Assembly (NCBI RefSeq): GCF_004801295.1 | Contig: NZ_SSOC01000005.1 | Span: 62,001 to 126,000, forward strand | DNA length: 64,000 nucleotides | Direction: 5' to 3' | DNA from: Pseudothauera nasutitermitis | GTDB taxonomy: Bacteria > Pseudomonadota > Gammaproteobacteria > Burkholderiales > Rhodocyclaceae | In this document: piece after piece, positions 1-64,000 of the stretch | How the letters are laid out: each line of letters starts with the position of its first letter | How positions within the stretch are numbered: the first letter of the stretch is position 1 | Program-made: the position numbers and the translations under genes | Notes under the pieces: model-generated | What the model was told of the DNA's origin: nothing | The model's input: the letters and a program-made list of their open reading frames with translations, nothing else | Database searches by the model: none

Positions 1-1
1 C

Positions 2-1480
<1,479 letters not shown>

Positions 1481-1489
1481 GGCCCAAAC

Positions 1490-1996
1490 ATGACCGATCT
1501 CTCCCGACGCCGTCTGCTCGCCGCCGGTGCCCTGCTGGCCACCGGCCCGCTGCTCGCCGGCTGCGGCTTCCGCCTGCGCGGCCCGCAGCCGATGGCTTTC
1601 TCCACCATCTATCTGGGCGTCAACCCGCACAGCGGCCTGGGCCCCCTGCTCGCCCGCCAGATCCGCACGTCGGGCAGCACCACGGTGACCGACGACCCGG
1701 CGCAGGCCGACGTGCGCCTGCAGATTCTGCGCGATACGCACAGCCGGGAGATTCTCAGCCTCACCGGTGCCGGCAAGGTGCGCGAGTACGAACTGACCCG
1801 CGAACTGGGCTTCCAGCTCGTCGCCCGCAGCGGCGAGGTACTGATCGAGCCCACACTGCTGACCGCGCGGCGCGACTACACCTTCGATGACTCCCGCATT
1901 CTCGCCAAGGAGCAGGAAGAAGCCCTGCTGCTGCGCGACATGCAGGACGAACTGGTGCGCCAGTTGATCCGCCGCCTGTCCGCCGTGCAGATGTGA
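1490..1996 (+). CDS. lptE: LPS-assembly lipoprotein LptE
   Basis: LptE is the outer-membrane lipoprotein that plugs the LptD barrel and helps insert lipopolysaccharide into the outer leaflet. The 168-residue product has a signal peptide with arginines at its n-region and a lipobox (LLAGC, lipidated Cys25), followed by the family's GFRLRG start. Position between leuS and holA is diagnostic for this poorly conserved family. Its stop overlaps the GTG start of holA by 4 bp, so the two are probably translationally coupled. The n-region SRRRLL resembles a Tat motif, but lipoprotein export through Sec is the expected route. Confidence 0.93.
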   Translation: MTDLSRRRLLAAGALLATGPLLAGCGFRLRGPQPMAFSTIYLGVNPHSGLGPLLARQIRTSGSTTVTDDPAQADVRLQILRDTHSREILSLTGAGKVREYELTRELGFQLVARSGEVLIEPTLLTARRDYTFDDSRILAKEQEEALLLRDMQDELVRQLIRRLSAVQM

Positions 1997-3003
1997 GCTC
2001 GCGTAGCGACCCGGTCTCCGCGCTGCTGGCGCGCGAACCCCTCGCACCGCTCTGGCTGCTGCACGGCAACGAGCCCCTGCTGGTGCTCGAGGCTGCCGAC
2101 GCCATCCGCGCCGCCGCGCGCGCGAGGGGTTTCGAGGAGCGCGAAACCCTGGTGGCCGGCCAGGGTTTCCGCTGGGACGCGCTGGCACTGGCCGCCGGCA
2201 ACATGTCGTTGTTCGGCGGCAACAAACTGATCGACCTGCGCATTCCCAACGGCAAGCCCGGCCGCGACGGCGGCGAAGCCCTGCAGCGCCACGCACGCGC
2301 CTTGCCGGAAGGCACGCTCACGCTGGTCACCCTGCCCGAGCTCGACTGGGCCACCCGCAAGACCGCCTGGTTCACCGCGCTGGCGCAGGCTGGCCACGCC
2401 CTGGAACTCAACGCCCCGGAGCGCGAGCGCCTGCCCGAATGGATCGCCAGCCGGCTGGCCACACAGGGCCAGAGCGCCGAGCGCGACGCGCTGGTGTTCA
2501 TCGCCGACCACGTGGAAGGCAACCTGCTCGCCGCCCACCAGGAAATCCGCAAGCTCGGCCTGCTGCACGGCGAGGGCAAGCTGAACCTGGAACAGGTGCA
2601 GGATGCCGTACTCAACGTCGCACGCTACGACATCGACAAACTGCGCCAGGCCGTGCTGGAGGGCGATCCCGCGCGCTGCGCACGCCTGCTCGACGGCCTC
2701 GCCGGCGAAGGCGCGGCGCCGCCGCTGGTGCTGTGGGCACTGGCCAACGAGATCCGCACCCTGGCCACGCTGAAATCCGGCCAGGCCGCCGGCCAGCCGC
2801 TGCCCGCGCTGCTGAAGGCCGAACGTGTGTTCGACGAACGCCGCAAGCAGGCCATCAGCCGCGCCCTGCCCCGCCTCGGCCTGGGCGCATTGCGCGCCGC
2901 ACTGCTGCACGCCGCGCGCATCGACCGCATCATCAAGGGCCTGGCCGCCGGCGATCCGTGGGACGAGTTCCTGCAACTCTCCCTGCGCCTGGTACGGCGC
3001 TGA
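1993..3003 (+). CDS. holA: DNA polymerase III subunit delta
   Basis: The delta subunit of the clamp-loader complex opens the beta sliding clamp during replication. The 336-residue protein matches the family length and begins with a GTG that overlaps the lptE stop. The N-terminal AAA+-like domain contains [12 protein letters not shown], the degenerate P-loop region seen in delta, and the C-terminal collar domain is helix-rich. Synteny with leuS and lptE supports the call. An 86-bp gap separates it from proA. Confidence 0.94.
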
Positions 3004-3089
3004 TCCTCGGCCCGGCATGCGCCGATGCCCACAAGCGCCACATTCGATGCTCTAATCGTTTCTTTGCCTTCCGCAAACCGGTTTTGACG

Positions 3090-4367
3090 ATGGACGTCCA
3101 GCAACTCATGCAGACCCTGGGCCGCCAGGCCCGCGCCGCCTCCCGCCACCTGGCTGCCGCCTCTACCGAGGCCAAGAACGCCGCGCTGCTCGCCATGGCC
3201 GCCGAAATCCGCGCGCGCCGCGCCGAACTGCTCGCCGCCAACGCACGCGACCTGGAAGAGGCCCGCGCCGCCGGTCTGGAAGCCGCGCTGGTCGACCGCC
3301 TGACCCTTACCGAAAAGGGTGTGGAAGCCATGGCCGTGGGCCTGGAACAGGTCGCCGCGCTGCCCGATCCGGTCGGCGAGATCGACGGCGTCAAGCGCCG
3401 GCCCTCGGGCATTCAGGTCGGCAAGATGCGCGTACCGCTGGGCGTCATCGGCATCATCTACGAGGCGCGCCCCAACGTCACGGCGGATGCCGCCGCGCTG
3501 TGCCTGAAGTCCGGCAACGCGGCCATCCTGCGCGGCGGCAAGGAGGCCCTGCACAGCAATCAGGCCATCGCCGCCTGCGTGCGCGCCGGCCTGGCCGCCG
3601 CCGGCCTGCCAGAACACGCCGTGCAGGTGGTGGCCACCACCGACCGCGCAGCGGTGGGCGCGCTGATCACCATGCCGGAATTCGTTGACGTCATCGTGCC
3701 GCGCGGCGGCAAGGGGCTCATCGAACGCATCTCGCGCGAGGCCCGCGTGCCGGTCATCAAACACCTGGACGGCAACTGCCACGTGTATGTGGACGACGAG
3801 GCCGATCCCGCCAAGGTGGTGCCCATCGTCGAGAACGCCAAGACCCAGCGCTACGGTACCTGCAACACCACCGAGTCGCTGCTGGTATCGCGCACCGTGG
3901 CCGACCTCTTCCTGCCCGCCATCGGCCAGGCGCTGGCCGCCAGGGGTGTGGAGATGCGCTGCTGCACCGACGCCCTGGCGCTACTGCGCGAAGCCGGCAT
4001 TCCCGCCGGACTGCTGCGCGCGGCGGTGGAAGAGGATTGGCGCGAGGAATACCTGGCGCCGATCATCGCGGTGAAGCTGGTCGACGGCCTGAGTGAGGCC
4101 ATCGAACACATCAACACCTACAGCTCCGGCCATACCGAGGCGATCCTCACCGAGAACCACACCAGCGCGATGCGCTTCCTGCGCGAGGTGGATTCGGCCT
4201 CGGTGATGATCAATGCCTCCACCCGCTTCGCCGACGGCTTCGAATACGGCCTGGGCGCGGAAATCGGCATTTCCACCGACAAGATCCACGCACGCGGCCC
4301 GGTCGGCCTGGAAGGACTGACCAGCCAGAAGTGGATCGTCTTCGGCAATGGCGAGGTCCGCCGCTGA
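3090..4367 (+). CDS. proA: Gamma-glutamyl phosphate reductase
   Basis: ProA catalyses the NADPH-dependent reduction of gamma-glutamyl phosphate to glutamate-5-semialdehyde, the second step of proline synthesis. The chosen ATG gives 425 residues, normal for the family; the frame stays open far upstream but that part overlaps holA in another frame. The aldehyde-dehydrogenase-type catalytic cysteine lies in the segment YGTCNTTES (about nt 3853-3879). The C-terminus carries the family's [11 protein letters not shown]-type segment. The start has only a weak ribosome-binding site. Adjacent xerD follows within 8 bp. Confidence 0.97.
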
Positions 4368-4374
4368 CCAGACG

Positions 4375-5289
4375 ATGAGCGCCGACGACGCCCTGCCGGC
4401 CACGGAACGTGCGGAACTGGATGCGTTCTGCGACGCGATGTGGCTGGAACACGGCCTGGCGCGCAACACCCTGGCCGGCTACCGCAGCGACCTCACCTTG
4501 TTCGCCGGCTGGCTGGTGCGCCGTGGCGGCAGCCTGCGTGCGGCCAGCTACGCGGAGCTGAGCGCCTATCTGGCCGATTTTTCCAGGCGCGCCAAGGCCA
4601 CCAGCCAGCGCCGCCTGTTGTCCGCCTGGCGGCGCTATTACCGCCACCTGCTCGCCGGCGGACAGCGCGACGACGACCCCACCGCGCGCCTCGACCCGCC
4701 GCTGCCTGGCCAGCGCTTCCCGCGCACGCTTAGCGAAAAACAGGTGGAAGCCCTGCTCGCCGCGCCGGATCCCGGTACCCCGCAGGGCCTGCGCGACCGC
4801 TGCATGCTGGAAGTGCTGTACGCCACCGGTGTGCGCGTGTCCGAACTGGTCGGCCTGAAGACCTTTGCCGTCGGCCTGGCCGAAGGCGTGGTGCGCGTCA
4901 TCGGCAAGGGCGACAAGGAGCGCCTGGTGCCGCTGGGCGAGGAAGCCGCCGACTGGATCGCGCGCTACCGCGCCGAGGCCCGCCCCGCCCTGCTTGCCGG
5001 ACGCAGCTGCGACGAATTGTTCGTCACCCGTTTCGGCGCCGGCATGACCCGGCAGATGTTCTGGCGCATCATCAAACAGCACGCGGCCACCGCCGGCATC
5101 GCCGCGCAGGCGATCTCCCCGCATGCGCTGCGCCATGCCTTCGCCACCCATCTGCTCAATCACGGTGCCGATCTGCGCGTGGTGCAGATGCTGCTCGGCC
5201 ATGCCGACATTTCCACCACGCAGGTCTATACCCACGTCGCGCGCGAACGCCTCAAGTCCCTGCACAAAACGCATCACCCACGCGGCTGA
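4375..5289 (+). CDS. xerD: Tyrosine recombinase XerD
   Basis: XerD resolves chromosome dimers at dif together with XerC and FtsK. The 304-residue protein has an N-terminal SAM-like core-binding domain and a C-terminal catalytic domain. It has the catalytic Arg in TGVRVSEL, the HxxR box in SPHALRHAFATH, and the LLGHADISTTQVYTHV segment with the second His and the nucleophilic Tyr. The ATG at 4375 is preferred over one at 4348, which would lie inside proA. No phage or integron context is present, so this is the housekeeping recombinase. XerC is the main alternative but sequence style and proA neighbourhood favour XerD. Confidence 0.92.
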   Translation: MSADDALPATERAELDAFCDAMWLEHGLARNTLAGYRSDLTLFAGWLVRRGGSLRAASYAELSAYLADFSRRAKATSQRRLLSAWRRYYRHLLAGGQRDDDPTARLDPPLPGQRFPRTLSEKQVEALLAAPDPGTPQGLRDRCMLEVLYATGVRVSELVGLKTFAVGLAEGVVRVIGKGDKERLVPLGEEAADWIARYRAEARPALLAGRSCDELFVTRFGAGMTRQMFWRIIKQHAATAGIAAQAISPHALRHAFATHLLNHGADLRVVQMLLGHADISTTQVYTHVARERLKSLHKTHHPRG

Positions 5290-5348
5290 ACGGAATTCCC
5301 AGTCCGCCGCGCCTGTCGAAAACCGATCACCGGATCACGAGCACGAAC

Positions 5349-5837
5349 ATGGCCAGACACGAATCGAACGGCCCGGAAACACCGGCCACGCGCTTTCTGC
5401 GCACGCATGGCGTGGCTTATTCCAGCCATCCGTATGCCTACGAGGAACACGGCGGCACGCGGGTTTCCTCGCGCGAACTGAATGTCGCCGAGCATGCGGT
5501 GATCAAGACCCTGGTCATGGAAGACGAAAAGGCCGCGCCATTGATCGTGTTGATGCACGGCGACCTCAAGGTTTCCACCAAGGAACTGGCCCGCCAGGCC
5601 GCACGCAAGCATATCGAACCGTGCAAACCCGAAACGGCCAACCGCCATACGGGTTATCTGATCGGCGGCACCTCGCCGTTCGGTACGCGCAGGAAAATGC
5701 CGGTATTCATGGAAAAAACCATCCTCGACCTGCCGCTGGTGTATATCAATGGCGGCCGCCGCGGCTTTCTGGTCGGCGTGCATCCGCACGACATCCTCCG
5801 GATATTGCAGCCAACGCTGGTTCTGGTGGGCCATTGA
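5349..5837 (+). CDS. ybaK: YbaK/EbsC-family aminoacyl-tRNA deacylase
   Basis: Members of this family hydrolyse mischarged tRNA, classically Cys-tRNA(Pro), and act in trans to prolyl-tRNA synthetase. The 162-residue protein covers the whole single YbaK domain. It shows the conserved lysine region VIKTLVMED and the glycine-rich GGTSPFGTRRKMPVF substrate-loop region. It lies 59 bp after xerD in the same direction and may be co-transcribed. Substrate preference cannot be told from sequence alone. Confidence 0.88.
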   Translation: MARHESNGPETPATRFLRTHGVAYSSHPYAYEEHGGTRVSSRELNVAEHAVIKTLVMEDEKAAPLIVLMHGDLKVSTKELARQAARKHIEPCKPETANRHTGYLIGGTSPFGTRRKMPVFMEKTILDLPLVYINGGRRGFLVGVHPHDILRILQPTLVLVGH

Positions 5838-5993
5838 ATGGCTGTTTTCAATTCTTTTGATATTTTTCTCCGATTTATTTTGTACTTCCGGTTTTTTTGA
5901 TGGCAAAATGCGCGGCATCACGCCGATGAAATTTCTTTTTCACTGCGTGTCGACACCCGGATGAATGATCCCGATACGTATAAAGGAGAAATC
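5838..5993 (+). promoter_or_regulatory. AT-rich upstream region of the H-NS-like gene
   Basis: This 156-bp stretch is clearly AT-richer than its surroundings, with several T runs. It ends in a strong ribosome-binding site (AAAGGAGAAATC) before the ATG at 5994. AT-rich, bendable DNA upstream of an H-NS-type gene fits autoregulation, which is known for H-NS and is inference here. No convincing -35/-10 pair with consensus spacing stands out. Confidence 0.45.
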
Positions 5994-6368
5994 ATGGAAC
6001 TTGCCAAACTGTCGCTGACCGAGCTGCGCCGCCTGCAATCCAAGGTGGAAACCGAAATCCGCCGCCGCAGCGACACCGCCCGCCGCGATCTGCTGAAGAA
6101 AATCCAGAAACTGGCCGCCGAGGAAGGCCTGTCGCTGTCCGACGTGATTCCCGGCGCGAATGTCGCGGAAAAGAAAGCCGCCGCACCGAAGGCCAAGCGC
6201 GTGGTCAAGGCAAGTGCCAAGAAGGGTACCCGTGTGCCCGCCAAGTACCGTCATCCGGAAGATGCCACGCTGACCTGGAGCGGCCGCGGCCGCAAGCCGC
6301 TGTGGGTGGAAGGCTGGCTGGGTGAGGGCAAACCGCTCGACGCGCTGCTCATCCAGCAGGCCGCCTGA
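5994..6368 (+). CDS. H-NS family nucleoid-associated protein
   Basis: This is a small DNA-binding protein that silences AT-rich, often horizontally acquired genes. The 124-residue product has an N-terminal helical oligomerisation region, a lysine/alanine-rich linker, and the C-terminal H-NS DNA-binding motif TWSGRGRKPLWV. The ATG at 5994 is chosen because AGGAGA stands 6-7 bp before it; an in-frame ATG at 5961 lacks such a site. A 12-bp-stem terminator follows. It may be relevant to the large accessory island in this window, but that link is inference. Confidence 0.92.
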   Translation: MELAKLSLTELRRLQSKVETEIRRRSDTARRDLLKKIQKLAAEEGLSLSDVIPGANVAEKKAAAPKAKRVVKASAKKGTRVPAKYRHPEDATLTWSGRGRKPLWVEGWLGEGKPLDALLIQQAA

Positions 6369-6386
6369 ACGCCGGCAGCACCAAAC

Positions 6387-6412
6387 AAACGGGGCGCCAA
6401 GGCGCCCCGTTT
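6387..6412. terminator. Bidirectional rho-independent terminator
   Basis: A perfect 12-bp stem (AAACGGGGCGCC paired with GGCGCCCCGTTT, two-base centre) lies between the convergent H-NS gene and folB. T runs on both strands allow it to stop transcription from either side. Confidence 0.88.
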
Positions 6413-6432
6413 TGCGTTCACCACCTCTGCGC

Positions 6433-6810
6433 TCAGGCCGGCGTGGGCGGCGGCGAATAACCGTTGCGGCCACGCTGGATATATACACCGACCCGGCGCA
6501 CACCCTGCATCACGCCGATCTTGGCGATGCGGATCTTCACCCACGGCGCGCCGAATTCCTCGAACAGCAGATTCACCACAAACTCGCCCAGGGTTTCGAT
6601 GAGATTGAAATGGCGCTCGGCCAGTTCGGCGCGGATGCGTTCGATCACCTCGGCGTAATTGATCGTGTCGGCAATGTCGTCGTGCTCGGCAGCGGCGTCC
6701 GGCACACCGAAGGTGAGATTCAATTCGACCATCTGCGGCGCGGCCTTTTCACGCGGGTAGATGCCCACCCAGGCACGCACGCGCAACTCTTCGATAAAGA
6801 TGAAATCCAT
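6433..6810 (-). CDS. folB: Dihydroneopterin aldolase
   Basis: FolB converts 7,8-dihydroneopterin to 6-hydroxymethyl-dihydropterin and glycolaldehyde in folate synthesis. The 125-residue product starts MDFIFIEELRVRAWVGIYPRE, the expected N-terminus of the family, and carries the conserved NYAEV and FNLIETLGE segments. A further in-frame ATG at 6840 would put 10 extra residues inside an inverted-repeat arm, so 6810 is preferred. It is transcribed divergently from plsY, with a long palindromic element in the gap. Confidence 0.93.
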   Translation of the reverse strand: MDFIFIEELRVRAWVGIYPREKAAPQMVELNLTFGVPDAAAEHDDIADTINYAEVIERIRAELAERHFNLIETLGEFVVNLLFEEFGAPWVKIRIAKIGVMQGVRRVGVYIQRGRNGYSPPPTPA

Positions 6811-6826
6811 GTCGGCAACCCGTTGG

Positions 6827-7002
6827 CCCGTATTTCTCACAGCATCCCTACTGCGGCCGCCGATGCGCTCGCCGTGGCACGCCGTACTCCCTCACGCCGC
6901 TTCGACGTAGTGCCCACTACGCCTTCAGCGTCGTTCAGTCCGTGCGCCGCACCACAGCAACGCCTCGACGACCCCGCGACGGGACGCTGTGAGAAATGCG
7001 GG
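6827..7002. repeat. Long imperfect palindrome (~176 bp) between folB and plsY
   Basis: The outer arms are 22-bp inverted repeats with 20 matches: 6827-6848 and 6981-7002, each containing ATTTCTCACAGC in opposite orientation. The exact centre of the element is a hairpin, CGTAGTG-CC-CACTACG, at 6906-6921. Intermediate segments also align with the opposite arm imperfectly. The whole could extrude or be transcribed as one long hairpin. It may be a MITE or bacterial interspersed repeat; no transposase is present. No target duplication was recognised. Confidence 0.75.
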
Positions 7003-7003
7003 C

Positions 7004-7009
7004 TAGAAT
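7004..7009 (+). promoter_or_regulatory. Candidate -10 box for plsY
   Basis: TAGAAT stands 62 bp before the plsY ATG, directly outside the right arm of the palindrome. No good -35 is visible at 17 bp, so this is a weak prediction. Confidence 0.35.
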
Positions 7010-7071
7010 CGCGCCATTGTAGCCCCCGGACGCGGCGCCCCGCGTCCGTTTTCATTCCTTCTGGACATTCG

Positions 7072-7677
7072 ATGACGCTGATTCTGCTGCTCGCCGCCGC
7101 CTACCTGATTGGCTCGGTGCCGTTCGCCATTCTTTCCAGCCGCCTGTTCGGCCTGGCCGATCCGCGCAAGTACGGCTCGGGCAACCCCGGCGCCACCAAC
7201 GTGCTGCGCAGCGGCAGCAAGGGCGCGGCGGCGCTGACCCTGCTGGGCGACTGCCTGAAGGGCACGCTGGTGGTATGGCTGGCAGCACGGCTGGGCTTTT
7301 CCGCCGTGGAAGCGGCCTGGGCCGGGCTGGCGGCCTTCTTCGGCCACGTGTTCTCGCTGTTCCTGCGCTTCAACGGCGGCAAGGGCGTGGCCACCGCGCT
7401 GGGCGTGCTGCTGGGCATCGACGGCTGGCTGGCACTGGCCTGCCTGGGCGCCTGGCTGCTGGTCGCGCTGCTCACGCGCTATTCCTCGGCCGCCGCGCTG
7501 GCCGCCGCGCTGGCCGCCCCGGTGGTTGGACATCTGCTGATCGGCTCCATGCCGGTCACCGCCGCCCTGTTCATCATGGCCGCGGTGCTGTTCTGGCGCC
7601 ATGCGGCCAACATCCGCCGCCTGCTCGCCGGCACCGAGGGGCGCCTCGGCGAAAAGCCGGCCAAAAGCGTCCAATAA
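7072..7677 (+). CDS. plsY: Glycerol-3-phosphate acyltransferase PlsY
   Basis: PlsY transfers an acyl group from acyl-phosphate to glycerol-3-phosphate at the inner membrane, the first step of phospholipid synthesis. The 201-residue polytopic protein shows the family motifs GSGNPGATNVLR and FNGGKGVATALG within hydrophobic segments. The ATG at 7072 was chosen because the open frame upstream crosses the folB gene and palindrome. Its stop abuts the stop of tsaD on the other strand with no gap. Confidence 0.95.
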   Translation: MTLILLLAAAYLIGSVPFAILSSRLFGLADPRKYGSGNPGATNVLRSGSKGAAALTLLGDCLKGTLVVWLAARLGFSAVEAAWAGLAAFFGHVFSLFLRFNGGKGVATALGVLLGIDGWLALACLGAWLLVALLTRYSSAAALAAALAAPVVGHLLIGSMPVTAALFIMAAVLFWRHAANIRRLLAGTEGRLGEKPAKSVQ

Positions 7678-8700
7678 TCAAACGGGGGGACGCAACTCCA
7701 CCAGCGGCCAGCGCGGCCGGATGGCGATCGCCCCGCCACCGCCCGGCATCGCTCCTGCGGCCAGACGCAGCGCGCCGGCAAAGGCAATCATCGCGCCGTT
7801 GTCGGTGCACAATTCCGGTTCCGGGTAATACACCCGCCAGCCGCGTCGTCTGGCCGCTTCGTCGAGCTGGGCGCGCAGACTGCGGTTGGCGCCCACGCCG
7901 CCGGCCACCACCAGGCGCTTCAGGCCGGTGCGACGCAGGGCGCCGAGTGCTTTCTTGACCAGCACTTCGACCACCGCCTGCTGGAAATCCGCGGCCAGAT
8001 CGGCGGCATCCGCGGCATGCCAGCCCGGCGCCGAAACCACGTTGAGCACCGCCGTCTTCAAGCCGCTGAAGCTGAAATCCAGATCGCCGGAATGGAGCAT
8101 CGGGCGTGGCAGACGGAAGCGCCCGGCGGTGCCGCCCTCGGCCAGGCGGGCAAGCTGCGGCCCGCCCGGATACCCCAGGCCGAGGAGTTTCGCGGTCTTG
8201 TCGAAGGCCTCGCCGGCGGCATCGTCGAGCGATTCGCCGAGCAATTCGTAATCGCCCACGCCGCTCACGCGCATCAGCTGCGTATGCCCGCCGGACACCA
8301 GCAGCGCGACGAAGGGGAATGCCGGCGGATCGGCGGACAACAACGGAGAAAGCAGATGGCCTTCCAGGTGGTGCACCGGCAGCGCCGGCACCGCCAGCGC
8401 CATGGCCAGCGCCTCGGCCGCGCCAGCGCCGACCAGCAGCGCGCCGGCCAGACCGGGACCGGCGGTATAGGCCAGCGCGTCCACCTCGCTCAATGCACAG
8501 CCGGCCTCAGCCAGGGTTTCGCGCACGAGGATGGGCAGGCGGCGGATGTGGTCGCGCGAGGCGAGTTCGGGCACCACGCCGCCATAGGCGGCGTGCAGGT
8601 CGATCTGCGAGTGCACGCGGTGGCCGCGCAGGCCGCGCTCGGTGTCGTAGAGCGCGACGCCGGTTTCGTCGCAGGAGGATTCGATGCCCAGCACCTTCAT
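7678..8700 (-). CDS. tsaD: tRNA N6-adenosine threonylcarbamoyltransferase TsaD
   Basis: TsaD transfers threonylcarbamoyl to A37 of ANN-decoding tRNAs with TsaB, TsaE and TsaC. The 340-residue protein has the N-terminal [15 protein letters not shown] signature of the ASKHA fold, the metal-binding HHLEGH motif, and a nucleotide-binding [13 protein letters not shown] segment. It converges on plsY. Family length and motifs are complete. Confidence 0.97.
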
Positions 8701-8742
8701 GGCGGCTACCCGTTCTTCAGCAGGCGCGCATTCTACCCGCGG

Positions 8743-9131
<389 letters not shown>

Positions 9132-9135
<4 letters not shown>

Positions 9136-9932
9136 TCCTCGTGCAGGTTGGGGACGGAGACATCGGCGCCGCCGATGTTCGGCAGGCCCGCGCCGGCCTC
9201 GCGCAGACGCGCGCGCGCGGCACGCCAGTCCGGATACAGGGACTCGACAAGCGACCAGAAGCGCGCCGAGTGGTTCATTTCGAGCAGATGGGCGACTTCG
9301 TGGGCGACCACGTAGTCGATCAGTTCCGCCGGCAGGTGGATCAGCCGCCAGTGCAGGCGGATGCCCCCATGGCGGCTGCAACTGCCCCAGCGCGTGCGCG
9401 CCGAGGTCAGGCGCACGGCCGGCGGCGGCAGGCCGAGGCGGTGGCAGTATTCCTCCACCCGCCCGGCGTACCAGTCGAGCGCGCGGCGGCGCAGCGCGCG
9501 CTCCAGCAACGCGGCGCCATCGCCCTGTGCCGGCAGCAGCAGTTCATCGCCGCCATCGGCTGCGACGCGCCAACGCACACGCCGGGCGCTCTCTTCCAGA
9601 CGCAGGCGGCAATCGCGCCCCAGCAGCGGAAAGAGCGCGCCATCGTGAACCGCGAAGGCAGCGGGACGCGGACGCGCGGCCAGCGCGTCGAGCTTGTCGA
9701 ACAGCCAGCGCGCGTGCGCAGCCAGGAAACGGTCGATCTCCTTCTGCGCGCAGGCATGCGGGGCGGATACCCGCACACCGCGCGCCTCGACCTGCAGGGC
9801 CAGCGTGCGGCGCGCGGAACGGCGCAGGGTGTAGGGCACCGCCCGCCCCTGGAGCAGCGCCTCCCGGCACTCTTCCGTGGGCGCGGGCGGCTTGCGGCGC
9901 AGCAGGCGGCCGATCAGTTGCGCGGCTCCCAC
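9132..9932 (-). CDS. DUF45/YgjP-like M48-type metallopeptidase
   Basis: This family contains predicted zinc metallopeptidases of the YgjP/SprT-like group; the physiological substrate is unknown. The zinc motif [11 protein letters not shown] is present near the C-terminus, preceded by the family block [19 protein letters not shown]. The frame stays open into the upstream gene, so the start is uncertain. A GTG at 9932, overlapping the end of the CinA-like gene by 19 bp, gives 266 residues; a start somewhat further inside is also possible. Confidence 0.82.
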
Positions 9933-10663
9933 GGGAAGCCACGGCGATCGAGTTCGGCCTGGATGCGCGTCATGGCCTCGGCCACCCGCGCGGCCGGCCC
10001 CTTCATGCCCAGCTCCAGGCTGCGCCGCTCGCCTTCGGCGGCCAGCGTGGGCAGGCTGAACAGGGTGGCATCGGGGAAATCGGCGGTGATCGCGTTCATC
10101 AGGTCGACCAACTGGCCCTCGAAGGCATCCCACACCGTCATCGCGCGTTCGACGTAATCCTCGGCGTGGTGCAGATGGGCGTAGTGCGTGTCCAGCGCCC
10201 ATTCCACCATCGGCCAGGCCATCTGCGGAAAGCCCGGCACGAACCAGTGTCCGGCGATGGTGAAGCCGGGAATGCGGTTGTAGGGGTTGGGGATGATCGC
10301 CGAACCGACCGGATACACACCCATCTGCAAGCGCGTGGGCGTGGTTTCCGCGCCGAAGCGCGCGCGGATTTCGGCCTCCGCCTCGGGGTGCAGCGCCAGT
10401 TCCACGCCGAGCGCGGCGGCGGCGGCCTGGCGGGTGTGGTCGTCGGGCGTGGCGCCGATACCACCGAAGCTGAACACCGCGTCGCCGGTGGCAAAGGTCT
10501 GCCGCAGGGTTTCGGTGAGCGCGGCGCGCTCGTCGCCGGCGTAGCGCGCCCACGACAGGCGCAGCCCGCGCGCGGCGAGCAGTTCGACGAGGCGGGCGAG
10601 GTGCTTGTCGGCACGCCGCCCGGAGAGGATTTCGTCGCCGACGATCAGCGCACCGAAGGCCAT
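9914..10663 (-). CDS. CinA-like molybdopterin-binding domain protein
   Basis: The 249-residue protein is a stand-alone MoaB/Mog-fold domain of the competence/damage-inducible CinA type. Such proteins are often annotated as nicotinamide-nucleotide amidase-related, but the C-terminal amidase domain is absent. The N-terminus reads GALIVGDEILSG and the nucleotide-binding loop SFGGIGATPDDHT is intact. It overlaps both neighbours by 19 bp, in a tightly packed minus-strand block. The exact substrate is unknown. Confidence 0.85.
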   Translation of the reverse strand: MAFGALIVGDEILSGRRADKHLARLVELLAARGLRLSWARYAGDERAALTETLRQTFATGDAVFSFGGIGATPDDHTRQAAAAALGVELALHPEAEAEIRARFGAETTPTRLQMGVYPVGSAIIPNPYNRIPGFTIAGHWFVPGFPQMAWPMVEWALDTHYAHLHHAEDYVERAMTVWDAFEGQLVDLMNAITADFPDATLFSLPTLAAEGERRSLELGMKGPAARVAEAMTRIQAELDRRGFPWEPRN

Positions 10664-11436
10664 CCGGTTTTCTCCGAGGAAGCCTCCGGCAGCGGGTCGA
10701 GCACGGACACGCCGCGCTCGGCGCGCTCGCGCCGCAGGGCTTCCAGCATGTAATGGACGAACGCCAGCCCGCAGAAGGCCGGCGCGACGAAATTGACGAA
10801 GGGCACATAGGCCAGCAGCGCGCCGATGCCGCCGAGCAGCAGCATCTGCGGCCGGCGCACGCTGCGCAGGGCGGCAAGTTCTTCCCGGTCGGCATGCAGC
10901 ATCAGCGCGTCGTAGCCGAAGGCCTTCTGGTTGAGCCAGGCGGTGAGCCCCACCGAGACCACCAGACCGACGCCGGGAATCAGCCAGAACGGCAGCGAGA
11001 GCAACAGCCCGAGCACGAACAGCAGGCCGGCGAGCACGGAGTTCCAGGCGCTGCCCAGCGTGGTGCCGCCGCGGCGCTCCTCCAGATCGGCGTAATCGCG
11101 CCGCGCTACCTTTTCCAGCATCACCGGCAGCGCGACCACGGCCACCAGCAATGCGGCGGTGAGATAGATCAGCGGCACGAACAGCAGGAACACGGCGATC
11201 TTGGCGAGCACCAGCAGCGCGCCGCCGGCCGCCTCGGATTCGCTCACCCACGGGCCGACCCAGGCCCAGCCGCGCACCCAGTTCACCAGTGCCTCGACCA
11301 GTGTGGCCCAGGAGAACACCGCCACCACCACCCACAACACGGCGGCGGCCAGGCCCGGCCAGATCAGCTGCCACAGGATGCCGCGCTGCCCCAGGCTGCG
11401 CAGCGCGCGCGCGAGCGAGACGAAGATGGACTGCAT
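10645..11436 (-). CDS. EI24/CysZ-like integral membrane protein
   Basis: The 263-residue protein has several strongly hydrophobic segments, including two long ones near residues 20-45 and 75-110. The overall pattern is that of the EI24/CysZ superfamily (Pfam EI24). CysZ imports sulfate, but no sulfate-assimilation gene is nearby, so transport substrate is not assigned. The start MQSIFVSLARALRSLGQRG is typical. It lies 16 bp downstream of ffh on the same strand. Confidence 0.8.
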   Translation of the reverse strand: MQSIFVSLARALRSLGQRGILWQLIWPGLAAAVLWVVVAVFSWATLVEALVNWVRGWAWVGPWVSESEAAGGALLVLAKIAVFLLFVPLIYLTAALLVAVVALPVMLEKVARRDYADLEERRGGTTLGSAWNSVLAGLLFVLGLLLSLPFWLIPGVGLVVSVGLTAWLNQKAFGYDALMLHADREELAALRSVRRPQMLLLGGIGALLAYVPFVNFVAPAFCGLAFVHYMLEALRRERAERGVSVLDPLPEASSEKTGWPSVR

Positions 11437-11452
11437 GGCCGGCCGCGGAGAC

Positions 11453-12814
11453 TCAGCGCATCATGCCGCCGGGCAGCATGCCCTTCAGGCCGCGCATCAT
11501 CTTCTGCATGCCCCCCTTGGAGAACTGCTTCATCATCTTCTGCGTCTGCTCGAACTGGTTGAGCAGGCGATTGACCTCCTGCACGCTCACCCCGGCGCCG
11601 GCGGCGATGCGCCGCTTGCGGCTGGCCTTGAGGATTTCCGGCTTGGCGCGTTCCTGCGGGGTCATCGAGTTGATGATGCCCTCGACACGGCTCATGGCCT
11701 TTTCCTCCGCCCCGCCCTGCAACTTGCCGGCGGCCTGGGCGAACTGCGCGGGCAGCTTGTCGAGCATCGCGCCGATGCCGCCCATGCCGCGCATCTGGGC
11801 GATCTGCTCCTTGAAGTCGTTGAGGTCGAAGCCCTTGCCGGTCTTCAGTTTCTGCGCGAAGGCGCGCGCCTTGTCCTCATCCACGCCGCGGCGCGCCTCT
11901 TCCACCAGGCCGAGGATGTCGCCCATGCCGAGGATGCGGCTGGCCATGCGCTCGGGGTGGAATTCCTCCAGCCCGGAGAGCTTCTCGCCGACCCCGGCGA
12001 ACTTCAGCGGCTTGCCGGTGACGTGGCGCACCGACAGCGCCGCGCCGCCGCGCGCGTCGCCGTCGAGCTTGGTGAGCACCACGCCGGTGAGCGGCAGCGC
12101 CTCGTTGAAGGCGCGCGCGGTATTCACCGCGTCCTGGCCGAGCATGGCGTCGACCACGAACAGGGTCTCCACCGGATTGACCGCCGCGTGCAGCGCGCGG
12201 ATCTCGGCCATCATGGCCTCGTCCACCGCCAGCCGGCCGGCGGTATCGACCAGCAGCACGTCGAAATAGTGACGGCGGGCGTGGTCCAGCGCCGCCAGCG
12301 CGATATCCACCGGCTTCTGCTCGGCGGTGGACGGGAAGAACTCGATGCCCGCCTGCCCGGCCACGGTGCGCAGCTGCTCGATGGCCGCCGGGCGGTAGAC
12401 GTCGGCGGACACCGCCAGCACCTTCTTCTTCATGCGCTCGGCGAGCAGCTTGCCGAGCTTGCCGGTGGTGGTGGTCTTGCCGGCGCCCTGCAGGCCGGCC
12501 ATCAGGATCACCGCCGGCGGCTGCGCGGCCAGGTCGAGCCCGGCGTGGCTGCCGCCCATCAGCGCCTTCAGTTCGTCATGCACCACGCCAACCAGGGCCT
12601 GGCCGGGCGACAGCGAGCCGACGACTTCCTGGCCGACGGCCTTTTCCCTGACCCGGGCGATGAAGTCCTTGACCACCGGCAGGGCGACGTCCGCCTCCAG
12701 CAGCGCCATGCGCACTTCGCGCAACGCATCCTGGATATTGTCCTCGGTGAGGCGGGCCTGCCCGCGCAGCGTTTTGACGACTTTGGACAGGCGCTGGGTG
12801 AGATTGTCGAGCAT
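11453..12814 (-). CDS. ffh: Signal recognition particle protein Ffh
   Basis: Ffh binds signal sequences of nascent inner-membrane proteins and, with 4.5S RNA, docks on FtsY. The 453-residue protein has the N domain, then the GTPase motifs GLQGAGKTTTTGKL (G1), DTAGR (G3) and TKLDGD (G4), and a methionine-rich M domain ending in GGMQKMMRGLKGMLPGGMMR. The divergent ccsA-like gene is the normal ffh neighbour (E. coli ypjD). Confidence 0.98.
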   Translation of the reverse strand: MLDNLTQRLSKVVKTLRGQARLTEDNIQDALREVRMALLEADVALPVVKDFIARVREKAVGQEVVGSLSPGQALVGVVHDELKALMGGSHAGLDLAAQPPAVILMAGLQGAGKTTTTGKLGKLLAERMKKKVLAVSADVYRPAAIEQLRTVAGQAGIEFFPSTAEQKPVDIALAALDHARRHYFDVLLVDTAGRLAVDEAMMAEIRALHAAVNPVETLFVVDAMLGQDAVNTARAFNEALPLTGVVLTKLDGDARGGAALSVRHVTGKPLKFAGVGEKLSGLEEFHPERMASRILGMGDILGLVEEARRGVDEDKARAFAQKLKTGKGFDLNDFKEQIAQMRGMGGIGAMLDKLPAQFAQAAGKLQGGAEEKAMSRVEGIINSMTPQERAKPEILKASRKRRIAAGAGVSVQEVNRLLNQFEQTQKMMKQFSKGGMQKMMRGLKGMLPGGMMR

Positions 12815-12855
12815 GGATATGGGAGCTTGGCGCGTTGGAGTAAACTGCAGGGGCT

Positions 12856-13683
12856 ATGGCCTCGATTCTACTTCATCTCGTTCCCGCCTCGCTGTACGGC
12901 GCCCTGGGCCTGTACTTCTGGCGCACCAGCTGGCTGAACAACAGCGCCGCGCCGCGCCAGTCGATGACCCGCCGCGAGCGCCTGCTGCTGCTCGCCGCCC
13001 TGCTGGTGCACGGCGCGGCGCTGCACACCGCGCTGTTCTCCGACGGGCAGATGCACTTCGGCTTCGGCGTGGCGGTATCGCTGATGATCTGGCTGGCGAT
13101 CTGCTTCTACTGGGTGGAAACCCTCTACGCCCGCCTGGACGGCCTGCACGCGCTGGCCATGCCGGCCGGAGTGATCGGCGCCCTGCTGCCCATCCTGTTC
13201 CCCGGCGAACATGTGCTGACCAACGCCGGCTCGCCGGCCTTCCGCGCGCACTTCATCATCGCCATGCTGGCGTACAGCCTGTTCACCCTGGCGGCCCTGC
13301 ACGCCATGCTGATGGCCGTGGCCGAGCGCCAGTTGCACCACGCGCGCTTCACCCGCGCGCTGTCCAACCTGCCGCCGCTGCTCACCATGGAGGCCCTGCT
13401 GTTCCGCCTGATCGGCATCGCCTTCGTACTGCTCACGCTCACCCTGGTGTCCGGCGTGGCGTTCTCCGAGTCGCTGTTCGGCCAGGCCTTCCGCATCGAC
13501 CACAAGACGGTGTTCGCCTTCGTCTCGTGGCTGCTGTTCGGCATCCTGCTGGCCGGCCGCCATCTGTGGGGCTGGCGCGGGCGCATGGCGCTGCGCTGGA
13601 CGCTGGCCGGTTTCGTCGCCCTGCTGCTGGCCTACGTGGGCAGCCGCTTCGTCATCGAGGTGCTGCTCGCCCGCGCGGGCTGA
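12856..13683 (+). CDS. CcsA/YpjD-like inner-membrane protein (cytochrome c assembly family)
   Basis: The 275-residue protein is hydrophobic throughout, with about eight membrane segments, and belongs to the cytochrome c assembly/HemX-like family that in many proteobacteria sits beside ffh (YpjD/CorE type). Several histidines lie close to membrane segments. Its exact role, haem handling or otherwise, is not settled for this subgroup. It is divergent from ffh with a 41-bp gap. A structured repeat follows its stop. Confidence 0.85.
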   Translation: MASILLHLVPASLYGALGLYFWRTSWLNNSAAPRQSMTRRERLLLLAALLVHGAALHTALFSDGQMHFGFGVAVSLMIWLAICFYWVETLYARLDGLHALAMPAGVIGALLPILFPGEHVLTNAGSPAFRAHFIIAMLAYSLFTLAALHAMLMAVAERQLHHARFTRALSNLPPLLTMEALLFRLIGIAFVLLTLTLVSGVAFSESLFGQAFRIDHKTVFAFVSWLLFGILLAGRHLWGWRGRMALRWTLAGFVALLLAYVGSRFVIEVLLARAG

Positions 13684-13703
13684 GCGCAAGGCGCGCCGGC
13701 CTT

Positions 13704-13831
13704 TGACCACGGGCCAAAGCGCAAACCTCGCCCTTCAGGGCGAGATCAAGCGAGGCAAACCCACCCTGGCGCCGAAGGCGCCCCCATTTCGTGGCGAGGA
13801 ATCTCCCGCCTTCAGGCGGGAGTGACTCACA
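13704..13831 (+). mobile_element. Structured repeat copy A (IS200/IS605-end/PATE-like, no ORF)
   Basis: Copy A shares its left border TGACCACGGG, a central GGCGAGGAA and its right border GACTCACA with copy B at 17754-17877. Between them lie three hairpins: CTCGCCC-TTCA-GGGCGAG, GGCGCC-GAA-GGCGCC and CTCCCGCC-TTCA-GGCGGGAG. The outer CCACG...CGTGG can close a multibranch stem. Stem sequences differ from copy B but pairing is kept. The right part resembles the ends of IS200/IS605-family elements, which in TnpB systems encode the guide RNA scaffold; that relation is inference. No tnpA or tnpB is nearby. Confidence 0.65.
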
Positions 13832-13881
13832 AGGCCACACGCGGCGTGCAAGATCGGGCGCACTCAGCTAGCATTGCGCCG

Positions 13882-15603
<1,722 letters not shown>

Positions 15604-15619
15604 GACAAGGAGTCCGTAC

Positions 15620-16849
15620 ATGGCCACCGTCAGCCAAACCAGCCGCGCCCCGCGCGCCGGTGATGCGCTGTTCAACTGGGAAGGCAAGGACAAGACCGGC
15701 AAGATCGTGCGCGGCGAGATGCGCGCCGCCACCGAGGCCGTCGTGCAGGCCACGCTGCGCCGTCAGGGCGTGCTGGCCACCAAGGTCAAGAAGCAGCGCA
15801 TGTCGCGCGGGCGGCGCATCAGCGACAAGGACATCGCCCTGTTCACCCGCCAGTTGGCGACCATGATGAAGTCCGGCGTGCCGCTGCTGCAGGCCTTCGA
15901 CATCGGCATCAAGGGCGCGGGCAACCCTGGTCTGGCCCGCCTGCTCAACGACGTGCGCAACGACGTGGAGACCGGCTCCAACCTGTCGCAGGCCTTCAGC
16001 CGCCATCCGGTGTATTTCGACAAGCTGTTCTGCAATCTGGTGGCGGCCGGCGAACAGGCCGGCATCCTAGACAGCCTGCTCGACCGCATCGCCACCTACA
16101 AGGAAAAGATTCTCGCCATCAAGAGCAAGATCAAGTCGGCGCTGTTCTACCCGGCCGCCGTGGTGGTGGTGGCCGCGCTGGTGATCTCGGTGATGATGCT
16201 GTTCGTCATCCCCGAGTTCAAGAACGTGTTCGACAGCTTTGGCGCGGATCTGCCGGCGCCCACGATGATCGTGATCGCCATGTCCGACTTCTTCGTCGAT
16301 TACTGGTATGCGGTGTTCGGCATCCTCATCGGCATCGTGGTGGCCATCACGATGACCTACAAGCGTTCGACCGCCGTGCAGATCGCCACCGACCGCATCG
16401 TGCTCAAACTGCCGGTGATCGGCGCGATCATCCGCAAGGCCACCGTGGCCCGCTGGGCGCGCACGCTGTCGACGATGTTCGCTGCCGGTGTGCCGCTGGT
16501 CGAGGCACTCGATTCGGTGGGCGGCGCCTCCGGCAACCACGTCTACCTGACCGCCACCAGGCAGATCCAGAACGAAGTCAGCACCGGCACCAGCCTCACC
16601 GTCGCCATGCAGAACGCTGTGGTATTCCCCACCATGGTGGTGCAGATGGTGTCCATCGGCGAGGAATCGGGGCAACTCGATTCCATGCTCGCCAAGGTGG
16701 CCGACTTCTTCGAGCAGGAGGTCGACGACGCGGTCGCCGGCCTGTCGCAACTGCTTGAGCCGATCATCATGGTCTTCCTCGGCACCGTGATCGGCGGCCT
16801 GGTGATCGCCATGTACCTGCCGATCTTCAAGCTCGGCTCCGTCGTCTGA
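15620..16849 (+). CDS. pilC: Type IV pilus inner-membrane platform protein PilC
   Basis: PilC is the polytopic platform that couples PilB to pilin insertion. The 409-residue product has two tandem T2SSF domains, each beginning with a FTRQLATMM/WARTLSTMF-type segment, and three strong membrane segments near residues 175-200, 225-255 and at the C-terminus. A good ribosome-binding site (AAGGAG) precedes the ATG 16 bp after pilB. Confidence 0.96.
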   Translation: MATVSQTSRAPRAGDALFNWEGKDKTGKIVRGEMRAATEAVVQATLRRQGVLATKVKKQRMSRGRRISDKDIALFTRQLATMMKSGVPLLQAFDIGIKGAGNPGLARLLNDVRNDVETGSNLSQAFSRHPVYFDKLFCNLVAAGEQAGILDSLLDRIATYKEKILAIKSKIKSALFYPAAVVVVAALVISVMMLFVIPEFKNVFDSFGADLPAPTMIVIAMSDFFVDYWYAVFGILIGIVVAITMTYKRSTAVQIATDRIVLKLPVIGAIIRKATVARWARTLSTMFAAGVPLVEALDSVGGASGNHVYLTATRQIQNEVSTGTSLTVAMQNAVVFPTMVVQMVSIGEESGQLDSMLAKVADFFEQEVDDAVAGLSQLLEPIIMVFLGTVIGGLVIAMYLPIFKLGSVV

Positions 16850-16901
16850 TTCCTTCCGGCCGCCCACCGGCAGCGGTGGGCGGTACGCCACCCGCTCCCC
16901 C

Positions 16902-17756
16902 ATGATCGAATTCCTTCACCAGCCGCTCGCCTTCACCGTGCTGGCGGCCCTTCTCGGCCTGTTCGTCGGCAGCTTCCTCAACGTCGTCATCCATCGCCTG
17001 CCGCGCATGATGGAACGCGAATGGCAGGCCCAGGCCGCCGAGCTGCGCGGCGAGGACGCCCCCGCCGCCTCCGAGCGCTTCAATCTCGCCACGCCGCGTT
17101 CGCGCTGCCCGCACTGCGGGCACCTGATCGGCGCGCTGGAAAACATCCCGGTGGCCAGCTATTTGCTGCAGCGCGGGCGCTGCCGGCACTGCCAGGCACC
17201 GATCGGCCGGCGCTACCCGGTCGTCGAACTGCTCAGTTCGGTGCTTTCGGGCTATGCCGCCTGGCACTTCGGTTTCGGCCTCGCGGCGGCCGGCGCCCTG
17301 CTGTTCCTGTGGGCAATGATCGCGCTGGCCTTCATCGACCTGGACACCCAGCTGCTGCCCGACGACATCACCCTGCCGCTGCTCTGGCTGGGCTTGGCGT
17401 TCAACCTGTCCGGCACGTTCACCAGTCTGCCCAGCGCGGTGATCGGCGCAATGGCGGGCTACCTGGCGCTATGGTCGGTGTACTGGCTGTTCAAGCTGCT
17501 CACCGGCAAGGAAGGCATGGGTTACGGCGACTTCAAGCTGCTCGCCGCCATCGGCGCATGGCTGGGCTGGCAACAGCTGCCGCTGACCATCCTGTTCTCC
17601 TCGCTGGTCGGCGCCGTGATCGGCATCGCGCTGATCGTCTTCGCCCGCCACGGACGCGGCACACCGATTCCCTTCGGGCCCTATCTGGCGGCGGCCGGCG
17701 TGCTCGCGCTGTTCTGGGGCGAATCGATCACCCGCTTCTACCTCGGCAGCTTCTGA
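16902..17756 (+). CDS. pilD: Prepilin peptidase/N-methyltransferase PilD
   Basis: PilD cleaves the prepilin leader and methylates the new N-terminus. The 284-residue membrane protein has an N-terminal segment with the FVGSFLNVVIHRLP motif, a cytoplasmic tetracysteine zinc domain (CPHCG near residue 69 and CRHC about 24 residues on), and the two catalytic aspartates in FIDLDTQLLPD and GYGDFKLLA. Its TGA stop coincides with the first bases of structured repeat copy B. Confidence 0.96.
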   Translation: MIEFLHQPLAFTVLAALLGLFVGSFLNVVIHRLPRMMEREWQAQAAELRGEDAPAASERFNLATPRSRCPHCGHLIGALENIPVASYLLQRGRCRHCQAPIGRRYPVVELLSSVLSGYAAWHFGFGLAAAGALLFLWAMIALAFIDLDTQLLPDDITLPLLWLGLAFNLSGTFTSLPSAVIGAMAGYLALWSVYWLFKLLTGKEGMGYGDFKLLAAIGAWLGWQQLPLTILFSSLVGAVIGIALIVFARHGRGTPIPFGPYLAAAGVLALFWGESITRFYLGSF

Positions 17757-17877
17757 CCACGGGTCGCGTGCAAGCCCCGCCATGCATGGCGGGGCAGCGA
17801 GACCAGCGTACCTGGAGCCGAAGGCTCCACAAGCCCGTGGCGAGGAAACCCCAGCCTTCAGGCTGGGGGGACTCACA
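17754..17877 (+). mobile_element. Structured repeat copy B, overlapping the pilD stop
   Basis: Copy B begins TGACCACGGG and ends GACTCACA like copy A. Its hairpins are a 22-bp perfect palindrome (17773-17794, arms GCCCCGCCATG and CATGGCGGGGC), GGAGCC-GAA-GGCTCC, and CCCCAGCC-TTCA-GGCTGGGG. The stem changes relative to copy A are compensated on the other arm, for example C-G to A-T in hairpin 2. CCACGGG and CCCGTGG can close the outer stem. The first three bases are the pilD TGA. Confidence 0.65.
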
Positions 17878-17901
17878 TCGCCCCCGTGCACGGGGCCGGC
17901 G

Positions 17902-17930
17902 CTTGAAAGCGCCGCGCGGCACCCTCATCT
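17902..17930 (+). promoter_or_regulatory. Sigma-32 (heat-shock) type promoter before fmdB
   Basis: CTTGAAA (17902-17908), a 14-bp spacer and CCTCATCT (17923-17930) match the RpoH consensus of CTTGAAA and CCCCATNT. The same arrangement with the same spacer precedes hsp20 in this window. It would drive fmdB, the DUF502 gene and possibly aspS. Confidence 0.7.
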
Positions 17931-17992
17931 GGGTCGCACGGCGGCACCGGCGCACGCCCTGCCGCTTCCTTTTCCCTGATGCTGCGTTGCGC

Positions 17993-17998
17993 TAGACT
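17993..17998 (+). promoter_or_regulatory. Candidate sigma-70 -10 box before fmdB
   Basis: TAGACT lies 28 bp upstream of the fmdB ATG. The -35 region is not consensus, so this is only a candidate second promoter. Confidence 0.35.
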
Positions 17999-18025
17999 TA
18001 CGCGCTTGCCTTGCCGGAGGTCATC

Positions 18026-18289
18026 ATGCCCATTTACGAATATCGTTGCCAAAGCTGCGGGTTCCAGAAGGAACACATGCAGAAGATGAGCGATGCTCCG
18101 CTCACCAACTGTCCCTCCTGCGGCGCGGAAAGCTACACCAAGCTGCTGTCGGCCGCCGGCTTCCAGCTCAAGGGCAGCGGCTGGTATGCCACCGACTTCA
18201 AGGGCGGCAGCTCGTCCGCCAAACCCGCCGCGAAAGAAGCCCCGGCCACCGGCGGCTGCGGCGGTGGCTGCGCCTGCCATCCTTCCTGA
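18026..18289 (+). CDS. FmdB-family zinc-ribbon protein
   Basis: The 87-residue protein starts MPIYEYRCQSCG, the FmdB/CxxC regulatory signature, and has a second CPSCG pair, together a zinc ribbon. The C-terminal tail is Gly/Cys-rich (GGCGGGCACHPS), as in many betaproteobacterial members. The ATG at 18026 is preceded by GGAGG; an in-frame ATG 15 bp earlier has no such site. The function of the family is not firmly known. It sits in front of the DUF502 gene and aspS. Confidence 0.9.
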   Translation: MPIYEYRCQSCGFQKEHMQKMSDAPLTNCPSCGAESYTKLLSAAGFQLKGSGWYATDFKGGSSSAKPAAKEAPATGGCGGGCACHPS

Positions 18290-18295
18290 ACGCGC

Positions 18296-18919
18296 GTGAA
18301 GCGATACTTCGTCACCGGTCTGCTGATCTGGATTCCGCTGGCCATCACCTTCATGGTGCTGGCCTGGATCGTCGGCACGCTCGACCAGATTCTCGAATGG
18401 CTGCCCGACGGCATCCAGCCACGCGTCATGCTCGGCTTCAACCTGCCGGGCGTGGGCCTGCTGGTGAGCGTGCTGATCGTGCTGAGCACCGGGCTGGTCG
18501 CCGCCAACGTCATCGGCCAGCGCCTGGTGGCCTACTGGGAGGCCCTGCTGGCACGCATCCCGGTGGTGAAGTCGATCTACTACGGCGTCAAGCAGGTTTC
18601 CGACACGCTGTTCTCCAGTTCCGGGCAGGCCTTCCGCAAGGTGCTGCTGGTGCAGTACCCGCGCCACGGCTCGTGGACCATCGCCTTCCAGACCGGACGC
18701 CCGGGCGGTGACGCCGCCCGTCACCTGCACGGCGACTACGTCAGCGTGTACGTGCCGACCACGCCCAATCCGACCTCGGGCTTCTTCCTGATGATGCCCC
18801 GCGAGGACGTCATCGAACTCGACATGAGCGTCGACGAAGCGCTCAAGTACGTGATCTCCATGGGCGTGGTGGCGCCGCCGGCGCGCACGCCGCCGCAGCC
18901 CGCCCTGCTCAACGAATGA
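18296..18919 (+). CDS. DUF502 membrane protein
   Basis: The 207-residue protein begins with a GTG and has two N-terminal membrane segments (about residues 5-30 and 50-75). A conserved soluble part follows with [17 protein letters not shown] and the [14 protein letters not shown] block that defines DUF502. Biochemical function is unknown. It starts 6 bp after fmdB and precedes aspS, a conserved betaproteobacterial arrangement. Confidence 0.88.
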
Positions 18920-18983
18920 GCGCGCCCGCACGGGCGCCTGCTCTCTCGAATCCCTTACCGTTCTCAGCCGGAATTTCAACACC

Positions 18984-20795
18984 ATGCGTACCCATTACTG
19001 CGGCCAGGTAACCGCCGCCGACCTCGACCAGACCGTCACCCTGTGCGGCTGGGTGCACCGCCGCCGCGACCACGGCGGGGTGATCTTCATCGACCTGCGC
19101 GACCGCGAAGGCCTGGTGCAGGTGGTGTGCGACCCGGACCGCCCGGAGATGTTCGCCATCGCCGAATCGGTGCGCAGCGAATTCGTGCTCAAGCTCTCCG
19201 GCCGCGTGCGCCGCCGCCCGGCCGGCACCGAGAACCCCAACCTGACCTCGGGCGAGATCGAAGTGCTGTGCCTCGACATCGAGGTGCTCAACGCCGCCGC
19301 CACTCCGCCCTTCCAGCTCGACGACGACAACCTGTCGGAAAACGTCCGCCTCACCCACCGCGTCATCGACCTGCGCCGCCCGCAGATGCAGAAGAACCTG
19401 ATGCTGCGCTACAAGGTGGCGATGGCCTTCCGCCGCTTCCTCGACGCCGAGGGCTTCATCGACGTCGAAACCCCCATGCTCACCAAGAGCACACCGGAAG
19501 GCGCGCGCGACTACCTGGTGCCCTCGCGCGTGCATCCGGGCCAGTTCTTCGCCCTGCCGCAGTCGCCGCAGCTCTTCAAGCAGTTGCTGATGGTGGCCGG
19601 CTACGACCGCTACTACCAGATCACCAAGTGCTTCCGCGACGAGGACCTGCGCGCCGACCGCCAGCCGGAATTCACCCAGGTGGACCTGGAAACCTCCTTC
19701 CTCGACGAAACGCAGATCACCGCGCTGGTCGAAGAGATGATCCGCTTCGTGTTCCGCGAGGCGCTCGCCGTCGAGCTGCCCGCGCCCTTCCCGCGCATGA
19801 CCTACGCCGAGGCCATGCGCCGCTACGGTTCGGACAAGCCCGACCTGCGCGTCACCCTGGAACTGGTGGACGTCACCGAAGACGTGTGCGACGTGGCCTT
19901 CAAGGTGTTCTCCGGCCCGGCCACCTCGGGCGGCCGCGTGGCCGCGCTGCGCGTGCCCGGCGGCGGCGCGGGCGACAAGGCGCTGACCCGCGGCGAGATC
20001 GACGAACTCACCAAGTTCGTCGGCATCTACGGCGCCAAGGGCCTGGCCTACATCAAGGTCAACGACGCCTCGCAGCCCAACGAACAGGGCCTGCAGTCGC
20101 CCATCGTCAAGAACCTGCACGAAAGCGCGCTGCGCGCCATCCTGGAGCGCACCGGCGCGCAGTCGGGCGACCTGATCTTCTTCGGCGCGGACAAGACCAA
20201 GGTGGTCAACGACGCCCTCGGCGCCCTGCGCGTCAAGCTCGGCCACGACAAGGGCTACCTCACCGGCGATGCCTGGAAGCCGGTGTGGGTGGTGGACTTC
20301 CCGATGTTCGAATACGATGAGGACGACAAGCGCTGGACCGCCTGCCACCACCCCTTCACCAGCCCCAAGGACGGCCACGTCGAACTGCTCCGGAGCAACC
20401 CGGGCGAATGCCTGGCCAAGGCCTACGACCTGGCGCTCAACGGCTGGGAAATCGGCGGCGGCTCGGTGCGTATCCACCGTGCCGACGTGCAGGCCCAGGT
20501 GTTCGAGGCCCTCAACATCGGCCCGGAGGAACAGCAGGTCAAGTTCGGCTTCCTGCTCGACGCGCTGAAGTACGGCGCGCCGCCCCACGGCGGCCTGGCC
20601 TTCGGCCTGGACCGCATCGTCACCCTGATGACCGGCGCCGAATCGATCCGCGACGTGATCGCCTTCCCCAAGACCCAGCGCGCCCAGTGCCTGCTCACCG
20701 ACGCCCCGTCGGCGGTGGACGAAAAGCAATTGCGCGAGCTGCACGTGCGCCTGCGCCAGAAAGTGGAAACCCAGGTGGAAGTCACCGGGGGCTGA
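18984..20795 (+). CDS. aspS: Aspartyl-tRNA synthetase
   Basis: This class II synthetase charges tRNA-Asp, and in many betaproteobacteria may also charge tRNA-Asn. The 603-residue protein has an N-terminal OB-fold anticodon-binding domain, class II motif 2 ([16 protein letters not shown]), the bacterial GAD insertion, and motif 3 with [12 protein letters not shown]. Whether it is discriminating cannot be decided here. It is the last gene before a clear terminator. Confidence 0.97.
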
Positions 20796-20905
20796 ACACC
20801 CAACCCGTTCCCGTATGACGGGGCGGCAGGCGGCAGCGCCGGCCGCCACTGCCGCAATGTCCCGGGCGCCACGCCCGGGCAGCCGCCCCAAGCCCCTCCC
20901 GATCC

Positions 20906-20934
20906 GGCCGCCAAAGCGCCCCCGGCGGCCTTTT
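20906..20934 (+). terminator. Rho-independent terminator after aspS
   Basis: GGCCGCC (20906-20912) pairs with GGCGGCC (20924-20930) and is followed by TTTT. A further GC hairpin, CCCGGGCG-CCA-CGCCCGGG, lies just upstream at 20861-20879. The 260-bp gap up to the next gene holds nothing else certain. Confidence 0.75.
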
Positions 20935-21055
20935 CCCGCCTCCACCGCCGCACCGCCACGAGAAAACCTCCGCAGAACTGCAAAAAGATGTTTCTCGTCA
21001 TATCTCCATGTAGTACCTTTGGATCACCGAATTTCATCCGGCGTACCCAAAGACC

Positions 21056-22594
21056 ATGCCCAAGACCATTTCCGGCAGCATGCCGGCACGAGTCATCCTT
21101 TCCCTGGGGTTCGCGCTCGCACTCGGCGGCTGCGCCACGTTCGAGCCCGTCGCCCTGCAACCCGCCGAAATCCGCGCCGCCGTCGACGCCGACCGGGCCG
21201 GGCTGAACCGCGACGTCGAACCACTGGCCGGCCCGCTCTCCCTGGAAGAGGCCATCGCCCGCGCCATCAAATACAACGCCGAACACCGCCTGCGCGCCAT
21301 GGAAGAAGCGGTGGCCCACGGCACCTTCGAAGCCGGGCGCTTCGACATGCTGCCCAGCCTGGTCGCCTCCGCCGGCTACCGCTACCGCAACAAGGACCTG
21401 ATCACCCGCAGCGAGGACTCCGTCACCGGCCTGCCCTCGCTCGCCAACCCCTACATCTCCTCCAGCCGCGAAGTCACCACCACCGACCTGGGCTTCTCCT
21501 GGAGCCTGCTGGACTTCGGCCAGAGCTACTTCGCCGCCCGGCAGAACGCCGACCGCGTGCTGATCGCCGCCGAGCGCCGCCGCAAAGCCATCCACAACCT
21601 GATCCAGGACGTGCGCACCGCCTACTGGCGCGTCGCTGCCGCACAGGCCCTGGGCGGCACCCTGCGCGCCACCATCCAGGAAGCGGACGCCGCCCTGGCC
21701 GACGCACGCAAGACCGAGGAAGAAGGCCTGCGCTCGCCCCTCGACCCCCTGCGCTTCCAGCGCCAGTTGCTGGAAAACCTCCGCCTGCTGGAAATCATCG
21801 AGGATGAACTATCCACCGCCCGCATCGAACTGGCCGCGCTGACGCAACTGCCCCTGTCCCAGCCCATCCAGGTCAGCGAACCGGCCGACGGCCTTCACGC
21901 CGCCTGGCTGCAGATGCCCGTGGAAGAACTGGAAACCCATGCCCTGCTGGCCAACCCGGACCTGCGCGAAAGCCTCTACAACGCCCGCATCGCCCAGCAG
22001 GAAACCCGCCGCGTCCTGCTGCGGCTGTTCCCCGGCCTGTCCTTCAACTACTCGCTGCGCCACAGCGACGACAGCTACCTGATCAACGACTCCTGGCGCG
22101 AAGCCGGCGCGCAGATCTCCTTCAACCTGCTCGGCCTGCTCTCCGTGCCGGCGCAGATGCGCCTGGCCGAGGCCGGCATTGCGCTCGCCGACCAGAAGCG
22201 CATGGCCACCCAGATGGCCGTGCTCGCCCAGTTGCACACCGCCCGGCTGCAGTATGGCAACGCCGTCCGCCAGTTCGAACGGGCCGACGGCATCGCCCGG
22301 ATCGACCAGCGCCTCGCCGCCCATGTGGACAACCAGGCCCAGGCCGGCCGCCAGACCCGGCTGGAGCGGGTTTCCCAGCACACCGCCGCCATCCTCTCCA
22401 GCCTGCGCCGCTACCAGGCCCTGTCCAACGCCCAGGCCGCCGCCTCCCGCCTGCAGGCCACCCTGGGCCTGGAAACCGTGATCGACGGCAGCGACGACAT
22501 GCCCCTCGGCGAACTCACCGCCGCGGTGGCGCTTGCCCTGCAGAACTGGGAAGCCGGCCACCTGCCGGCCCTGTCCGAAGCACCACAGGACTGA
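21056..22594 (+). CDS. TolC-family outer-membrane efflux/secretion lipoprotein
   Basis: TolC-type trimeric channels span the outer membrane and periplasm for efflux or type I secretion. The 512-residue protein has a signal peptide with a lipobox near residue 25 (LALGGC), so it is probably lipid-anchored. It then has two long helical repeats of the outer membrane efflux family. It is the first gene of the island that continues with a HlyD-like adaptor and the giant DUF4347 protein, which suggests that it is the exit channel of that system. No RND pump or ABC ATPase is adjacent. Confidence 0.88.
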   Translation: MPKTISGSMPARVILSLGFALALGGCATFEPVALQPAEIRAAVDADRAGLNRDVEPLAGPLSLEEAIARAIKYNAEHRLRAMEEAVAHGTFEAGRFDMLPSLVASAGYRYRNKDLITRSEDSVTGLPSLANPYISSSREVTTTDLGFSWSLLDFGQSYFAARQNADRVLIAAERRRKAIHNLIQDVRTAYWRVAAAQALGGTLRATIQEADAALADARKTEEEGLRSPLDPLRFQRQLLENLRLLEIIEDELSTARIELAALTQLPLSQPIQVSEPADGLHAAWLQMPVEELETHALLANPDLRESLYNARIAQQETRRVLLRLFPGLSFNYSLRHSDDSYLINDSWREAGAQISFNLLGLLSVPAQMRLAEAGIALADQKRMATQMAVLAQLHTARLQYGNAVRQFERADGIARIDQRLAAHVDNQAQAGRQTRLERVSQHTAAILSSLRRYQALSNAQAAASRLQATLGLETVIDGSDDMPLGELTAAVALALQNWEAGHLPALSEAPQD

Positions 22595-22602
22595 AGCACC
22601 CC

Positions 22603-23391
22603 ATGCCCGCCGGCCGCCCCATCCGCGCCACCCTTTCACTGCTGGCCGCGTTGTTGCTCTGCGCCCAGGCGCCGGCCGCCGCGCAAACCGCGCAGCCACC
22701 GGCTGCACACCTGCCGGCCCTGGAACAGCGCGAAATCCGCGCCCAGCTCGCCCCCCGGCGCTACACCACGCTGGCCGCCGAAATCGGCGCCCGCATCCAG
22801 CGCATGCCGGTGCCCGAAGGCGGCACCTTCAAACAGGGGCAGAACCTGGTGCAGTTCGACTGCGTGCTGCAGCAAGCCCAGCTCGACCGCGCCCGCGCCG
22901 CCCTCGACGCGGCCGACAAGACCTGGCAGGCCAACCGGCGCCTGGCCGAACTGGGCTCCGCCGGCCAGGTGGAACTGGACATCTCCGCGGCGGAAACCCG
23001 CAAGGCGCGTGCCGAAGTCGCCGCCGGCAGCGCCGTACTGGGCAAGTGCAACCTCCCCGCACCCTACCCCGGGCGCATCGCCGAGCAGCGGGTACGGGAG
23101 CAGCAGTACGTCCAGCCCGGCCAGGCCCTGCTGGACATCATCGACGACTCGGTGCTGGAACTGGAATTCATCGTCCCCTCGCGCTGGCTGGTCTGGCTCA
23201 AGGCCGGCGCGCGCTTCGAGGTGCGCATCGACGAAACCGGCAAGACCTACCCGGCCAGCGTACAGCGCATCGGCGCCCGCGTGGACCCGGTCAGCCAGTC
23301 CATCAAGATCAACGCCGTCATCGACGGCAGGTTCGAAGAGCTCATTGCCGGCATGAGCGGTCAGGTTCTCATGGCGCCGCCCACCCACTGA
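22603..23391 (+). CDS. HlyD/RND-type periplasmic adaptor (first copy)
   Basis: The 262-residue protein has an N-terminal signal peptide ending near APAAAQT. It contains a barrel-sandwich (lipoyl-like) domain with GARIQRMPVPEGGTFKQGQ, a short coiled-coil hairpin (residues about 85-140) and a beta-barrel domain. The hairpin is short compared with HlyD. It lies 8 bp after the TolC-like gene, so the two should form a channel-adaptor pair. Confidence 0.87.
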   Translation: MPAGRPIRATLSLLAALLLCAQAPAAAQTAQPPAAHLPALEQREIRAQLAPRRYTTLAAEIGARIQRMPVPEGGTFKQGQNLVQFDCVLQQAQLDRARAALDAADKTWQANRRLAELGSAGQVELDISAAETRKARAEVAAGSAVLGKCNLPAPYPGRIAEQRVREQQYVQPGQALLDIIDDSVLELEFIVPSRWLVWLKAGARFEVRIDETGKTYPASVQRIGARVDPVSQSIKINAVIDGRFEELIAGMSGQVLMAPPTH

Positions 23392-23431
23392 CTTTCGCTG
23401 TGCCCTTCCACTCCATGAAAGGAGACGCACC

Positions 23432-24229
23432 ATGAAGCAACGCCATTCCAAACGCATCCGCACTCTGCTCCTGCTGACAGGCCTGGCCGGCGGCCTCGGC
23501 ACCGGCACGAACGCTCTCGCCTGCGCTGCAGAGCCCTATATCGGCTCGGTCTGCATCATGGCAATGGTCCGAACCAGCTTTTACGGTTTCCTGCCGGCCA
23601 ACGGTGCCACTCTGAACGTCGCCCAGTACCAGGCACTCTACTCTCTGGTCGGCAACACCTATGGTGGCAGTGCCCCCCAAAACTTCAAAATCCCCGACCT
23701 GAGAGGCCGGGTAGTCGTCGGGGCCGGCCAGGCTTCCAATAAAATCTATGCTCCAGGCGAATACGGCGGCGCCGCCGTCACCACACTCACCCTCAGCCAG
23801 ATACCCCAGCACACCCACACGCTGGGCACTGGCGCGACGGCCACCGCCGGCATCGGCACCTTGGCCGCCAGCACCACACTGAGCGGGCTGAGCGGAACGG
23901 TGAATGGCGCATCCTTCTCGCTCCGGGGTTCCAGCGGCGGCACCCTGACCAACAACCCCAGCGGCAACTCTCTGGGCACTTCTGCTGGTACCGTCCGCGT
24001 TTACTCCGATGCCGCCCCCTCGGTCGACATGAAGAGCGGCAGCATCGGCGGCAGCGCCACCATCCAGTTCACCGGCACCCCCAGCACGACCCTCTCGGGT
24101 GCACCGGCCGTGAGTCTGGGAGGCCATACGGAAAGCACGGGCGGCGGCCAGCCGATTTCCATCATGCCGCCCTACCTAGCAATGAATTATTTCATCGCTA
24201 CCTCTGGCACCTACCCGATGCAGGACTAA
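23432..24229 (+). CDS. Phage-tail-collar (Mdp-like) domain secreted protein
   Basis: The 265-residue protein has a signal peptide (cleavage near ALACAAEP) and an N-terminal tail-collar domain (YIGSVCIMAM...FYGFLPANG, NFKIPDLRGRVVVGAG). A low-complexity Gly/Ser/Thr-rich middle follows, with a C-terminus MPPYLAMNYFIATSG typical of collar-fold proteins. There are no phage genes around it. Related microcystin-dependent-protein-like products are found in bacterial surface clusters with unknown role. It has a strong ribosome-binding site (AAAGGAGA). Confidence 0.85.
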   Translation: MKQRHSKRIRTLLLLTGLAGGLGTGTNALACAAEPYIGSVCIMAMVRTSFYGFLPANGATLNVAQYQALYSLVGNTYGGSAPQNFKIPDLRGRVVVGAGQASNKIYAPGEYGGAAVTTLTLSQIPQHTHTLGTGATATAGIGTLAASTTLSGLSGTVNGASFSLRGSSGGTLTNNPSGNSLGTSAGTVRVYSDAAPSVDMKSGSIGGSATIQFTGTPSTTLSGAPAVSLGGHTESTGGGQPISIMPPYLAMNYFIATSGTYPMQD

Positions 24230-24272
24230 AAGGAAGCCGTGGGATGCCCCGGACAACCATACCCGTCCACGT

Positions 24273-24298
24273 CTCCGCCTCCATAAATGGAGGCGGAG
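24273..24298 (+). promoter_or_regulatory. Perfect 12-bp hairpin between collar gene and Sel1 gene
   Basis: CTCCGCCTCCAT and ATGGAGGCGGAG are perfect inverted repeats around AA. The hairpin sits 44 bp after the collar stop and 27 bp before the Sel1 ATG. It lacks a T tract, so an intra-operon attenuation or mRNA-stability role is more likely than full termination. Confidence 0.55.
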
Positions 24299-24324
24299 GG
24301 GGCGTCCCTCTCCCCGGGGCGCCC

Positions 24325-25386
24325 ATGACCCCGCACCTGTTTTCGTTTTACCGTTCTTCCGCGACCCGCTCCTTTTTCCGGCTCATGATCCTTTTCGGTC
24401 TCGCAGCCAGCCTCGGCCTGCTGGGCATAGCGCCATCGCGGGCCATCGCGGCCCCCGGTGACTGGATCGCCGACTTGGCGCCCGCCGAGGCCGCCCTGGC
24501 AAGCCGGGATTACCTCCAAGCCTATGCCCTTTACCAAACCCAAGCCGACCGCGACAACCCCCTCGCCCAGTTCAGCCTCGGCCTGTTCCACCACAACGGC
24601 TGGGGCATGAACGCGGACCCTGCTGCCGCCTGCGCCTGGTTCGAAAAAGCCGCCCGGCATGGCATCCCCGCCGCCCAGCACTACTGGGGCGACTGCCTGG
24701 CTCAGGGCATCGGCCGTCCGGCCGACATCCCCACGGCGCTCACGTGGTACGACAAGGCAGCCAGCCTCGGCCACCTGATCTCCTGGTGCTCGGTGGCCGA
24801 CCACTACATTCAGGGCCGGGGCGTGGAACGAGATGTCCCCCGCGGCATCGAGCTATGCACGCGCGTGGCCCGGGCCCGCTCGCCGGTGGCTATGCTGCAG
24901 CTCGCCCACTATTACCGCGAGGGGCTGCACCTGCCCCAGAATCTGGCCCTGGCCCGGCAGTGGTATCAGGAAGCCGCCGCGTTCCAGGTGGCAGAAGCCC
25001 AATACTGGCTCGGACTCATGCTGGCCCAGGGCCTGGGCGGCCCTCAGGACAGCGGAGAAGCCCTGCGCTGGCTGGAGGAAGCCGCCGGCGCCGGCCATGC
25101 GCCGGCCTACCTGCCCACCGCGATCCTCTACGCCAACCAGCCGCTCCAGGAAAAAACCGGCGCTCTGGCGCCCGAACACCTTGCCCGCACCTACCTGTGG
25201 ACCCGGGCGGCCAGGGGGCACAGCACCGATCCCAACGACCTGGCCGAGATCGGACGCATCGAGGACCTGCTGGCCCAGATCGTGCCCCCCACCTGGCGGC
25301 CGACCCTGGACCGGCAGGTTGACGAGCACCTGCGCCAATTCTCGGCAACAAGGGAGGCGGCCCATGCCTCCCACTCCCCCGACTGA
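24325..25386 (+). CDS. Sel1-repeat (tetratricopeptide-like) exported protein
   Basis: The 353-residue product has an N-terminal hydrophobic signal/anchor (about residues 20-45) followed by about six Sel1-like repeats, each with the A.Y..G.....D...A..W...A pattern. Sel1 proteins act as protein-protein scaffolds. The ATG at 24325 was chosen; an earlier ATG at 24244 would place the hairpin inside the coding region. The position just before the giant protein suggests an accessory or chaperone-like role in its export, which is inference. Confidence 0.82.
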   Translation: MTPHLFSFYRSSATRSFFRLMILFGLAASLGLLGIAPSRAIAAPGDWIADLAPAEAALASRDYLQAYALYQTQADRDNPLAQFSLGLFHHNGWGMNADPAAACAWFEKAARHGIPAAQHYWGDCLAQGIGRPADIPTALTWYDKAASLGHLISWCSVADHYIQGRGVERDVPRGIELCTRVARARSPVAMLQLAHYYREGLHLPQNLALARQWYQEAAAFQVAEAQYWLGLMLAQGLGGPQDSGEALRWLEEAAGAGHAPAYLPTAILYANQPLQEKTGALAPEHLARTYLWTRAARGHSTDPNDLAEIGRIEDLLAQIVPPTWRPTLDRQVDEHLRQFSATREAAHASHSPD

Positions 25387-25409
25387 AAATCCTCACGGGA
25401 GCAGACATC

Positions 25410-28400
25410 ATGACGACCCACTCCGGCAATGCCCTCCCCCGCCTTCCCAGCAAAGGCCTTCTGTTCAGCGGCATCCGCCCCCTGGCCCTGGAGCAGCGCT
25501 TCATGTTCGACGGCGCAGCCGTCGCGGAGGCCGCGCAGGCCCTGGCCGGCGACGGTGCGGCCACGGCCGATGTCCCGCCGCTCCTTCCTCCGCCTCTCGA
25601 AAACGGCAGTGGCAGGGAAAGGCAGGAAGTGGTGTTCGTCGACACCTCCGTCAGCGACTACCGAACCCTGGTGGCCGGCATCCGGGCGGGCGTTGAAATC
25701 GTCATGATCGACGGCGGCCGCAGCGGCCTGGCGCAGGTTGCCGAATGGGCACAGGGTCGCAGCGGCTACGATGCCATTCACATTCTCAGCCACGGCAGTA
25801 CCGCTGCCTTGTATCTGGGGTCGGACCGGCTGTCCACAGCGGACCTGGACGGGGAGGCGGTGCAAGCCAGCCTGGCGCAAATCGGCGCCGCCCTCACGGA
25901 AAGTGGCGACCTGCTGCTCTATGGTTGCGACATCGGCGCCGGCGAGGATGGGTTGGAATTCCTCGGCCGGCTGGCCGAAGCCACCGGCGCCGATGTGGTG
26001 GCTTCCGAGGATGCCACCGGCGCCGCTACCCTGGGCGGCAACTGGGTACTGGAACGGCAGACAGGCAGCATCGAAAGCCTGCTGGCCTTGAGCGCATCCG
26101 GTGTCGGGGCCTATGGCGGCCTGTTGGCAACTTTCGATCTGGAGGCCACTTCCTCGGACGACGCGCTGCAAATCCAGCAGACAGTCGGTGTCCACACCGT
26201 CACCTTCGCAGCAGAGAAGCATAATCTCCTGGTGGGCACCGGCGACGATCTACTGTCTTTCACCCCTGCCGGCATGTCGGGACGAATCATGCTGGCGGGC
26301 TTCGATCCAGATGCCACGGGCTCCTCGGAGTCCAAGCTGACCATCTCCGTGGATGGCGGCAAAATTTTCGACCTGGCCTCTTTCACTATTTCTGACCTGA
26401 CCGGAGACAACCAGTATCTCACCATCACCACCGACAAGGGGAGCCAGACTTTTGATCCATCCTTCATCGGTAGCGATCTGGTATGGAACGTATCCCTTTC
26501 CGGCGAGCTATTCGAGAGCATCGCCTGGGCCGAGATCACCACCAGCACAAACAATACTGCTGGCGCCAAGGAGTTCTACTGGGCCTTCGACAACTTCATC
26601 CTGAACAACATCAATAACGCCCCCACTCTAACCGGGGCAGGCGTCGGCCAGAGTTTCACCGAAGGCGACAGCCCCACCAGCAGCCTATTTTCCGGCATCA
26701 CCGCCAATACCAACGACGCGGGAGAGAACTTCACCGGCCTGACGCTGACCGTCACCAACGTGGGCAGTGGAGAAAGCCTGTCCATCGGCGGTACCGGCGT
26801 TGCGCTCACCAACGGCGCCAGCGGCGCCATCAGCGGCGGCGGCAGCTATGCCGTCAGCGTCTCCGGCGGCACGGCCACGGTGAGCCTCACCGGCCTGGAC
26901 CGCGACAACGCGGCCATGCAGAGCCTGGTCGAGAGCATCACCTACAGCAATACCAGCGACGATCCGGGCAATGCCAGCCGGGTGGTCACGCTGACCGGAG
27001 TCAGCGACAGCCCCACGCACGCCAGCGGCGCCACGCCGAACATCGCCGCCACCGTCAGCATCACCCCGGTCAACGACGCGCCCACCCTGTCCGCCACCGG
27101 CACCAATCCCACCTACACCGAGAACGGCTCGGCGGTGGATCTGTTCAGCGGCGTCGGCATCAGCACCATCGAGGCGGGCCAGACCATCACCGAGCTGACC
27201 CTGACGGTGAGCAACCTTGCCAATGGCGCCAGCGAAATCCTGCGCATCGACGGCACCGACGTCGCGCTCACCGATGGCGCCAGCGGCACCACCACGGGTG
27301 GAAACGCCGTCGGCTACACGGTCAGCGTGAGCGGCGGCACCGCCACCGTCACCCTGAGCAAGGCGGGCGGCCTGAACGCGACAGACGCCCAGTCCCTTGT
27401 CGACGGCATGGGCTACCGCAACGACAGCGAGGCACCGGGCACGGCCAGCCGCGTGGTGACCCTGACCAGCATCACCGACAGCGGCGGCACCGCCAACAAC
27501 GGGAGCGATACCGCCAACCTGTCGATCATCAGCACCGTCGCCGTGGTGGCGGTGAACGACGCGCCGACGCTCTCCGGCGGCCCCTTCAGCCTGCCCGGCA
27601 CCGACGAGGACACCGCCAGCGGCGGCACCCCGGTATCCACCATCCTCGCCGGCCTGAGCGTCGCCGACCCGGACGGCGTCGCCGTGGCCGGCATCGCCAT
27701 CACCGCCAGTTCCGGCAACGGCACCTGGCAGTATTCCACCGACGGCGTGTCCTGGAACGGCGTGGGCAGCGTGTCCAACGGTGCCGCGCTGCTGCTGTCG
27801 GCCAGCACACAGGTGCGCTATGTACCCGATGGTGCCAACGGCGAAACCGCCACGTTGACCTTCCGCGCCTGGGATGCGACCAGCGGCAGCGCATCGACGA
27901 ACACCACGCGGGAAACCGCCGACACCGGCAGCAACGGCGGCATCACCGCCTTTTCCACCGGCACCGCGCAGGCCGGCATGACGATCGGCAGCGTCAACGA
28001 CGCACCGGTACTGACGCCCGCCGCACCCACCCTGACCGGCCTGAACGACACCGACACCAACAACCCCGGCCAGACCGTCGCCAGCATCGTCGGTGCCAGT
28101 ATCACGGACGTGGATACCGGCGCGCTGGAAGGCATCGCCATCACTGGGCTGGATGCCGGCAACGGCACCTGGCAGTACAGCCTGGACGGCAGCACCTGGA
28201 CCGACATCGGCAGCGTGTCGGTTGCAAGCGCCCTGCTGCTGCGCGCCAGCGACCATGTGCGCTTCGTGCCCGACGGCGCCAACGGCACCACCGCCGGCAT
28301 CACCTACAGGGCCTGGGACCAGACCGGCGACACCGCCGGCCAGCAGGGCACCAAGGTCGATACCGCGGGTTCCGGCGGCAGCAGCGCCTTCTCCACGGCC

Positions 28401-31400
28401 AGCGACACGGCCGGCATCACGGTCGTGCTGACGCCACCGCCGCAGGTCACGGGCGTCACCTCCGCCACCACCGACGGCACCTACAAGATCGGCGACACTA
28501 TCTCGATCCAGGTGAGTTTCAGCGAGAACGTCACCGTCACCGGCACGCCGACCCTGGCGCTCGCCAGCGGCGGCACCGCCACCTATGCCGGCGGTTCCGG
28601 CACCAACACGCTGACCTTCACGTACACCGTCGCCGCCGGCCATGCCTCGGCTGACCTCGATTTCACCAGCACCGCAGCGCTGTCCGCGGCCGGTGGCAGC
28701 GTCCAGGGCAGCACCGGCAAGGATGCCGCGCTCACCCTGCCCAGCCCGGGCGACGCCGGTTCGCTGGGCGCCAACAAGGATCTGGTGGTGGACGGCATCG
28801 CCCCGGCGGTATCGGGCAACCTCTCGGTTCCGGCCAACGGCACCTACGGCGCAGGTCAGACGCTGGACTTCACCGTCACCTTCGACGACACGGTGACGAT
28901 CACCGGCACCGGCTCGACCCTGACCCTGGACATCGGCGGCGTCGCCCGCCAGGCCACCTTCCTGTCCAAGACCGGCACCTCCGTCACCTACCGCTATACC
29001 GTACAGGTCGGCGACAGCGACGCCGACGGCATCGCCATCACCAGCATCGCGCTGAACGGCGACACCATCCGGGACGCCGCCGGCAACGACGCCGCCCTGA
29101 GCCTTGCCGGACATCTGCCCAGCCTGGCCGGCGTGCTGGTGGACGCCGCCCTGCCCGAGCTGTCCGGCAACGTGACGGTGGCCGACGGCAGCTACAAGGC
29201 CGGCGACGTGCTGAGCTTCACCGTGCCGCTGAACAAAGCCGTCACGGTGAACACCGGCGGTGGCTCTCCCACCCTGGACATCACCATCGGCGCCACCTCC
29301 CGTTCCGCGGTCTACGATGCGGCGGCCAGCACGGCCACGGCGCTGGTATTCACGTACACCGTGCAGGCCGGCGAAACCGACGGCGACGGCATCGCCATCG
29401 ACGCGCTCAGCCTGAACGGCGCGGTGATCCAGGACAGCCACGGCAACCACCTCGACGCCACGCTGACCGGGCATCTGCCCCCGCTGGCCGGCGTGCTGGT
29501 GGACACCACGGCGCCGACAGTCGCTTCCGTGTCGACGCCTGCCGACGGCACCTACAAGGCCGGCGACACCCTGTCGTTCACCGTCAATTACGACGAGGCG
29601 GTGACGGTGGACACCACCGGCGGCACGCCGCGCATCGCCCTCACCCTCGATACCGGCGGCACCGTGTATGCGGACTACGTCTCCGGCAGCGGCACGACGG
29701 CGCTGACCTTCGCCTATACCGTGTCGGCGGGCAATTACGCCGACCACGACGGCATCACCGTCGGCGCGCTGTCGGCGAACGGCGGCACGCTGCGCGACAC
29801 GGCCGGCAACGACGCCGCCCTGACGCTGAACAGCATCGGCGCCACCGGCAACGTTTGGGTGGACGGACGCTCCCCGGTGGTGACTTCGGTCGCGGTGCCG
29901 GCGGACGCCACCTATACGCAGGGCCAGGCCCTGTCATTCACGGTCAATTTCGACATGGCGGTAACGGTGGACACCACCGGCGGCACGCCGCGCCTCGCCC
30001 TCACGCTGGACACCGGCGGCACCGTGTATGCCGACTACGTCTCCGGCAGCGGCGGCACGGCGCTGGTGTTCAGCTACACCGTGGCCGGCGGCCACCAGGA
30101 CCACGACGGCGTCGCCATCGGCGCGCTGGCGCTCAACGGCGGCACGCTGCGCAACGCGGCCGGCAACGACGCGGTACTGACACTCGGCGGCGTCGGCGCC
30201 ACCGCCGGCGTGCTGGTCGATGCCAAGGCGCCCGACTTCGTTGCCGCAACCGTCGACGGCGCAACCCTGACGCTGACCTACGACGAGGCGCTCGACGCGG
30301 CGAACCCGCCCACGGCGGGCGACTTCACCATCACCGTGGCCGGCAATCCGGTCGCCGTCGCCGGCGTGTCGGTGAACGGCCCCGCCGTCACGCTGACCCT
30401 GGCCGTCCCCGTGACCGCCGGGCAGGCGGTGACGGTCGCCTATGTCGACCCCAGCGCGGGCGACGATCCCCAGGCCATCCAGGACCAGGCCGGCCAGGAT
30501 GCCGCCTCCCTGGCCGCCACGGCGGTGGCCAATCTGACCCCGGCCACGGCGCCGGCGGTCGCCTCGGTGTCGGTACCCGCTGACGGAACCTACAAGGCCG
30601 GCGACACCCTGTCGTTCACCGTCAACTACGATGAGGCGGTGACGGTGGACACCACCGGCGGCACGCCGCGCATCGCGCTCACGCTGAACACCGGCGGCAC
30701 GGTGTACGCCGACTATGTCTCCGGCAGCGGCGGCACCGCGCTGGTGTTCGCCTACACCGTGGCCGATGGCCACCAGGACCACGACGGCATCGCCATCGGC
30801 GCGCTGTCGGCCAACGGCGGCACGTTGCGCAGCGCGACCGGCAACGACGCAGTGCTGACGCTCGACGGCGTCGGTGACACCGACGGCGTACGGGTGGACG
30901 GCATCGCCCCGACGGTGAGCGCGGTGTCGGTACCCACCGACGGCACCTACACCGCCGGCCAGACCCTGGCTTTCACCGTGCACTACGGCGAGGCGGTGAC
31001 CGTGGATTCCGTCGGCGGCACCCCGCGCATCGCCCTCGCGCTGGACAGCGGCGGCACCGTGTATGCCGACTACGTCTCCGGCAGCGGCGGCACCGCGCTG
31101 CTGTTCCACTACACCGTGCAGCCCGGCGATCACGGCAGCGTCACGGTCGGCGCGCTCGGCCTGAACGGCGGCGCCATCCGCGACGCCGCCGGCAACGATG
31201 CCGCGCCGGCCCTGAACGGGGTGGGCGACACCGACGGCGTACGGGTGGACGCCAGGGCGCCGGTCTTCGTCTCCGCAACCGTCAACGGCGCAACCCTGAC
31301 GCTGACCTACGACGAGGCGCTCGACGCGGCGAACCCGCCCACGGCGGGCGATTTCACCGTCACGGTAGCCGGCGATCCGGTCGGCGTGAGCGGCGTGGCG

Positions 31401-32336
31401 GTGAACGGCCCCGCCGGCACCGTCACGCTGACCCTGGCTGCCCCCGTGACCGCCGGGCAGGCGGTGACGGTCGCCTATGCCGACCCCAGCATGGGCGACG
31501 ATCCTCAGGCCATCCAGGACCTGGCCGGCCAGGATGCCGCCTCCCTGGCCCCCACCGCCGTGACCAACCAGACCCCCACATCGCCGGCACCGGAACTGGA
31601 GCCACCGCCCAGGCCCGACTCCACCCCTCCGGTTCCGCATGCCGGATCCATGCTCGCCATTGCGCTGCCGGTACCCCAGGCCGACCCGCTCCCGCCTTCC
31701 ACAACCGTCTTCCTGTCCTCCACCGTGACCCAGGGGCTGTCCGGCATCCCCGCATTCGATTCTTCCGCCGCCAGCTTCGCCCTCGCTGGACTTGGCGCGC
31801 CCATGGCAGGAGCCGGCATGGCCGGCGACACGGCGGAGGCCCTGACGCCGCCCCAGCTCCCGGGCGGCTTCCAGGCCGTCGTCCTGCCGCGCCCGGCGGG
31901 CATGCCCGATACCCTGCAGGTGCTGCGCGGCATGGCCGACGTTCAGCTTTCAGCCGATGGTCCGGTTGAAATCGCCGTGCCCGTGGATGCCTTCGCCCAC
32001 ACCAATCCGGACGCCACCGTACAGCTCGCCGCCACCCTGGCTGACGGCAGCCCCCTGCCGGCGTGGATACGCTTCGACACCCTCACCGGCACGCTGTTGG
32101 TCGACGCGCCGGACGGATTCGAAGGCGAACTGCTCGTCCGGCTCGTCGCCCGGGACAACCAGGGCCGCGAGGCAGTCACCACCTTCCGCATCGTCGTCGC
32201 CCGGGAGAACCAGGAGCCGGCCGGCCGCGCCGGGCTGCATGAGCAGATCCGCCAGGCCGCACCGGCGCACGGGCTGTCCATCCATCTGGCGGCGCTCTCC
32301 CACAGTGCCGAGGCCGCCCGGCAAGCGCACGCATGA
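25410..32336 (+). CDS. Giant DUF4347/LEPR surface protein with Ig-like and SwmB repeats
   Basis: The 2308-residue protein has no Sec signal. Residues about 25-40 contain LALEQRFMFDGAA, the LEPR-type motif of large exported proteins. Residues about 70-225 form a DUF4347 domain with SHG (His128) and GCD (Cys173). After a ~170-residue spacer come cadherin/VCBS-like repeats introduced by NDAPTL-type linkers, then Ig-like repeats, four of which share SFTVNYDEAVTVD or close variants. Two SwmB domains (TLTLTYDEALDAANPPTAGDF) lie near nt 30250 and 31280. The C-terminus lacks RTX nonapeptides, PEP-CTERM or LPXTG. It should be a secreted adhesin or matrix protein exported by the flanking genes; this is inference from context. 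Confidence 0.88.
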   Translation: MTTHSGNALPRLPSKGLLFSGIRPLALEQRFMFDGAAVAEAAQALAGDGAATADVPPLLPPPLENGSGRERQEVVFVDTSVSDYRTLVAGIRAGVEIVMIDGGRSGLAQVAEWAQGRSGYDAIHILSHGSTAALYLGSDRLSTADLDGEAVQASLAQIGAALTESGDLLLYGCDIGAGEDGLEFLGRLAEATGADVVASEDATGAATLGGNWVLERQTGSIESLLALSASGVGAYGGLLATFDLEATSSDDALQIQQTVGVHTVTFAAEKHNLLVGTGDDLLSFTPAGMSGRIMLAGFDPDATGSSESKLTISVDGGKIFDLASFTISDLTGDNQYLTITTDKGSQTFDPSFIGSDLVWNVSLSGELFESIAWAEITTSTNNTAGAKEFYWAFDNFILNNINNAPTLTGAGVGQSFTEGDSPTSSLFSGITANTNDAGENFTGLTLTVTNVGSGESLSIGGTGVALTNGASGAISGGGSYAVSVSGGTATVSLTGLDRDNAAMQSLVESITYSNTSDDPGNASRVVTLTGVSDSPTHASGATPNIAATVSITPVNDAPTLSATGTNPTYTENGSAVDLFSGVGISTIEAGQTITELTLTVSNLANGASEILRIDGTDVALTDGASGTTTGGNAVGYTVSVSGGTATVTLSKAGGLNATDAQSLVDGMGYRNDSEAPGTASRVVTLTSITDSGGTANNGSDTANLSIISTVAVVAVNDAPTLSGGPFSLPGTDEDTASGGTPVSTILAGLSVADPDGVAVAGIAITASSGNGTWQYSTDGVSWNGVGSVSNGAALLLSASTQVRYVPDGANGETATLTFRAWDATSGSASTNTTRETADTGSNGGITAFSTGTAQAGMTIGSVNDAPVLTPAAPTLTGLNDTDTNNPGQTVASIVGASITDVDTGALEGIAITGLDAGNGTWQYSLDGSTWTDIGSVSVASALLLRASDHVRFVPDGANGTTAGITYRAWDQTGDTAGQQGTKVDTAGSGGSSAFSTASDTAGITVVLTPPPQVTGVTSATTDGTYKIGDTISIQVSFSENVTVTGTPTLALASGGTATYAGGSGTNTLTFTYTVAAGHASADLDFTSTAALSAAGGSVQGSTGKDAALTLPSPGDAGSLGANKDLVVDGIAPAVSGNLSVPANGTYGAGQTLDFTVTFDDTVTITGTGSTLTLDIGGVARQATFLSKTGTSVTYRYTVQVGDSDADGIAITSIALNGDTIRDAAGNDAALSLAGHLPSLAGVLVDAALPELSGNVTVADGSYKAGDVLSFTVPLNKAVTVNTGGGSPTLDITIGATSRSAVYDAAASTATALVFTYTVQAGETDGDGIAIDALSLNGAVIQDSHGNHLDATLTGHLPPLAGVLVDTTAPTVASVSTPADGTYKAGDTLSFTVNYDEAVTVDTTGGTPRIALTLDTGGTVYADYVSGSGTTALTFAYTVSAGNYADHDGITVGALSANGGTLRDTAGNDAALTLNSIGATGNVWVDGRSPVVTSVAVPADATYTQGQALSFTVNFDMAVTVDTTGGTPRLALTLDTGGTVYADYVSGSGGTALVFSYTVAGGHQDHDGVAIGALALNGGTLRNAAGNDAVLTLGGVGATAGVLVDAKAPDFVAATVDGATLTLTYDEALDAANPPTAGDFTITVAGNPVAVAGVSVNGPAVTLTLAVPVTAGQAVTVAYVDPSAGDDPQAIQDQAGQDAASLAATAVANLTPATAPAVASVSVPADGTYKAGDTLSFTVNYDEAVTVDTTGGTPRIALTLNTGGTVYADYVSGSGGTALVFAYTVADGHQDHDGIAIGALSANGGTLRSATGNDAVLTLDGVGDTDGVRVDGIAPTVSAVSVPTDGTYTAGQTLAFTVHYGEAVTVDSVGGTPRIALALDSGGTVYADYVSGSGGTALLFHYTVQPGDHGSVTVGALGLNGGAIRDAAGNDAAPALNGVGDTDGVRVDARAPVFVSATVNGATLTLTYDEALDAANPPTAGDFTVTVAGDPVGVSGVAVNGPAGTVTLTLAAPVTAGQAVTVAYADPSMGDDPQAIQDLAGQDAASLAPTAVTNQTPTSPAPELEPPPRPDSTPPVPHAGSMLAIALPVPQADPLPPSTTVFLSSTVTQGLSGIPAFDSSAASFALAGLGAPMAGAGMAGDTAEALTPPQLPGGFQAVVLPRPAGMPDTLQVLRGMADVQLSADGPVEIAVPVDAFAHTNPDATVQLAATLADGSPLPAWIRFDTLTGTLLVDAPDGFEGELLVRLVARDNQGREAVTTFRIVVARENQEPAGRAGLHEQIRQAAPAHGLSIHLAALSHSAEAARQAHA

Positions 32337-33765
32337 GTGCGGGCCCATCCCCCGCAGCGCCCCAAGGCGGCGGGGGGTCGCCGGCCAACCCGCTGCTCGT
32401 CCTCCTCGACCTCGGCCGCCGTGCGCGCACGGCGGCCAGCGCCGAGGAACTGGCCTTCCTGCTGGTCAACGACACCCGCCGCCTGCTGCCCTACCGCCAG
32501 GCCGCGCTGTGGTTTCAGGGCGAGGGCATCCGGACGCTGTCCGGCGTCATGCAGGTGGAAGCCAACGCCCCCTACGCCCAATGGCTGCGGCAGGCGTGCG
32601 CCCATCTGGCACAGGCGGACGAGGTGGACGAGAGGCCCGCCGCGCGCCGCATCGGCGCGGCCGATCTGTCCGGCGCCGATGCGACGGGAGAACTTGCCGC
32701 CGCCTGGGGGAATGGCTGCCCGCGCGGGCAGCCTGGGTGCCCCTGGCCGGCAGTGCGGAACACCCCGGGAGCAGTCCCGGCGGCCTGCTGCTGGCCGGCG
32801 AGAACCGTTTCGGCGACGGCGAACTGGCCCTGTTGAACGAGTGGATGCACATCTGGCGCCACGCCTGGCTGGCCCGCTTGCGGCCTTCTCCCTGGTCGCC
32901 CAAAGGCATGTGGCGGCGCCTGCGGGACTGGCGCGCGCGGCACAGGCAGGGCCGCTGGTGGCAACGGCGGCCCAACCAGATCCTGCTCGGACTGGTGGTG
33001 GTGCTCTGTCTGCCGGTGCGCCTCACTGTCCTGGCGCCGGCGGAACTGGTGCCGGCCGATCCGGCGATCATCCGGGCGCCGCTGGACGGCGTGATCGGCC
33101 AGTTCCACGTCAGCCCCAACGACATGGTCGAGGCCGGGCAGTTGCTGTTCAGCTTCGACGAGGCGGCCATCGCCAGCCGCCTGGAAGTGGCCCGCCTGGC
33201 CCTGGCGACGGCCGAAACCGAATACCGCCAACTGGCCCAGATGGCGCTGACCGACCCCCGGGCCAAGGGCCAGTTGGCCGTGCTGGTCGGCCGCATCGGC
33301 GAAAAGCGGGCGGAGGCGGAATTCCTCGCCGGGCAGTTCGAGCGCGCCCGGGTGCTGGCGCCGCAGGACGGCGCAGCGATCTTCGACGACCCCTCGGAGT
33401 GGATCGGCCGCCCGGTGCAGACCGGCGAGCGGGTGATGCGCATCGCCCGCCCCGAGGAAGCGGAAATCGAAGCCTGGATCCCCATCGGCGACGCCATTCC
33501 GCTGGCCGCGGACGCCCCCGTGGACCTCTACCTGGCGGCCAGCCCTTTCGCTGCCGTGTCCGGGCGCCTGCGCTACCTCAACCATGACGCGACGCCCCGG
33601 CCGGACGGCCACTACGCCTACCGGGCGCGGGCACGGCTGGATGCCGCCGCCGCGCAGCGCATCGGCCTGAAGGGCACGGCCAGGCTGCACGGCAGCCGCG
33701 TGCCGCTGGCCTACTGGGTGCTGCGCCGCCCGCTGGCCACCATCCGGCAGTTCCTGGCGCTCTGA
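32333..33765 (+). pseudogene. HlyD-like adaptor with GAF-like N-terminus, interrupted by a -1 frameshift
   Basis: The gene starts with an ATG overlapping the giant-protein stop (ATGA). The first ~126 codons encode a GAF-like region (LLVLLDLGRRARTAASAEEL). The rest, in the -1 frame, encodes a membrane segment (ILLGLVVVLCLPVRL) and a HlyD barrel-sandwich domain (VIRAPLDGVIGQF-like), ending 702 codons before luxR's partner gene. The break is at a run of five G (32706-32710): six would give WGEWLPARAAWVPLAG and a continuous ~477-residue protein. It could be a true mutation, phase variation, ribosomal or transcriptional slippage, or a sequencing error. Without a shift, translation ends near 32836, and ATG 32845 could start the second part. 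Confidence 0.72.
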
Positions 33766-35873
33766 TGGCTGCGACCCGCCTGCCCGCGCTGCGCCAGGAA
33801 CTCGATCTGCTGCCCGGCCCGCCATTGCCGGACGGACAGCCCACGTGGACCCTGCACGACCCGGTGCGCAACCTGTTCTTCCAGCTGGACTGGCCGAGCT
33901 TCGAGATCCTGCGCCGCTGGGAACTGGACGATCCCCAGGCCATCGCCGCCGCCATCGACCGCGACACGCCCCTGGAGATGACCCCGCAGGACGTCGAGGC
34001 GCTGCTGCTGTTCCTGCGCCAGCACCAGTTGCTGCAGCCCGAGCCCGGCTCGGCGGGCCTGCTGGCGGCCCAGCGCGCGCAGATGCGGGGCAGCCGGCTG
34101 AAATGGCTGCTGCACAACTATCTGTTCTTCCGCGTCCCGCTGGTCAAGCCGGACCGCTGGCTGACGCGCTGGGCCGGACGGCTGGATTTCCTCTTCAGCC
34201 GCGCCTTCCTGCGCCTCACCGTGCTCGCCGCCGTGCTCGGCCTGATCAGCGTATACCGCTCCTGGGAGAGCTTTTCCGCCACCCTGGTGGACCTGCTGAG
34301 CTGGGAGGGCCTGCTGGCCTACGGGGCCACCCTGGTGGCGGTCAAGGTGCTCCATGAACTGGGGCACGGCTTCACCGCCAAGCGCTACGGCTGCCGGGTG
34401 CCGACCATGGGCGTCGCCTTCATGGTGCTGTGGCCGGTGGCCTATACGGACACCAACGAAGTCTGGAAGCTCACCCGCCGCGACCAGCGCCTGAAGGTGG
34501 CGGCGGCCGGCATCGCCACCGAACTGACCATCGCCGTCTGGGCCACGCTGGCCTGGGCCTGGCTGCCGGACGGCACGCCGAAATCCGTCGCCTTCCTGCT
34601 GTCGACCACCACCTGGGTATCCACGCTGCTGATCAACGCCAGCCCGTTCATGCGCTTCGACGGCTACTTCCTGCTCTCCGACTGGCTGCAGTTGCCCAAC
34701 CTGCACGCGCGCGCCTTCGCCCTGGCGCGCTGGGACCTGCGCGAACGCCTGTTCGCCCTGGGCGAGGAACCGCCGGAACATTTCCCCCGCGCGCGGGCCG
34801 CGGGGCTGATCCTGTTCGCCTGGGCGACCTGGCTGTACCGGCTGGTGCTGTTCCTCGGCATCGCCGTGCTGGTCTACCACTTCTTCATCAAGATGGCGGG
34901 CATCCTGCTGTTCGTGGTGGAAATCGCCTGGTTCATCCTCATGCCGCTGGCCAGCGAACTGAAGGCCTGGCGGGAACGCTGGCCCGCCATCCGGCGCAGC
35001 ACACGCGCACGGCGCAGCGCCTGGATCGCAGCGGCCGGCGTGCTGCTCTTCGTCCTGCCCTGGCCGACCCCGGTGATGACCCAGGGGCTGCTGCAGCCGC
35101 GCCTGCAATGGGTGCTGTACGGCCCGGCGCACGCCCGGCTGAATGAACTGCCGCACGCCGAGGGCGCCCCGGTGGAAGCCGGCGCCACGCTGATGCGCTT
35201 CGACGCCCCCCTGCTGCAGGCCCGCGGCGCGCGCAGCGAGGCGCGCCGGGAACAACTCTCCCGCCAGTCGGCCGCGGCCGGCTTCGACCCCGACATGCGG
35301 CGCAACTGGCTGCTGCTCCAGGACCAGGAAGCCACGGCGGCGGCCGAACAGGCCACCATCGCCGCGGATGCGCAGCGTTACGCCCCACGCGCGCCCTTCG
35401 CCGGCGAGTTCCGCGACCTGGCCGCCGACCTGCGCGCGGGAGACTGGGTGGCCGAGAAGGAACTGCTGGGCCGGCTGATCGCGCCGGGCGCCCGGCAGGT
35501 GGTGACCTACGTGGAAGAGGCCGACATCCAGCGCATCGCCGTGGGCGACCGGGGCCTGTTCATCGCCGACGGCCTGGCGGGCCCCGCCGTCCGGCTGAGG
35601 GTGGCGAGCATCGACCGGGACGCCACCCGCATCCTCACCGAACCGGCGCTCGCCACGCCGTACGGCGGCCACGTGCTGGTGCGCGAGCAGCACGGCGGCC
35701 TGTACCCCGAACGGGCCATCTACCGCGTGCTGCTCGACGTGGAACAGGAGATGCCGGCCAGTGCCCAGCATACCTGGCGCGGCCGGGTCAGCATCGCGGG
35801 GCGCGGGGAAGCGCCCGGCCTGCGCTTCGCCAGGACCGCCGCCGGCGTGTTCTGGCGGGAAATGGGCTTCTGA
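33765..35873 (+). CDS. PqqD-like / M50 (site-2-protease) / HlyD fusion membrane protein
   Basis: The 702-residue protein has a PqqD-like N-terminal domain (about residues 25-95, W.L.DP...F.L). A polytopic M50 peptidase region carries the zinc motif HELGH at residues 197-201 and NASPFMRFDG at 291-300, which supplies the third metal ligand as in site-2 proteases. After another pair of membrane segments, the last ~270 residues form a HlyD-like periplasmic region with barrel-sandwich halves (LNELPHAEGAPVEAGATLM; YAPRAPFAGEFRDL). The ATG overlaps the previous stop by one base. It may process or translocate the giant product; mechanism is inferred. Confidence 0.87.
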   Translation: MAATRLPALRQELDLLPGPPLPDGQPTWTLHDPVRNLFFQLDWPSFEILRRWELDDPQAIAAAIDRDTPLEMTPQDVEALLLFLRQHQLLQPEPGSAGLLAAQRAQMRGSRLKWLLHNYLFFRVPLVKPDRWLTRWAGRLDFLFSRAFLRLTVLAAVLGLISVYRSWESFSATLVDLLSWEGLLAYGATLVAVKVLHELGHGFTAKRYGCRVPTMGVAFMVLWPVAYTDTNEVWKLTRRDQRLKVAAAGIATELTIAVWATLAWAWLPDGTPKSVAFLLSTTTWVSTLLINASPFMRFDGYFLLSDWLQLPNLHARAFALARWDLRERLFALGEEPPEHFPRARAAGLILFAWATWLYRLVLFLGIAVLVYHFFIKMAGILLFVVEIAWFILMPLASELKAWRERWPAIRRSTRARRSAWIAAAGVLLFVLPWPTPVMTQGLLQPRLQWVLYGPAHARLNELPHAEGAPVEAGATLMRFDAPLLQARGARSEARREQLSRQSAAAGFDPDMRRNWLLLQDQEATAAAEQATIAADAQRYAPRAPFAGEFRDLAADLRAGDWVAEKELLGRLIAPGARQVVTYVEEADIQRIAVGDRGLFIADGLAGPAVRLRVASIDRDATRILTEPALATPYGGHVLVREQHGGLYPERAIYRVLLDVEQEMPASAQHTWRGRVSIAGRGEAPGLRFARTAAGVFWREMGF

Positions 35874-35887
35874 AGGGGATTTCGGCG

Positions 35888-36610
35888 ATGACGGCCTATT
35901 TGGCGAAGTACCGCGACTATCTGGAAGTACTGGCCTCCCCGGACATGGACGAACTGCTTGCCAGAACGCAGAAGCTGGTCAAGTTCCTCGATTTCGACCA
36001 CTTCATGTTCGGCGGCCATATCCATACGGGCCATGGCGAACCGCAGGCGGTTCATTACGGCACCTATCCCGCGGCCTGGATCGAGCGCTACCGGAGCAAC
36101 AACTATCACCTGGTCGACCCGTGCTTTGCGCACATGCAGCATCACGTGCATCCGGTTCCCTGGGCCAGGGAATCCTTCGTCGGCCCGGATGCGCAGGAAA
36201 TGCTGGAAGAGGCGAGCTCCTTCGGCGTCGTTTCCGGCGGCTTCAGCCCCCTGCCCTGCCACGCGCTCGGGAACTTCGGCTTCGGCATCGCCCGCGGCGA
36301 TTCCAGGCCCGGCGCATCGGCCCGTGCCGCCGCGCATCTGCCGGAAATGCACATGCTGGCCAGCTATTTCCTGGAATCCTTCAGGAGCATCCAGAAACAT
36401 GCCTCGCAGCCCGTCGCACTGACGGCGCGCGAGCGGCAATGCCTGGTTCATGCCGCGAACGGCCTGCGCGATGGAGAAATCGCCGCGAAACTGCGGATTT
36501 CGACCCGCACCGTGTTCTTCCACCTGAACAATGCACGGACCAAGCTGCGCGCGGACAACCGCAGCCAGATGGTGGCAAAAAGCGTCATCCTGGGCATCGT
36601 AGCCCCCTGA
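35888..36610 (+). CDS. LuxR-family regulator with autoinducer-binding domain (solo)
   Basis: The 240-residue protein has an N-terminal autoinducer-binding-like domain; WIERYRSNNYHLVDP matches the W-x3-Y-x8-D pattern of acyl-homoserine-lactone pockets, and PVPW follows. The C-terminal GerE helix-turn-helix (LTARERQCLVHAANG...IAAKLRISTRTVFFHLNNA) binds DNA. No luxI synthase is present in the window. It sits between the secretion operon and the autotransporter gene, so it probably controls one or both. Signal identity is unknown. Confidence 0.9.
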   Translation: MTAYLAKYRDYLEVLASPDMDELLARTQKLVKFLDFDHFMFGGHIHTGHGEPQAVHYGTYPAAWIERYRSNNYHLVDPCFAHMQHHVHPVPWARESFVGPDAQEMLEEASSFGVVSGGFSPLPCHALGNFGFGIARGDSRPGASARAAAHLPEMHMLASYFLESFRSIQKHASQPVALTARERQCLVHAANGLRDGEIAAKLRISTRTVFFHLNNARTKLRADNRSQMVAKSVILGIVAP

Positions 36611-36813
36611 AACCGCGGCAACCTGCGAGTTTTGACAGCTAGACGCCTCCCCCGGGGGCTGACGACAATCGTCGGCAGTTTGCGCACCCGGGGCATGGCG
36701 AGTGGGGCTGCCGCCGACGGCGCGACTCGCTGCGTTCGTCGTGATGGCGTGGCGATCTCCCCCATGGCCGGGGCGCAATTCTTCCGGACCTTCGACCGAG
36801 GAATCGTCCCGTC
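36611..36813 (+). promoter_or_regulatory. GC-palindrome-rich leader between luxR and autotransporter
   Basis: The 203-bp gap contains TTGACA (36632-36637), a CCCCCGGGGG palindrome (36649-36658), GACGA-CAA-TCGTC, and an imperfect inverted pair TTGCGCACCCGGGG / CCGGGGCGCAA around 36680-36778. No consensus -10 follows the TTGACA at normal spacing. It probably holds the promoter and a structured leader of the autotransporter gene, perhaps with a LuxR site. Confidence 0.4.
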
Positions 36814-39800
36814 ATGCAGACCTCCGCGAGCGCTGCCGCCCGGCACCCGAACGTCATTCAATTCGTGCATCCATGTCTCGCTTCGTTCATCCCATGGTTG
36901 CGGCAATCCGAACGGCCGCGCCTGGCGGATGCCATCTGCGGGCGCCTGCTCCTGCTGTTTTTCGTCACGGCCTGCATGTTCGCCGGGGCCAATCCGGCCC
37001 ATGCCCAATCTGCCGGATGCACGGCGGTCGAGGCGGCGTGGACGAACTTCAATGGCAGTGGAAACCCATACAACGCCAGCAGCCATCCCGCGAGCTCTTT
37101 TCTTGCCAGCGATCAGATCGCCTTCACGGTAACCGGCGCCCCGTCGTCGGCAATGAGCTATTTCACCTTGATGGATGGCAACTACGACACATACGTTCAT
37201 CTCATCCCCGGAGGTTATGCGGCAGGGAGTGCTTCGACGGTCGTTTCCGGCGCCCAACTGACGTCGCTGGGTCTTGAAATCGATGCCATCAGCTCGGGGG
37301 AGTTCGCGGTTTCGGTGTACTGCGTGTCGGCGACGCCGGCCCCCACCGTAACCTCGCTTTCGCCCACGTCCGGCCCCACGGCGGGCGGCACCTCCGTCAC
37401 CATCACCGGCGCCAATTTCACCGGCGCGACGGGTGTGACCTTCGGCGGCACCGCCGGCACGGGCCTCGTCGTCACCAACGCCACCACGATCACGGTGGCG
37501 ACCCCGGCCCATGCGGCGGGCGCGGTCAATGTCGCGGTGACGACACCCGGCGGGACGGCGACGCTGCCGAACGGCTATACTTACGCCGCCCCCTCGACCG
37601 ATGCAACGCTGTCCAGCCTCGCGGCCAGCGCCGGGGCCCTCGACCCGGCCTTCGCCTCCGGCACCACCAGCTACACGGTGAACGTGCCGAACGCGACCAC
37701 CTCCACCACGGTGACGCCGACGGTCACCGACGCCAATGCCACCGTCACGGTGAACGGCACGCCGGTCGCCTCCGGCTCCCCCTCCGGCGCGATCAGCCTC
37801 AGCGTCGGCGCCAACCCGATCACGGTAGTAGTCACTGCTCAGGACGGCACGACCACCCAGACCTACACGGTGACCGTCAACCGCGCCGCGCCGGCCTCGA
37901 CCGAGGCGACGCTCTCGAATCTAGCGGCGAGCGCCGGCACCCTTGATCCGGCCTTCGCCTCCGGCACCACCAGCTATACGGTGAACGTGCCGAACGCGAC
38001 CGCCTCCACCACGCTGACGCCGACGGTCACCGACGCCAACGCCACCGTGACGGTGAACGGCACCCCGGTCGCCTCCGGTTCCCCGTCCGGCGCGATCAGC
38101 CTCAACGTCGGCGCCAACCCGATCACGGTAGTAGTCACTGCTCAGGACAGCACGACGACCCAGACCTACACGGTGACCATCCATCGCGCCGCGCCGGCCT
38201 CGACCGAGGCGACGCTGTCCAGCCTCGCGGTGAGTGCCGGGGCCCTTGACCCGGCCTTCGCCCCGGGTACCACCAGCTATACGGTGAACGTGCCGAATGC
38301 CACCGCCTCCACCACGCTGACGCCGACGGTGACGGACGCCAACGCCACCGTCACGGTGAACGGCACGCCGGTGACCTCCGGCTCCCCGTCCGGCGCGATC
38401 AGCCTCAACGTCGGCGCCAACCCGATCACGGTAGTAGTCACCGCCCAGGACAGCACGACCACCCAGACCTATACAGTGACCATCCATCGCGCCGCGCCGG
38501 CCTCGACCGAGGCGACGCTGTCCAGCCTCGCGGCCAGCGCCGGCACCCTCGATCCGACCTTCGCCTCCAGCACCACCAGCTATACGGTGAACGTGCCGAA
38601 TGCCACCGCCTCCACCACGCTGACGCCGACGGTCACCGACACCAATGCCACCGTCACGGTGAACGGCACGCCGGTCGCTTCCGGTTCCCCCTCCGGCGCG
38701 ATCAGCCTCAGCGTCGGCGCCAACCCGGTCACGGTAGTAGTCACCGCCCAGGACAGCACGACCACCCAGACCTATACAGTGACCATCCATCGCGCCGCGC
38801 CGGCCTCGACCGAGGCGACGCTGTCCAGCCTCGCGGTGAGTGCCGGGGCCCTCGATCCGGCCTTCGCCCCGGGCACCACCAGCTATACGGTGAACGTGCC
38901 GAATGCCACCGCCTCCACCACGCTGACGCCGACGGTGACGGACGCCAACGCCACCGTCACGGTGAACGGCACGCCGGTGACCTCCGGCTCCCCGTCCGGC
39001 GCGATCAGCCTCAACGTCGGCGCCAACCCGATCACGGTAGTAGTCACCGCCCAGGACAGCACGACCACCCAGACCTATACAGTGACCATCCATCGCGCCG
39101 CGCCGGCCTCGACCGAGGCGACGCTGTCCAGCCTCGCGGCCAGCGCCGGCACCCTCGATCCGACCTTCGCCTCCAGCACCACCAGCTATACGGTGAACGT
39201 GCCGAATGCCACCGCCTCCACCACGCTGACGCCGACGGTGACGGACAGCAACGCCACCGTCACGGTGAACGGCACCCCGGTCGCCTCCGGCTCCCCCTCC
39301 GGCGCGATCAGCCTCAACGTCGGGACCAACCCGATCACGGTAGTAGTCACTGCCCAGGACGGCACGACCACCCAGACCTATACGGTGACCATCAACCGCG
39401 CCGCGCCGGCCTCGACCGAGGCGACGCTGTCCAGCCTCGCGGTGAGTGCCGGGGCCCTTGACCCGGCCTTCGCCCCGGGTACCACCAGCTATACGGTGAA
39501 CGTGCCGACCGCGACCGCCTCCACCACGCTGACGCCGACCGTCACCGACGCCAATGCCACCGTGACGGTGAACGGCACGCCGGTCGCCTCCGGCTCCCCC
39601 TCCGGCGCGATCAGCCTCAACGTCGGCGCCAACCCGGTCACCGTGGTGGTCACCGCCCAGGACGGCACGACCACCCAGACCTACACGGTGACCGTCAACC
39701 GCGCCGCGCCGGTGACGCTGGCGCTTTCCCCGGCATCCGGCGCGCTTCCGGGCGGCACGACGGGATCCGCCTATTCACAGACCCTCACGGCCTCGGGCGG

Positions 39801-41535
39801 CATCGGCGCCCACACCTTCACGGCGACGGGCAACCTGCCTGCGGGGCTGACACTTGCACCGGACGGCACGCTGTCGGGCACGCCGACGGCGGCGGGTTCA
39901 TTCAGTTTCACCGTGACGGCGGCGGACAGCGCAACGCCGGCCAATACCGGCTCGGCGAGCTATACCCTGACGGTGGTCGTGAGCCCGGTGGTGCTGACGT
40001 TTTCCGGTGGAGTGCTGCCGGAGGGGATGGCCGGCGAGGACTATTCCGCGTCGATCACCGCCAGCGGGGGGGCCGAGCCCTACACCTACAACCTGGCTGG
40101 CGGCACGCTGCCGCAAGGCATCAGCCTGAACGCATCGACGGGCGAGTTGGCCGGCCCGCTGGAGGCCGACGCGGCGGGCGACTACAGCTTCACGATCCAG
40201 GCGCAGGATGCCAACGGTGCCACGGCCTCGGTGGCGGTGACGCTGAAGGTGGCCGCGCGCGAGGTGACCGTGACCGACAAACAGGTGGAGGTTCCCGCCG
40301 GTGCGGTGCCCGCCGAGGTGGACCTGGCGGAGGGGGCGACGGGCGGGCCGTTCACCGCAGCGGAGATCGTGTCCGTTGCGCCGGCCAACGCGGGGACGGC
40401 GGAGATCGTCAGTGCCCTGGCGGCACAGGCATCGGTGCCCGGCTGGTACCTGAAGTTCGCGCCGAACCCGGCCTATGCTGGGCAGGCGGTGGTGCGCTTC
40501 CGGCTGACCAGCGCACTGGGGGTTTCCAACACGGGTGCCGTGACCTATACGCTGGGCCATGATGCGGATGCGGTTGCGTCCGAGATCGATACGCTGGTGC
40601 GCGGCTTCGTGCAGACGCGCCAGAACCTGATCGCCTCGACGATCAAGGTGCCCGGTCTGCTGGAGCGTCGCCGGATGCAGGCATCCACGGAACCGGTGAG
40701 CGTGCGCCTGTCGCCAGCGGCGGATGGCCTGACGCTGGGCTTCGCCACCGGCCTCGCGCAGGCGGAGGCGGCGCGCAAGGACGGCGCGCATGCCGCGCCG
40801 TTCAACGTGTGGATCGACGGCTCGCTGATGGTCCACAACCGCAGGCGAGACGGCAGTCGTTGGGGCCGTTTCGGCATGCTCTCCGCCGGTGCCGACTATC
40901 TGCTCACCGACAAGGCGCTGGCCGGCCTGTCGTTCCACTACGACCGGACGACCGATCCGACGAAGGAGGACGTGGAACTGACCGGCAATGGCTGGCTGGC
41001 CGGCCCGTATGCCTCGTTCGAGCTCGGGTCGGGCGTATTCTGGAACACCAGCCTGCTGTATGGCGGGTCGTCGAACAAGATTGATACGCTGTTCTGGGAT
41101 GGCTCCTTCGACACGCGGCGCTGGCTGTTTGATACGTCGATCAGCGGGCAGTGGCAACTGGAAGGGGAGATGACGCTGACGCCACGGCTGCGCGCGGTGT
41201 ATCTGAAAGAGCGCGTCGATGACTATGCCGTGGCCAACGCCCGGGGCGACGTCGTTGACGTCGGCGGATTCGCCACGGAGCAGTCGCGCGTGAGCCTCGG
41301 GGCCGAGCTTGCCCGGCGGTTCAGGCTGGACAGCGGCGCGACACTGACGCCGAAGCTCGGCCTGACCGGCGGCTTCAGCGGTCTCGATGGCTCGGGCGCC
41401 TTCGGTTCGGTTTCGGCCGCCATCAACTACCAGTCGCCGCGCGCCTGGACCCTCGATGCAGGCCTGCTTTTCAACTTCGAAGGCAAGGGCCGGCGGTCGG
41501 CGGGCGCCAAGGTGGGCATCGGGGCCATATTCTGA
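36814..41535 (+). CDS. Type V autotransporter with IPT domain and seven 101-residue repeats
   Basis: The 1573-residue protein has a long n-region and a signal peptide ending at AHAQS (about residue 66). A short N-terminal domain precedes an IPT/TIG domain (TVTSLSPTSGPTAGGTSVTITG, about residues 178-250). Seven cadherin-like beta-sandwich repeats follow (nt 37603 to about 39716, unit 303 bp), then two putative-Ig (He_PIG) domains, a linker, and a C-terminal autotransporter barrel of about 270 residues that ends in Phe. It should be anchored in the outer membrane and display its passenger at the surface, probably as an adhesin. It is transcribed in the same direction as the upstream luxR gene. 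Confidence 0.9.
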   Translation: MQTSASAAARHPNVIQFVHPCLASFIPWLRQSERPRLADAICGRLLLLFFVTACMFAGANPAHAQSAGCTAVEAAWTNFNGSGNPYNASSHPASSFLASDQIAFTVTGAPSSAMSYFTLMDGNYDTYVHLIPGGYAAGSASTVVSGAQLTSLGLEIDAISSGEFAVSVYCVSATPAPTVTSLSPTSGPTAGGTSVTITGANFTGATGVTFGGTAGTGLVVTNATTITVATPAHAAGAVNVAVTTPGGTATLPNGYTYAAPSTDATLSSLAASAGALDPAFASGTTSYTVNVPNATTSTTVTPTVTDANATVTVNGTPVASGSPSGAISLSVGANPITVVVTAQDGTTTQTYTVTVNRAAPASTEATLSNLAASAGTLDPAFASGTTSYTVNVPNATASTTLTPTVTDANATVTVNGTPVASGSPSGAISLNVGANPITVVVTAQDSTTTQTYTVTIHRAAPASTEATLSSLAVSAGALDPAFAPGTTSYTVNVPNATASTTLTPTVTDANATVTVNGTPVTSGSPSGAISLNVGANPITVVVTAQDSTTTQTYTVTIHRAAPASTEATLSSLAASAGTLDPTFASSTTSYTVNVPNATASTTLTPTVTDTNATVTVNGTPVASGSPSGAISLSVGANPVTVVVTAQDSTTTQTYTVTIHRAAPASTEATLSSLAVSAGALDPAFAPGTTSYTVNVPNATASTTLTPTVTDANATVTVNGTPVTSGSPSGAISLNVGANPITVVVTAQDSTTTQTYTVTIHRAAPASTEATLSSLAASAGTLDPTFASSTTSYTVNVPNATASTTLTPTVTDSNATVTVNGTPVASGSPSGAISLNVGTNPITVVVTAQDGTTTQTYTVTINRAAPASTEATLSSLAVSAGALDPAFAPGTTSYTVNVPTATASTTLTPTVTDANATVTVNGTPVASGSPSGAISLNVGANPVTVVVTAQDGTTTQTYTVTVNRAAPVTLALSPASGALPGGTTGSAYSQTLTASGGIGAHTFTATGNLPAGLTLAPDGTLSGTPTAAGSFSFTVTAADSATPANTGSASYTLTVVVSPVVLTFSGGVLPEGMAGEDYSASITASGGAEPYTYNLAGGTLPQGISLNASTGELAGPLEADAAGDYSFTIQAQDANGATASVAVTLKVAAREVTVTDKQVEVPAGAVPAEVDLAEGATGGPFTAAEIVSVAPANAGTAEIVSALAAQASVPGWYLKFAPNPAYAGQAVVRFRLTSALGVSNTGAVTYTLGHDADAVASEIDTLVRGFVQTRQNLIASTIKVPGLLERRRMQASTEPVSVRLSPAADGLTLGFATGLAQAEAARKDGAHAAPFNVWIDGSLMVHNRRRDGSRWGRFGMLSAGADYLLTDKALAGLSFHYDRTTDPTKEDVELTGNGWLAGPYASFELGSGVFWNTSLLYGGSSNKIDTLFWDGSFDTRRWLFDTSISGQWQLEGEMTLTPRLRAVYLKERVDDYAVANARGDVVDVGGFATEQSRVSLGAELARRFRLDSGATLTPKLGLTGGFSGLDGSGAFGSVSAAINYQSPRAWTLDAGLLFNFEGKGRRSAGAKVGIGAIF
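37603..39716 (+). repeat. Seven tandem 303-bp coding repeats
   Basis: Units begin at 37603, 37906, 38209, 38512, 38815, 39118 and 39421. Each encodes ATLSxLAxSAGxLDPxFA... to VNRAAPASTE or a close variant. Units 3-4 and 5-6 are near-identical 606-bp blocks with only scattered silent changes, which implies recent duplication. Confidence 0.9.
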
Positions 41536-41843
41536 GCAGTGCAACTGCATGACGTTCGCCAAGTACCCGAGCCCCTCTCCTACGAGGGGAGGGCGTGACG
41601 CTCCCGTTTCATCGGCCGCGGGTGGCGCGCAGCGCAATGGATAACTGAAATAGCGGCGGTTGGGGCAAGGCCGGCAAGAGACGGCAATGGCCGGGCAGGG
41701 AAAACCCGGGCGGAAGGCGCCTCCGGCACGGATGTGGCAAGATGGGCGGGCCTGCAACCGTTCGCCCCGGCCACTCAAGCGCCTTGCCGCGCTGCCGATA
41801 AGACCAGGCATCACCCTCCATTCGCCGCACCGCGCTTTCCACC
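41536..41843. other. 308-bp intergenic stretch after the autotransporter
   Basis: It holds GCAGT-GCA-ACTGC just after the stop and CCCCTC-TCCTA-CGAGGGG near 41573-41590, neither with a T tract. No open reading frame with coding character and no consensus promoter were recognised. Confidence 0.5.
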
Positions 41844-43496
41844 ATGGCCGAACTCGCCACCGTCTCCGTGCTCGTCATCGACGCCAATCCCGGCATGCGT
41901 ACCCAGCTGCGCGCCATGCTGGGCAGCTTCGGCGTCAACGGCGTGCAGTTCGCGGTCAGCGCCGCCAACGCGGTGCGCAAGCTGCGCGGCGCGCGTTTCG
42001 ACATCGTGCTGTGCGAATTCAACCTCGGCGACGGCCAGGACGGCCAGCATCTGCTCGAAGACCTGCGCAGCCAGGAAATCATCCCGCTGTCCACGCTGTT
42101 CATCATGGTCACCACCGAGCGCAACTACGAGCGCGTGGTGGGCACCGCCGAACTGGCGCCCAACGACTACGTGCTCAAGCCGCTTGCCGCGCATGCCCTG
42201 CGCGAGCGCCTGCAGCGCGCACTCGACAAGCGCGAGATATTCCTGCCCGCCTACCTCCGCGTCGAGATCGGCGACCCGCTGGGCGCGGTGGAACTGCTGC
42301 GCCAGGCCGAGGCCGACCAGCCGCGCTACCTCACCGACCTGCTGCGCCTGCAGGCTGAACTGCTGCTCGCCACCGGCCACACCGACGATGCCCAGAAGAC
42401 CTACCGCCGCGCGCTCGGCGAAAAGGATCTGCCCTGGGCGCAGCTCGGCCTCGCACGCATCCTGTTCCTGCGCAAGCAGCACGGCGAGGCGGAGGAGATG
42501 ATCGCCACGCTGGTGGCCGAACGCGAGCACTACATCGACGCCTACGACCTGCTGGCGCGCTGCCGCGAGGAAGACGGCCGCCTCGAGCTGGCGCGCGACG
42601 CCTTGCTGGCCGCCAGCGCGCGCTCGCCGCACCGCGTCTCCCGCCTGCGCCATCTCGGCGAGGTGTCCTTCCAGCTCGGCGAACACGAACGCGCCGAACG
42701 CGTGCTCGCCGAAGTGGTGCGCAAGGGCAAGGTCTCCGGCTTCCGCGAACCGGAGGATCACGTCCGCCTGCTGCAGGTCCAGCTTGCCCAGGGACGCGAC
42801 GAAGCCGCGCGCGCCACCATCCGCGATCTCGACAACAGCATGGGCGGCCACCCCAAGGCATCGACCTGCGCCGCGCTGGCGCGCGGCCTGTACTACGCCG
42901 CCGACGGCGAGGACGAACAGGCCCGCGAGGCGCTGCGCACCAGCGCGCTGGCCGCCAGCGCGGATGGCGGGCTGCTGTCCGCCACCCTCAAGCAGGAATT
43001 GCTCAAGGCCTGCTTCGACAACGATCTGGAAACCGAAGGCAGCGAACTGGTGCTCGACATCCTGCGCAACGCCGCCGACGAACGCACGCTGGAGATCACC
43101 CGCGGCGCACTGCGCATGCGCGGCCGCGAGATGCTGGCCGAGGAGCTGGAGGAACGCACCCGCGAGGAAGTGCGCGGCCTGATCGCGCGCGGCGCGGCCA
43201 AGGCCAAGGCCGGCGACTACGACGGCGCGGTGAGCGAGATGATGAGCGCCGCGCGGCGCATGCCCGGCAACCCGCATGTGCTGTTCAACGCCGCGCTGGC
43301 CTTGCTGCGCCATATCGAACACCGTGGCTGGAACGAGCGTTTCGCCACGCAGGCCAGCACGCTGATCTCCCGCGCGCGCCGCTTCGATCCGGCCAGCCCC
43401 CGGCTGGCGGCCATTTCCGGCCTGCTGCACAGCCTGTTCAAGAAGTTCTCCATTGCCCCGCGCGGTGAAGGCCGGCGCCGCGGCATCGCCGTCTGA
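41844..43496 (+). CDS. Response-regulator receiver/TPR protein with Glu at the phospho-site
   Basis: The 550-residue protein begins with a CheY-like receiver (residues about 8-125): acidic DAN near the start, IVLCEFNLGDGQDG around residue 58 and a K in YVLKPL. The canonical acceptor Asp is Glu58 in this protein. The remaining ~420 residues are tetratricopeptide repeats (for example LRLQAELLLATGHTDDAQKTYRRAL). Proteins of this build are common orphan regulators in beta- and gammaproteobacteria. Glu can mimic phosphorylated Asp, so it may be locked or non-phosphorylatable; this is inference. No kinase is adjacent. Confidence 0.87.
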   Translation: MAELATVSVLVIDANPGMRTQLRAMLGSFGVNGVQFAVSAANAVRKLRGARFDIVLCEFNLGDGQDGQHLLEDLRSQEIIPLSTLFIMVTTERNYERVVGTAELAPNDYVLKPLAAHALRERLQRALDKREIFLPAYLRVEIGDPLGAVELLRQAEADQPRYLTDLLRLQAELLLATGHTDDAQKTYRRALGEKDLPWAQLGLARILFLRKQHGEAEEMIATLVAEREHYIDAYDLLARCREEDGRLELARDALLAASARSPHRVSRLRHLGEVSFQLGEHERAERVLAEVVRKGKVSGFREPEDHVRLLQVQLAQGRDEAARATIRDLDNSMGGHPKASTCAALARGLYYAADGEDEQAREALRTSALAASADGGLLSATLKQELLKACFDNDLETEGSELVLDILRNAADERTLEITRGALRMRGREMLAEELEERTREEVRGLIARGAAKAKAGDYDGAVSEMMSAARRMPGNPHVLFNAALALLRHIEHRGWNERFATQASTLISRARRFDPASPRLAAISGLLHSLFKKFSIAPRGEGRRRGIAV

Positions 43497-43522
43497 ACCC
43501 AGCCCGGCAGCGTCCGCAGCCC

Positions 43523-43894
43523 ATGTCCGCCCGGCGCATCCTGCTCACCCTGCTGCTGCCGGCCGCCGTATGGCTCGGCGGCTGCGCACCGGCCGGCGGC
43601 GACGCCGGCCTCCAGGCCACGGCCCTGCCGCCCGAGGCGCTCGCCACCCTGGCGCTGATCGACGCCGGCGGGCCCTTCCCCTACCGCAAGGACGGCACCG
43701 TCTTCCAGAATCGCGAAGGCCTGCTGCCCGAACGCCCGCGCGGCTACTACCGCGAATACACCGTGCCCACGCCGGGCGCGCGCGATCGCGGCGCGCGGCG
43801 CATCGTCACTGGCGGCCGCCCGCCCGAGGTGTATTACTACACCGCCGACCACTACCGCAGCTTCCGCCGCATCGACACCGCGCCCACGCCATGA
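43523..43894 (+). CDS. Barnase-type guanyl-specific ribonuclease (secreted lipoprotein-like)
   Basis: The 123-residue protein has a signal peptide with a lipobox-like LGGC (about residue 21) and a C-terminal ribonuclease N1/T1 domain. The catalytic residues of barnase have matches: Glu78 in YYREYT, Arg93 in RRIVTG and His110 in TADHYRSF. The domain looks active. The downstream barstar gene starts inside its stop codon (ATGA). It may be a toxin or a scavenging extracellular RNase. Confidence 0.9.
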   Translation: MSARRILLTLLLPAAVWLGGCAPAGGDAGLQATALPPEALATLALIDAGGPFPYRKDGTVFQNREGLLPERPRGYYREYTVPTPGARDRGARRIVTGGRPPEVYYYTADHYRSFRRIDTAPTP

Positions 43895-44289
43895 CCGCCA
43901 CTCCCCTGTCCTTTCTGCCGGGCGTGCATGCGCCCCCCGTGTCCGACGTGGCGGCACTGCTGGAAGCCGCGCAGGCGATCGGCGCCCGCGTGGCGCGTGT
44001 CGATCTGTCCGCCGTCGCGGACAAGGCCGGCCTGCTCGACGCACTGGCCGCGGCGCTGGATTTTCCCGGCTGGTTCGGGCGCAACTGGGATGCGCTGGCC
44101 GACTGCCTGGGCGACCTGTCCTGGGTAGACGCGGCGCAGGTGGTGGTGCTGCTCGAACATGCCGAAACCCTGCGCGGCGCGGCGCCGGACGACTACGCCA
44201 CGCTGCTGGAGATCTGCGCCGAGGCGGCCGATGCACTGGCCGGCGAGGGCCGTGTGCTGGCGGTGTTCACCGTGCCATCCGGGCACTGA
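43891..44289 (+). CDS. Barstar-family ribonuclease inhibitor
   Basis: The 132-residue cytoplasmic protein has the barstar hallmark FPGWFGRNWDALADCL in the middle and a helical acidic surface around it. Barstar binds and blocks barnase before secretion. The ATG at 43891 overlaps the RNase stop by 4 bp, so they are co-translated. The longer open frame upstream overlaps the RNase gene and is not used. Confidence 0.9.
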   Translation: MTATPLSFLPGVHAPPVSDVAALLEAAQAIGARVARVDLSAVADKAGLLDALAAALDFPGWFGRNWDALADCLGDLSWVDAAQVVVLLEHAETLRGAAPDDYATLLEICAEAADALAGEGRVLAVFTVPSGH

Positions 44290-44331
44290 GCAAGCACCGC
44301 CCCGCCGCCGGGCGGGACGCGCGTCCGGGTG

Positions 44332-44360
44332 CTTGAAATCCATCCGGGCACACCCATCTT
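44332..44360 (+). promoter_or_regulatory. Sigma-32 promoter of hsp20
   Basis: CTTGAAA (44332-44338), 14 bp, then CCCATCTT (44353-44360) match the RpoH consensus closely. The hsp20 ATG is 52 bp further on. Confidence 0.85.
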
Positions 44361-44411
44361 GGTTGCACGGGCGGACAGCACCGCCCATTCACCGACCAAG
44401 GAGAATGCATC

Positions 44412-44828
44412 ATGGCCAACATCATCAGCCGCGATCCGTTCGAAGATATTCTGCGCGGCTTCTTCGTCCGCCCGGTCGAATTCGGCAACACGCCGGCCGA
44501 GGCTCCGCAGATGCGTGTGGACGTGCGTGAGCACAACGACGGCTACCAGGTACACGCCGAACTGCCGGGCGTGGGCAAGGAAGACATCCACGTCAGCATC
44601 GACGGCGCGGTGGTGTCGATCAGCGCCGAGCGCAAGCAGGAAAAGGAAGTGAAAGAAGGCGAACGCGTGCTGCGCACCGAACGCTACTTCGGCAAGGTTT
44701 CGCGCAGCTTCCAGCTCGGTCAGGAAATCGACGAGGAACGCGCCAGCGCACGCTTCCAGGATGGCGTGCTGGAACTCGACCTGCCCAAGAAGCAGGCCGC
44801 GCAGGCCAAGCGCCTGAGCATCCGGTAA
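44412..44828 (+). CDS. Hsp20 small heat-shock protein
   Basis: Small heat-shock proteins hold unfolding proteins in a refoldable state. The 138-residue product has an alpha-crystallin domain (about residues 35-125) with VHAELPGVGKEDI and the conserved G-x-L motif in DGVLELDLPKK. Its C-terminal SIR residues stand in for the I-x-I motif. An AAGGAG site precedes the ATG. A sigma-32 promoter and a terminator frame it as a single-gene unit. Confidence 0.95.
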   Translation: MANIISRDPFEDILRGFFVRPVEFGNTPAEAPQMRVDVREHNDGYQVHAELPGVGKEDIHVSIDGAVVSISAERKQEKEVKEGERVLRTERYFGKVSRSFQLGQEIDEERASARFQDGVLELDLPKKQAAQAKRLSIR

Positions 44829-44846
44829 GCGTCCCCGTCCGTCGAC

Positions 44847-44877
44847 AGGCCCGCCGGCTTCCCCAGCGGGCCTTTTT
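44847..44877 (+). terminator. Rho-independent terminator of hsp20
   Basis: AGGCCCGC pairs with GCGGGCCT and is followed by a run of five T. It lies just before the convergent glutathione peroxidase gene. Confidence 0.85.
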
Positions 44878-44880
44878 CCC

Positions 44881-45432
44881 TCATCGGCCTTCCAGCAGCG
44901 CGGCCTCGACGGCCCCCACCAGTTTGCTGTCGTCCGGCAAGGTATCCGGCGCAAAGCGGCGCAGTACCCGCCCGTCCCGCCCGATCAGGAATTTCTCGAA
45001 ATTCCACAGCACCTCCGGGCTGGGCTGCGGATCGATGCCGTGCTCTTTCAGCCCCGCCTCCATGGCGGCCCGCCCTTCCGCTTCCGGCAATGCCTGTGTC
45101 AGCCAGGCGTAGAGCGGATGCTTATCCGGCCCAGTGACCACCAGCTTGCTGTAGAGCGGAAATTCGACCCCATACGTAGCCGTGCAGAATGCCTGGATTT
45201 CGCTGTCGCTGCCCGGTTCCTGCCCGGCAAAATCATTCGCGGGAAAACCCAGCACCGCGAAACCCCGCTCCCGGTAGCGTTCGTGCAATTGCACCAGCCC
45301 CGCGTACTGGGACGTCAGCCCGCACCGGGAGGCTACGTTGACGATGAGCAGAACCGAACCTCTGTAGGTTTCCAGCGTGGAATCGGTTCCATCGATCCGG
45401 CGCACTGGAATGGCATGAATGTTCTTTTCCAT
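44881..45432 (-). CDS. Glutathione peroxidase (Cys type)
   Basis: The enzyme reduces peroxides with glutathione or thioredoxin. The 183-residue protein has the catalytic site NVASRCGLTSQY, where Cys replaces selenocysteine. The conserved Gln in GFPANDFAGQEP and the Trp in VLWNFEKFL complete the triad. The BtuE-like family is the closest description. It shares its direction with the small membrane-protein gene 36 bp upstream. Confidence 0.93.
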   Translation of the reverse strand: MEKNIHAIPVRRIDGTDSTLETYRGSVLLIVNVASRCGLTSQYAGLVQLHERYRERGFAVLGFPANDFAGQEPGSDSEIQAFCTATYGVEFPLYSKLVVTGPDKHPLYAWLTQALPEAEGRAAMEAGLKEHGIDPQPSPEVLWNFEKFLIGRDGRVLRRFAPDTLPDDSKLVGAVEAALLEGR

Positions 45433-45468
45433 GGAAAACTCCGATGAACAACCGCACTGCGGAATCCG

Positions 45469-45849
45469 TCAGATGGGCTTGGCCGCCATCACATACGCCG
45501 CCAGCAGCAAGGCCAGGTTCTGCAGGATCAGGGCGGTCTTCGGCACCGCCTTCCGCCCGGACATGAGCGTGCGCCAGGCAGCGCCGGCCGCCAGCCCATG
45601 GCCGATGAAGGCCACCAGGCCGATATAGGGGAACAGCATCAGTTTCCACGGGCCGACCAGCGTCACCAGCAGGCCGCTCAGCCCCGCAAGGCCGGCAGCG
45701 GCCTGGTCCAGGATGTAAAACACCCGCACCTTGCCGGGCTGCCCACCCGGTGCGGACGCGGCTCGCCAGGCGGCCAGGGTCCAGACGAAGGCCAGCAGCA
45801 GTGAAAGGACTGCGGTGGCGAGGTGAATGTGCTTGAAGGCAAGGTACAT
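45469..45849 (-). CDS. SirB2-like small membrane protein
   Basis: The 126-residue protein has four hydrophobic segments and a first-segment pattern MYLAFKHIHLATAVLSLLLAF like SirB2-family proteins. Function is unknown. The ATG at 45849 is chosen over one at 45882, which adds a charged stretch. It is upstream of and probably co-transcribed with the peroxidase gene. Confidence 0.72.
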   Translation of the reverse strand: MYLAFKHIHLATAVLSLLLAFVWTLAAWRAASAPGGQPGKVRVFYILDQAAAGLAGLSGLLVTLVGPWKLMLFPYIGLVAFIGHGLAAGAAWRTLMSGRKAVPKTALILQNLALLLAAYVMAAKPI

Positions 45850-45964
45850 GGATCGTGCGTCTCCACGGCAACGGGTTTCCACCCACTCTGCCAGACCGGA
45901 AACCTATCCGATCGGCGACATGAAAAATCAGGAACACACTATATTTCCCATGAAATACGCGATC

Positions 45965-45992
45965 TTGTAGAATTCGCCAGAGTTCATATACG
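45965..45992 (+). promoter_or_regulatory. Candidate promoter of the AraC-family gene
   Basis: TTGTAG, a 16-bp spacer and TATACG lie in the AT-richer divergent gap. The ATG at 46005 would be only about 5 bp downstream of the expected transcription start, so the mRNA could be nearly leaderless. Confidence 0.4.
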
Positions 45993-46004
45993 ATCGGCCA
46001 AAAA

Positions 46005-47791
<1,787 letters not shown>

Positions 47792-47827
47792 GCCGCCGGA
47801 CCGCTCCCCCGGACCGCGCGCTCTCCG

Positions 47828-49987
47828 ATGGCCGCCGCGTCCGCTCCGCTGAACCGCTGGCACACGCTGCTGGCGGTGCTGATCGCCTACGGCTCGCTGT
47901 ATCCGTTCGACTTCGTCCTGCCCGCGCAGCCGCTCGATGCGCTGCGCGGCATGCTCGACGACGCCGCGCTGTGGTCCAACCGGGGCGACGTGCTCGGCAA
48001 CATCCTGCTGTTCCTGCCCTGGGGGCTGGCCACCGGCTGGCCCCGCCCGCCGCGCGCCGCCGCGCTCGCCGCCAGCGTGCTGGCCGGACTGGTGCTGGCG
48101 GCCATCCTGCAGATCCTGCAGCTCACCCTGCCCAGCCGCGACGCGGCGCTCTCCGACGTGCTGTGGAACGGCGTGGGCCTGCTGCTCGGCCAGTTTCTCC
48201 TTGCCCCGCGCGTGGGCATGGCATGGCAGGGCACGCGGGCCGCCGCACTGCTGCCGTGGGCGCTGGTCGCCCTGTGGGTCGCCGCCCAGGCCCTGCCCTT
48301 CGTCCCCAGCCTGGATCTGTCCCTGCTGCGCGAGCACCTGCGTGCCTTCTTCGCGCCACGGCCGCTCGCGCCCGGCGTGCTCGCCGTTGCCTTCGGCAGC
48401 GTGCTCGCCCTCGGCCACCTGGCCCACGCGGCGCTGCCCGCGTATCGCGTGGCCACGGCGCTGGCGCTGCTCCTGCCGGCGGTGCTGCTGGCCCGCCTGT
48501 CCATTGCCGGCGGCGCCCCGCACTGGCACGAGGCCGCCGCGCTGACCGCCGGCTGGGTGGCCGTGGCGCTCTTGCGCGACCCGCGCAGACTGGCGCCGGC
48601 CGCCTTCGCCGTGCTGCTCGCCGGGCTCACCCTGAACGGCCTCGCGCCCTACCGCCTGGGCGGCCCGCCGGGCGCCTTCAATTGGCTGCCTTTCGCCGGC
48701 CATCTGCACGGCAACATGCTCGCCAACCTGCGCGAACTGCTCGACACCGCCTGGGTCTGCGCCGCGCTGCTGTGGCTGGCGCATGCCATGGGCGCGCGCC
48801 TGGCCGGCGTGGGCGCCTTCCTGGTCGCCTGGGTGCTCGGGCTGGAAATCGTCCAGCTCTGGCTGCCCGGACGCAGCGCGGACCTGACCCCGGCCCTGAT
48901 CGTGCTGCTGGTCGCCCTGCCCACCATCCACCTGCTGCGCGACAGCCCGCCACCGCGCGCCGATCTGCCGGCGCCGCTGCTGCGCCCGCGGGTACCCTCC
49001 GACCAGCCGCCGGCGGCCCGGGTCGAGCGCAGGCGGGCGCTGCTGTGGGCCGCGCTGGCCTGGCTGGCCGCCAGCGCCGCCCTGGTCTGGCTGATCCGTC
49101 AGCCCGGCACGCCGTACAACGTGCGCGAGCTCTTCCTCGGCAACGGCCACCCGGCCGCCATCGCGCTGTTCGCCCTGGTGCTGCCCTGGCTGGGCGCCGG
49201 CCCGCGCCTGGCGCTCGACCAGGCCACGCGCTGGCGCGCCGGGGCGCTGCTCCTGCCCGTCCTGCTGTGCGCGGCCGGGCTGGCCACCCTGCTGATGCTC
49301 GCCGGCAGCGTCACCGCCGAAAGCCTGGACGACATCGCCGGCAGCAACAACCGCTACTGGTGGGTCACCGAACGGGAGGTCTGGGGGCCGTGGTGGGCGA
49401 CGCTGTTCCGCGAAACCCTGAGCGCGGAGCGGGTCGCTCCCATCGAGCGCGCGGCGCGCTTCCTTGCCCTGTACTTTCCTCCCGCCGCGCTGCTGGCGCT
49501 GGCCCTGGCAGCCTTCGACCTGCGCCTGCCACCGCGCCGCCTGGCCCTGCTCGCAGTGCCGCTGCTGCCCCTGCTGTGGCTGGCCAGGAAGGTCGCCTTC
49601 GACTGGTCGTCCACCGACAATCTCAACGAGCTGATCGCCCCGGTCGACGCCCTCGGGCTGCGCGGCGGCGTGTATCTGTACCTGCTGCTGGCCCTGTTGT
49701 GCGTGCATGTCGCGCTGCTCGCCGGCGCGCGCCGGCGCCCCTGGCCGGCCGTGCTGTGCACGCTGGCCGCGCTGCCGCTGTCGTGGTGGCTGCTCAATCA
49801 GGGGCTAGCGACGGAAGTGCACAAGTACGGGCTGGTGTATTCCGGCGCACAGTTCCTGCTCGGCGCCGACCGCCAGGCGCTGCCCGGCGACAGTGCCCTG
49901 CTGATACGCTGGCTGGCGCTGTACCTGGCCGGCACAGCCTTGCTGGCCGCCGGTGCGGCGCTGGCGCGCCGTTCCCCGCCTAATTGA
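47828..49987 (+). CDS. VanZ-family polytopic membrane protein
   Basis: The 719-residue protein has an N-terminal VanZ-like domain (LIAYGSLYPFDF...LGNILLFLPWG) and a second VanZ-like unit near residues 280-380, with more than ten membrane segments in all. VanZ function is poorly understood. It overlaps the downstream convergent TPR gene by 8 bp at the 3' end. The neighbouring exosortase-associated genes suggest, but do not prove, a role in envelope polysaccharide. Confidence 0.82.
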   Translation: MAAASAPLNRWHTLLAVLIAYGSLYPFDFVLPAQPLDALRGMLDDAALWSNRGDVLGNILLFLPWGLATGWPRPPRAAALAASVLAGLVLAAILQILQLTLPSRDAALSDVLWNGVGLLLGQFLLAPRVGMAWQGTRAAALLPWALVALWVAAQALPFVPSLDLSLLREHLRAFFAPRPLAPGVLAVAFGSVLALGHLAHAALPAYRVATALALLLPAVLLARLSIAGGAPHWHEAAALTAGWVAVALLRDPRRLAPAAFAVLLAGLTLNGLAPYRLGGPPGAFNWLPFAGHLHGNMLANLRELLDTAWVCAALLWLAHAMGARLAGVGAFLVAWVLGLEIVQLWLPGRSADLTPALIVLLVALPTIHLLRDSPPPRADLPAPLLRPRVPSDQPPAARVERRRALLWAALAWLAASAALVWLIRQPGTPYNVRELFLGNGHPAAIALFALVLPWLGAGPRLALDQATRWRAGALLLPVLLCAAGLATLLMLAGSVTAESLDDIAGSNNRYWWVTEREVWGPWWATLFRETLSAERVAPIERAARFLALYFPPAALLALALAAFDLRLPPRRLALLAVPLLPLLWLARKVAFDWSSTDNLNELIAPVDALGLRGGVYLYLLLALLCVHVALLAGARRRPWPAVLCTLAALPLSWWLLNQGLATEVHKYGLVYSGAQFLLGADRQALPGDSALLIRWLALYLAGTALLAAGAALARRSPPN

Positions 49988-50651
49988 CCCCGGTGGTCTC
50001 CACGGCCGGGCGCCATTGCCCGGCACGCTGGAGCTTGTCGCGCAGGCCGGGCAGCGGAAAGCCGCGCGCGTAGGCGCCGTGGGCGCTTTCCAGGGCGCGC
50101 TCGTATTCCTTCAGGTCGAAATAGGCCAGACCCAGGTTGTACAGCGCGTTGGCGTCGGCAGGCGCCAGGGCGCGCGCCTCATCCAGCTTGGTGCGTGCCT
50201 GGGCGGGCTGGCGGGTGCCGATCAGGTACAGGCCGTGGATGATCTTGACCATGGGGTCGTCCGCCGCGTAACGCTCGCCGCGGTCGAACCAGCATTCGAT
50301 GGTGCGCGAGGACTCGCTCGGCCGCGCGCGCTTTTCGCGCAGCGCCAGCTTCATCATCGCCATCAGTGCGCGGTGATGGTTGGGATAGACGTCCAGCGTA
50401 TAGCTCAGATCGCCCCCGGGCCCCATCGAGGTGTTGCCGCCGAGCAGGTTTTCCACGGTCGGCGTGAAATGCACGCGCTCCACGATCGCGCGCTGCTCCG
50501 CGCTGGTCATGCGGTAATCGTAGGGACCGTAGTGGTTCTGGAACGGATTGCCGCAGATCGGCTCACCCAGTTGCTGGGCCATCGCCCCGCCCGACAGGGC
50601 GAGCAGCAGCGCCGGGAGAATCCGGCGGAGCGTATCCGGCATGCACGTCAT
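49980..50651 (-). CDS. Exported TPR protein
   Basis: The 223-residue protein has a signal peptide (cleavage near GAMAQQ) and two C-terminal tetratricopeptide repeats (about residues 150-210; ANALYNLGLAYFDLKEYERAL). The mid-part YPNHHRAL is characteristic of a small conserved family of unknown function. The ATG at 50651 is preceded by AGGGG. It overlaps the 3' end of the hydrolase-1 gene by 89 bp on the same strand. Confidence 0.8.
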   Translation of the reverse strand: MTCMPDTLRRILPALLLALSGGAMAQQLGEPICGNPFQNHYGPYDYRMTSAEQRAIVERVHFTPTVENLLGGNTSMGPGGDLSYTLDVYPNHHRALMAMMKLALREKRARPSESSRTIECWFDRGERYAADDPMVKIIHGLYLIGTRQPAQARTKLDEARALAPADANALYNLGLAYFDLKEYERALESAHGAYARGFPLPGLRDKLQRAGQWRPAVETTGVN

Positions 50652-51558
50652 GTTTTTCCCCTGCTGATCCCTGAGAGTCGGGCAACTGGGCGGAAAGGGT
50701 ACGCAACCAGCAGGCGGTTTGCCGTGCAACTTCATCACGCCAGGGCGCACTGGAAAAGGTGTGGTCGGCCTCCGGCAGGCGATGGATGGCGGAGGGCGGA
50801 TGCAGCGTTCCCCAGGCCGCGCCGGCCAGTACCTGCTCGAACTCCTGCGCGACGTAGTCGCGCCCGCTGAGGATCAGCAGGCGGGGAAGCCCCCCCGTCC
50901 ACAGGGCCGCGAGCATTCTTTCCGGCAAGGGCAGCGCGGCCTGGGCGACGGCGCGCGCCTCTCCCTGCGTGGCCGGCGCGGACCCGCGCAGCTGGGCGAG
51001 ACGCTGGCGGATCTCGCCCAGCGCGCGCCCCAGCGCCACGCCGCCGCCCGCCAGCTTCTTCCAGAAGGCCACGGAGAACAGACGGCGCAGGTAGTAGTGC
51101 CACAGGTAGGTCCTGGCCTCGCCCGCCTCGGTGCGCACCCAGGGGTTGAGCAGCACCAGGCCGGCCACGCGGCGATCCGTCGGCGCGTAGAACGCCGCCG
51201 CGCTCGCCCCGTCGCACAGCCCCCACAACACCACGCCGCGCAATCCCGGCACCCGTTCGTGGAAGGTATCCAGCGCCGCGCGGAGATCGTCGTCGATCTC
51301 CTCGAAACCGCACGCCGCGCCGCTCGAATCGCCCATGCCACGGTAGTCGAAGCGCATGCAGGGGATGCCCTCCCCGGCCAGATGGCGGGCCAGCAGGGCG
51401 AACTGGCGATGGCTGCCCACGCGGTACTGCGGGCCGCCCACGACGATCAGCACGCCCAGCCCAGCGGCCCCGGCAGCCTCGTCGGCGGGCGTGCTGACGA
51501 GGCCGAGCAGGGATTCGCCCCGGCATTCGAAGAAAAAGGCGGACTCCCGCACGCTCAT
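50563..51558 (-). CDS. Exosortase A system-associated hydrolase 1
   Basis: The 331-residue protein is an alpha/beta hydrolase of the exosortase-A-linked type 1 group. The nucleophile elbow reads GLCDG, a Cys in place of the usual Ser, as known for the group. The DYRGMGDS segment and a C-terminal His region (EADHTFSS) complete the fold. The ATG at 51558 overlaps the stop of hydrolase 2. It is longer than usual: about 45 residues beyond the fold run into the TPR gene, so the 3' end may have drifted. Confidence 0.87.
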   Translation of the reverse strand: MSVRESAFFFECRGESLLGLVSTPADEAAGAAGLGVLIVVGGPQYRVGSHRQFALLARHLAGEGIPCMRFDYRGMGDSSGAACGFEEIDDDLRAALDTFHERVPGLRGVVLWGLCDGASAAAFYAPTDRRVAGLVLLNPWVRTEAGEARTYLWHYYLRRLFSVAFWKKLAGGGVALGRALGEIRQRLAQLRGSAPATQGEARAVAQAALPLPERMLAALWTGGLPRLLILSGRDYVAQEFEQVLAGAAWGTLHPPSAIHRLPEADHTFSSAPWRDEVARQTACWLRTLSAQLPDSQGSAGEKHDVHAGYAPPDSPGAAARPVGRGDGPATG

Positions 51559-52406
51559 GCCCGCAACCCGTTCAGCGCGTCGAGGGAATGGTCCACCAAG
51601 GCCGGCGGCGCCTCGATCTCCTGCGTCTGCCAGAATGCCGCGCCCGGCACGACATGGCCCTGCACGGCCACGCCGGCCGCTTCCAGCCTGCCGCGCAGGG
51701 CGAGCAGGGCCGGGCTGAGTTCGGTACGCCCTTCGGCGCCCATTTCCAGCAGCACGACGGGGCTGATGTACCCAGCCGGCAGTTCGAAGGCGCTGGTTTC
51801 CATGCCGCGCGCCAACAGGGGAGACAAGGTATAGCCGGCGATCTCCACGCACTCGCCGCGTTCCAGCCCGGCGCGCACCGCCTTCATCGATGCCTGCGCG
51901 TCGGCTTCCGCCAGCATGTCCGCGGCTCCCCGCAGGCGCAGGAACTGGGTGAGATGCTGCCGGCCGCCGGACACGGGCTGCCACAGCAGCAGGGCCGGGG
52001 CTTCCGCCGAGGCGCGCAGCCAGTCCGCCGCCAGCAGGCTGCCCGCGCGCAGGGACCAGACCACGCGTATGCCGCCGGCGCGCGCGCACAGCCAGTCCCA
52101 GGCCAGTTGGAGATCGTCGAGCCAGTCCTGCCAGCGGGCTTCCGCCAGTTCGCCCTCGCTGTCGCCGCAGCCCATCAGGTCGGGCTGCAACACCAGCCAG
52201 CCCCGCGCGGCGAAGGCACGCGCGGCCAGCGCGGCCATGCGCCGCGACTTGTTCATTTCCTCGGCGAACGGGGGAGCGTAGAGAATGGTGCCCAGCGCTT
52301 GACCGGGCGGCCGGCTGGCAATGCAGAAACGCCGGCCGCGGGGGGAATCGAGGAAAAAGGCTTCGCGCGCGATCTCCACGATATCCGGCCTATGGGGCTG
52401 GCACAC
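51555..52406 (-). CDS. Exosortase A system-associated hydrolase 2
   Basis: The 283-residue protein is the type 2 alpha/beta hydrolase of exosortase-A loci. The oxyanion region YAPPFAEEMNKSRR and DLMGCGDS are clear. At the elbow it reads SLRAG, so an Arg stands where the nucleophile would be; as far as is recalled this is a group feature. The enzyme may be inactive in the classical sense or use another residue. It lies between the acyl carrier protein and hydrolase 1. Confidence 0.87.
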   Translation of the reverse strand: MCQPHRPDIVEIAREAFFLDSPRGRRFCIASRPPGQALGTILYAPPFAEEMNKSRRMAALAARAFAARGWLVLQPDLMGCGDSEGELAEARWQDWLDDLQLAWDWLCARAGGIRVVWSLRAGSLLAADWLRASAEAPALLLWQPVSGGRQHLTQFLRLRGAADMLAEADAQASMKAVRAGLERGECVEIAGYTLSPLLARGMETSAFELPAGYISPVVLLEMGAEGRTELSPALLALRGRLEAAGVAVQGHVVPGAAFWQTQEIEAPPALVDHSLDALNGLRA

Positions 52407-52407
52407 C

Positions 52408-52686
52408 TCAGCCCAGCTTGCCCTCGACGAAGGCCACCAGGGTGCCTACCGTGGCGAAGGTGGAACCATCGATTTCGTCATCCTCGACGATGAAATCGAA
52501 GCGTTCCTCGAGCAGGTTCAGCACGCCCACCACGGCCATCGAATCGAGTTCCGGCAACGCGCCGAGCAAGGGAGTGTCCGCATCGAAACCTGCTGCTCGG
52601 CCGCCCAGACTCAGCACTTCGTCGATGACGGCCAACACTTCCTGTCTGATATCCAATTCACGGCTCCGGGTGAAGTTCAACGACAT
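52408..52686 (-). CDS. Acyl carrier protein (exosortase-associated)
   Basis: The 92-residue protein has a four-helix ACP fold and the phosphopantetheine attachment site LDSM (Ser49). It is distinct from the fatty-acid ACP and belongs with the acyl ligase and PLP decarboxylase of this locus. The stop lies 1 bp before the hydrolase-2 start. A TATAAT -10 lies upstream on the minus strand (52727-52732), without a consensus -35. Confidence 0.88.
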   Translation of the reverse strand: MSLNFTRSRELDIRQEVLAVIDEVLSLGGRAAGFDADTPLLGALPELDSMAVVGVLNLLEERFDFIVEDDEIDGSTFATVGTLVAFVEGKLG

Positions 52687-52787
52687 GCCGTGACGGATTG
52701 TACTTTCGCCCGGAATGCTGGCCGCTATTATAAATCGGACACCGGCTCCCACCCCGGTACTATTGCCTTATCGATACCCGCCTGCCG

Positions 52788-53567
52788 ATGACCGGACCCT
52801 CTCCCTCCCCCTCCCTGCGGCAACGGATGCGCCAGAACATCCGGCTTCTCGGCTGGGTGGACGGCCTGCTGCTGATGGCCTCCCGCCTGCTCGAACGCCT
52901 GTCCGGGGGGCGGGCGCGGATCGTCCGCTACCACCTGATCGCCCAGCCCACCCGCCACGCCCTGCCGTTCAAGGCGGCCGGCAGCCCGTTCAGCGAGACG
53001 GCCTTCTGCCACCCGGATTCTCCCGCCGTGGCGGGTTTCCCCAGGGCGGGGGAAGTCATCGCGGCGCGTTTCCGGCGCGGGCACGAATGCCTGTGCACCC
53101 GGGTTGGCGGCGAATTCGCCGGTTTCCTGTGGCTTGCGCGCGCGCAGTACGACGAAGATGAAGTGCGCTGCCGCTACCGGCTGCTCGCGCCGGAGCGCAG
53201 CGCGTGGGACTACGATGTCTACGTAGCCCCCGAATTCCGTATCGGCCGCAGCTTCTTCCGCCTGTGGGAACGGGCCAACGCGCATCTGGCGGCTCAGGGC
53301 ATCGACTGGTCCTTCTCGCGCATCTCCGCCTTCAACGCCGATTCGCTGAAGTCCCACGCCCGCCTCGGTGCCCGGCGGCTCGGCAGCGTCAGCTTCCTCT
53401 GTATGGGAAGCGCGCAGCTCACCGTCGCGCGCGCGTTGCCGTTCCCCCACGTGCATCTCTCCCTGTCCGATCGGTCCCGCCCCCGCCTGGACCTGCGCCC
53501 CCCCGATCACGAGGAGTACTCCAGCGGATGGTTCCACCCCACCAGACTCCAACACCCGCCGTCGTAA
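52788..53567 (+). CDS. GNAT-like acetyltransferase-fold protein
   Basis: The 259-residue protein has a GNAT-like core (CTRVGGEFAGFLWLARA; DVYVAPEFRIGRSFFRLWERA) and a terminal His/Pro-rich tail. It may transfer an acyl group to a sugar amine or be a FemAB/GNAT relative; the substrate is not known. It is divergent from the ACP gene and overlaps the ATP-grasp gene by 40 bp. Confidence 0.72.
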   Translation: MTGPSPSPSLRQRMRQNIRLLGWVDGLLLMASRLLERLSGGRARIVRYHLIAQPTRHALPFKAAGSPFSETAFCHPDSPAVAGFPRAGEVIAARFRRGHECLCTRVGGEFAGFLWLARAQYDEDEVRCRYRLLAPERSAWDYDVYVAPEFRIGRSFFRLWERANAHLAAQGIDWSFSRISAFNADSLKSHARLGARRLGSVSFLCMGSAQLTVARALPFPHVHLSLSDRSRPRLDLRPPDHEEYSSGWFHPTRLQHPPS

Positions 53568-54691
53568 TCGGCCTGTGCGCGCACGGCCTGGGTCTGGTCC
53601 GCGACCTGGCCAGGGCCGGCGTCCCGGTCATCGGCCTGGAAGCGAACGCCGGCCTGCCGGGCATGCGCAGCCGGTATGGCGACTTCCGGCTGATCCCCGA
53701 CATCAACGGCCCCGCCCTGCTCGACAGCCTGGACGACCTGGCCGACACCTTGCCCGCCGGCATCCGCCCGGTATTGATCCTGACCAACGACCGCATGGTC
53801 CGCACGGTGGGCGAGGCCGCCGCGCGGGTCGCCCGCCGTTACCGCTTGTCCTGGGCGGCGAGCGCCGAACGGCTGCTGCCGCTGCTGAACAAGGACGCCA
53901 TCGAGGCGCGCTGCCTGGCGACCGGGCTCGCCTACCCGGCATCCCGCCTCGTCACCGGGCTGGACGCTTTGGCGAACGCGGCCGGCGAACTGGGCTTTCC
54001 GGTGATCGCCAAGCCCGTCCAGCCGCTCTCCGCGCTCAAGACCCTGGTCGCCGCCTCTGCCGACGAACTCGCCGCAGCCAGCACTCAACTGCGGGAATGC
54101 CTGCCGCTCTTGCTGCAGACCTACATCCCCGGCGGCGACGAACGGGTGCGCTTCGGCGCCCTCTACCTCGACCACGGCCGCATCGTCGCCCGCTTCGAAG
54201 GCCGCAAGCTGCACTCCCGCCCGCTGGGCCACACCACCATCGCGCTCTCCGAGCCCGACGACGCCATCCACGAACTCACCCGGCGCTTCTTCGACGGACT
54301 GGCCCTCTCCGGCCCCGTCTCGCTGGAAGTCAAACACGCGCCGGACGGTTCGCCATGGGTCATCGAGCCCACCGTCGGCCGTACCGACTTCTGGTCCAGC
54401 CTGTGCAGCGCCAACGGCGTCAACCTCGCGCTGATCGAATACCGTTGCACACTCGGGCAGCCCATCCCGCCCGCTACGCAGAGCGGTTCCCGCGTATGGA
54501 TCAACGGCGAACGCTTTCCCGCCGCCCTGCCGTGGCTGGCCCGGCACGCCCCGCAGGCGCTGCGCCAGGGCGCGCGCGGCGTGTATCTCGACCTGCGCGA
54601 CCCCATGCCCTTCCTGGCCTCCGCCGCCCTTGCCCTGGGCGCCCTGCCGCAACGGGCCGGCCGAAAGCTGCGCAAGCTGCTGGCGAATTGA
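53528..54691 (+). CDS. ATP-grasp carboxylate-amine ligase
   Basis: The 387-residue protein has an N-terminal Rossmann-like part (VVIGLCAHGLGLVRDLARAG), an ATP-grasp central region (FPVIAKPVQPLSALKTLVAA) and a metal-binding end (FFDGLALSGPVSLEVK; WVIEPTVGRTDFW). Such enzymes make amide bonds through an acyl phosphate. The ATG at 53528 is preferred to in-frame upstream codons in the GNAT gene. It likely joins a small acid and amine for polysaccharide decoration. Confidence 0.85.
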   Translation: MVPPHQTPTPAVVIGLCAHGLGLVRDLARAGVPVIGLEANAGLPGMRSRYGDFRLIPDINGPALLDSLDDLADTLPAGIRPVLILTNDRMVRTVGEAAARVARRYRLSWAASAERLLPLLNKDAIEARCLATGLAYPASRLVTGLDALANAAGELGFPVIAKPVQPLSALKTLVAASADELAAASTQLRECLPLLLQTYIPGGDERVRFGALYLDHGRIVARFEGRKLHSRPLGHTTIALSEPDDAIHELTRRFFDGLALSGPVSLEVKHAPDGSPWVIEPTVGRTDFWSSLCSANGVNLALIEYRCTLGQPIPPATQSGSRVWINGERFPAALPWLARHAPQALRQGARGVYLDLRDPMPFLASAALALGALPQRAGRKLRKLLAN

Positions 54692-54744
54692 GCCGGCCCG
54701 CGCCCCAGCGGACATTTTCCGCACGAATCCGCCCGTCTGTTCGC

Positions 54745-54750
54745 TAGACT
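54745..54750 (+). promoter_or_regulatory. Candidate -10 box before the acyl-CoA ligase
   Basis: TAGACT is found 34 bp before the ligase ATG, in the 92-bp gap after the ATP-grasp gene; the -35 is not clear. Confidence 0.35.
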
Positions 54751-54783
54751 CGCCCCTCTCACCGCGTCGAACCCGGACACCCC

Positions 54784-56379
54784 ATGCCGATGAACGCCAC
54801 CCACCTGCTGCACGACCTGATCCTGTCCGCCGCGCGGCGCGCGCCCGACGCCCCCGCGCTCACCCAGCCGGGCGGCACGCTCAACTACGGCGAACTGGCC
54901 GGCGCGCTGCGCGCCTTCGCCGACGGGCTGCGCGCCCTCGGCCTGGAGCGCGGCGAGCGCGTCGCGGTCTTCCTCGACAAGCGCTTCGAGACGGTCATCG
55001 CCAGCTTCGGCGCCAGCGCCGCCGGCGGCGCCTTCGTGCCGGTGAACCCGGTGCTCAAGGCCGAGCAGGTGGCCTACATCCTGCGCGACTGCAACGTGCG
55101 CGTGCTGGTCACCAGCGCGGAGCGCCTGCACGGGCTGCGCGCCGAACTGGCGCACTGCCACGACCTGCGCCACGTCGTGCTGGTCGGCGGCGGCGAACTG
55201 CCGCCGCTGCCGCCCGGTATCGCCATGCACCGCTGGGACGCCCTGCTCGACGCGCCCCTGCCGGCCAACGGCCACCGCGTCATCGACGGCGATCTCGCCG
55301 CCATCCTGTATACCTCCGGCAGCACCGGGCGCCCCAAGGGCGTGGTGCTCTCCCACCGCAACATGGTGGCCGGCGCCCAGAGCGTCGCGCAGTATCTGGA
55401 AAACCGCGCGGACGACACCCTGCTCGCCGCCCTGCCGCTGTCCTTCGACGCCGGCTTCTCGCAGCTCACCACCGCCTTCCATGCCGGCGCGCGCGTGGTG
55501 CTGCTCAACTACCTGCTGCCGCGCGACGTGCTCAAGGCCGTCGAACGCGAGCGCGTCACCGGCCTCACCGCCGTGCCGCCGCTGTGGATCCAGCTCGCCC
55601 AGTTGGACTGGCCGGCGGGCGCCGGCGAACACCTGCGCTACTTCGCCAACACCGGCGGGCGCATGCCGCTGGACACCCTGACCCGGCTGCGCGAGCGCCT
55701 GCCGCGCGCGCGCCCCTACCTGATGTACGGCCTCACCGAAGCCTTCCGCGCCACCTACCTGCCGCCCGGGGAAGTGGACTGCCGCCCCGACTCCATCGGC
55801 AGGGCCATCCCCAACGCCGAGGTGCTGGTGCTGCGCGAGGACGGCAGCGAATGCGCGCCCAACGAACCCGGCGAACTGGTGCAGCGCGGCGCGCTGGTGG
55901 CGATGGGCTACTGGAACGATGCGGAAAAGACCGCCGAACGCTTCAAGCCGCTCCCCGCCCAGGCCCCGGGGCGCCAGCCCGGCCTGATGCTGCCGGAGAT
56001 CGCCGTGTTCTCCGGCGACACCGTGCGCCGCGACGAGGACGGCTACCTGTACTTCATCGGCCGGCGCGACGAGATGATCAAGACCTCCGGCTACCGCGTC
56101 AGCCCCACCGAGGTGGAGGAAATCCTCTACGCCACCCGCCTGGTGGGCGAATGCGCGGCCTTCGGCGTGGCCCACGACACCCTCGGGCAGAGCATCGTCG
56201 TGGTGGCCAGCGCGCCGCCCGGCGGTGTGCTCGACCCCGCCGTGCTGCTCGCCGAATGCCGCGCGCGCATGCCCGCCTACATGGTGCCCGCGCAGGTGCA
56301 TGTGCGCGCAGGCGCGCTGCCGCGCAACCCCAACGGCAAGATCGACCGCAACGCGCTGCGTGCCGAACTGCCGGCCTGA
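54784..56379 (+). CDS. Acyl-CoA ligase (AMP-forming), exosortase A-associated
   Basis: The 531-residue ANL-superfamily enzyme activates a carboxylic acid as an adenylate, probably loading the ACP of this locus. Motifs are complete: YTSGSTGRPKGVVLSH (A3), MYGLTEAFRATYL (A5), DGYLYFIGRRDEMIKTSG (A7-A8) and the C-terminal Lys in NPNGKIDR. The decarboxylase gene starts 18 bp after it. Confidence 0.93.
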   Translation: MPMNATHLLHDLILSAARRAPDAPALTQPGGTLNYGELAGALRAFADGLRALGLERGERVAVFLDKRFETVIASFGASAAGGAFVPVNPVLKAEQVAYILRDCNVRVLVTSAERLHGLRAELAHCHDLRHVVLVGGGELPPLPPGIAMHRWDALLDAPLPANGHRVIDGDLAAILYTSGSTGRPKGVVLSHRNMVAGAQSVAQYLENRADDTLLAALPLSFDAGFSQLTTAFHAGARVVLLNYLLPRDVLKAVERERVTGLTAVPPLWIQLAQLDWPAGAGEHLRYFANTGGRMPLDTLTRLRERLPRARPYLMYGLTEAFRATYLPPGEVDCRPDSIGRAIPNAEVLVLREDGSECAPNEPGELVQRGALVAMGYWNDAEKTAERFKPLPAQAPGRQPGLMLPEIAVFSGDTVRRDEDGYLYFIGRRDEMIKTSGYRVSPTEVEEILYATRLVGECAAFGVAHDTLGQSIVVVASAPPGGVLDPAVLLAECRARMPAYMVPAQVHVRAGALPRNPNGKIDRNALRAELPA

Positions 56380-56397
56380 ATCCACGGACCCCGCACG

Positions 56398-57636
56398 ATG
56401 AATACCCCCGGCAAACCGGCGCACGCGCCGATGAAGCACTTCCACAGCGCCGACGGCGAACTGCTGATCGGCGGCATCCCGCTGCGCCGGCTGGCCGCGC
56501 GCGTGGGCAGCACGCCCTTCTACGCCTACGACCGCGGCCTGCTCGACGACCGCGTGCGCACGCTGCGCGCCGCGCTGCCGCCCGAAGTGCGCCTGCACTA
56601 CGCCATGAAGGCCAACCCCATGCCGGCGCTGGTCGGCCATATGGCCGGGCGGGTGGACGGCATCGACGTGGCCTCCGGCGGCGAACTCAAGGTGGCCCTG
56701 GACGCCGGCACCGATCCGGCCGAGATCAGCTTCGCCGGCCCCGGCAAGCGCGCGGCCGAACTCGAACAGGCGGTGGCCGCCGGGGTGCTGGTCAATGTGG
56801 AATCCTTCCGCGAACTGCCCCTGCTCGCCGCTGCCGCCGAGCGCCTGGGCCTGCCAGCGCGCGTGGCGGTGCGCGTCAATCCGGATTTCGAACTGAAATC
56901 CTCCGGCATGAAGATGGGCGGCGGCCCCAAGCAGTTCGGCGTGGACGCCGAACAGGTGCCTGCCCTGCTCGCCGAAATCGCCGCCGCCGGGCTGGCCTTC
57001 GAGGGCTTCCACCTGTTCGCCGGCTCGCAGAACCTGCGCGCCGAGGCCATCGTCGAGGCCCAGCAGAAAAGCTTCGAACTGGCCCTGCGCCTGGCCGCGC
57101 AGGCCCCCGCGCCGGTGCGCGTGCTCAACCTGGGCGGCGGCTTCGGCATCCCCTACTTCCCCGGCGAGGAACGCCTGGATCTCGCCCCCATCGGTGCCAA
57201 CCTGCAACAACTCGTCGAGCGCGCCGCCGGGGAACTGCCACAGGCCGCGCTGACCATCGAGCTGGGCCGCTACCTGGTGGGCGAGGCCGGGGTGTACGTC
57301 TGCCGCGTGCTCGACCGCAAGGTCTCGCGCGGGCGCACCTATCTGGTCACCGACGGCGGCCTGCACCACCATCTGGCGGCCTCCGGCAACTTCGGCCAGG
57401 TGATCCGCAAGAACTACCCGGCCGCCGTCGGCACGCGCATGGACGCGGCGCCCGGCGAAGACGCCAGCGTGGTCGGCCCGCTGTGCACGCCCCTCGACCT
57501 GCTCGCCGAACAGATGCCGCTGGGCCACGCGCAGGAGGACGATCTGCTGGTGATCTTCCAGTCCGGCGCCTACGGCGCCAGCGCCAGCCCGGAACGCTTC
57601 CTGGGCCATCCGGCGGTGGTCGAGGTGCTGGTTTAG
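56398..57636 (+). CDS. PLP-dependent decarboxylase, exosortase A-associated
   Basis: The 412-residue protein is of the ornithine/diaminopimelate decarboxylase fold type III. The Schiff-base lysine lies in HYAMKANPMPAL, the phosphate loop in LGGGFGIPYF, and the catalytic Cys in GPLCTPLDLL. A second ATG at codon 12 is possible. It likely makes an amine from an amino acid bound to, or destined for, the ACP. It is translated just after the ligase. Confidence 0.93.
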   Translation: MNTPGKPAHAPMKHFHSADGELLIGGIPLRRLAARVGSTPFYAYDRGLLDDRVRTLRAALPPEVRLHYAMKANPMPALVGHMAGRVDGIDVASGGELKVALDAGTDPAEISFAGPGKRAAELEQAVAAGVLVNVESFRELPLLAAAAERLGLPARVAVRVNPDFELKSSGMKMGGGPKQFGVDAEQVPALLAEIAAAGLAFEGFHLFAGSQNLRAEAIVEAQQKSFELALRLAAQAPAPVRVLNLGGGFGIPYFPGEERLDLAPIGANLQQLVERAAGELPQAALTIELGRYLVGEAGVYVCRVLDRKVSRGRTYLVTDGGLHHHLAASGNFGQVIRKNYPAAVGTRMDAAPGEDASVVGPLCTPLDLLAEQMPLGHAQEDDLLVIFQSGAYGASASPERFLGHPAVVEVLV

Positions 57637-57743
57637 CCGCCGGGATCGCCTTCCTCCCGTCCGTGGAGGCGTGCCGAGGTGGGGGCGTGATGCAGGGCCC
57701 CGCCCCCACCGGTACAACTTTGCACCGGATGAACAATGTCACG

Positions 57744-57766
57744 GCCGGCGCCATGTCGGCGCCGGC
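57744..57766 (+). terminator. Strong GC hairpin before the amidotransferase gene
   Basis: GCCGGCGCC and GGCGCCGGC form a perfect 9-bp stem around ATGTC; the downstream sequence runs GGGGGCCTTTTGC. It may end the ligase/decarboxylase transcript or act as a leader element for the next operon. The rest of the 192-bp gap shows no clear gene. Confidence 0.5.
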
Positions 57767-57828
57767 AGGCGGGGGCCTTTTGCTAACCTTGCCCAGGCAT
57801 CCGTTTCGCATCGCCTGCCGGGGTTTCC

Positions 57829-59622
57829 ATGTCCGCATCCCTCGTCGGCCTGTTGCAGGCCGACGCCGCTCCACTTCCCACTCTGCCGCCGGCACTGACC
57901 CGTACCCTGTTCGGCGGCGGCGCGCTGGGCAGCGCCCCGGGCTACGACCTCCTCACCGACGGCCCGCTGATCTGCGCCGCGCGCGGGCAAGCTGAACTGC
58001 CCGGCATCGATGCCGCCGGCGGGCAGGCGGCCGGCTGGCTGGCGGCCTGGCGCCGCCATGCCGAAGGCGCGGCCGACGGTGCGCGCGGGCGCTTCGCCGT
58101 GGCGATCATCGACACCCGCGCCGCCTCGGTATGGCTGGCGGTGGACCGCTTCGCCACCTGGCCGCTGTGCCATGCCGCCGACGCGCACCACTTCGCCTTT
58201 TCCGACCGCGCCGACGCGGTGCCGGGCGAAGCCCGCGCGCTCGATCCGCAGGCCATCTTCGACTACCTGTTCTTCCACGTCATCCCCGCCCCGCGCACGG
58301 TATTCGACGGAGTGGCCCGCCTGCCGGCCGGGCACTGCGCGCACTGGCACGACGGCCGCCTGAACGTGCGGCGCTGGTGGATGCCGCGCTTCGAGGAACC
58401 CGCCACCGACGACTTCGCCGCGCGCCGCGCGGAATTCCTCGGCCTGGTCGAACAGTCCGTGGCGCACGCCGCACAGGGCGCCGAATGCGGCGCATTTCTG
58501 TCCGGCGGCACCGACAGTTCGACGGTCTCCGGCATGCTGTGCAAGGTGCTCGGCAAGCCGGCGCGCACCTGGTCCATGGGCTTCGACGCCGAGGGCTACG
58601 ACGAGATGGCCTACGCACGCATCGCCGCGCGCCATTTCGGCACCGAGCACCACGAGTACTACGTGACGCCCGACGACCTGCTCGACGGCATCCCGCGCGT
58701 GGCCACGCACTACGACCAGCCCTTCGGCAACTCCTCGGCGGTGCCGGCGTGGATCTGCGCGCGGCGCGCGCGCGAAGCCGGCGTGCAACGCCTGCTGGCC
58801 GGCGACGGCGGCGACGAACTGTTCGGCGGCAACACGCGCTATGCCCGCCAACGCATCTTCGGCCTCTACGAGCACCTGCCCGCCGCGCTGCGCGGCGGCG
58901 TGCTGGAACCGCTGCTGGGCGGCCCGCTCGGCCGCCTGCCGCTGGCGCGCAAGGGCGCCAGCTACGTCGAGCAGGCGCGCGTGCCGCTGCCGGACCGCCT
59001 GCAGAGGTACAACCTGCTGCTGCGCCTGGGCACGCGGGAGGTGTTCGAGGCCGATTTCCTGGCCCGCGTGGACACCGACGCCCCCTTCGCCCGCCAGCGC
59101 GAGGTGTGGGCGCACAGCGCCGGGGCCGCGCAGATCAACCGCCTGCTGGCCTACGACTGGGTGTTCACGCTGGCCGACAACGACTTGCCCAAGGTAGTCG
59201 GCACCACCGCGCTGGCCGGCCTGGAGGTGGCCTTTCCGCTGCTCTCCGACGATCTGGTGGATTTCTCCCTGCGCCTGCCGCCGTCCTGGAAACTCAAGGG
59301 GCTGAACCTGCGCTGGTTCTTCAAGGAAGCCCTGCGCGGCTTCCTGCCCGACGAGATCCTCGCCAAGAAGAAGCACGGCTTCGGCCTGCCCTTCGGCGTG
59401 TGGGCCTGCCGGCACGACGGCCTGCGCCGCCTGGCCGCCGACGCGCTGGGCACGCTGGCCGGGCGCGGCATCGTGCGCCCGGCGTTCATCGACGAACTGC
59501 TCGCCCGCCACCTGCCCGCCCACCCCGGCTACTACGGCGAGATGGTGTGGATTCTCACCATGCTCGAACTGTGGCTGCGTGCCCACCCCGGCGCGGCCCT
59601 GCCCGGGCACCCCGCGCCATGA
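57829..59622 (+). CDS. Asparagine-synthase-like amidotransferase of the exosortase locus
   Basis: The 597-residue protein has a degenerate N-terminal glutaminase region and an intact synthase region with the PP-loop LSGGTDSSTVSG, GDGGDELFGGN and FKEALRGFLPDEIL. The N-terminus MSASLVG lacks the Cys2 that class II glutaminases need, so free ammonia or another amine may be used. It resembles the XrtA-linked amidotransferases. The flippase gene starts in its stop. Confidence 0.88.
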   Translation: MSASLVGLLQADAAPLPTLPPALTRTLFGGGALGSAPGYDLLTDGPLICAARGQAELPGIDAAGGQAAGWLAAWRRHAEGAADGARGRFAVAIIDTRAASVWLAVDRFATWPLCHAADAHHFAFSDRADAVPGEARALDPQAIFDYLFFHVIPAPRTVFDGVARLPAGHCAHWHDGRLNVRRWWMPRFEEPATDDFAARRAEFLGLVEQSVAHAAQGAECGAFLSGGTDSSTVSGMLCKVLGKPARTWSMGFDAEGYDEMAYARIAARHFGTEHHEYYVTPDDLLDGIPRVATHYDQPFGNSSAVPAWICARRAREAGVQRLLAGDGGDELFGGNTRYARQRIFGLYEHLPAALRGGVLEPLLGGPLGRLPLARKGASYVEQARVPLPDRLQRYNLLLRLGTREVFEADFLARVDTDAPFARQREVWAHSAGAAQINRLLAYDWVFTLADNDLPKVVGTTALAGLEVAFPLLSDDLVDFSLRLPPSWKLKGLNLRWFFKEALRGFLPDEILAKKKHGFGLPFGVWACRHDGLRRLAADALGTLAGRGIVRPAFIDELLARHLPAHPGYYGEMVWILTMLELWLRAHPGAALPGHPAP

Positions 59623-61067
59623 CCTCGGTGCGCCGCGCGCTGGCCTTCTCGATGGCCGAGCGCTATGCGCTGATCGCGCTCTCGCTGGCCGGCAACATCC
59701 TCGTCGCCCGCCTGCTCACCCCGGAAGAGATCGGCCTGTTCTCGGTCGCCCTGGCGCTGATCGGCATCGCCCAGGTGCTGCGCGACTTCGGCGTGGGCAA
59801 CTTCCTGATCCAGGAGCGCGAACTCAACGACGAACACATCCGCACCGCCTTCGGCTTCTCGCTGGTCATCGGCGCCGCGCTGTTCGTGCTGGTGTTCGCC
59901 GCTGCGCCGCTGGCCGGCGGGTTCTACCGCGACGCGCGCATCGTGGACACCATCCGCATCGGTGCGCTCAACTTCCTGGTGCTGCCGTTCTGCTCCATCT
60001 CCGTCGCCCTGCTGCGCCGCGAGCTGCAGTTCAAGCGCCTCGCGGCGGTCAACCTGGTGGCCGCGCTGGTCGGCTTCGCCGTCACCATCACCCTGGCGCT
60101 GCGCGGCTTCGGCGCCAACGGCCTGGCCATCGGCGCGCTGGCCGGCAACCTGGCCACCGGCGCGGGCGCCTGGCTGGCGCGCAGCGAGCGCCGCGTGCTG
60201 CTGCCCTCCTTCGGCGAATGGCGCAAGCTGCTGCACTTCGGCGCGCGCAGTTCGGCGGCCAACGTGGTCACCAGCATCTCCATGGACATCAACGACCTGG
60301 CCATCGGCCGCATCCTCGGCTTCGGCCCGGTGGCGATGATCAGCCGCGCACAGGGGCTGATGAACCTCTTCCACCGCGACGTGATGAGCGCGGTGCGCAA
60401 CGTGGCCTATCCGGCGTTCGCCCGCGCCTTCCGCGAAAACGACGACCTGGAGGCCCGCCATGCCCACGCGGTGGCGGCGGTGACCGTGCTGGCCTGGCCG
60501 TTCTATGCCTTTGCCGCGCTCCACGCGCTGGAACTGCTGCGCCTGCTGTTCGGCCCCCAGTGGGACGCCGCCGCGCCGCTAGTGCCGTGGTTCTGCCTGG
60601 CCGGCGCGGCGGGCGCCACCTGCTCGCTGGTCATTCCGCTGCTCACCGCGCGCGGGCGCATCGATCTGGCCACGCGCATCGATCTGGTCATCCAGCCCAT
60701 CCGCGCGGTGGTGCTGGTCGGCGGGGTGATCGCCTTCCAGAACATGCTGAGCTTCGCGATCCTGTTCGCCGCCTTCTTCGTGCTCTCGGTGCCCTACATC
60801 TACCGCGTCAAGGCGCGCGGCCAGGCCAACGACCTGCCGGCCCTGTTCGGCGGCCTGAAGAAGAGCCTGCTGGTCACCGCCGCCTGCATGCTGCCGCCGC
60901 TGCTGGTGCTGCTCGCCCCCCAGGGCGGCGGCATCGCCCGCCTGCTGCTGTCCGCCACCCTGTGCGCGCTGGCCTGGGTGGCGGCGGTGGCCCTTTTCCG
61001 CCATCCGCTCGCCGACGAGCCCCTGTTCCGCCGCGCGCTGCGCATGCTGCGCCCCGGATGGAACTGA
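59619..61067 (+). CDS. Polysaccharide flippase (Wzx-like, MOP superfamily)
   Basis: The 482-residue protein has about twelve to fourteen membrane segments and the oligosaccharide-flippase start (ALIALSLAGNILVARLLTPEEIGLFSVALAL-type pattern). It translocates a lipid-linked oligosaccharide to the periplasmic face. The ATG at 59619 overlaps the upstream stop by 4 bp; the longer open frame upstream lies within the amidotransferase gene. Confidence 0.92.
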   Translation: MTSVRRALAFSMAERYALIALSLAGNILVARLLTPEEIGLFSVALALIGIAQVLRDFGVGNFLIQERELNDEHIRTAFGFSLVIGAALFVLVFAAAPLAGGFYRDARIVDTIRIGALNFLVLPFCSISVALLRRELQFKRLAAVNLVAALVGFAVTITLALRGFGANGLAIGALAGNLATGAGAWLARSERRVLLPSFGEWRKLLHFGARSSAANVVTSISMDINDLAIGRILGFGPVAMISRAQGLMNLFHRDVMSAVRNVAYPAFARAFRENDDLEARHAHAVAAVTVLAWPFYAFAALHALELLRLLFGPQWDAAAPLVPWFCLAGAAGATCSLVIPLLTARGRIDLATRIDLVIQPIRAVVLVGGVIAFQNMLSFAILFAAFFVLSVPYIYRVKARGQANDLPALFGGLKKSLLVTAACMLPPLLVLLAPQGGGIARLLLSATLCALAWVAAVALFRHPLADEPLFRRALRMLRPGWN

Positions 61068-61088
61068 TCCCGCTTCGAGTCCCTGCAA

Positions 61089-61856
61089 ATGAACAGCGCC
61101 CTGCTCATTCCCGCCTTCCTCGTCCTCAACCTCGCCCTGGCGCTGTACCTGCTGCACAAGCTGCGCAAGGTGCATCTGGCCAGCTACCGCATCGAAAGTA
61201 CACTGAACGCGCTGAAGGACGAATCGGACGCCTTGTTCCACCAGTTCCAGGCCTATCAGGCCCTCGTACAGCTGATCCGCCCCGAAAAACCCCTGCCGCC
61301 GCTGCGCGGCTGGGCCGCCTCGCCGGACTTCCTGCAGCACGTCGCCAGCCACGTGCTGGCCGCGGCGCCGCGCACCATCGTCGAATGCGGCGCCGGGTCG
61401 AGCACCGTGGTGCTGGCCTATTGCTGCCGCGCCAACGGACAGGGGCGCGTGTTCAGCCTGGAGCACGACCCGCGCCATGCGCGCCGCGTGCGCCGCCTGC
61501 TCGCCGCGCACGGCCTGGACCGCTGGGCCTGGGTGGTGGATGCCCCGCTGCAGGCCGACACGGAAGGCGGCGCGCCCTGGTACGCGCTGGACGCCCTCGA
61601 ACTCGCCGAGCCCATCGACCTGCTGGTGATCGACGGCCCACCCGCCGCCATCGGCGCGCTGGCGCGCTACCCGGCGCTGCCCCGCCTGCACGGGCAGCTG
61701 TCCGCGCGCTGCCACGTCTTCCTCGACGATGCCGCGCGCCCCGACGAGCGTGCCGTGGTACGCCGCTGGCTGGCGGAATATCCCGGTTTCACCGCCCACG
61801 ACCTGCCCGCCGAAAAAGGCTGCGTCCTGCTCTCGCCCACAGGGGCCGGAACATGA
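61089..61856 (+). CDS. Class I SAM-dependent methyltransferase with N-terminal membrane anchor
   Basis: The 255-residue protein has a hydrophobic N-terminus (about residues 3-22) and a Rossmann-type region starting IVECGAGSSTVVLA, with an acidic residue in FSLEHD for SAM binding and DLLVIDGPP after it. Acceptor unknown; a sugar methyl ether or glycan end cap is a reasonable guess. It overlaps the GT2 gene by 4 bp. Confidence 0.82.
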   Translation: MNSALLIPAFLVLNLALALYLLHKLRKVHLASYRIESTLNALKDESDALFHQFQAYQALVQLIRPEKPLPPLRGWAASPDFLQHVASHVLAAAPRTIVECGAGSSTVVLAYCCRANGQGRVFSLEHDPRHARRVRRLLAAHGLDRWAWVVDAPLQADTEGGAPWYALDALELAEPIDLLVIDGPPAAIGALARYPALPRLHGQLSARCHVFLDDAARPDERAVVRRWLAEYPGFTAHDLPAEKGCVLLSPTGAGT

Positions 61857-62785
61857 CCGGCGCGACCGTCCTGCTCGCCACCTACAACGGCGCCGCCACG
61901 CTGCTGCGCGTGCTCGAAGCGCACACGCTGCTCGAAGCGCCGCGCGGCGGATGGCGGCTGGTGGTCATCGACAACGCCTCCACCGACGACACCCCGGCCA
62001 TCCTCTCGCGCTACGCCGGGCGCCTGCCGCTCACCGTGCTGCGCACCGGGCGGCGCGGCAAGAACCTCGCCCTGAACCTGGGCCTGCAGCACGCCAGCGG
62101 CGATCTGGTCGTGTTCACCGACGACGACGCCCCGCCCGCGCCGGACTGGCTGGCCGCGCTGTGCCGCTGCGCCGCAGAGCAGCCGGACTACGACATCTTC
62201 GGCGGGCGCATCGAGGCGCTGTGGCCCCACGAGCCGCCGGAATGGATCGGCCGCCTGGTCAACCTGGGCGCCACCTTCGCCATCACCCCGGCCGGACTGG
62301 CCAGCGGACCGATCCCCGCCGCACAGGCCTGGGGCGCCAACATGGCCATCCGCCGGCGCGTGTTCGACCAGGGCCAGCGCTTCGACGAGGGCGTCGGCCC
62401 GGCCGCCGGCAACTACGTGATGGGCAGCGAGGTGGAATTCACCGGCCGCCTGGAGCGCCTGGGCCACCGCGCGTGGTTCTGCGCGCAGGCGCGCGTAGGC
62501 CATTTCATCCGCCCGCACCAGCTGTCGCGCGAATGGATCGTCGGGCGCGCCTACCGCCTCGGCCGCCACATGTTCCACCAGGAGCGCCCGGCCTTGCGCG
62601 CCGATGAGCGTCTGCTGCTCGGCGCGCCGCGCTGGAAGTACCGCCGCCTCCTCGACGAACAGCTGCGCCGCCTGCTTGCCCGCCTGCGCCGCGACCACGA
62701 CGCCGCGTTCACCGCCGACTGGGAAGCTGCCCTGCTGCGCGGCTATCTCCACGAAGCCCGCCAAGCCACGCGGAGCGCGCCATGA
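61853..62785 (+). CDS. Family 2 glycosyltransferase
   Basis: The 310-residue GT-A enzyme has the N-terminal VLLATYNGAATLLRVL, VIDNASTDDTP, and the metal-binding TDDDAPPAPDW. It transfers a sugar from a nucleotide donor at the membrane. It begins with an ATG overlapping the methyltransferase stop and overlaps the GT4 gene by 4 bp. Confidence 0.9.
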   Translation: MTGATVLLATYNGAATLLRVLEAHTLLEAPRGGWRLVVIDNASTDDTPAILSRYAGRLPLTVLRTGRRGKNLALNLGLQHASGDLVVFTDDDAPPAPDWLAALCRCAAEQPDYDIFGGRIEALWPHEPPEWIGRLVNLGATFAITPAGLASGPIPAAQAWGANMAIRRRVFDQGQRFDEGVGPAAGNYVMGSEVEFTGRLERLGHRAWFCAQARVGHFIRPHQLSREWIVGRAYRLGRHMFHQERPALRADERLLLGAPRWKYRRLLDEQLRRLLARLRRDHDAAFTADWEAALLRGYLHEARQATRSAP

Positions 62786-63969
62786 AGATCGCCCTGCTGT
62801 GTTCCGGCCTGGGCCACGTGGCGCGCGGCCACGAAGTCTTCGCGCGCGGCCTGTTCGATCTGCTGCGCGGCGAGGTGGACATCACCTTGTTCAAGGGCGG
62901 CGGCGAGCCCGCCGAACGCGAGGTGGTGGTCGCCAACCTGCCGCGCCGCGCGGCCTGCCTAGAGCGCATCCACTTTACCGGCTCGCCGCACTGGGCCGAG
63001 GCCATCCGCGAACAGGAACGCTGCCGCATCGAGGCGCTCACCTTCGCCTACGCCGCGCTGCGCCCGCTGCTCGAAGGCGGCTACGACATCCTGCACTGCC
63101 TGGAGCGCGAGGTCTGCGAGGTGCTGTACGCCCACCGCCACCTGTTCGCCCGCGTGCCGCGCATCGTGTTCTCCAACGGCGGGGCCATCCCCGCCCGCAG
63201 CCTGCCGCCCTGCGACCACGTGCAGGAGCACAGCGCCTGGAACCTGCGCCAGAGCGCGCGCGGCAAGGCCTTCCTGATCCCCCACGGCGTAGACCCGCAG
63301 CGTTTCCACCCCGGCGTGCCGGCGGGCGATTTCCGCACGCGCCACGGCATTCCCGCCGACGCGCCGGTGGCGATCAGCGTGGGCACCCTCTGCTACTGGC
63401 ACAAGCGCACCGACCACGTGATCCGCGAAGTCGCCGCGCTGCCCGGCTGGCACCTGATCGCCGCCGGCCAGGAAAACGAGGACAGCCCGGCGATCAAGGC
63501 CCTGGCGGAAAGGCTGATGCCGGGGCGCGCGCACTTCGTCACCCTGGCCCACGAGGACCTGCCGCAGGCCTACGCCGCCGCCGACGTATTCGTGCTCGGC
63601 TCGCTGTTCGAGACCTTCGGCATCGCCTACATCGAGGCGCTGGCGATGGGCCTGCCGGTGTTCTGCACCCGGCACCCCAACCAGCAGGCGATCGTGCAGG
63701 AAGGCGTGTTCCTCGACATGAAGCAGCCCGGCGCGCTCACCGCCGCGCTGCGCGACACCCCCGCCGCGCGCCTGGACGAACTGCGCGCGCGCGGGCCGCA
63801 GATCGTCCAGCGCGACTACGACCTGCGCGTGCTGCGCGCGCAGTACCTGCAACACTACCGGCGCATTGCCGCCACGCCCGCGCAACTGCCGGCCTGGACG
63901 CTGCGCCGGCGCATCGCCGCCAACCTGCGCAATCTGCTGGGGCGCGCGGGACGGGTGTTCGGGGTCTGA
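62782..63969 (+). CDS. Family 4 glycosyltransferase
   Basis: The 395-residue GT-B enzyme has an N-terminal domain beginning MKIALLCSGLGHVARGHEVF and a C-terminal donor domain with VSVGTL-like ISVGTLCYWHKRTDHV and LFETFGIAYIEALAMGLPVFC, where the conserved Glu pair (E-x7-E) binds the donor. The start overlaps the GT2 stop by 4 bp (ATGA), and the frame is complete. The operon probably goes on beyond the window. Confidence 0.9.
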   Translation: MKIALLCSGLGHVARGHEVFARGLFDLLRGEVDITLFKGGGEPAEREVVVANLPRRAACLERIHFTGSPHWAEAIREQERCRIEALTFAYAALRPLLEGGYDILHCLEREVCEVLYAHRHLFARVPRIVFSNGGAIPARSLPPCDHVQEHSAWNLRQSARGKAFLIPHGVDPQRFHPGVPAGDFRTRHGIPADAPVAISVGTLCYWHKRTDHVIREVAALPGWHLIAAGQENEDSPAIKALAERLMPGRAHFVTLAHEDLPQAYAAADVFVLGSLFETFGIAYIEALAMGLPVFCTRHPNQQAIVQEGVFLDMKQPGALTAALRDTPAARLDELRARGPQIVQRDYDLRVLRAQYLQHYRRIAATPAQLPAWTLRRRIAANLRNLLGRAGRVFGV

Positions 63970-64000
63970 AGCGGGACGGGTTTTCCGGCGCCGTGTATTC

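Follow-up and report, generated by a model that had tools for sequence, protein, structure and literature searches.

A folded palindromic element inserted 3' of TGA, with a left end resembling that of IS200/IS605 transposons

Two structured repeats of roughly 120 bp in the window (the whole 64,000-nucleotide stretch of Pseudothauera nasutitermitis DNA analysed here) raise the question of what has preserved their fold and, if they are mobile, what could move them. The preliminary description took them for a pair with the same borders and loops, selected as a folded RNA or DNA, and linked their right end to IS200/IS605 elements, whose transcripts guide TnpB nucleases.

Copies A and B and their family

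Copy A is a 123-bp element, CCACGG...GACTCA, at 13707-13829 of the + strand, with a GAC CAC... frame that is open end to end. It is preceded by its target TGA (13704-13706, +) and followed by C, a site rule derived from the empty sites of other copies and from reading frame. The borders first given to it, 13704 and 13831, have to be moved inwards, as both the TGA target and the two flanking bases at 13830-13831 lie outside the element. Copy B, 119 bp long, lies at 17757-17875 (+), as delimited by sequence, model match and empty-site alignment, directly after its target TGA (17754-17756, +), with which the prepilin peptidase gene at 16902-17756 terminates. The copies are identical in 91 of 125 alignment columns. 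Both repeats had been located correctly, but their loops are not all the same: that of hairpin H1 reads TTCA in A and TGCA in B.

Covariation and folding place three hairpins in copy A, all on the + strand: H1, the left-end palindrome (13727-13744); H2, with a GAA triloop (13768-13782); and H3, the right-end palindrome, with a TTCA loop (13803-13822). The 5' terminal CCACG (13707-13711, +) forms a closing stem, P1, with CGTGG at 13790-13794, a helix that is 93.2% paired over 111 matches. GAG (13796-13798, +) has its pairing partner, CTC, close to the right end at 13826-13828; this nearly invariant pairing (99.4% of cells paired) is a putative guide pairing, and by inspection GCAA beside H1 could likewise pair with TG. 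The element has near-terminal palindromes, H1 and H3, and by inspection its ends, CCACGG and GACTCA, form no terminal inverted repeats.

The family is much larger than the two repeats first noticed. The Pseudothauera genome (4.72 Mb, 20 contigs) contains 14 covariance-model matches at E <= 2e-5, three further weak matches being excluded from this count; ten of the 14 score at least 87 bits, the remaining four being partial or decayed copies, and BLAST finds 8. The search of related genomes with such a model, proposed in the preliminary description, found further copies in abundance. Model matches occur in seven of 100 relatives, of which three belong to the same genus, and one of the seven (G057) carries a different repeat of similar plan. 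That repeat, with ten matches (L032, L036, L037, L040-L045), consists of a CATTCATG hairpin, a second hairpin, a CCTTCAGG hairpin and then an inverted hairpin. The right-end pattern GTGGCGAGGAAGC-N(18-22)-GACTCA occurs in 110 stretches from a collection of 84,980 species genomes, at least five of which look by eye like chance (L142, L144, L175, L184, L189). Judged by record title for the 80 of 110 stretches listed, carriers are mostly Betaproteobacteria, and they include Paracandidimonas soli, Verticiella sediminum, Rhodocyclales, Casimicrobiaceae and termite-gut MAGs. A MAG labelled Desulfobulbus (L086 and other WQUQ contigs) has 27 matches to this otherwise mostly betaproteobacterial family. 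At E <= 0.001 the 21 carriers studied (the Pseudothauera genome and 20 others) have from 1 to 115 model matches per genome, seven having at least 45 each, counts that may contain a few antisense double matches (alignment A3 retains such rows, as well as weak ones). The exact right-end pattern is absent from IMG/VR, a search of phages by BLAST with one query copy gave no match, and two query copies found a single plasmid match, of 36 bp, in Halomarina. No paper on the family was found in the open-licence literature, as judged from titles and abstract openings.

Element length ranges from 96 to 186 bp in the 96 of 115 copies that could be parsed, and is mostly 119-126 bp. Two copies of 185-186 bp (L099:6539-6729 and L170:7805-7996) have about four extra GAA-loop hairpins between H1 and H2, and in a copy from Alcaligenaceae CAII-56 (L132:927-1077; 72 matches and no Y1 match in this genome) the H1 palindrome is much longer.

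Fold and covariation

The comparison of copies A and B bears out the paired stem changes reported before, T-A to C-G and C-G to A-T in H3 and C-G to A-T in H2, and adds two compensated pairs in H1 (T-A to C-G, C-G to A-T). We aligned 111 matches from 100 of the 110 stretches. Mutual information, calculated on 103 rows, recovers H1, H2 and H3, and an additional helix connects columns 11-13 with columns 50-52, its pair 12-51 being U-A 43 times, C-G 30 times and G-C 12 times. In the 40-pair structure, 90.5% of cells in the 111 rows are paired, against 78.9% in shuffles, in an alignment fitted to a model that contains H1-H3 and GAG/CTC and therefore favours these, the outer helix and P1 both being outside that model. 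Double-change cells number 538 against 175 in shuffles (111 rows), the covariation score is 0.324 against 0.135, and none of 500 shuffles reaches the observed value in any of five pairing measures. When partners are slid by 1-3 columns only 35-45% of cells are paired, and an extension of H2 is weak (53.5% paired). These results support the earlier proposal that selection acts on a folded single strand.

Energy calculations place the stability of the fold above chance. As RNA, the + strand folds with z-scores of -4.2 (A) and -5.1 (B), none of 200 shuffles being equally stable, and the - strand with -2.4 (A) and -4.8 (B); with DNA parameters the + strand gives -2.9 (A) and -4.9 (B). The top-strand RNA fold of copy A spans from the first base to the last but one, and the entire top strand folds as P1-(P2/H1)-H2 and H3, a fold that compensatory changes preserve. 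In 100 rows of the top strand there are 100 G.U pairs and 38 A.C mispairs, an excess that suggests selection on the top strand.

This strandedness, the agreement of copy A's RNA minimum-energy fold with the covariation structure along its length, and the presence of tandem G.A or A.A positions and of a GNA triloop are what one would expect of a mobile or retained structured RNA, in which a top-strand transcript would be functional, as a regulator or a reverse-transcribed mover, and the DNA hairpins would mirror the RNA. However, G.T is tolerated in single-stranded DNA too, so that the strandedness also fits a top-strand DNA substrate. In addition, an Rfam scan of the window and eight loci produced no match on any element (it detected one 5S rRNA, in the flank of L086), a promoter or terminator pattern was not found near copy A, and orientation with respect to genes varies, one copy of the same genome (L018) being antisense in tkt. 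We regard a functional RNA as an unlikely explanation of the family.

Insertion site and insertions inside genes

The boundaries of the element are set by genomes that lack it. In five of five congeners no element follows the prepilin peptidase gene at the site of copy B; the gene terminates in TGA in four of them and in TAA in one. For copy A a single congener was aligned, and it lacks the element, in a spacer of poor alignment. A copy between dnaK and dnaJ (L014) is absent in four of four genomes aligned, whose empty sites read CATGAATTCAG (two) or CATGAATCAG (two). Since no C follows TGA in any of them, both C's must be part of the element. The sites of L016 (in four genomes) and L013 (in one) are also empty, with junctions that align poorly, and the empty sites of copy B and L014 show no target duplication. 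In the copy inside a CopA gene (L111), T follows GACTCA, and only ATT GA|T (GA|T GGA CAT) restores the reading expected from the homologue 3rfu. The L014 empty sites and the CopA frame together define the element as CCACGG...GACTCA and place its insertion 3' of TGA, most often at TGA|C, the target not being duplicated.

The base at +1 of the right flank is C in 93% of the copies scored, a sample of 103 of 116 rows from which those without GACCA near the start were dropped, making GAC at columns 3-5 partly a product of construction. In 41 of 103 copies the target TGA closes the longest upstream open frame (at least 80 codons), compared with 466 of 5,460 TGAC sites (8.5%) in the carrier stretches L086-L195, counting sites with at least 600 bases upstream. 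Copies are interspersed, many on the stop codons of genes and some in frame inside them. Mobility is supported by the 14 matches in the Pseudothauera genome and by the empty sites of copy B and L014. By local GC skew, a weak, low-power test, the insertion strand shows no replication bias (52 of 103 copies); IS608 and ISDra2 are reported to target the lagging-strand template (PMC6006769).

Of 96 parsed copies, 74 read through without a stop in the GAC CAC... frame, compared with about 52% of dinucleotide shuffles, and the other two frames are open in 26 and 51 of the 96. Length is divisible by three in 70 of the 96, where 19 of 115 copies went unparsed and copies from the same genome are not independent. 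As copies on stop codons have these properties as well (frame open in 30 of 37, length divisible by three in 29 of 37), the open frame and the length rule may be inherited, without selection inside genes. Of 18 copies in the GAC frame 16 are open. Protein families, or the same site in another genome, lend support to eight of the 18, which amount to six insertion events; L104, where PMT_2 overlaps the insert start, and L121, of 118 bp, were left out of the six. In TerC (L113) a single Pfam stretch crosses the insert, and the same insertion is found in L139. The CopA insert (L111) has homologue residues 184-500 and 496-733 on either side, and that in Uma2 (L120) residues 4-123 and 125-177. The AMP-binding_C profile match (L156) resumes at position 28 directly after the insert, the sigma-54 activator insert (L173; same flank in L115) falls between the AAA lid and the Fis domain, and the CheA insert (L103) between the Hpt and dimerisation domains. 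In these frames the in-gene copies would be translated as a protein insert. A copy of the Pseudothauera genome near the 5' end of the transketolase gene tkt, antisense to it (L018:1484-1602; G000 C7 ~130324-130442), sits in an open frame after a plausible ATG.

One could also see in the family a mobile, protein-coding betaproteobacterial palindrome that spreads without any Y1 transposase. A host enzyme or some other one would then move its conserved 120-nt fold, as RNA or as a single strand, and the body would be kept readable in one frame for genes to take up. We consider this quite unlikely.

Kinship, movement and known systems

Kinship to IS200/IS605 transposons appears at the left end. This end has a 36-bp BLAST match (91.7%; model E 2.3e-6) directly before the tnpA of a Halomarina tnpA-tnpB element, whose matching end reads CTGAC...GAGCGCAAGCCTCGCCCTTCAGGGCGGGGTCAAGCGG, and model matches lie at the outer end of tnpB-bearing betaproteobacterial elements in three of 16 tnpA/tnpB loci searched (L215, E 1.4e-4; L214, 0.0023; L055, 8.3e-5). 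Weak matches at two other tnpA loci, L051 (0.0045, right-end half) and L046 (0.26), were excluded as support. The right end, to which the resemblance had originally been attributed, reads GAGGAAGC-hairpin-GTGACTCA and that of betaproteobacterial IS605 elements GTAGGAATC-hairpin-GAGGATGTCAA, alike in layout only. No partner with both ends was found among the tnpA/tnpB loci compared. The matches support a left-end relationship to IS200/IS605, whereas the right ends of these elements differ.

Several configurations around tnpB and IscB genes were also seen. Whole or partial family copies are close to two tnpB genes (L211, L214). An IscB-type gene of Paracandidimonas soli (L277) is bordered on either side by similar hairpins, inverted in orientation, and 728 bp ahead of the gene a family copy occupies the TGA stop of a neighbouring frame. 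In the left ends of betaproteobacterial IS605 elements (L046, L055, L214), by eye, those with TTAC have AAAG ahead of the hairpin and those with TTGAC have GCAAG, so that guide and target look as if they had changed together.

The candidate enzymes have an uneven distribution. The observation that no tnpA or tnpB is near the repeats extends to the entire Pseudothauera genome, which has no PF01797 or PF07282 match at E <= 0.001 and in which profile search found no Y1 transposase (PF01797), TnpB or IscB. Among the 20 other carriers, eight have a Y1 match and 12 have none, and TnpB is matched in three; an IscB domain was found in one of the 21. There is no PF01797 match in G103, G115, G109, G106 and G102, with 75, 72, 45, 91 and 45 model matches, some of these genomes being MAGs that may be incomplete. 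Eight tnpA/tnpB queries gave no tblastn match at E <= 1e-4 in any of the 110 stretches, each of 3-8 kb, that carry the canonical right end.

Insertion 3' of a fixed short motif is also the rule at TAM-type sites, and together with the tnpB-like layout of the right end it would suit a gene for a TnpB or IscB guide RNA (omega RNA) acting in trans, a role to which the preliminary description alluded. The lack of Y1, TnpB and IscB matches in the Pseudothauera genome leaves a TnpB guide role unsupported, the few carriers with TnpB or IscB and the lack of any Rfam match on the elements weigh further against it, and we hold it to be extremely improbable. In copy number, intergenic bias and position 3' of genes the family is typical of REPs as these are described (PMC3733652), and its palindromes could owe their maintenance to a domesticated REP-associated tyrosine transposase (RAYT). 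Some relatives have RAYT-size Y1 genes, and in one carrier a copy (L209; G118 C2 110733-114089) lies about 1.1 kb from such a gene, on one side only and with another reading frame between. Nevertheless, a RAYT gene flanked by the repeat was not found among the Y1 loci of relatives and carriers: ten Y1 stretches from nine relatives have no adjoining family element (strong matches in L082 belong to the G057 repeat), 11 of 12 carrier Y1 stretches lack a strong match, and a Y1 match is missing in 13 of 21 carriers, the Pseudothauera genome among them. Alignment inspection shows no GTAG or CGTC tag, and two unlike palindromes in direct orientation over about 120 bp differ from units of 20-40 bp. 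Maintenance by a RAYT is therefore very unlikely.

We favour, with a probability of roughly 60%, a transposase-less element of the PATE kind, a relative of IS200/IS605 moved by Y1-driven single-strand transposition, whose behaviour is also that of Rickettsia's protein-coding palindromes. In this reading a Y1 (HUH) transposase acting in trans would recognise H1 and H3 on single-stranded DNA, with cuts behind TGA at the left end and behind GACTCA at the right end, and the excised circle would be pasted 3' of a TGA. The source enzyme could have been lost in most of the carriers examined, or be so far unmatched to them. Insertions would be tolerated because they land either on stop codons or within Asp codons (GA|C), and because the GAC CAC body is often free of stops and often of a length divisible by three; an in-gene copy would then add some 40 residues (D-H-...-T-H) to the protein, in the manner of Rickettsia palindromic elements. 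Several observations stand against this reading: the carriers without a Y1 match, the negative tblastn search, a right end unlike that of the IS605 relatives, the lack of strand bias in the weak test, and an open frame and length rule that hold for copies on stop codons too. In addition, the inner stems show more conservation than would be required of a derivative that kept just the ends. That several high-copy genomes have no Y1 match could also indicate that a serine recombinase, host enzymes or a HUH protein other than Y1 moves the element, but the hairpin ends, the site rule and the left-end similarity fit Y1, and we find such a mover rather improbable. Carriers without Y1 recall, by analogy, the puzzle of Haloquadratum, in which PATEs move where transposases are broken, strain-specific insertions having been reported despite broken IS200-type transposases (PMC3119063).

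The family unites palindromic elements related to IS200/IS605 with in-frame gene palindromes, best known from Rickettsia. Whether 40-residue inserts are tolerated or useful can be tested on the copies in CopA, TerC, a sigma-54 activator and an adenylation domain, and the many copies in cultured strains where no Y1 match was found open the mode of movement to direct testing.

A mobile palindrome without a transposase is an ordinary kind of element; what is unusual is that a fold conserved over the whole length is combined with a TGA site rule biased towards stop codons and with copies residing in frame within genes. Like the PATEs of Haloquadratum and Halanaerobium, as their accounts present them (PMC3119063, PMC7290912), the element has near-terminal palindromes, no terminal inverted repeats and no target duplication, and is too short to encode a transposase. 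Unlike them, it is folded and conserved across genera over its whole body and inserts in frame in genes, and no parent matching both ends was found. With the IS200/IS605 group (IS608, ISDra2, L046/L055/L067/L215) it shares a left-end hairpin with a GCAAGCC-like foot and insertion 3' of a short fixed sequence, IS608 being described as preferring C at +1 (PMC5934647), whereas it lacks tnpA and tnpB, has TGA as its target and ends in GTGACTCA instead of GATGTCAA. The GTAG/CGTC REPs, which are described as occurring also in Thauera (PMC3733652), are likewise present in high copy, 3' of genes and sometimes within ORFs, but are single 20-40 bp palindromes with a tag, and not units of about 120 bp with two unlike palindromes. 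Finally, Rickettsia palindromic elements are described as palindromes of about 150 bp, all with an open frame, that have inserted into unrelated genes without disturbing the reading (PMC10969869), and the six events reported here are in-frame insertions in unrelated protein genes too. The likeness lies in the manner of insertion; in contrast, many copies of the present family sit on stop codons and follow a TGA site.
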